DNA of 23,115 nucleotides from a virus, in the IMG/VR virus record IMGVR_UViG_3300039159_000349, positions 1 through 23,115 of that record, one strand, 5' to 3'. Of this stretch, positions 1-23,115 are shown piece by piece. A model generated the notes under the pieces. That model saw nothing but the letters and a program-made list of their open reading frames with translations. It searched no databases and was not told where the DNA came from. Position 1 is the first letter of the stretch. Each line of letters opens with the position of its first letter. The translations under genes were made by a program, and so were the position numbers.

Positions 1-400
1 TTCCCTGCGCCCCCGTGCCGCCCGTGGTGCTGCTGATCGTGCTGTTGTTGATGAAAACAACCCCACCGGGGAACGAGCCGTTGATGATGAGCGCCGGGTT
101 GCCCGTCACGCCGCCTGTGTTGGTGGCTTGCACAGGCGCAGACTGATCCCAACCAGCGGCCACCGCGAGCGTGCGCAGGTTCAAGTTCGAGCCACCCGCA
201 AAGGAAAACGCGAAGATGCGAACCGCGTTGTAAAAGTTGCCCAGGCTGATCGCGCCAGACGTGGGTACACTATTGTTCGCTGCGACATTGGGCACCCGGG
301 CGCCGCCCCGGTAAAACTCAGAGAGACTGTGCGGTGCGCCGTCAACAAACTCGGTGGCGAGGTTGGCGAGGCTAATCTGACCAGAGCCTTGAAGTGGCAT
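1..400 (-). CDS. phage tail adhesin-like protein, 3' part cut by window edge
   Basis: The reading frame starts at ATG 400-398 and stays open to the left edge, giving at least 133 residues. It is too short of a complete gene to appear as a closed ORF. It begins MPLQGSGQISLANLATEFVD and continues with SLGNFYNAVRIF, the pattern of small phage adhesins that begin MPLxGSGQIS and end the first module with a SLxxFY motif; the later part is rich in Gly, Asn, Ser and Thr. A GGAGG sequence lies 9 bases before the ATG, inside the last codons of the upstream tail fibre, whose TGA ends one base before this start. It is probably a distal receptor-binding or adhesin subunit acting with that fibre. Base composition is clearly GC-richer (60-70% in two 60-base samples) than the replication genes on the right. 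The family call comes from the N-terminal motif and context; the remainder lies outside the window. Confidence 0.75.
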   Translation of the reverse strand, partial: MPLQGSGQISLANLATEFVDGAPHSLSEFYRGGARVPNVAANNSVPTSGAISLGNFYNAVRIFAFSFAGGSNLNLRTLAVAAGWDQSAPVQATNTGGVTGNPALIINGSFPGGVVFINNSTISSTTGGTGAQG

Positions 401-401
401 A

Positions 402-2444
402 TCAGCGAGCCTCCAATTCTTTGACGCGGGCTGTCAACTCTTTGATCGCCTCGATCATCAACCCCATCATGTTTCCGTAGGCTACCGACAGCGTTTCGCC
501 GTCATCCATCACCGCTTCGGGCAACACCTTTTGCAGCTCCTGCGCGATCACACCCGTTTGGCGTTCGCCGGTGTCGATCCGGGTGTAGGTGTAGCCGTTG
601 AGTTGATTGACCTTCGCCAGCGCGTCGGTAATCTTGGTGATATCGGTCTTCAGGCGGATGTCTGAGAAGGCAGTGACGTTGCCGCTGGCGGTGAGATTGC
701 TGGACGTGTCGATCGACAAATAAATCGTGTTTGGGATGCCGTTTCCAGAGGTAGAGGCAAGCCGGGTTGAGCCTGCCTGGACATACCAAGCAGATGCGAT
801 CGTGCCAGGTAGGTGCATCTCGACCATCGGCGTGGTCGCGTTGCTGATGCTCAGCCGGTTGCTGGTGAGGTTCACCACATCGGAAAACGTCTTAACGCCC
901 CCGATGGTCTGAGTGCCCGTCGTGTAGACGCCATTTGTCACGGTGGCCGCGTTGCCGGTGGTGCTCTGGTTCCACGTGGGCACGCCGCCGGTGAGCCCGC
1001 TGTAGGCCATGTTGGTGGCGGTCGCAGCATTTCCAGTGATGCTTGCTACAATCGGACTAGAGAACGTCTTTATTCCTGCGATCGTCTGATCACCAGTCGT
1101 GTATACACCATTAGTAACAGTAGCAGCATTGCCGGTGGTGTTATTGGCCAGAGTACCTACTACGTTGGCAGCAGTCAGATTGGTAAGCAAGGCCGCATCG
1201 TTAGATACCACATAGGTATCGGCCGATGTTTTCCGAAGAATACCGAGTGTTCCACCCGTCATTGCCGCGGCCAGGTTAGTAAGAGCCGGGCCCACCGTAG
1301 TATCGATCGTGGTGTTGGTGGTCGAGTTTGCCGAGTAGGCGCCACTCATAGAGATACCAAATGTGGTGTTGGTGGCGCCGGCGACCGGAGCAGGCACAGT
1401 TAGGGCTGCATCATTGATTGTGGTCGTATCAACTGTGAAGGTATCAGTACCGGTTTTCCTCAGGAAACCAGAAGTCGCACCACTCATGATGGTGGCTAGA
1501 CCGGAGATTGCAGGGCCCACCACGACATTCACAGTTACGTTGCTATTCGAGTTTGCCGAGTAGGCACCCGAGAAGTTTGTTACAACCGAGGTTCCTGTGG
1601 CGCCAGCCGTGGTCACAGCAGCGCCCAGCGTACCGTTATTTGCGGTGGGGATGAAAACTTCGTTCCAAACAGGGGCGGCCGCCCCACCACCGGACTGCAG
1701 GAACTGGCCCGCGTTGCCGTTGGGGAGTCGAGTTGTTACACCAGCCGCGCTCTGATACAGGATCTGCCCACCCGCGCCGCCAGTCATATTTGTAGCCGAT
1801 GCTGCAGTGATGTTCCACGAGCCCGACGCGCCGGTGCCGGTTAGAGTCGGCGCGTAGATTCCAAAGTTACTCGAGTCGATCATCTGCTTCCAGGAACCGA
1901 ATGCCGTCAATGCACTGCCCGAGCCGCGAAGCCAGAGATTGTTGTTGTCGGTGAAGCCTAGCTGCCGAGTTCCACCGCCGGTCGCGTCCGAGAATTGCTG
2001 GAAGGAAAGAACTCCGTGCAGTGTGCCGCCGTCATTCAACCCGTCCGTGGTGTTGGACTTCAAGTCTGCCCGAATCCCAACGCCAGCGCCTGGTGTGTTA
2101 TCAACCGCTCTGGTATCACGGGAAGTAAGAATCAGAGTAGAGCCAGAGGTAACAGCCGCGGAAACACTCTTTGCCGAGTCAGCAGTGTTATCCGCATTGC
2201 CCAGGCCCACCATAGATTTTGTGATACCCACAACCGTGCCCGTGAAAGTTGGGCTAGCAGTGTTCGCCTTGGTACCGACAGTCGTGGTAAGATTGCCCAG
2301 GTTCGTGACGGTAGTTTCTAGACTATCGTTGATAGATCTAAAGTTACCGTCAATTTCTGGGTTCGTTAGAGGTGCATTATTAGCAGTCGTGGCGGTCGGA
2401 GCCACGGGAGTAGTGGTGTTGCCTCTAAATTTTACAAATGCCAT
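402..2444 (-). CDS. tail fibre protein with C-terminal S74 intramolecular chaperone domain
   Basis: This 680-residue protein has three parts. The N-terminus (NNAPLTNPEIDGNFRSIN) is the usual start of fibre proteins that attach to a baseplate. The middle, about residues 100-560, is a Gly/Thr/Asn/Ala-rich shaft containing two diverged copies of a module of about 60 residues (SGAYSAN...VGPA...LRKT) and two copies of NAATVTNGVYTTG..TI.G.KTF. The last 87 residues, from about 594, are a Peptidase_S74-type chaperone: SDIRLKTDI carries the expected Ser-Lys pair (S594, K599), followed by TGVIAQELQKVLPEAV and a final helix. In this family the domain drives trimerisation and usually cuts itself off. AGGGAAA lies just before the ATG, which follows the upstream gene by 22 bases. 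GC content varies in patches, highest around 402-1020 and 1660-2060. It is the likely host-recognition fibre; the receptor is unknown. Confidence 0.9.
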   Translation of the reverse strand: MAFVKFRGNTTTPVAPTATTANNAPLTNPEIDGNFRSINDSLETTVTNLGNLTTTVGTKANTASPTFTGTVVGITKSMVGLGNADNTADSAKSVSAAVTSGSTLILTSRDTRAVDNTPGAGVGIRADLKSNTTDGLNDGGTLHGVLSFQQFSDATGGGTRQLGFTDNNNLWLRGSGSALTAFGSWKQMIDSSNFGIYAPTLTGTGASGSWNITAASATNMTGGAGGQILYQSAAGVTTRLPNGNAGQFLQSGGGAAAPVWNEVFIPTANNGTLGAAVTTAGATGTSVVTNFSGAYSANSNSNVTVNVVVGPAISGLATIMSGATSGFLRKTGTDTFTVDTTTINDAALTVPAPVAGATNTTFGISMSGAYSANSTTNTTIDTTVGPALTNLAAAMTGGTLGILRKTSADTYVVSNDAALLTNLTAANVVGTLANNTTGNAATVTNGVYTTGDQTIAGIKTFSSPIVASITGNAATATNMAYSGLTGGVPTWNQSTTGNAATVTNGVYTTGTQTIGGVKTFSDVVNLTSNRLSISNATTPMVEMHLPGTIASAWYVQAGSTRLASTSGNGIPNTIYLSIDTSSNLTASGNVTAFSDIRLKTDITKITDALAKVNQLNGYTYTRIDTGERQTGVIAQELQKVLPEAVMDDGETLSVAYGNMMGLMIEAIKELTARVKELEAR

Positions 2445-2466
2445 GGTGTTTCCCTAGGGGCTGTTA

Positions 2467-2919
2467 TTAGGCAGCGTTGATCGTTACAGTCCAAGTGATG
2501 GAAACTGTATCCAAAGCACCCTTTGTTACCACACCGAAGACTGTTCGACACAGCATGTTACCAGCGGAAGCAGCATCAAAGATACCGGCTTCAGTCAGAA
2601 CACCAGTACCAAAACCAGGGGTGTAGGTAGTCTGATAGGTAACTGTGTTTGCGCTCACTGTGGAAGAGTTGAATGCCTGACGCCGAATCTCGGTGCCAAG
2701 TCCCAGGTTACCAGCTACTGGAGCCACGGCCCCAGTACCCACGGCCATGTGGGACATGACCCCGGCAGCGTTCGAGAGAATACGGGAGGCCATATAGTTC
2801 AAGCCAGTTGTTACTACCAGGTTGGGAATATGTTTTTCCTCGACCAGGTTCATTTTCTCGTCATAACGGCGCACAAACAAATCACCCGTGGCCTTTGTTT
2901 TTTCAGTTACGTTTCCCAT
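2467..2919 (-). CDS. small tail fibre-like structural protein
   Basis: The longest frame opens at 2973, but ATG 2919-2917 is the better start: AAAGGAAA lies just before it, and the earlier start would sit inside the upstream gene. The resulting 150-residue protein begins MGNVTEKTKATGDLFVRR. It contains HMAVGTGAVAPVAG, LGTEIRRQAF, LTEAGIFDAAS and a final TVSITWTVTINAA. This is the pattern of small phage fibre or collar proteins with the HxAVGTG, LTExGIF and (I/V)TWT(V/I) signatures. It sits between the large baseplate protein and the S74 tail fibre, so it may be a connector or a fibre-tip subunit. Transcription may come partly from an exact TATAAATA box at 3068-3061 within the upstream gene. 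The role is inferred from pattern and position. Confidence 0.75.
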   Translation of the reverse strand: MGNVTEKTKATGDLFVRRYDEKMNLVEEKHIPNLVVTTGLNYMASRILSNAAGVMSHMAVGTGAVAPVAGNLGLGTEIRRQAFNSSTVSANTVTYQTTYTPGFGTGVLTEAGIFDAASAGNMLCRTVFGVVTKGALDTVSITWTVTINAA

Positions 2920-2929
2920 TTTATTTCCT

Positions 2930-4594
2930 TTACCAGTTTCTGGTGATTGTTGTTGAGCCTGTTGCATATGCATCCTCTATCAAGATGCCAGCAAAATATG
3001 ATGGATCTGATATTCCATAATCTTGACCTGTGATAAGAATCAACTGCCCTGTATCAGAACTATTTATATTGTCATTTATAGTTTTTGCTGCAGCAAAAAC
3101 TGTGGTCTCGGTCGGTATGGCAATCTCTGATTTTGCCAATGTGCTCTGATGTGCCCACGTATCCACACCACTTGATAGATCGGATTTTGCCAATGTGCTC
3201 TGATGTGTCCACGTATCCACACCACTTGATAGATCGGATTTTGGCAGGGTAGTATTATGCGACCATGTATCGGGGGCAAGTAAAATCTCCGGTTTATTCA
3301 GAAGCGTATTATGCACCCATGTATCCGAGGAATTTACTCGCTCTTGGAAAAGTAGCAAGAATTCACGTACTGCATCTCTCAGTGTCGGGAATATCTGGAA
3401 CTTGTTCTGCAAGTCATATTGACCCCAGAGTGCCATACCGTCTGGGTGCAGTAGCGTCATAACCGCATTTTTATATGAGGCCAGCTGTTCGTCCAACCGA
3501 AGCACATACGAGCCAGTCTGGTAATAGTTGCCGTCCTGAAGCTTGATATCATCCGATAGAAAACCATTTGTGGCAGAATAGAACCCGCGGAATCGCATCA
3601 ACGGGCCAACATCAATCCGCACGAATGCATCACCAATCTGGTAACCAGGATTATAGCCCAGATTCGTGAAATCACCCGGTGTATTAGAAGTGAAGTAGGC
3701 CTCTCGGAGTTGAGGTCGTATTGCCGCATACTTGGGGACATTGATACCGTTGCCCAGTGCGATAATGTCGAACTTTGAGATACGGCTTTGGTCTGCCGGA
3801 TCCATTGCTGTAATCCGGATGATACTATTCTTTGCCTCAGGGCCTGCGCCCGGAATAATAAATGCGACGCCGGCAAAGAAACCTTGTTTATTATTCAGAG
3901 TTAGAATAGCCTGCCCCGGGCCACCATTGATAACTTCTCCCCCGGATACAGTGTTGATAACAACACCCGGGATGGTGATCCCGCCCGAAGTAGTAAAGGA
4001 GAAGATATCACCGGTGTCGATCGTGGCTTTGTATGAACGATCAAGGAAGATATCGTACACCGTGTTGGTGATTTTCTTCACGTTGGTCGAGAGGAAACTA
4101 GAGCCCATATCATCCCTATCCTTCTTGAGAATGAATCTGTTACCCTGGATTACAGCTACCTCTAGCAAATCAGTCACGGGCCCGGAAACTTTGACTCGAA
4201 TGGAAACTTCTTGAATCCATCTGCCATCCGAGGCCCTGAGAATACTATTGCCCGGGTAGATTAAATCGACCGACTTTCCAAACATGGCCCGCATCAGGAA
4301 CTTAAACGAGTCCTCGGAACCACGGGAGAGATAGAACTGCTTTGCAACCTTCAGAAATTCCTCATCAGATACTTGGCCAAAGCTCGGCACATTCTTCGCG
4401 AGTTCTGATTTTAGCTCATCAATAAAACGATTCAATGATGCATCAATATTCCGGAGGTTATCCACTCTCCCGCTCTCGGTTGATTCCAAGTACTGATAGT
4501 ACTTCTCCATGAACGTGATGAGCATTGGAAACTCTTCACGATACATCTCGGGGAACTGCCCCGCGAGGAATAGATCAAGTGTTGGATTTTCCAT
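2930..4594 (-). CDS. large baseplate/tail structural protein with C-terminal Trp repeats
   Basis: This 554-residue protein begins with MENPTLDLFLAGQFPEMY and has a helical N-terminal part (FPMLITFMEKYYQYLES, then FLKVAKQFYLSRGSEDSFKF) leading to YPGNSILRASDGRWIQE. That N-terminal architecture is widespread in baseplate-cluster proteins of T4-superfamily phages far from T4, often annotated as wedge or tail-fibre-anchoring proteins. I cannot match it to T4 gp7, gp8 or gp10. The middle is beta-rich with many Gly and Ile. From about residue 423 there are four tandem copies of an 18-residue unit whose consensus is DTWxHxxTLxKSDLSSGV; the best two copies are nearly identical at DNA level. The start overlaps the gp6 stop (TAATG). 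Position between gp6 and the fibre genes suggests it joins wedges to fibres; that role is inference. Confidence 0.75.
   Translation of the reverse strand: MENPTLDLFLAGQFPEMYREEFPMLITFMEKYYQYLESTESGRVDNLRNIDASLNRFIDELKSELAKNVPSFGQVSDEEFLKVAKQFYLSRGSEDSFKFLMRAMFGKSVDLIYPGNSILRASDGRWIQEVSIRVKVSGPVTDLLEVAVIQGNRFILKKDRDDMGSSFLSTNVKKITNTVYDIFLDRSYKATIDTGDIFSFTTSGGITIPGVVINTVSGGEVINGGPGQAILTLNNKQGFFAGVAFIIPGAGPEAKNSIIRITAMDPADQSRISKFDIIALGNGINVPKYAAIRPQLREAYFTSNTPGDFTNLGYNPGYQIGDAFVRIDVGPLMRFRGFYSATNGFLSDDIKLQDGNYYQTGSYVLRLDEQLASYKNAVMTLLHPDGMALWGQYDLQNKFQIFPTLRDAVREFLLLFQERVNSSDTWVHNTLLNKPEILLAPDTWSHNTTLPKSDLSSGVDTWTHQSTLAKSDLSSGVDTWAHQSTLAKSEIAIPTETTVFAAAKTINDNINSSDTGQLILITGQDYGISDPSYFAGILIEDAYATGSTTITRNW
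3061..3068 (-). promoter_or_regulatory. candidate T4-type late promoter inside the large baseplate gene
   Basis: The minus strand reads TATAAATA exactly, the T4 late -10 consensus, with a near match (CTATAAATG) 14 bases upstream. It lies in the 3' end of the large baseplate gene, about 140 bases before the start of the small fibre-like gene at 2919, and could add late transcription for the fibre and adhesin genes. It overlaps coding sequence, so chance occurrence is possible. Confidence 0.4.
3129..3236. repeat. two near-identical tandem 54-bp repeats, in frame
   Basis: Copies at 3129-3182 and 3183-3236 differ at one position that I can see (gtgcccacg versus gtgtccacg). Because 54 is a multiple of 3, each copy adds 18 residues (about DTWTHQSTLAKSDLSSGV) to the large baseplate protein. 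Two further copies, at about 3075-3128 and 3237-3310, match at protein level but have diverged in DNA, so the inner pair looks like a recent duplication. Confidence 0.9.
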
Positions 4595-6408
4595 TATCGG
4601 GCAGTAAAGGTGAAGTTGGCCCCGCCGGTACCAATACCAGCAGCGATTTTATCAGAGATCGCGGTGATCTTCAAGATATCATTCCTGATTCCCACGATAA
4701 GGTTCTTATTACTTACCACATCATTACTCTCTGGCACAAACACGAATTCCAAAACTGGATCATACAGAGAGGTTATCGTGAGCGATGGAATATTCCATGA
4801 GCCAGTAGTATAGTTTATAGTACCGATATCCCTGATGAATAATGGAGTACCCAATGCATCTTCAGAGTATAGCTTGAGAATACCATTGCCATCATCCGAG
4901 ATATAGGTGCGGGATGTACTCAGTGTATTGAAGAATCTGGACGTATAAAAGGAACCGCCCCCAACTTTTTTATCGATTGGATTGGTATGTGTCATCAAGT
5001 AGCCCACATTCACATTGTAGGTGGGTTGTACAGGCACCCGAACCCGAAGCGACATGGAGTTAGAGGTGATCGCATTATCCGAGTTATCCACAAGAGCAGA
5101 AACCTTGGAAAAACGGAACACCGAGTCAAATTTGTTCAGTGTGCTCGAGTAAGAGATAAGAGCATTTCGCACAATATTCTCAAGCTCGCCCCCGGTCCAA
5201 CGACTGATATTCTCGTTGTAGTACACATTACAAAGAAGCTCGATGTTCAAATACTCTGGATCCACGAACTCGGGTACCACGGTAACCACACCGCGTCTTA
5301 GCAAAAGGCTGCCCAACATGGATTCTTTTTCCGCGGGGTCAAAGACTTCCCGGTTGAAGGGCTTCGCGGCAATAAAGATCTTTCCGAAGACCGGCGGTAC
5401 ATTATCTTGCCCGCCCCATGCGTGAACCGATTCAATGTTGGGATAGAACTGTTGTAGAATGGTCTCATAATCCAGAGCCGTTACAGCCCGATTCTGTGTT
5501 ACCCAGGCCCTGGGTGCGTTGAATCGAATCGACTCGATATCTTCTGATTCCCGCCCACCTCGCGCTGGTTGCACGGTACCAACGGTGACGGTAAAGGGGG
5601 AGGAGAAGGAGCTATACATCACGAAACTAGATGCGCCATTGGCTGCTTCCCCGGCCGAGACTCGATAGGAAATATCTACTACATTGCCGTTAACAGGAGC
5701 CACACCGAGCACGCCATTGCCAAAATACACCTCGAACAAGAGATCTTCTCTTTGCTTGATAAAGAAGTAGTAATCATTGTCGGTGAGACGGAGCATATCT
5801 TCTGCATAGAAGAAACGATTCACAATACTCGAGGAAGCATTGTCGGACACGAGAACCTCAAAGGTAGTAGTATCCACATTGGCATTCGGGATCACATACT
5901 TTGAAGTATTGGTGACGGTATAGGCCACACTTGAAAGGCTACCTTCCACAAGTTCCACATTCCCGAACACAAAATTTCCGGTGGTCAAGTTGCGAGTCGC
6001 TGTGTAGTTTGAAAGGGGCTGGAAGGTGTAATTCTTATCACCAACTACGGCCTGAAATACGGTACCTTTGGCCAAAGCAAGAGTCTGCAGATTTGATCCA
6101 GCCGGTGGTGTCACAGTTACAGTAACAATTGCCTTGGCAGAGATAACAGACTTTGCTGTATAGCCCAGGGATTTGGCCAGGGATACCACAGAAGCCTTCT
6201 TGGACGCGGAATCAATAAAGCTCTCGTTTATTGCCAGATTGGTATACAAGAGATTGTAGTGGGTGTTGTAGGCCAGGAGATCGATCAGAACTGTAAGAGC
6301 AGAACCCTCGAAGTCGTAGGAGTCGAACTCACTTTGGCCCTGAAGAAAAGTCTTCAGATTGGCTTTGATCTCATCAAAGGAAAGACCGTCGGTTTGGATT
6401 TGCTTCAT
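4594..6408 (-). CDS. gp6: baseplate wedge protein gp6
   Basis: A 604-residue protein matching the gp6/baseplate J-like family in length and pattern. The N-terminus (MKQIQTDGLSFDEIKANLKT, then FLQGQSEFDSYDFEGSALTV) and LLAYNTHYNLLYTNLAINES are typical of this family, as is the central GGRESEDIESIRFNAPRAW followed by RAVTALDYETILQQFYPNIE. In T4, gp6 dimers form the inner ring that holds the six wedges together and change shape when the sheath contracts. The start overlaps the gp25 stop (ATGA) and the stop overlaps the next start (TAATG), so gp25, gp6 and the large baseplate protein are translationally coupled. Gene order gp25 then gp6 is common in contractile-tail systems. No odd features were seen. 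Confidence 0.93.
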   Translation of the reverse strand: MKQIQTDGLSFDEIKANLKTFLQGQSEFDSYDFEGSALTVLIDLLAYNTHYNLLYTNLAINESFIDSASKKASVVSLAKSLGYTAKSVISAKAIVTVTVTPPAGSNLQTLALAKGTVFQAVVGDKNYTFQPLSNYTATRNLTTGNFVFGNVELVEGSLSSVAYTVTNTSKYVIPNANVDTTTFEVLVSDNASSSIVNRFFYAEDMLRLTDNDYYFFIKQREDLLFEVYFGNGVLGVAPVNGNVVDISYRVSAGEAANGASSFVMYSSFSSPFTVTVGTVQPARGGRESEDIESIRFNAPRAWVTQNRAVTALDYETILQQFYPNIESVHAWGGQDNVPPVFGKIFIAAKPFNREVFDPAEKESMLGSLLLRRGVVTVVPEFVDPEYLNIELLCNVYYNENISRWTGGELENIVRNALISYSSTLNKFDSVFRFSKVSALVDNSDNAITSNSMSLRVRVPVQPTYNVNVGYLMTHTNPIDKKVGGGSFYTSRFFNTLSTSRTYISDDGNGILKLYSEDALGTPLFIRDIGTINYTTGSWNIPSLTITSLYDPVLEFVFVPESNDVVSNKNLIVGIRNDILKITAISDKIAAGIGTGGANFTFTAR

Positions 6409-6797
6409 CGTACTCTCTCTAATGTGATGCCCACTTCAAGTGGTTTCTCTGTGTTCTTAATGCGGAATACAACTGTGATATACACGCGATTATTGTCGGG
6501 AACCGGGGCCACGTCCACATTGAGAACGTCGATCCTGGGTTCATAGTTAGTCAAAACCTGTGTGATCGACTCAGTCATTGTGAGAACAAACATGTCATCC
6601 ATGTTGTCGAACAATAGCCTCTTGACAGGTGTTCCAATTTCGGGGTGAAATAATCTCTCGTAGTAGGAAGTCATGACCAGACTGCGTACCGCAAACTTGA
6701 TAGCCCTATCGTTGGTCCTGACAGAGACGTCTCCGGTATTCGGATTTGCCTCGAATAGTGCGTCAATGTCGGTAAAGGTACGGGTGAGTCGTGTCAT
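6405..6797 (-). CDS. gp25: baseplate wedge protein gp25
   Basis: A 130-residue protein of the GPW/gp25 family; length agrees with T4 gp25 (132). Visible family features are TNDRAIKFAVRSLVMTSYYERLFHPEIGTPV near the N-terminus (quoted in parts: TNDRAIKFAVRSL, ERLFHPEIGTPV), then FDNMDDMF and the NYEPRIDVLNVDVAP strand segment. In T4 it is a wedge component contacting gp6 and gp53 and resembles the sheath-initiating part of type VI secretion baseplates. The ATG lies 10 bases after the gp5 stop, and its own stop overlaps the gp6 start. The E-P-R-I motif used to nucleate the wedge is present (EPRIDV). Confidence 0.94.
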   Translation of the reverse strand: MTRLTRTFTDIDALFEANPNTGDVSVRTNDRAIKFAVRSLVMTSYYERLFHPEIGTPVKRLLFDNMDDMFVLTMTESITQVLTNYEPRIDVLNVDVAPVPDNNRVYITVVFRIKNTEKPLEVGITLERVR

Positions 6798-6807
6798 ATC
6801 TGCTTAT

Positions 6808-9261
6808 TTATCTCAACAAAACAAAAGAAGATCTGTTATATGTGGAGTGGTTCTTGATCGTCATGGTCTGCATCTTGTTGCCCGTGGATTTGTACGCAAT
6901 ATGAATCCACATGGAGTTGTTAGTATACTCTAGCAAAATCTGATTGTATGCGGGCAGCATCTTCTGGATCGCCACACACGCATCAAAGGTCTGCTTAGAA
7001 TTGAATCCAGTGAATACTAGATCGGCCGCGCAACCAGTCATGTGATCGGATGTTTTGGAACCACCAATCTTGGTATTGTACGCCTCCGACCGCCAAGAGT
7101 TGGTGATCACCATATTCGGATAGGCCCGTTTCACAGGATCTAGCACATGAATTACAAGCTGTTTCAGGTTACACACAATTTGCTGAGCACTCAATCCCAC
7201 ATTATTACCAGAGGGTATAGATCTTCCGTTGCCCGTAAGTATATCACCCAGGGTAAAGTTATCCGTGAGTTTATACGCATAGGTGAATTTTGTTTCACTC
7301 ATGATAGCATCACAGTTGGCACTCGCGATCGGCACAGGAACTTTATTTTCTGGCACTTTTGTCTCCTCCTCAACTTTTTCTGTTTTCACCTCATCCGGAT
7401 TGATATTACCCCGGGCAATCTGAATCGCTCGAAATTCAGTATTATCCCCCTCCTCGGGTGTTTCATAGGAATAATCAACGAAGTCGTTTCGGTTAGGGGT
7501 GCTCAGGGGGGCGAACGAAGCCTGACCCTGTGCGGATCCTGATGCCTTCTTAACTCCCCCACCCATACCCGAGTTGAAGTGAACATTCGCGCCATCCAGG
7601 GAAATATCTCCACCCGAAGCAAGCCGGATATTGCCACCAGCCCCGATACCAACATCACCACCGACCTTCACGTCCAGATTTCCCAGTGTTTCCAGTGTAG
7701 TATTGTTCTCGACCCGTATATTTGCATCGCCCTCCACAGTAATATTGCAAGAACCCCGTATCAAGATATGCCCGTTTCGCTCTATGATCGTGAAGGAATC
7801 ACCCACGATCCGATGCACCTCGGTGCCGTTCACATCAATTTCGGTATAGGTGCCCGCCTTGTGATATGAGTGAACCCGCTCATTTCCCGGAGTATCATCA
7901 TACTCCTGCACGTGGCCCGAGGGTGATGAATACACAGTGTTGTAAGGATACTGGGCGTTGTATGGGATTCGCGGTTGGTTCCAGTTGGATCCGTTGGCAC
8001 ATGGAACACCGGTAACTCGGGCCGCTTCCTTTAGAACCACGATAGTTCCATCTAGCTTTTCATGCCGGGCCAAGCGGTGGGTGTCGGGTTCGTCCAGGAA
8101 CTTAGGGTAGATCTTATTGGGATCAGAGAATCCTGGTTCCGACAGCTGTGTTGGATTCGCGCCCACGCTGGTCGTAACACCCGGGGCCCCGACCGGAGCC
8201 AAAACCACAGGATTCTTTGTTGCATCGGGCGGGGTCTCGAGAACCGCGGCCCTATCGCCCAATACTTTCTCCACGGATCCATCGGCATTTGGAATTCCAT
8301 CTTTCAGGAATAGATTCTTTTCTTTGTTCCTCCGACTCGTCAAAGTACCGTTGTTGTTCTTTGTCGTTGGAATCAGCGCGGCCGCGGCTGCATACTTACC
8401 CGCATTCAACGCCGTGAGTACCTCGGTTTTCGAGAAACCACCTGCGCCCATATTGTAGATCATTGAAACACAGGCGTCAAACATCGACTGGGTGACTGGT
8501 ACTTTGATCAATCTTCGGGCCGACTTCTCGAATGCGGGTTGCCCGGGTTGATCCTCTCTCAGGGATTTTAACTTTAATTCATCCGCGTCGGCCTTGCTGA
8601 TCACGGTTTCCGAATTTACTCGACTGCCGTCGGGCATAAATTGATTGCCCCATCCAATAGCAAGATTGCCGTTATCTGGGTACGGGTAGAGCAGTGTGCT
8701 ATCCGGTGTGCTATCATTCCCAATTCTTACCCGACCCTTCACCAGCGAGGCCAGACCCTCAAGGCTTTTGAGAAACTTGAAACCCTCCTCGGAAGTCGTC
8801 ATTGCCGACGGTTTCTTCACCACCAAAGTCGAGGCGTCATCTTCAGGCTCGGCGACCAATTCTTTCTCGACACCGGTACTTCCGGATTTAATCGGTGCCC
8901 CAGAACTATCCTTCCAGGCAGTCCCATCCGAGGAAACTACGGCCGAAGTGGTTCCTGGATTAGAAACTACTTTATCAATACTAGGGATACCCGGCAAGGT
9001 ACCAATAACAATCGGTGACTGCTGATCCTCATCCCGATACACGAGCATGACCCAGGTACCCTCAAGAATACCCGTGGGCGAGAAGCCAACTCCCGAGTTG
9101 GCCGCAGAGCTAGTGGGCTGCATCACAAGAGCCCAGGGCAGATCTGCCGTGGGCAGCTCTTGTTTATTTTCCGTGTGGATTCCAGAGATTCTTACGCGTA
9201 CCCGCCCCAACTTCAGGGGATCATTGATACGGTCCTCGACCACTCCATAGTAGATATTCAT
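6808..9261 (-). CDS. gp5: gp5-type cell-puncturing spike with lysozyme and M15-type peptidase domains
   Basis: At 817 residues this is far longer than T4 gp5 (575). Domains in order: OB-fold (about 1-95, with LGRVRVRISGIH and WVMLVYRDEDQQSPIVIGTL); GH24 T4-lysozyme-like domain (about 155-320, with SLEG E168, D196, NLAIGWGN and MIYNMGAGGF); linker; triple beta-helix (about 485-565, with short valine/glycine repeats); acidic linker; and a C-terminal peptidase (about 655-790). The last part has the zinc-site pattern SxHxxGxAxD at S738-D747 (H740, D747) plus WIH at H787, as in Peptidase_M15_3. It would pierce the outer membrane and cut glycan strands and possibly peptide crosslinks. The lysozyme has Ala (A201) where T4 lysozyme has catalytic Thr26, and Asn where it has His31, and a long insert after E168. 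The start overlaps the upstream... next-gene layout is ATGA with the gp27 stop. Domain calls are strong; activity is untested. Confidence 0.93.
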   Translation of the reverse strand: MNIYYGVVEDRINDPLKLGRVRVRISGIHTENKQELPTADLPWALVMQPTSSAANSGVGFSPTGILEGTWVMLVYRDEDQQSPIVIGTLPGIPSIDKVVSNPGTTSAVVSSDGTAWKDSSGAPIKSGSTGVEKELVAEPEDDASTLVVKKPSAMTTSEEGFKFLKSLEGLASLVKGRVRIGNDSTPDSTLLYPYPDNGNLAIGWGNQFMPDGSRVNSETVISKADADELKLKSLREDQPGQPAFEKSARRLIKVPVTQSMFDACVSMIYNMGAGGFSKTEVLTALNAGKYAAAAALIPTTKNNNGTLTSRRNKEKNLFLKDGIPNADGSVEKVLGDRAAVLETPPDATKNPVVLAPVGAPGVTTSVGANPTQLSEPGFSDPNKIYPKFLDEPDTHRLARHEKLDGTIVVLKEAARVTGVPCANGSNWNQPRIPYNAQYPYNTVYSSPSGHVQEYDDTPGNERVHSYHKAGTYTEIDVNGTEVHRIVGDSFTIIERNGHILIRGSCNITVEGDANIRVENNTTLETLGNLDVKVGGDVGIGAGGNIRLASGGDISLDGANVHFNSGMGGGVKKASGSAQGQASFAPLSTPNRNDFVDYSYETPEEGDNTEFRAIQIARGNINPDEVKTEKVEEETKVPENKVPVPIASANCDAIMSETKFTYAYKLTDNFTLGDILTGNGRSIPSGNNVGLSAQQIVCNLKQLVIHVLDPVKRAYPNMVITNSWRSEAYNTKIGGSKTSDHMTGCAADLVFTGFNSKQTFDACVAIQKMLPAYNQILLEYTNNSMWIHIAYKSTGNKMQTMTIKNHSTYNRSSFVLLR

Positions 9262-10526
9262 GCTAAAATCGTGCTTTCTTTACTGAGTTCCAGTGTGGCT
9301 TTGTAGCCTTCCCGCCCAATCTGATGGGATATAGCTGTTATGATATAGTTGCCGCTGTACAATTTATCAACCAGCCCCGCCTCGGTATCCACCTTCAGAA
9401 TTTCCCGGAGTTGGTTCATATTCAGGTTAACCTTCCGTCCCACGGTATAGTGGGTCTGACCGTAGACGTCAATCTCCACCTTGGATGATTGGATAGATCG
9501 CAGCACAGAAGTTCTCTTTTGCACCCGGGCATAGTTGGAATACTCTCTGTTCACGAACATACCATAGGTCCGGTTGATACTCCCGATCAGGGGATTCAGG
9601 ACCGAGACAATATTCTCGGGATAGAGATGGTTTGGATTCAGTGCAGAGGGAGTCTCTGTGGAATTGTAGGTGCCATACCGAATCTTCTTGGTGACAGGAT
9701 CATTACTATAGAGCTTAGTGGCAAGAGCACCGTCCAGGTAATCTTTCACAAAGTCGTATGTCATATCAATACGAACACCCAGGATGTTGGCATACTCAAG
9801 CTTCATATCACGTGTAACCACGCCCGCGGCCATGGTGCCCTGCTCGCCGACCACACCATTATAATCAGAGGCCACAAACTTCTGAATGATCTTATTCTCG
9901 GGGGCCATCAGTGATGATATTGATTTGAAGTTGAAACCGTCCCGATTCTCGTAGAACAAAAACGTGGCATCCCCATTCTTTCCATAGGCCCGATCAGCGA
10001 TAAAGGAAAAGTTCTTCGTGGGATTCCAGAAGTTTGATACATAGGTAACATTGCTGCCTGGCTCATCAGATATGATATTCTTCCCCGACTTCAGATAGGT
10101 CTGGGCAATCTTCGTGATCACATCAACACAACTACCCTCGAACTTACGAGAGATGCTAGAGTTGATATCTCTTAGCATCTCGACAGAGGCAAAGTAGATA
10201 GAATAAGTCTGGGCCCGGTCGGATACTATGGTCCGGTCGGCAATCTTATAGATCACAAACACATCATCGATCCAGAATTCTTTTGGCACTTCGGGCGGCT
10301 GCACCCGAATCTTCACCAGATCAGGGCCCAAGCGACCATTGGAATTCAAGAAATCCAGCGTATCCCGAAGCTTGATTTTACCCGTCATGAAGGGTGAGAA
10401 TAGATCCTCATATAGAGTAATACTCTCGACCAGTGTTAAAACATCCGTGGCGGTAGAAGTATCCTGCTTCAGGATGGTACATTGTGTGATCTGAACACCA
10501 CCGGGTTGAACTTTTAGATCTGCCAT
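9258..10526 (-). CDS. gp27: baseplate hub protein gp27
   Basis: A 422-residue protein close in length to T4 gp27 (391). Recognisable hub features are MADLKVQPGGVQITQCTI, SITLYEDLFSPFMTGKIKL with the DTLDFLNS segment (first tube-like domain), FWIDDVFVIYKIADRT, and the RDINSSISRKFEG and FWNPTKNFSFIADRAYG segments typical of the hub family shared with VgrG-type proteins. A trimer adapts the six-fold tail tube to the three-fold spike; gp5 binds beneath it. It is directly upstream of gp5 with an ATGA overlap, which fits co-translation of interacting partners. The start overlaps the gp53 stop (TAATG). Confidence 0.9.
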   Translation of the reverse strand: MADLKVQPGGVQITQCTILKQDTSTATDVLTLVESITLYEDLFSPFMTGKIKLRDTLDFLNSNGRLGPDLVKIRVQPPEVPKEFWIDDVFVIYKIADRTIVSDRAQTYSIYFASVEMLRDINSSISRKFEGSCVDVITKIAQTYLKSGKNIISDEPGSNVTYVSNFWNPTKNFSFIADRAYGKNGDATFLFYENRDGFNFKSISSLMAPENKIIQKFVASDYNGVVGEQGTMAAGVVTRDMKLEYANILGVRIDMTYDFVKDYLDGALATKLYSNDPVTKKIRYGTYNSTETPSALNPNHLYPENIVSVLNPLIGSINRTYGMFVNREYSNYARVQKRTSVLRSIQSSKVEIDVYGQTHYTVGRKVNLNMNQLREILKVDTEAGLVDKLYSGNYIITAISHQIGREGYKATLELSKESTILA

Positions 10527-11125
10527 TAGAAGGTAATATCCGTGACGACCTGGGCCAGATCATCCATGAGAGATGGAATAAGCTTCGGGTGGATGAGCTT
10601 GATCCGGCGCTTGGATTCGTTCACCTTGAACTCGTGCTCATAGTTTGAAACCGGCATGGCCATTGGATCATTCCTGAATATTACATCAACCCAGGGAGCA
10701 TCGATCGCTGGATTCCCCAGGATCAAAGAGTTGGTGCGCAACTGGCCCGACACCACCTTTCCCTCCTGGTTGATGAAATGTGGATTGCCATAGAGAAGGT
10801 GTTGGGCATCTCGATTGCCCGGGCCATACTTGGATTCCACATACTTCTCTAGAGTCTCGTTGGACAAGGGAAAGTCCGAGATGTTCGAGAATTTATCGTT
10901 CGCCAGCATGATCACCCAGTGTAGCTCCGGGTTGCCATAGATCTTATTGGCGATTCTCTCGGGTGTATCCCCATCGATGATATCATAGTCCTCGAAGAGG
11001 GTGATATTGGCCAGAATCTTCTTCCTCACGCGGACATTGAGGGTGATATCCTTGACCACGCGAAGTTCGTCCTGCCCGTTGATACGGTAGAGATACGTCA
11101 TAAGAGGGAAGTCGTTGAAGAACAT
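10526..11125 (-). CDS. gp53: baseplate wedge protein gp53
   Basis: A 199-residue protein, about the length of T4 gp53 (196). It begins MFFNDFPLMTYLYRINGQD and has the characteristic segment YDIIDGDTPERIANKIYGN followed by PELHWVIMLANDK, a LysM-like turn, then the P-L-S and KYGPGNRDAQHLLYGNPHF region. In T4 it joins gp6, gp25 and others as the last wedge subunit and is needed for wedges to associate with the hub. Coupled by TAATG overlaps to gp48 upstream and gp27 downstream. No odd features were seen. Confidence 0.93.
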   Translation of the reverse strand: MFFNDFPLMTYLYRINGQDELRVVKDITLNVRVRKKILANITLFEDYDIIDGDTPERIANKIYGNPELHWVIMLANDKFSNISDFPLSNETLEKYVESKYGPGNRDAQHLLYGNPHFINQEGKVVSGQLRTNSLILGNPAIDAPWVDVIFRNDPMAMPVSNYEHEFKVNESKRRIKLIHPKLIPSLMDDLAQVVTDITF

Positions 11126-12054
11126 TATACACCCAATCCATCAAACGGGGAAGATTCCTTCGTGGGCAACGAAAGTTCGGTAAATGACATGGTGAAGTCG
11201 ATCTGCTGTGGCATGCCATTCGGGAAGGTAGTAAACATTCCGTTCGGTGTGTAATTGATCGAGACCGAAGTGAGGACCGCGGTTAATTGTTTCTCAATAT
11301 GCTGGTTCTCCTTGGGTCCCACATAGTATTTGATCTGGAACTCGGAGGGATAGAGGAATAGAAAGGAAGTAGCCAAGCCATCCTTGTACTCGGGCAGCAT
11401 GTGGTGTTTAAACATTCGGATGATCGAGAGAACGTTGGCGGCCTCTTGCTCTGATTTTGGGGCAAAACTGTAGTTCATATTGAATGATCTGAAGTTCACC
11501 TTCTTGAACAGCTGCTCGGCCCGAGTATTACCAGGAGTCACCCGGGTGAGAGGAGAAACAAAGTTGGCCGCGCTGCGAAGCATATTAGCACCGACCTGAG
11601 ATAAACCTGTCTCGGCTGCACCGGCAAAATCTCCCTTTGCGACTTGTAGACCCGCCCGAATAACGGCTGCCGCGTTGCTATCCAGATCTTCTTCTTGCCA
11701 GGAGACCGTAGTATCCTGCACCAATGCATTGGGCATGTAGAGAACAATTGCGGCCGCAAGCCTCTTCTTTGTTTCTCCGACAAAAGGAAGAACATCACCA
11801 AGCTCCGAGAATTTTCTGCCCGAATTGAATGGCAGATCGGATTTTGGAATATCATAGAGCTTATAGGGGCGGGCCGACGTACCTTTGGCAGTCTTGCTCG
11901 ACTCATTCACATTGATGAAGAACACCACCCGATTGCTGCTATATTTGTTGGAAGCACCATTTTCGAGTAGATCCATCGGGTACGTCAATTGCCGTACATC
12001 ATAGGCGCCACTGGAGCCTTCGAATGATAGAGATGTAGTGTTTTGTGTGGCCAT
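11125..12054 (-). CDS. gp48: baseplate tail-tube cap protein gp48
   Basis: A 309-residue protein; T4 gp48 is 364. The C-terminal half shows the gp48 pattern: VNFRSFNMNYSFAPKSEQEA, NVLSIIRMFKHHMLPEYK, FLFLYPSEFQIKYY, then SVSINYTPNGMFTTFPNGMP and a closing FTMSFTELSLPTKE. This is the tube-like fold that caps the hub and starts polymerisation of the tail tube together with gp54. It is the first gene of the minus-strand hub operon, and the sequence 31-38 bases upstream of its ATG contains a CATAAATA late-promoter-like box. Length is on the short side for the family, mainly in the N-terminal half. Confidence 0.88.
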   Translation of the reverse strand: MATQNTTSLSFEGSSGAYDVRQLTYPMDLLENGASNKYSSNRVVFFINVNESSKTAKGTSARPYKLYDIPKSDLPFNSGRKFSELGDVLPFVGETKKRLAAAIVLYMPNALVQDTTVSWQEEDLDSNAAAVIRAGLQVAKGDFAGAAETGLSQVGANMLRSAANFVSPLTRVTPGNTRAEQLFKKVNFRSFNMNYSFAPKSEQEAANVLSIIRMFKHHMLPEYKDGLATSFLFLYPSEFQIKYYVGPKENQHIEKQLTAVLTSVSINYTPNGMFTTFPNGMPQQIDFTMSFTELSLPTKESSPFDGLGV

Positions 12055-12062
12055 GAGTTCCC

Positions 12063-12070
12063 GATAAATA
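12063..12070 (+). promoter_or_regulatory. candidate late promoter for the plus-strand island
   Basis: The plus strand reads GATAAATA, one change from the T4 late box TATAAATA, 26 bases before the gp4 start at 12097. The whole divergent spacer between gp48 and gp4 is only 42 bases, so a promoter for the seven-gene plus-strand operon is expected here. It lies back-to-back with a minus-strand box at 12085-12092. Confidence 0.6.
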
Positions 12071-12084
12071 CTTTGTTATTTGTA

Positions 12085-12092
12085 TATTTATG
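12085..12092 (-). promoter_or_regulatory. candidate late promoter for the gp48-gp53-gp27-gp5 operon
   Basis: The minus strand reads CATAAATA, one change from TATAAATA, with its box ending 30 bases before the gp48 ATG (12054). Together with the GATAAATA box at 12063-12070 it forms a face-to-face pair, so the two transcripts would overlap at their 5' ends. Confidence 0.6.
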
Positions 12093-12096
12093 TGCT

Positions 12097-12537
12097 ATGC
12101 CCAAATACCACCAAGGCCTTTATCTCTGTAAGAATCCAGAAAAATACGTGGGTGACGTAGCCAAGATAGTATACAGAAGTTCCTGGGAAAGAAAGTTCAT
12201 GATCTACGCGGATACCAATCCGCAGGTTCTCAAGTGGGGCTCGGAAGAACTGGTTATTCCCTACATGAGCCCAGTGGACAATAGAGTCCACCGATACTTC
12301 CCTGATTTTATTATGATGGTGCAGACCAATGCGGGTCTGATCAAAAAGTATTTAGTGGAGGTGAAGCCCGAGGCCCAGACCCTGCCCCCGGTAGCCAAAA
12401 GAAACACTAAGCGGCTATATGAGGAGACCAAAACATACGCAGTTAATACTGCTAAATGGAGGGCCGCAGAGGAATTCTGCACCAAGCATGACCTCACATT
12501 CATGGTTATCACAGAAAAACATCTAAACATAAAATGA
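12097..12537 (+). CDS. gp4: head completion protein gp4
   Basis: The open frame extends to 12043, but the conserved gp4 start is MPKYHQGLYLCKNPEKYVGD at ATG 12097, giving 146 residues (T4 gp4: 150). Family features are IVYRSSWERKFMIYADTNPQ, VLKWGSEELVIPY, the HRYFPDFIM strand with its Asp, and LVEVKPEAQTLPP. These E-x-V-K and PD motifs resemble a nuclease-fold core, as noted for the TnsA-like gp4/gp50 family. In T4 it completes filled heads before tail joining. No clear Shine-Dalgarno sequence is visible before this ATG; the leader is short and AT-rich. The stop overlaps the next start (ATGA). Confidence 0.92.
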   Translation: MPKYHQGLYLCKNPEKYVGDVAKIVYRSSWERKFMIYADTNPQVLKWGSEELVIPYMSPVDNRVHRYFPDFIMMVQTNAGLIKKYLVEVKPEAQTLPPVAKRNTKRLYEETKTYAVNTAKWRAAEEFCTKHDLTFMVITEKHLNIK

Positions 12538-13118
12538 AAACAGCACTAGAATCGTATCATGTCGACCTAAAAGATGTGAAGAAGTCCAAGGCATGGTTTG
12601 AAACTCAGATCAAGGCCATGGAGAAGGCTCGAGTCACACCCAGGAATCTGATGACCAAGGATGGAGGTATGAAGCTCACGTCCAATCTTGTGCCCACCAG
12701 GATGTATGCATTCTACTATATGCCCATGACCCGGGACAAACTGCCGTACTACGATACTTTCCCTTTGATCTTTCCCCTGTCCCGGACACAGGATAACTTC
12801 CATGGTTTGAATATGCACTATCTGGACTATCCAGCCCGGTTTGCCCTGTTCCGAGTACTGCTGAAGATCGCCTCGACCCCGAATATCACTGATGCCTCGA
12901 GAATGAAAATCTCCTGGGGTCAAATTCAAGGTCTCGCGGGTACCGCACTGGCCCAGGCATGTATTAAGCAATACCGATTTGATCACGTCCGTTCCCCCTT
13001 TCTAGAGATCAAACCAACCGATTGGGCCACTGCAATGATGCTTCCATGCCATAGATTCGTGGGCGCCCCAACAATTTCTATCTGGCAACAATCTTCAACC
13101 TTGAATAGAACCTGGTAA
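12534..13118 (+). CDS. conserved T4-superfamily protein of unknown function (194 aa)
   Basis: I do not recognise a characterised family. The protein begins MKTALESYHVDLKDVKKSKA, has a Lys-rich helical N-terminal part, then a central segment with RMYAFYYMPMTRDKLPYYD, FPLIFPLSR and LNMHYLDYPARFALFRVLL. The LPYYDxFPLIFPL and GLNxHYLxxxxR phrases recur, from memory, in uncharacterised proteins of T4-like phages and are probably a real conserved family. No signal peptide or membrane segment is visible. It is coupled to gp4 by ATGA overlap and followed one base later by gp54, so it probably belongs to virion assembly. A role in head completion or tail tube initiation is possible but cannot be read from sequence. 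Confidence 0.8.
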   Translation: MKTALESYHVDLKDVKKSKAWFETQIKAMEKARVTPRNLMTKDGGMKLTSNLVPTRMYAFYYMPMTRDKLPYYDTFPLIFPLSRTQDNFHGLNMHYLDYPARFALFRVLLKIASTPNITDASRMKISWGQIQGLAGTALAQACIKQYRFDHVRSPFLEIKPTDWATAMMLPCHRFVGAPTISIWQQSSTLNRTW

Positions 13119-13119
13119 T

Positions 13120-14379
13120 ATGTCAAATCCTAATACTCTGCAGAACTTCATCTCCCATATCAAGGGAGTGGGTCTACCGCTGGCCGCATATTACTTTGTG
13201 CTCATGCCCGATGTCTCGGATCAAAAGAATAACAACGTGTCCGAGAGCAACAAGACTATCTCTCTGCTATGCGAGTCCATGAATATTCCGGGCCTCAATA
13301 TTATGTCGGTCGAGAGCAGAATATTCGGTGAGGTCACTGATGTACCATATGGTATCAACTATCCTCCCCTGAATATGAACTTTCTGGTTGATCATAGATT
13401 CAGTGTCCGTAAGTATTTCGAGGACTGGACCCAGCAGATTTTCAATCGCTCGAGCCGATCTGTGGGATACTACTCTGATTATGTGAGAGAAATTCAGATT
13501 TTCGCTACCGATAAGAATGGCGTGCCCATCTTTGGTATGAGGCTACACGAGGCCTGGCCCAAGACCATCTCTGACCATAACATGGGCAGCACATCGAAAG
13601 AGGTGATATTTCTTAACGTCTCTATTGCCTACAAGTATTGGGAGCGTTTGGATATTGATGCCTCGGGCAACGTGACGACCAAGCAATATTCAAGTGCCGG
13701 GGGCGGCCGCGGTTTTATTACTCCGAACTTTGCCATCACCAATCCAGAATTGTTTGGTAACACCACACAGTCTCCAAACTTTGCCTCCAGAACTCTGATC
13801 GGGGGTAGTAGTCTCTATGGCCTCACCAACTATGGGAACCAGACTGCGGTTGATTTCTCGAAGCTCGGTAAAAAGTCACAGGCTCTCCTGGAAGCATCTG
13901 GTATGACCGCGCCGACCGAGCCCACCTTTGGTTCTAAGCTAGGCGGATTCATGGGCTCCACGGGATTCAACATGGGTGTCTTTGGTAACACCATGAGCCA
14001 ACTTGGCACCGCTGTGAATGGTATTGCTGGTCCAATCTCGGCCGGGGCAAATGCGATCACCACGGTGGCGGGCACGCTGGGTTCAATTGATGCACTGCTC
14101 TCCAAGGTCGGTATCAATACGGGGCTTGGTAAAACCGCGTCCAATCTGGCCCAGACCGCGGGTAAACTGGCAGTAGTATCTCAATTAAATAACATGCCCG
14201 GGTCCCTCACAAGTATTGGCGCGAACCTGGGCGCCACGGGGACTGCAATTACCCGGGCCACAGAATCAATCGCGGGTCTCCCGGGCGCTACCGCCTCAAT
14301 CACATCTGCCCTGAAGGAAATGGGTGGTTTGTTTAGTACCAATGGAACCAGTCTCTCGAACATCGGAAATACACTATGA
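13120..14379 (+). CDS. gp54: baseplate tail-tube initiator gp54-like protein
   Basis: A 419-residue protein. The first ~185 residues have the tail-tube fold signature seen in gp19 and gp54: LPLAAYYFVLMPDV, LLCESMNIPGLNIMSVESRI, FGEVTDVPYGINYPPLNM, YVREIQIFATDKNG, HEAWPKTISDHNMGS and the closing VSIAYKYWERLDID. After that comes an unusual tail of more than 200 residues rich in Gly, Ala, Ser, Asn and Thr, with long amphipathic stretches. T4 gp54 is 320 residues. In T4, gp54 sits on gp48, and the first tube ring sits on gp54. Position one base after the 194-residue gene and overlapping gp16 (ATGAG) places it in the same operon. gp54 is preferred over gp19 because of the length and the extra C-terminal region. 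Confidence 0.82.
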   Translation: MSNPNTLQNFISHIKGVGLPLAAYYFVLMPDVSDQKNNNVSESNKTISLLCESMNIPGLNIMSVESRIFGEVTDVPYGINYPPLNMNFLVDHRFSVRKYFEDWTQQIFNRSSRSVGYYSDYVREIQIFATDKNGVPIFGMRLHEAWPKTISDHNMGSTSKEVIFLNVSIAYKYWERLDIDASGNVTTKQYSSAGGGRGFITPNFAITNPELFGNTTQSPNFASRTLIGGSSLYGLTNYGNQTAVDFSKLGKKSQALLEASGMTAPTEPTFGSKLGGFMGSTGFNMGVFGNTMSQLGTAVNGIAGPISAGANAITTVAGTLGSIDALLSKVGINTGLGKTASNLAQTAGKLAVVSQLNNMPGSLTSIGANLGATGTAITRATESIAGLPGATASITSALKEMGGLFSTNGTSLSNIGNTL

Positions 14380-14765
14380 GTAATGAACTATCGGATGTCT
14401 TTGACATCAACCCTCTTCCCGTTGTCAAGCTGCCCGCGGTAGATTATCCGCCCAGTAATATTCAGGATGATGCCACCGAGGCCCGTAACAATTTGAAGAA
14501 CCTCATGGCCACCGCCACATCGGCCCTCGAGAACGCCCTGAACGTGGCGATTCAATCAGAGTCTCCCCGGGCCTATGAGGTGGTGGCGAATCTGATCCAG
14601 ACCTCTGCGGATCTCTCGTCCCGCGTCATGGATACCCACATGGTCGAAACTCGAGTATCCAATATCAAGGTCACGGATGTTACTGCGACCCAGAACAACA
14701 CCACGAATAACGTTATTTTCTCGGGCACCCCTGCTGAACTTGCTGCAATGTTGAAAAAGCTTTGA
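14376..14765 (+). CDS. gp16: small terminase subunit gp16
   Basis: A 129-residue protein; T4 gp16 is 164. The N-terminus has acidic and proline-rich sequence, the middle is helical (NLKNLMATATSALENALNVA, ESPRAYEVVANLIQTSADLS, RVMDTHMVE), and the end has NNVIFSGTPAELAAMLKKL. The SPRxxEVxAxLxxT and VxFxGxPxEL patterns match T4 gp16. It forms an oligomeric ring that recognises DNA and activates the large terminase for packaging. The large subunit gp17 is not in this window; in T4 the two genes are adjacent, so their separation is a rearrangement. The start overlaps the gp54 stop. Confidence 0.88.
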   Translation: MSNELSDVFDINPLPVVKLPAVDYPPSNIQDDATEARNNLKNLMATATSALENALNVAIQSESPRAYEVVANLIQTSADLSSRVMDTHMVETRVSNIKVTDVTATQNNTTNNVIFSGTPAELAAMLKKL

Positions 14766-14777
14766 AAACTCACTATG

Positions 14778-14797
14778 TCTATCGTATCACCGATAGA
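14778..14797 (+). other. short inverted repeat after gp16
   Basis: TCTATCG and CGATAGA form a perfect 7-bp stem around a 6-base loop, 13 bases after the gp16 stop. There is no T-run, so this is not a standard intrinsic terminator; it may be an RNA processing or 3' stabilising hairpin. Confidence 0.45.
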
Positions 14798-14812
14798 GCT
14801 AATCGGGCCTTA

Positions 14813-14820
14813 AATAAATA
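14813..14820 (+). promoter_or_regulatory. candidate late promoter for gp26, the small hub gene and the tape measure
   Basis: AATAAATA lies 20 bases before the gp26 ATG in a 74-base non-coding spacer. It has the same NATAAATA form as the two boxes in the gp48/gp4 spacer. An AAGGA ribosome site follows at about 14825-14830. Confidence 0.5.
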
Positions 14821-14839
14821 AACTGAAGGAATCTTAATT

Positions 14840-15535
14840 ATGTCTTTGTCATCACTGAATCCGACACCCCTGTATGAGACCAAGCTCCCATCCACGGGAA
14901 AGAAAGTATCGTTCCGCCCCTTCTTTGTGAAGGAAGAAAGAGCCCTGCTGGCCGCGTATGAGAGTGAGGATATTCCCACGATGCTCACCACCCTCAATAT
15001 GGTAGTGAATGCATGCATGACTGTGCCCGCGAAACTCGCAATCTTTGATATCGAGTACATGTTCCTCCAGATCAGAGCCAAGTCGGTAGAAGAATTCTCC
15101 CGGCTAGTCATGATGTGTGAGGGTTGCGGGGAAGAAACCACCCTCTCGATTGATATCCGGACCGCGGTGGTCGAGAACCTGGCTGCAGATAAAACCATCA
15201 AACTCTCGGATACACTGAGCGTGAAGATGAAGTATCCCACACTGGATGATGTGGTGGCAATTCACGAGATGAACGATCCCACCCAGGTCGAGTCGCGGGC
15301 AATCATCTCCTCGATTGATACTATCTTCACGGCCAGCGAATCACTCAAAGTCTCGGATGAGCCGATCGAAGATATTATTCAGTTTATCGACAAGCTCACG
15401 GGTAAGCAATTCGCGCTCTTGAAAGAATTCATCCAGAATGTACCCACGGTCTCGGTAAATTCGGACTGGACATGCCCTAAATGCAAGCACGAGAACAAGA
15501 AAACAATCCGCGGTATCCATAACTGCTTTGCATGA
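14840..15535 (+). CDS. gp26: baseplate hub assembly protein gp26
   Basis: A 231-residue member of the T4 gp26 baseplate family (T4: 208). The start MSLSSLNPTPLYETKLPSTG with VSFRPFFVKEERALLAAYES is characteristic. Two CxxC pairs (C93/C96 and C212/C215) plus C229 look like a split zinc ribbon, and KYPTLDDVVAIHEM lies between them. In T4 this protein assists hub assembly and is weakly or not incorporated in virions. Genes for gp26, a small partner and the tape measure often form one block, as here. An AAGGA site precedes the ATG; the stop overlaps the next start (ATGA). Confidence 0.9.
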   Translation: MSLSSLNPTPLYETKLPSTGKKVSFRPFFVKEERALLAAYESEDIPTMLTTLNMVVNACMTVPAKLAIFDIEYMFLQIRAKSVEEFSRLVMMCEGCGEETTLSIDIRTAVVENLAADKTIKLSDTLSVKMKYPTLDDVVAIHEMNDPTQVESRAIISSIDTIFTASESLKVSDEPIEDIIQFIDKLTGKQFALLKEFIQNVPTVSVNSDWTCPKCKHENKKTIRGIHNCFA

Positions 15536-15744
15536 GCCAAAAACTAAAAGGTGTCAGGAATATGCTTCTGTTGGGTCTCTCTCATGATACACTGCAGAAC
15601 CATTACCAGACGAATTTCATTCTACTACAGCGACACAAGTATTCACTGACTGAGCTTGACAACATGCTTCCCTATGAGAGAAGTATCTACATTACACTAT
15701 TGCAGCAGCACTTGGAAGACGAGATACAAAAACTAAAAGGGTAA
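15532..15744 (+). CDS. small hub-assembly partner, gp51/tail-chaperone-like (70 aa)
   Basis: A 70-residue helical protein whose start overlaps the gp26 stop by ATGA. The second half, SLTELDNMLPYERSIYITLL followed by an acidic helix ending in KLKG, resembles the short MPxxERxxYxxLL tail of hub-assembly or tail-assembly-chaperone partner proteins found between gp26-like and tape-measure genes. T4 gp51 is 249 residues, so this would be a reduced counterpart at most. Its place just before the tape measure is where contractile-tail phages commonly encode a tape-measure chaperone. The specific function is inferred from position. Confidence 0.75.
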   Translation: MSQKLKGVRNMLLLGLSHDTLQNHYQTNFILLQRHKYSLTELDNMLPYERSIYITLLQQHLEDEIQKLKG

Positions 15745-15747
15745 CAC

Positions 15748-17310
15748 ATGAACGAGGCAGACAAAATCAAGGCCCAGAAGGATAAGGAACTTCGGAACTC
15801 GCAAGAGCTCACGGTGGCTATCAAGAAACTCTCCGAACAGTTCATCAAGGCCGGGGAGACCGTTAAGAAGCAGACCAATGCACCCATGTCGGCCGGCGGA
15901 TCGCTGAAGGAAGGCCTCAAGAATCATTATGCACCCGTGATGGCCGCGACCAAGCAACTATCCTCTCCCGCGGGTATGTTGGATATGCTCTCAGCCAAGA
16001 CCGGCGGTGGATTGCTTAGTACCGTCCTGGGTACTGCCTCATCCGCGCTGAAGGAACGGGCCGAACAGAGACAGAAAAAGACCCAGTGGGCCGCTGATTT
16101 TCTTACTGGTACCGATAGAGGTCGGGAGCTCATCCAGAAACACGGTCTAGATAAGGCCTCTTCAATCGCGGGCAAGTACTACGATACCAAAACCAAGCTC
16201 GAGAGTGAAATCAACGAGCAAGAGGAACGCCGTAATTCACTGAAGAAATCCGGTATAAAGGGCGCCGATCTGGCCTCGGATGAACTTGATGCACTGGCGA
16301 AAAAGAAACGGCAACTCTCCTATGTGATGGGCGAGCGACAAAGTATCGCGAAGAAGAAGGAAGCCGGGCCAAGGAAGGAGACCATCCGAAAGGAAGAGCC
16401 TCTAATTGATGCTCTGTTCAAATCCCAAGAGGCCGCGATCCGGGAGCAATACCCCGAGGAATCCAAGAACCGAGAGTTCATGGCCGAGGTAAAGAACTCC
16501 ATGCAGGAGGAACTACTCGAGCTCAGCGAGGAGCAGCTTGCTCAACTAAAGATTCTTGTGAAGAATTCCGTGGCCTCCGAGGAGGACAAGTATGAGGAAC
16601 AAAAGAATCAGAAGATAGAGAAGGACGGTGAGAAGGTACTACCAAAGAAGGAAGCCAAGGGCGGTCTGATGGATACCCTGATGGATAAGATTCCTGGCAT
16701 GGATATGCTCAAGAAGGCGGGCCCAGCCCTAATGAGGATGCTGCCATTCGCGGGTCAGGCATTGGGCGTTGGCGCCGCGGGCTATGCTGGTTATAAGGCC
16801 GGGGGCTTGTTGAATGATTACGTCCTAAACCCTGCTGCCGAGGCGATCACCGGAACCAAGGGTGCTACCGTGGGCACTGCCCTCTATGATGGGGTGGATA
16901 AGCTCAAGGGCATGTTTGGCATGGAGACCGATGCCCAGAAAATCAAGAGAGCCGATGATGAGGCACTGGTGAATAATGGTAAAAAGAAACTGGCAGAGGG
17001 TAAGCCCGTGAGTGAATCAGTGGCTACGGCAATGAGAGCCGCGGGTATCTCTGTGCCTGCCTCCAGTGTGATTGTGCCGGGCAAGACTCCGGTACCTTCT
17101 GCAGCAAAATCCACTCAGGATATGGCAGTCAAGGAAGAGGTATTGGATCAAGCAAAGAAAGAGGCCGCGATTCCTGGAACAGTGGCCCAGAAGGGTAGTA
17201 CCAATATCAACACCGTGAATACATCCAGCACCACTGTGATGAATGCCCGACCAGATATCAGATCTCCCGAGCCCACCTTCAATAGATTGCTGGGTAGAAA
17301 CTTCCGTTAA
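15748..17310 (+). CDS. gp29: gp29-type tape measure / tail length determinator
   Basis: A 520-residue protein. Residues about 1-45 and 140-310 are charged and predicted coiled coil by eye, with many Lys and Glu. Next is a Gly/Ala-rich hydrophobic stretch (LMRMLPFAGQALGVGAAGYA, about 330-350) of the kind that inserts into membranes in tape measures. The C-terminus has NINTVNTSSTTVM and FNRLLGRNFR. T4 gp29 has 590 residues. At about 0.15 nm per residue, 520 residues would span roughly 78 nm, so the tail may be slightly shorter than in T4; this figure is an estimate from the helical rise. AAGGG lies before the ATG, three bases after the previous stop. The stop codon overlaps that of the convergent PAAR gene. 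Identification rests on position, coiled coil and hydrophobic stretch. Confidence 0.75.
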   Translation: MNEADKIKAQKDKELRNSQELTVAIKKLSEQFIKAGETVKKQTNAPMSAGGSLKEGLKNHYAPVMAATKQLSSPAGMLDMLSAKTGGGLLSTVLGTASSALKERAEQRQKKTQWAADFLTGTDRGRELIQKHGLDKASSIAGKYYDTKTKLESEINEQEERRNSLKKSGIKGADLASDELDALAKKKRQLSYVMGERQSIAKKKEAGPRKETIRKEEPLIDALFKSQEAAIREQYPEESKNREFMAEVKNSMQEELLELSEEQLAQLKILVKNSVASEEDKYEEQKNQKIEKDGEKVLPKKEAKGGLMDTLMDKIPGMDMLKKAGPALMRMLPFAGQALGVGAAGYAGYKAGGLLNDYVLNPAAEAITGTKGATVGTALYDGVDKLKGMFGMETDAQKIKRADDEALVNNGKKKLAEGKPVSESVATAMRAAGISVPASSVIVPGKTPVPSAAKSTQDMAVKEEVLDQAKKEAAIPGTVAQKGSTNINTVNTSSTTVMNARPDIRSPEPTFNRLLGRNFR

Positions 17311-17615
17311 CCCGCGAAGACGTTGGAAGATCCTCGGGTGATGGTGTTGTCGTTGTACTTGTCACCGATTCTTCCCACCCCATCACCGCTGATGAATACT
17401 CTGCTGCTATGCGTGGATAGCGTGGAAGTATCTGTGCTGCAGCCCCTCTTTGGATGGGGCGCAATCATATCACCCCGGGCCACGATAAGGATCCCGTTGG
17501 CATAGACGTTCACGGTGTTCACCTCATCCACGGAGGTTTTCATGGGCGCGCCACAACGATAACCCAAACCATCGGGGCTCATGACTGAATCACCTTTTCT
17601 TGAAATTGCAGGCAT
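17307..17615 (-). CDS. PAAR-domain spike tip protein (gp5.4-like)
   Basis: A 102-residue protein with the PAAR pattern throughout: PAISRKGDSVMSPDG, VNVYANGILIVARGD, a central HPKRGC, STLSTHSSRVFISGDGVGRI in parts (SSRVFISGDGVGRIGD) and the ending NTITRGSSNVFAG. PAAR proteins form a metal-bound sharpened cone at the tip of the gp5 beta-helix; here one His and two Cys (CGAP, HPKRGC) could bind the metal, as in gp5.4. It would cap the spike encoded at 6808-9261, about 8 kb away, separated by the inverted island. The start overlaps the upstream gene's stop (TAATG). Confidence 0.92.
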   Translation of the reverse strand: MPAISRKGDSVMSPDGLGYRCGAPMKTSVDEVNTVNVYANGILIVARGDMIAPHPKRGCSTDTSTLSTHSSRVFISGDGVGRIGDKYNDNTITRGSSNVFAG

Positions 17616-18160
17616 TACACGCCCCCCGATACGAGTCGTTGAATGTTATCTTCCGCCGATGATATATTCCAGTAGGCCCATTGCTTGAGATATACATTTG
17701 ATGAAAGAGCCGGTCCCCCTAAAAATGGGTTTGGCGGAGTTCCCACGATCAAGAACTGCTCGGCTAATTTCGACATTTCCGTGGGCATCTGATACTCCAC
17801 GAGAGCCTTAAAACCTATACTATCCGACAATCCAGGATTTACTTGGCCCATATCATCCACGAAGAGGTATTTGTCGGAGAAGTCGGTGCTTCTGTTACCA
17901 ATCAATCGGATAGAGTTGCTCGAAAGCCTCTCTACTTTAAAACCTGGTATTGGATTTATCAACACAAAGGTGGCTGGTAGAATTTGATCACCAAGATCAT
18001 TTTGATAGAGAACACTTACCTCTACATCAACAGAGAAGTTGTCGCTATAGGATACTGAAGGCAGATACGGATTTTTCAGAATCGGGTCTGTTATAGTATC
18101 CACAATATCATCTGCAATCGGGCTAGTACCAACGATATTAGAGTAGATGAAGATTATCAT
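17615..18160 (-). CDS. uncharacterised probable structural protein (181 aa)
   Basis: I do not recognise this family. The longest frame opens with TTG at 18163, but ATG 18160-18158 is preferred: GGAGGG ends just ahead of it and the TGA of the upstream 28-codon ORF shares its A (TGATG). The protein starts MIIFIYSNIVGTSPIADDIV and is mostly beta-like, with SVDVEVSVLYQNDLGDQILP, FVLINPIPGFKVERLSSNSI and SIGFKALVEYQMPTEM, ending with WAYWNISSAEDNIQRLVSGG. No signal peptide is convincing. It lies between a late promoter and the PAAR gene and so is probably a virion or assembly protein, perhaps a PAAR or spike partner; that is inference from context. Confidence 0.8.
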   Translation of the reverse strand: MIIFIYSNIVGTSPIADDIVDTITDPILKNPYLPSVSYSDNFSVDVEVSVLYQNDLGDQILPATFVLINPIPGFKVERLSSNSIRLIGNRSTDFSDKYLFVDDMGQVNPGLSDSIGFKALVEYQMPTEMSKLAEQFLIVGTPPNPFLGGPALSSNVYLKQWAYWNISSAEDNIQRLVSGGV

Positions 18161-18246
18161 CAACCCTCCGTGATGTTGGTAATGGCTGTTGCATTGAAGA
18201 TCAGACGGAGGACGTCCAGTTCAAAAGCATCTGATTTTCCTGGCAT
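18160..18246 (-). CDS. 28-codon ORF resembling the N-terminus of a phage tail protein
   Basis: ATG 18246-18244 opens 28 codons: MPGKSDAFELDVLRLIFNAT, then AITNITEG and TGA. AAGGA lies six bases before the ATG, and an exact TATAAATA late box is 26-33 bases upstream, so initiation signals look intact. SDxFExDxLxLIFNxTAIxNI is, from memory, the N-terminal signature of a common phage tail/fibre protein family of 100 residues or more, here stopped just after it. The TGA overlaps the next ATG. It may be a remnant kept because it carries the ribosome site for the next gene, a leader peptide for coupling, or a genuine micropeptide. Neither other forward frame continues the family pattern. Confidence 0.6.
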   Translation of the reverse strand: MPGKSDAFELDVLRLIFNATAITNITEG

Positions 18247-18271
18247 AATGATCCTTGAACAGGCAAACCAT

Positions 18272-18279
18272 TATTTATA
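18272..18279 (-). promoter_or_regulatory. T4-type late promoter, exact TATAAATA
   Basis: The minus strand reads TATAAATA, the exact T4 late -10 box, placed in intergenic DNA between the terminator of the gp32 unit and the 28-codon ORF. It would drive the ORF, the 181-residue gene and the PAAR gene late in infection. Confidence 0.75.
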
Positions 18280-18280
18280 A

Positions 18281-18305
18281 AACGAAAAGGGGACCGAAGT
18301 CCCCC
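18281..18305 (-). terminator. intrinsic terminator of the gp33-gp59-gp32 unit
   Basis: On the minus strand GGGGAC, a TTCG tetraloop and GTCCCC form a perfect 6-bp GC-rich hairpin followed by TTTTCGTTTT. The UUCG loop is unusually stable. It lies five bases after the stop of the 55-residue ORF and about two bases before the downstream late promoter on the same strand. Confidence 0.93.
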
Positions 18306-18309
18306 TTGT

Positions 18310-18477
18310 TTACCCTAGCAGAATTTTATCTCTCGCCTGTCGTTCAGACCGATCCTCATTCTGAGATTGAAGCCGGACGAGTTCGGTTAGAATCTGCTGG
18401 GCTTTTTCAAGATTACCAGCCTTGAGTTGAAGCTGGTATAGATTTTCCATCTGGGAAATGATTTCTTGCTGGTTCAT
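18310..18477 (-). CDS. small helical protein downstream of gp32 (55 aa)
   Basis: This gene fills what would otherwise be a gap. ATG 18477-18475 is one base after the gp32 TGA, suggesting translation by ribosomes leaving gp32. It encodes 55 residues: MNQQEIISQMENLYQLQLKA, GNLEKAQQILTELVRLQSQN and EDRSERQARDKILLG. The composition is Gln/Leu/Glu-rich with heptad-like leucines, so a single amphipathic helix or coiled coil is expected. It is the last gene before the terminator. I do not recognise its family; being co-transcribed with gp32, gp59 and gp33, a replication or recombination accessory role is possible. Confidence 0.75.
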   Translation of the reverse strand: MNQQEIISQMENLYQLQLKAGNLEKAQQILTELVRLQSQNEDRSERQARDKILLG

Positions 18478-18478
18478 A

Positions 18479-19381
18479 TCAGTTAGTCAGTGACTTGAAG
18501 TAGTCAGTCAGGTCCTCGTCACCATCGGATGCTGGGGCCGAAGCTTCCTCGATTGGCGCTGGTGCGTCAGCCTTCTTTGCCTTCCTCTGAGGTTCCGCGC
18601 GCATTTGTTCAACAACCTTTTCGGCTGCAGAGCCAGGGGTAGGAGCCCCATCCTGATCGATCATCGCCAGTTTCTTGGCGAGTTCATCGTACGACTTGTA
18701 CAAGGACGGTGCCAGGATCGGAGCCAGGGGAGTAACGGAATTCATGATTTCCAGGATACGATCTTCATCCTTGGCGATCTCGGATGGAGATTCCCAGGTG
18801 CTCTGGTCGTAGTTGGGGAAGCCTTCCACTTTTGCCATACGAAGTTTGAAGTTCGCGCCTTCCCAGAGATCAAACACGTTCACTGGCTTGTCGTCCTCGA
18901 AGGTCGGCTGTAGGGCATTTTGGATCTTATCGAAGATCTTCTTGCCGTATTTGAAAGGCATCACTTTGCCGTTGTTGTCTGGATTCTTGGGATCAGAAAC
19001 CACCATCACGTTGGATACGTAGTGGGTACGGCGCTTGCGCTTTGCACCAATCTTCTTGTCTGCCTCGGTGCCCTGGTAGAGCTTGCGAGTTGCTTCGCAG
19101 ACGGGACAGGCATTACCCAGGGTGGATGGGCAGTTGTCGATGAGCCATTTACCGTTGTCGCCTTGGAAACCATGGCTAAAATAGGTAACCCATGGCAGTT
19201 CGTCATCAGCGTGTTTTGGGAGGAACCGGAGAACGGCAGAAGCGTTACCAGCTTTGTCGGCGACCAACTTGAAGTAGTTTTCGTCATCACGAGCATATTC
19301 ACTCTTTTTGTTCAGAGCTTCTGTGATTTGGCCGAAACCCTTTGAGCGAAGGGCGCGCAGATCAGCGATAGATAGAGACAT
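18479..19381 (-). CDS. gp32: single-stranded DNA-binding protein gp32
   Basis: A 300-residue protein, T4 gp32 length (301). It begins with a basic cooperative-binding N-terminus (LRALRSKGFGQITEALNKKS), then the OB-fold core (FKLVADKAGNASAVLRFLP). A zinc site fits T4's H-C-C-C pattern: H70, C84, C92 and C95 in FSHGF, NCP and CPVC. The core continues with HYVSNVMVVSDPKNPDNNGK and VFDLWEGANFKLRMAKVEGF. The last ~40 residues are Ala/Glu/Asp-rich and end DEDLTDYFKSLTN, the acidic tail that contacts other replication proteins. It coats single-stranded DNA at forks and recombination sites. The start is preceded by AAGGAAAAATC and by two small hairpins that may be an autoregulatory leader. Confidence 0.96.
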   Translation of the reverse strand: MSLSIADLRALRSKGFGQITEALNKKSEYARDDENYFKLVADKAGNASAVLRFLPKHADDELPWVTYFSHGFQGDNGKWLIDNCPSTLGNACPVCEATRKLYQGTEADKKIGAKRKRRTHYVSNVMVVSDPKNPDNNGKVMPFKYGKKIFDKIQNALQPTFEDDKPVNVFDLWEGANFKLRMAKVEGFPNYDQSTWESPSEIAKDEDRILEIMNSVTPLAPILAPSLYKSYDELAKKLAMIDQDGAPTPGSAAEKVVEQMRAEPQRKAKKADAPAPIEEASAPASDGDEDLTDYFKSLTN

Positions 19382-19397
19382 GATTTTTCCTTTTTGT

Positions 19398-19436
19398 AAC
19401 CCACCAGGGGTTTAGTTTTGAATACCTCGTATGAGG
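19398..19436 (-). promoter_or_regulatory. candidate structured leader of gp32
   Basis: Between the 85-residue gene and gp32 lie 96 bases without a gene. On the minus strand they contain CCTC-ATAC-GAGG (19436-19425) and AACCC-CTGGT-GGGTT (19412-19398), then A-rich unstructured sequence with AAGGA. T4 gp32 represses its own translation by nucleating on a leader pseudoknot and spreading over an A/U-rich region to the start; this arrangement is similar, but the pairing of a pseudoknot could not be established by eye. Confidence 0.35.
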
Positions 19437-19477
19437 CGATTTATGCTGCCGGTCTAGAACAACCTTGGAAGCATATC

Positions 19478-19735
19478 TTATTTAGTGTTGTTGGAATTCC
19501 AATCCATCTTGCGGATCACCGAAATCTTCGGACCAGCGATGGAATAGATAACCTTCGGGTAGGTCGCTGCCTCATCGAACGAACCCACTGCTTCACTAAT
19601 CTTATCCGTCCAGTCGATAGTTACACCACCCGACATCACGTTGTAGACGGGTGAGCCCATCTTACGAACATTTTGGCTCATCGCCGATGCAGTGCCTGCG
19701 GGCCCTGCTTTCTTACCACTTTTACCAGTCGCCAT
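19478..19735 (-). CDS. uncharacterised small basic-N-terminus protein upstream of gp32 (85 aa)
   Basis: The open frame extends to a TTG at 19753, but that codon lies in a promoter. ATG 19735-19733 has AGGAG five bases before it and is the clear start, giving 85 residues. The N-terminus is Lys/Gly-rich and flexible (MATGKSGKKAGPAGTASAMS), followed by a compact-looking part with GVTIDWTDKISEAVGSFDEA and YPKVIYSIAGPKISVIRKMD. No known motif is recognised. The basic tail suggests nucleic-acid binding, and its own extended -10 promoter directly in front implies early or middle expression at a higher level than the upstream genes. It precedes the gp32 leader, so the two share a transcript. Confidence 0.8.
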   Translation of the reverse strand: MATGKSGKKAGPAGTASAMSQNVRKMGSPVYNVMSGGVTIDWTDKISEAVGSFDEAATYPKVIYSIAGPKISVIRKMDWNSNNTK

Positions 19736-19752
19736 TTTATCTCCTAAATTCA

Positions 19753-19761
19753 ATTATAACA
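19753..19761 (-). promoter_or_regulatory. extended -10 host-type promoter before the 85-aa gene and gp32
   Basis: The minus strand reads TGTTATAAT: a consensus TATAAT with a TGn extension, in the 50-base spacer between two genes. The -35 region (TTTTGG at 17 bases) is weak, as is common with extended -10 sites. The ATG of the 85-residue gene is 18 bases downstream of the box. It resembles the TGATATAAT at 23098-23106. Confidence 0.65.
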
Positions 19762-19785
19762 CACAAACTTGAAACCCAAAATAAC

Positions 19786-20331
19786 TTAGCCCCTATGCCG
19801 TAGAATAACTTCTGTTGAAACCAGATAGCATAGAACTGCTCCCTGATCATAGTAGCCCAGAGTATAATCTATGATCCTCTCGATTTCCGCTCTGGTGGCC
19901 ATGATACGAACCGGGATCATTTTTTCACTGAAGAGTTCTCCTCCCGATGAAGCCCGCTGCTTCCTGGTGGGAAGCACGATTGTTAAACCGTCGGTGGCTT
20001 CTCGAACAAAGGCATCCCAGACATTATGATATTCGATGCTATAAGAATTTTGCTTATACCATTGTTCCCATGCTCTGAGATTTGATGATCGAGCACTAAT
20101 TCTAAAAGTCTCATTTTTTTCATCAACGGGCTCGCGAGACCGTACGGGCTCGGGAGACTTTACTCTCTTCTCGGATGGAATCAAGATTTCCCACATAACT
20201 TTTGGCTCCACTGGATGGGAGACTACATCACCAGTAATAGCCAATGTTTCCAGCTCAACATCTGTGCCGATGCTCGAGGCGGTGTTATAGGAATAATACG
20301 AGCTTCTTCTATTTGGATTGAAAACTGCCAT
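19786..20331 (-). CDS. uncharacterised protein (181 aa)
   Basis: I do not recognise this protein. The longest frame starts at TTG 20334, but ATG 20331-20329, which shares its A with the upstream TGA (TGATG), fits the coupling seen throughout the unit; AGGAAAG lies six bases before. It begins MAVFNPNRRSSYYSYNTASS. A flexible polar N-terminal half with a Pro/Arg/Glu-rich stretch (SPEPVRSREPVDEK) leads to a folded part with AWEQWYKQNSYSIEYHNVWD, GLTIVLPTRKQ and AEIERIIDYTLGYYDQGAVL. No catalytic motif, signal peptide or membrane span is visible. Its neighbours are gp59, gp33 and gp32, which suggests a replication or takeover function without specifying it. Confidence 0.8.
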   Translation of the reverse strand: MAVFNPNRRSSYYSYNTASSIGTDVELETLAITGDVVSHPVEPKVMWEILIPSEKRVKSPEPVRSREPVDEKNETFRISARSSNLRAWEQWYKQNSYSIEYHNVWDAFVREATDGLTIVLPTRKQRASSGGELFSEKMIPVRIMATRAEIERIIDYTLGYYDQGAVLCYLVSTEVILRHRG

Positions 20332-20525
20332 CAACGGCTTTCCTGGTGGGCATCAAAACTATCTCCCGCTGTCAGATCATCTGCTAAGAGCCGGTCGATT
20401 TCCTCATCATCATCGATAACATAGTACCGCTTGTCGCGGACTGATTTTCTTTGTTCCAGATTGGAATGTTCAACGATCTTTTCCCGTCGATGTTCGGGGC
20501 TTTTGAACTCAGGCTTGTTTTTCAC
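20331..20525 (-). CDS. small charged protein of unknown function (64 aa), GTG start
   Basis: Starts with GTG, which overlaps the upstream stop as GTGA. The 64 residues are strongly charged: a basic N-terminal half (PEFKSPEHRREKIVEHSNLE, then QRKSVRDKRYY) and an acidic C-terminal half (IDDDEEIDRLLADDLTAGDS). Such charge separation suits a disordered adaptor or inhibitor that binds a host or phage protein. No motif is recognised. Coupled to genes on both sides by 1-4-base overlaps, so it is very likely translated. Confidence 0.72.
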   Translation of the reverse strand: MKNKPEFKSPEHRREKIVEHSNLEQRKSVRDKRYYVIDDDEEIDRLLADDLTAGDSFDAHQESR

Positions 20526-20710
20526 AGTTTTCTTACTAGTTGGAAATTTTCATTTTGGTTATTGGGGGGATCATCATCAATTGATCCAAATAGGAAGTTA
20601 TCAAGCTCATCCATTTCAGTTCTAGAAACTACTCTCACGATAATAGCATCATAGTAGCTATCGGTACCAGCATGGTACACAGTAGCAAGGTCGCCACGTT
20701 CAAGATTCAT
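20522..20710 (-). CDS. small acidic protein of unknown function (62 aa)
   Basis: ATG 20710-20708 lies inside the end of gp59, giving an 11-base overlap, with TAGG nearby as a weak ribosome site. The N-terminal half looks like a small beta-barrel (LERGDLATVYHAGTDSYYDA, then IIVRVVSRTEM), and the C-terminal half is acidic and Asn-rich (DELDNFLFGSIDDDPP). The first part resembles SH3-like small domains, but I cannot name a family. It follows the helicase loader gene in the gp33-gp59-gp32 unit. Confidence 0.75.
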   Translation of the reverse strand: MNLERGDLATVYHAGTDSYYDAIIVRVVSRTEMDELDNFLFGSIDDDPPNNQNENFQLVRKL

Positions 20711-21287
20711 AATTCATACCTATAGAGGTAGGTTGTTTATCGGCAATGATGGAGGCAATTCGGTCTTGATTGTACTTACAGAATTTTGGTAGTTTGGTCA
20801 ATTTTAACACGGTTTCGTCAAACCCGAAATAACTTTTCTTCTTCCATGTCTGTAGAAAGGGGATATTCGCATCGATGGCACAGGCGGTCTGGGGCATGAT
20901 CTTCCCAGCCACGATCAGCCGCAGGAGATTCGGTAGATCATCACCGATCAAATCAGCTTCAAGATCAATCATATCAAGATCGTCAGAGATGAGTTTGGTT
21001 AGGGATTCCTTCTGCCGAATCCACTTTGCGTGGTTATCCCAGGCCGACACGGTTAAGGCTTCATCCGAGGTTGTATAGATGATGTTGGAAACGAAGTACT
21101 CTACTGCATTGTAGGGTTTCTCAAATTTGGATGAGATCATCTCATAGATCATCTTCCTCCGAACTCTCTGAAATGAGGCTACATCATCCCGAACGAACTT
21201 TCCTTGGTATTGGAAAAGATCATAATTCTTCGAGGTGAAGTGCATCTTCACTGCCCGATGGATTTTCCAGACTTGATAACCATTCAT
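20700..21287 (-). CDS. gp59: replicative helicase loader gp59
   Basis: A 195-residue protein; T4 gp59 is 217. It starts MNGYQVWKIHRAVKMHFTSK followed by NYDLFQYQGKFV, the same pattern as T4 gp59's VYKLY..IKQHMNGKYDVIKYNW, and continues with FQRVRRKMIYEMISSKF and AVEYFVSNIIYTTSDE, again paralleling T4. The basic, all-helical composition fits. gp59 binds fork DNA and gp32 and loads gp41 helicase. In T4 the order is 33-59-32; here four small or medium genes are inserted between 59 and 32. It is coupled to gp33 by TGATG. Confidence 0.87.
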   Translation of the reverse strand: MNGYQVWKIHRAVKMHFTSKNYDLFQYQGKFVRDDVASFQRVRRKMIYEMISSKFEKPYNAVEYFVSNIIYTTSDEALTVSAWDNHAKWIRQKESLTKLISDDLDMIDLEADLIGDDLPNLLRLIVAGKIMPQTACAIDANIPFLQTWKKKSYFGFDETVLKLTKLPKFCKYNQDRIASIIADKQPTSIGMNYES

Positions 21288-21589
21288 CAGAAACCTTCCA
21301 GCGTGTTCCGTTTTTCGAGCAGACCGCTCTCAATCATCTCGAGTTCAATCTTGCCCTTAAGAGATTCGTTGATCAGTTTGCCAACAGCATCTGGCTCAAT
21401 ATCTTTTTCATCACAATACTCAAGAATGATATCCGTGCAGGGTCGATCTTGTTTGATTGCCTCGGTTTCAATGAACTGACTGAAATCCGTGGCCGAGCGG
21501 AACAGAACATTATCCGTCATCTTAATGGTCGCGCTGGCCAGGGCTTCGGCCGTCACGAAGGTGAATGCGTCAGGATTTTGCATATGCAT
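21287..21589 (-). CDS. gp33: late transcription coactivator gp33
   Basis: A 100-residue protein; T4 gp33 is 112. The central part, FSQFIETEAIKQDRPCTDII, LEYCDEKDIEPDAVGKLINE and SLKGKIELEMIESGLLE, matches the gp33 helical core that grips the RNA polymerase beta flap (T4: EAVLEYCEQNGIEIETAASLI in pattern). In T4 it connects polymerase carrying gp55 to the sliding clamp at TATAAATA promoters; boxes of that form are present in this window. The first ATG (21589) is chosen because GAGAG lies six bases before it; ATG 21583 is an alternative. It overlaps the upstream gene by 20 bases and gp59 by one. Confidence 0.85.
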   Translation of the reverse strand: MHMQNPDAFTFVTAEALASATIKMTDNVLFRSATDFSQFIETEAIKQDRPCTDIILEYCDEKDIEPDAVGKLINESLKGKIELEMIESGLLEKRNTLEGF

Positions 21590-21830
21590 TGATAACTCTC
21601 ATTAGGCGAGTGATTTTTGAATATTCTTCACTCTGGATTTTCATGAACCGGGTATATTTTGTGACTGTTTCTGTATCAATCTTCGAGCCGTATTGCTCAA
21701 TGAAACGATCACAGTTATAGTCGATCTGAGCCTTGTAGGTATCAAGTGCCTCGATCACATGTCTGGGATAATCTGGATCTGGATTCCGATCATACAAAAT
21801 ATCCATCTCAATTTTATCGAAGTCGATCAT
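21570..21830 (-). CDS. uncharacterised helical protein upstream of gp33 (86 aa)
   Basis: A longer frame exists upstream, but ATG 21830-21828 is chosen: GGAGG lies nine bases ahead and the ATG overlaps the TGA of the 44-residue ORF (ATGA). The 86 residues start MIDFDKIEMDILYDRNPDPD and continue YPRHVIEALDTYKAQIDYNC and a charged helical end. It looks all-helical with no membrane span. I cannot name a family; position immediately before gp33 is often occupied by small T4-like genes of unknown role. The 3' end overlaps gp33 by 20 bases. Confidence 0.78.
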   Translation of the reverse strand: MIDFDKIEMDILYDRNPDPDYPRHVIEALDTYKAQIDYNCDRFIEQYGSKIDTETVTKYTRFMKIQSEEYSKITRLMRVINAYAKS

Positions 21831-21961
21831 ACACCAATCCTCCGAACATAGAGAGGGATAAACCCAAACAAGAACCAACCCTCAAACTTGTATGGTGTTG
21901 CACTGATCGTCCATCCATCACTGTTATCCTTCTTTCGAGCCCACTCACGATATTGAATCAT
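21827..21961 (-). CDS. 44-residue protein with hydrophobic C-terminus
   Basis: This short frame fills 131 bases otherwise unassigned. ATG 21961-21959 overlaps the upstream TGA (ATGA), and its own TGA overlaps the next ATG (ATGA). It encodes MIQYREWARKKDNSDGWTIS, ATPYKFEGWFLFGFIPLYVR and RIGV. The first half is polar and basic; WFLFGFIPLYV is too short for a full membrane span but could lie on a membrane. Two coupled overlaps and a GGAGG for the next gene inside its coding sequence support that it is real. Function unknown. Confidence 0.65.
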   Translation of the reverse strand: MIQYREWARKKDNSDGWTISATPYKFEGWFLFGFIPLYVRRIGV

Positions 21962-22227
21962 TTGATCCCACTCTTATAATCGTTCCAAATTTTGAAACTC
22001 ATTTCGTAAAAATCAAAGCACCAGACGAGCAAAGCCAAGAAGCACATGAATGCGCTAGCGAGCATAAGCAGGACCCCAAGGAAGAAAACATAATAATGGA
22101 ATGTATGGAAGCCAAAACCATACCACGTGACGAGTTGAACTATCAGGGCGAACGCGAGGCTGAGAAAAAATACAAAATCCCCGCCAATTTCCGCCAGATA
22201 ATAAGGAATGAATTTAAGATATTTCAT
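21958..22227 (-). CDS. small two-span membrane protein (89 aa)
   Basis: The open frame runs up to 22398, but that part is a shadow of the preceding gene. ATG 22227-22225 overlaps its TGA (ATGA) and gives 89 residues. It begins MKYLKFIPYYLAEIGGDFVF and has two hydrophobic segments (about 18-38 with FVFFLSLAFALIVQLVTWY, and about 47-70 with VFFLGVLLMLASAFMCFLAL), ending with a polar tail NDYKSGIK. The start MK.L.F.PY...EI resembles that of the preceding 82-residue protein, suggesting a duplicated gene pair. Likely an inner membrane protein; role unknown. Confidence 0.78.
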   Translation of the reverse strand: MKYLKFIPYYLAEIGGDFVFFLSLAFALIVQLVTWYGFGFHTFHYYVFFLGVLLMLASAFMCFLALLVWCFDFYEMSFKIWNDYKSGIK

Positions 22228-22472
22228 TTCATGTTTTTCCAGTAGACCCATTTTTCCCGAACAAAAATACACGTACGGATACTGCAATGGATCAAAAGAA
22301 TAATAATCACTGTAGAAGCGGTACCGACTATAGCTAGTACGAAACCCATGGGCCCATAAACAATTGTCGCCCACATATAGCCCAGAATAAAGCCACACAT
22401 GATAAGAACCATCTTTGCGTCGGTTGAAATTTCAGACCAGAGGTATGGGACGAAACTAAATAGTTTTTTCAT
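22224..22472 (-). CDS. small two-span membrane protein (82 aa)
   Basis: An 82-residue protein beginning MKKLFSFVPYLWSEISTDAK. Two hydrophobic segments follow: about 21-41 (MVLIMCGFILGYMWATIVYG) and about 43-65 (GFVLAIVGTASTVIIILLIH). The C-terminus is basic and aromatic (REKWVYWKNMK). The start shares its A with the upstream TGA (TGATG). Similar layout and N-terminus to the next gene suggest common origin. It lies in an early/middle transcript, so it may modify the host envelope during infection; no lysis or superinfection motif can be identified. Confidence 0.78.
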   Translation of the reverse strand: MKKLFSFVPYLWSEISTDAKMVLIMCGFILGYMWATIVYGPMGFVLAIVGTASTVIIILLIHCSIRTCIFVREKWVYWKNMK

Positions 22473-22627
22473 CAGATGATCTTAAAGTGAATCAAGAGAT
22501 GTTCTACCGTCAAATACCATGCCCAAAGTGGCACAAAGATTGCAAAGAAAGTGGACCAAAATCCTTGGGCCAAAACAATTCCCACTACCCATGCGGGAAC
22601 TGTGATCAGTACTGCGATACCTTTCAT
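22472..22627 (-). CDS. 51-residue membrane protein
   Basis: Short frame between the ligase fragment and the 82-residue gene. ATG 22627-22625 is one base after the preceding TAA, and its TGA overlaps the next start. It encodes MKGIAVLITVPAWVVGIVLA, QGFWSTFFAIFVPLWAWYLT and VEHLLIHFKII. Nearly the entire protein is hydrophobic and aromatic, giving one or two spans. From memory, very similar short proteins (AWVxGxxLAQGFWSTFFAI.P) occur in other T4-like phages, always unassigned. With the two following genes it makes a run of three tiny membrane proteins. Confidence 0.78.
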   Translation of the reverse strand: MKGIAVLITVPAWVVGIVLAQGFWSTFFAIFVPLWAWYLTVEHLLIHFKII

Positions 22628-22628
22628 A

Positions 22629-23069
22629 TTAAACTTTCGTATTGTATTTGTTGATATACCACCGGCGGGCCGTGTTGGCGATCGGGCTCCCGAGCTTTTT
22701 CATATCGATTTGATTCTTCACGATTTCATCTTGAGATTCCTTGATGCAATCAGCATAAACCATTCGGATAAAATCACCCATGGACGTCATTTCCAATGGC
22801 AAGAGCTTTTCACGCATCATCACATCGAGCATCTGTTCGAGCCGATTTTCAGTCACGAACATCTCGACATAGGAATTGATAGATTCCAGGGCAGCCACAT
22901 CAACGATAGAGGTAGTTTTTACCTTGGAGGCAGAGTGGAGCTCACCTTTCGTTTTAAACCAGAAGCCCGAGTCGTTCATGTTTTTCACAGGCGCCCACAC
23001 TAAACCTTCACCGATGAAATCGATATTGAATGCGCCGGAGGAGGTGTTACTTTTCCAATTGATTTGCAT
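22629..23069 (-). CDS. RNA ligase-like C-terminal region, stand-alone (146 aa)
   Basis: The protein starts MQINWKSNTSSGAFNIDFIG and immediately shows what look like nucleotidyltransferase motif IV (EGLVW, residues 21-25) and motif V (FWFKTKG, 36-42), then ELHSASKVKTTSIVDVAALE and a helical C-terminal domain ending ANTARRWYINKY. Phage RNA ligases of the Rnl2-like type carry these in the second half, after the KxDG adenylation site, which is absent here. Full-length relatives are about 300 or more residues. An in-frame TAA lies 24 bases before the ATG, and a TGATATAAT promoter is upstream, so the ORF appears complete as it stands. It could be a separated half of a split ligase, a decayed gene, or an accessory protein. 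Family call is moderate. Confidence 0.6.
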   Translation of the reverse strand: MQINWKSNTSSGAFNIDFIGEGLVWAPVKNMNDSGFWFKTKGELHSASKVKTTSIVDVAALESINSYVEMFVTENRLEQMLDVMMREKLLPLEMTSMGDFIRMVYADCIKESQDEIVKNQIDMKKLGSPIANTARRWYINKYNTKV

Positions 23070-23097
23070 GTTTTTCTCGTGTTTAGGATTAAATTAT

Positions 23098-23106
23098 ATT
23101 ATATCA
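23098..23106 (-). promoter_or_regulatory. extended -10 host-type promoter of the early/middle unit
   Basis: The minus strand reads TGATATAAT, a consensus TATAAT with TGn extension, followed by a further TATAAT-like copy; the -35 would fall outside the window. The ligase-like gene starts 28 bases downstream. The spacer is strongly AT-rich and has no other gene. Confidence 0.6.
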
Positions 23107-23115
23107 GGTGTAGCG

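Follow-up and report, generated by a model that had tools for sequence, protein, structure and literature searches.

A central spike gene among baseplate genes

The window, i.e. the whole 23,115-nucleotide stretch of viral DNA that was analysed, carries a gp5-type central spike gene of 817 aa as one unbroken ORF on the minus strand (6808-9261). Matches in Pfam, PHROG and the PDB gave the domain order as an N-terminal OB domain, a GH24 lysozyme domain, a needle and a C-terminal M15 peptidase domain. Two of these, the lysozyme and the peptidase, had been proposed in this order by an earlier, sequence-only reading, and both assignments were borne out by Pfam matches above the curated cut-offs. 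The gene sits between homologues of gp53 and a tail protein and homologues of gp25 and gp6, as judged from Pfam and PHROG, and its neighbours comprise a gp48-type tube cap, gp53, a phrog_350 tail protein, gp25 and gp6. Together with the gp5-type domains, these baseplate neighbours identify the protein as the central spike of a T4-like contractile phage. For the gp6 homologue, the nearest isolates were the Methylophilales phages Melnitz, followed by Pelagibacter phages, at 34-38% identity.

Several other genes of the window drew our attention. The tail-fibre protein at 402-2444 (minus) ends in a C-terminal Peptidase_S74 intramolecular chaperone (2.5e-18) and is matched by many long-tail-fibre PHROGs. 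Within the baseplate-wedge-like protein at 2930-4594 (minus), 54-base tandem repeats in 2.1 to 2.6 copies (3129-3271) encode DTWxHxSTLAKSDLSSGV repeats. A 520-aa protein at 15748-17310 (plus), with baseplate-hub and PAAR genes on either side, had no PHROG match.

In the spike itself, the OB domain occupies residues 1-95 (8977-9261, minus) and is matched by Gp5_OB (8.2e-23, 81.7 bits vs a cut-off of 25) and by T4 gp5 chains. The needle, a gp5-type triple beta-helix at residues ~425-575 (7537-7989, minus), was recognised through T4 gp5, solved gp5 needle fragments (matching residues 478-576), phrog_430 and our own profile; the Pfam match to Gp5_trimer_C at residues 455-544 was weak, with 18.7 bits under the cut-off of 30.9. 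The PHROG phrog_430, annotated as 'baseplate hub subunit and tail lysozyme', covers the needle and the M15 domain together (residues 418-810, 1.4e-92). These two are joined by a linker at residues ~576-649 (7315-7536, minus) that contains a PNR...YETPEEGD segment common to most of the GH24- and M15-bearing clade. The linker motif was considered as a general docking site for PAAR proteins and was rejected, as YETPEE-like segments are present in only part of the spike family.

The sequence-only reading placed the peptidase near where a PAAR tip would attach. A PAAR-type gene was indeed found on the same contig: it encodes a protein of 102 aa (17307-17615, minus), a candidate needle cap matched by phrog_281 (1.9e-15), with the Pfam PAAR profile scoring 21.8 bits, under its cut-off of 27. 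The full-length model of the spike monomer was poor (mean pLDDT 53.8) and was left out of the reasoning on domain placement.

The peptidase and lysozyme domains

The C-terminal domain spans residues ~650-812 (6826-7314, minus) and is matched by Peptidase_M15_3 at residues 695-760 (4.2e-9, 37.0 bits vs a cut-off of 23.2). Its SxHxxGxAxD motif at S738-D747 (7021-7050, minus) holds the predicted zinc ligands H740 and D747, and the WIH motif at residues 785-787 (6901-6909, minus) would supply the third, H787. On the translation, S738, H740, D747, W785 and H787 lie exactly at the positions first given for them. To assess conservation, we aligned 40 non-redundant M15 domains including that of the window, to which the others show ~22-39% identity. 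H740, D747, H787 and A745 were invariant (40/40), as was R724 (7090-7092, minus), an Arg upstream of HxxGxAxD, and E778 and W785 were each retained in 39/40. Judged from this alignment, the conservation of catalytic residues is far beyond chance.

The model of the M15 domain (pLDDT 85.9, pTM 0.83) had a single PDB match at an E-value below 0.001, the Streptomyces albus zinc DD-peptidase 1LBU (E 9e-5, TM 0.56 by query, 23% identity), which is the best fold match but a stand-alone enzyme rather than part of a phage spike. The next matches were hedgehog N-domains, which have the same fold. The first reading would have been given up for want of both an M15 match and a fold with a metal site; what we found was a profile match above cut-off and a zinc peptidase as closest fold. 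When PDB sequences were searched with the M15 profile, matches were marginal only (hedgehog, 1LBU and 2VO9), while the fold search was clear. In a viral structure library, 53 models matched the domain at E<=0.001, among them other gp5-OB proteins.

In hedgehog, a Glu before the last zinc His is the putative base. E778 falls on this Glu in a sequence alignment with Sonic hedgehog, which supports E778 as the putative catalytic base of the spike M15 domain. From the conserved residues and the fold we infer that the domain binds metal and is active. Among the M15 enzymes are D-Ala carboxypeptidases, cross-link endopeptidases and L-Ala-D-Glu peptidases, and with several bond specificities in the family the sequence alone does not fix the bond that would be cut.

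Murein need not be the target. The VgrG2b protein of Pseudomonas aeruginosa, a type VI secretion effector with an immunity protein, carries a folded metallopeptidase past its spike beta-helix that is delivered to and works in the periplasm and that showed no peptidoglycan hydrolase activity (PMC6899460). By this precedent, the spike M15 domain may cut a periplasmic or other envelope protein, or it might merely bind murein without hydrolysing it. We consider this unlikely. VgrG2b is absent among the PDB matches listed for the M15 model, and the spike domain is related to the M15 domains of phage endolysins (phrog_894, 'endolysin', 1.4e-22). Mere binding, moreover, would not require the catalytic positions, yet these are all invariant.

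The GH24 domain, at residues 155-325 (8287-8799, minus), is matched by Phage_lysozyme at residues 192-314 (1.5e-18, 67.8 bits vs a cut-off of 22.3); NCBIfam gave sub-cutoff GH24 relatives only. As a yardstick we used the T4 lysozyme sequence with its catalytic residues Glu11, Asp20 and Thr26. Glu168 and Asp196 of the spike align with Glu11 and Asp20, whereas Ala201 stands in the place of Thr26, next to a deletion of one residue, and the Glu-Asp-Thr set is therefore incomplete. Between Glu168 and Asp196 lies an insert of ~18 residues.

A search with the GH24 domain revealed further spikes with the order OB, GH24, needle and M15 (L128, L129 with L130 and L133, L131, L132 and L134), as well as L135, which has the same GH24 build and is cut off before the M15 domain. 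The insert is common to L128, L129, L131, L132 and L134. The catalytic Thr is kept in seven relatives (L002, L128, L129, L131, L132, L134 and L135), and the window has the lowest GH24 score of the clade (67.8 bits vs 74.6-103.4, and 143.1 for L002). As far as these sequences tell, the combination of GH24 and M15 is the mark of a small clade, and it is in the window copy that the lysozyme site has changed. Since Thr is replaced here while seven relatives keep it, the domain is best described as a GH24 domain at the level of the fold, the activity of which is uncertain and which may be weak or dead. The proposal that both domains are catalytic thus fared unevenly, with conserved residues predicting activity for the M15 domain and the catalytic Thr missing from the window GH24 domain.

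This raises the possibility that the M15 domain is the sole working wall enzyme of the window spike, an inactive GH24 domain being kept as a structural spacer. The replaced Thr with its adjacent deletion and the low score fit such a loss; at the same time Glu168 and Asp196 are still there, the profile match is strong, and the case rests on a single metagenomic contig. We regard this as possible, though short of probable.

A widespread peptidase and an exchangeable slot

Next, we surveyed 35 non-redundant spike ORFs with OB domain and needle in one frame. The queries were the window protein and the M15 domain of a relative, so that the finding of an M15 domain past the needle in 26 of the 35 comes from a survey biased towards M15-bearing spikes. 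Isolated phages are among the bearers, namely Cr30, pf16 and BUCT-ZZ01.

The slot between OB domain and needle varied widely in the 26 spikes: 11 had 307-389 residues, two had 216-232 and 13 had 36-140, which is too small for a glycosidase. Long slots hold GH24 in the window and L002 and GH19 in L004, L016, L024, L025, L026 and L082 (below cut-off in L010), and that of L049 holds a VgrG3-like C-terminal domain. In Cr30 (L085) the slot, with 216 residues, is filled by Phage_lysozyme2, and L008 matches a phage tail-lysozyme PHROG only. The M15 tip is the lasting feature of the spike family, the glycosidase slot being exchangeable and dispensable, and our main new generalisation is that the peptidase keeps its place at the tip while its partner enzyme changes. 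That half of these spikes have no glycosidase-sized slot also lends some weight to the reduced, spacer-like role for the GH24 domain of the window. The sequence-only reading had envisaged glycan and peptide bonds being cut in succession; the domains for this are present in the window, but as a general rule it does not hold, since in 13 of 26 spikes a glycosidase would not fit into the slot.

The M15 domain is also found outside single-frame spikes. In viruses with a split spike gene it stays on the needle part (L045, L056, L063, Melnitz L083 and the Rhizobium phage L126), and in the Pseudomonas phages Milchi, Paride and Voja-6 and in Vibrio phage 1.244.A it sits on the PAAR protein instead of gp5. 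The occurrence of the same family on PAAR proteins is an independent pointer to the tip. A tree built from 45 M15 domains united the four PAAR forms in a supported clade and six stand-alone domains of the endolysin type in a second one, and the window grouped with L002 and L120 (92/94); 21 of the 42 inner branches of this tree were weak.

These observations bear on whether the M15 domain is present on the infecting spike at all. T4 gp5 is cleaved during maturation, and related M15 domains occur as stand-alone endolysins, so the domain could be removed in maturation or could be a lysis-time endolysin riding on the gp5 gene. The T4 cleavage, however, lies before the needle and not after it. The domain remains fused to the needle where the gene splits elsewhere, other phages have it on the PAAR tip protein instead, and the endolysin forms branch as their own clade. 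Absence from the infecting spike thus seems very unlikely to us.

A few records deserve separate mention. The PAAR-M15 fusions of Milchi, Vibrio phage 1.244.A, Paride and Voja-6 (L086, L087, L088 and L089) are annotated merely as PAAR or endolysin. The Paride gene lies among nucleotide-metabolism genes, and its product gave no match when used as query against viral contigs. In the slot of the Melnitz OB gene (L083:5935-6996) there is a weak match of the VanY type, which is related to M15, at a score of 22.4 bits that stays under the cut-off, and by sequence this phage may have two M15-kind peptidases. L065:2308-8316 encodes a split-spike protein of 2003 residues with the needle at ~1329-1453 and the M15 domain at 1830-1983, the first 1300 residues of which had no PHROG match.

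A predicted murein peptidase at the needle tip

The spike shares with T4 gp5 the N-terminal OB domain, a lysozyme between OB domain and needle, the triple beta-helix and a position beside gp53, gp25 and gp6 homologues. It differs in the linker and M15 domain added beyond the needle, in the replaced catalytic Thr and in the ~18-residue GH24 insert. The contrast with T4 gp5, for which the first reading had noted the lysozyme alone, is thus upheld by the M15 match. The arrangement of needle and M15 domain is the same in pf16, Cr30 and BUCT-ZZ01, as well as in phrog_430 and, as split genes, in Melnitz, whereas their slots differ from that of the window, being empty in pf16 and holding Phage_lysozyme2 in Cr30 and GH19 in BUCT-ZZ01.

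Two known systems are instructive. In the Anabaena phage A-1(L), the hub protein gp15 was experimentally shown to have peptidase and endoglucanase activity, and its domains lyse Anabaena cells (PMC10966104). Like the window spike, gp15 is a baseplate protein of a contractile phage that combines domains for cutting glycan with a peptidase at its C-terminus (PMC10966104), but these are borne on a hub barrel protein rather than on a gp5-type needle. It therefore sets a precedent for two activities on one contractile baseplate. Evolved VgrGs share with the window spike a catalytic-type domain C-terminal to the beta-helix; in the window, by contrast, the gene lies amid phage baseplate and head-tail genes instead of a type VI secretion locus, and the hub part is unfused, the adjoining tail proteins being separate genes. 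How a folded domain passes the outer membrane, a question raised by the first reading along with possible cleavage, is not special to this spike, since evolved VgrGs such as VgrG2b deliver folded metallopeptidases (PMC6899460), and there is no need to assume cleavage before entry.

In our best reading, the M15 domain would be a murein peptidase that is carried on the tip and delivered in the manner of the effectors of evolved VgrGs. We infer a trimer in which three M15 domains hang on ~75-residue linkers past the needle. When the sheath contracts, the needle, which presumably has the PAAR protein as its cap, would take them through the outer membrane, and once in the periplasm they would cut peptide bonds in the sacculus where it is punctured. 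The GH24 domains, in the T4 position, would cut glycan behind them if active. We give this reading, with an M15 zinc peptidase on a linker at the needle tip cutting murein at puncture, a probability of about 0.7.

In our literature search, which did not cover subscription papers, no paper describing a gp5 spike with an M15 domain was found. The architecture of OB domain, needle and M15 domain is already present, unnamed, in public data (phrog_430 and the gp5-OB models of the viral structure library), and the window adds the combination of GH24 with M15 and an apparent change in the lysozyme site.

The T4 tail lysozyme is the textbook model of how contractile phages cross murein. For many T4-like phages our analysis predicts attack on a different bond, at the tip, with the lysozyme being optional, and the records of these phages read just 'tail lysozyme' or 'hypothetical protein'. 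More tentatively, a conserved tip murein peptidase, on gp5 or PAAR, could be the main entry enzyme throughout this T4-like spike family, with the glycosidase swapped and often absent; in the window the lysozyme might then be degenerating, leaving the peptidase alone to open the wall. The claim on which enzyme matters for entry becomes testable, as the isolates pf16 and Cr30 have the peptidase without GH24.
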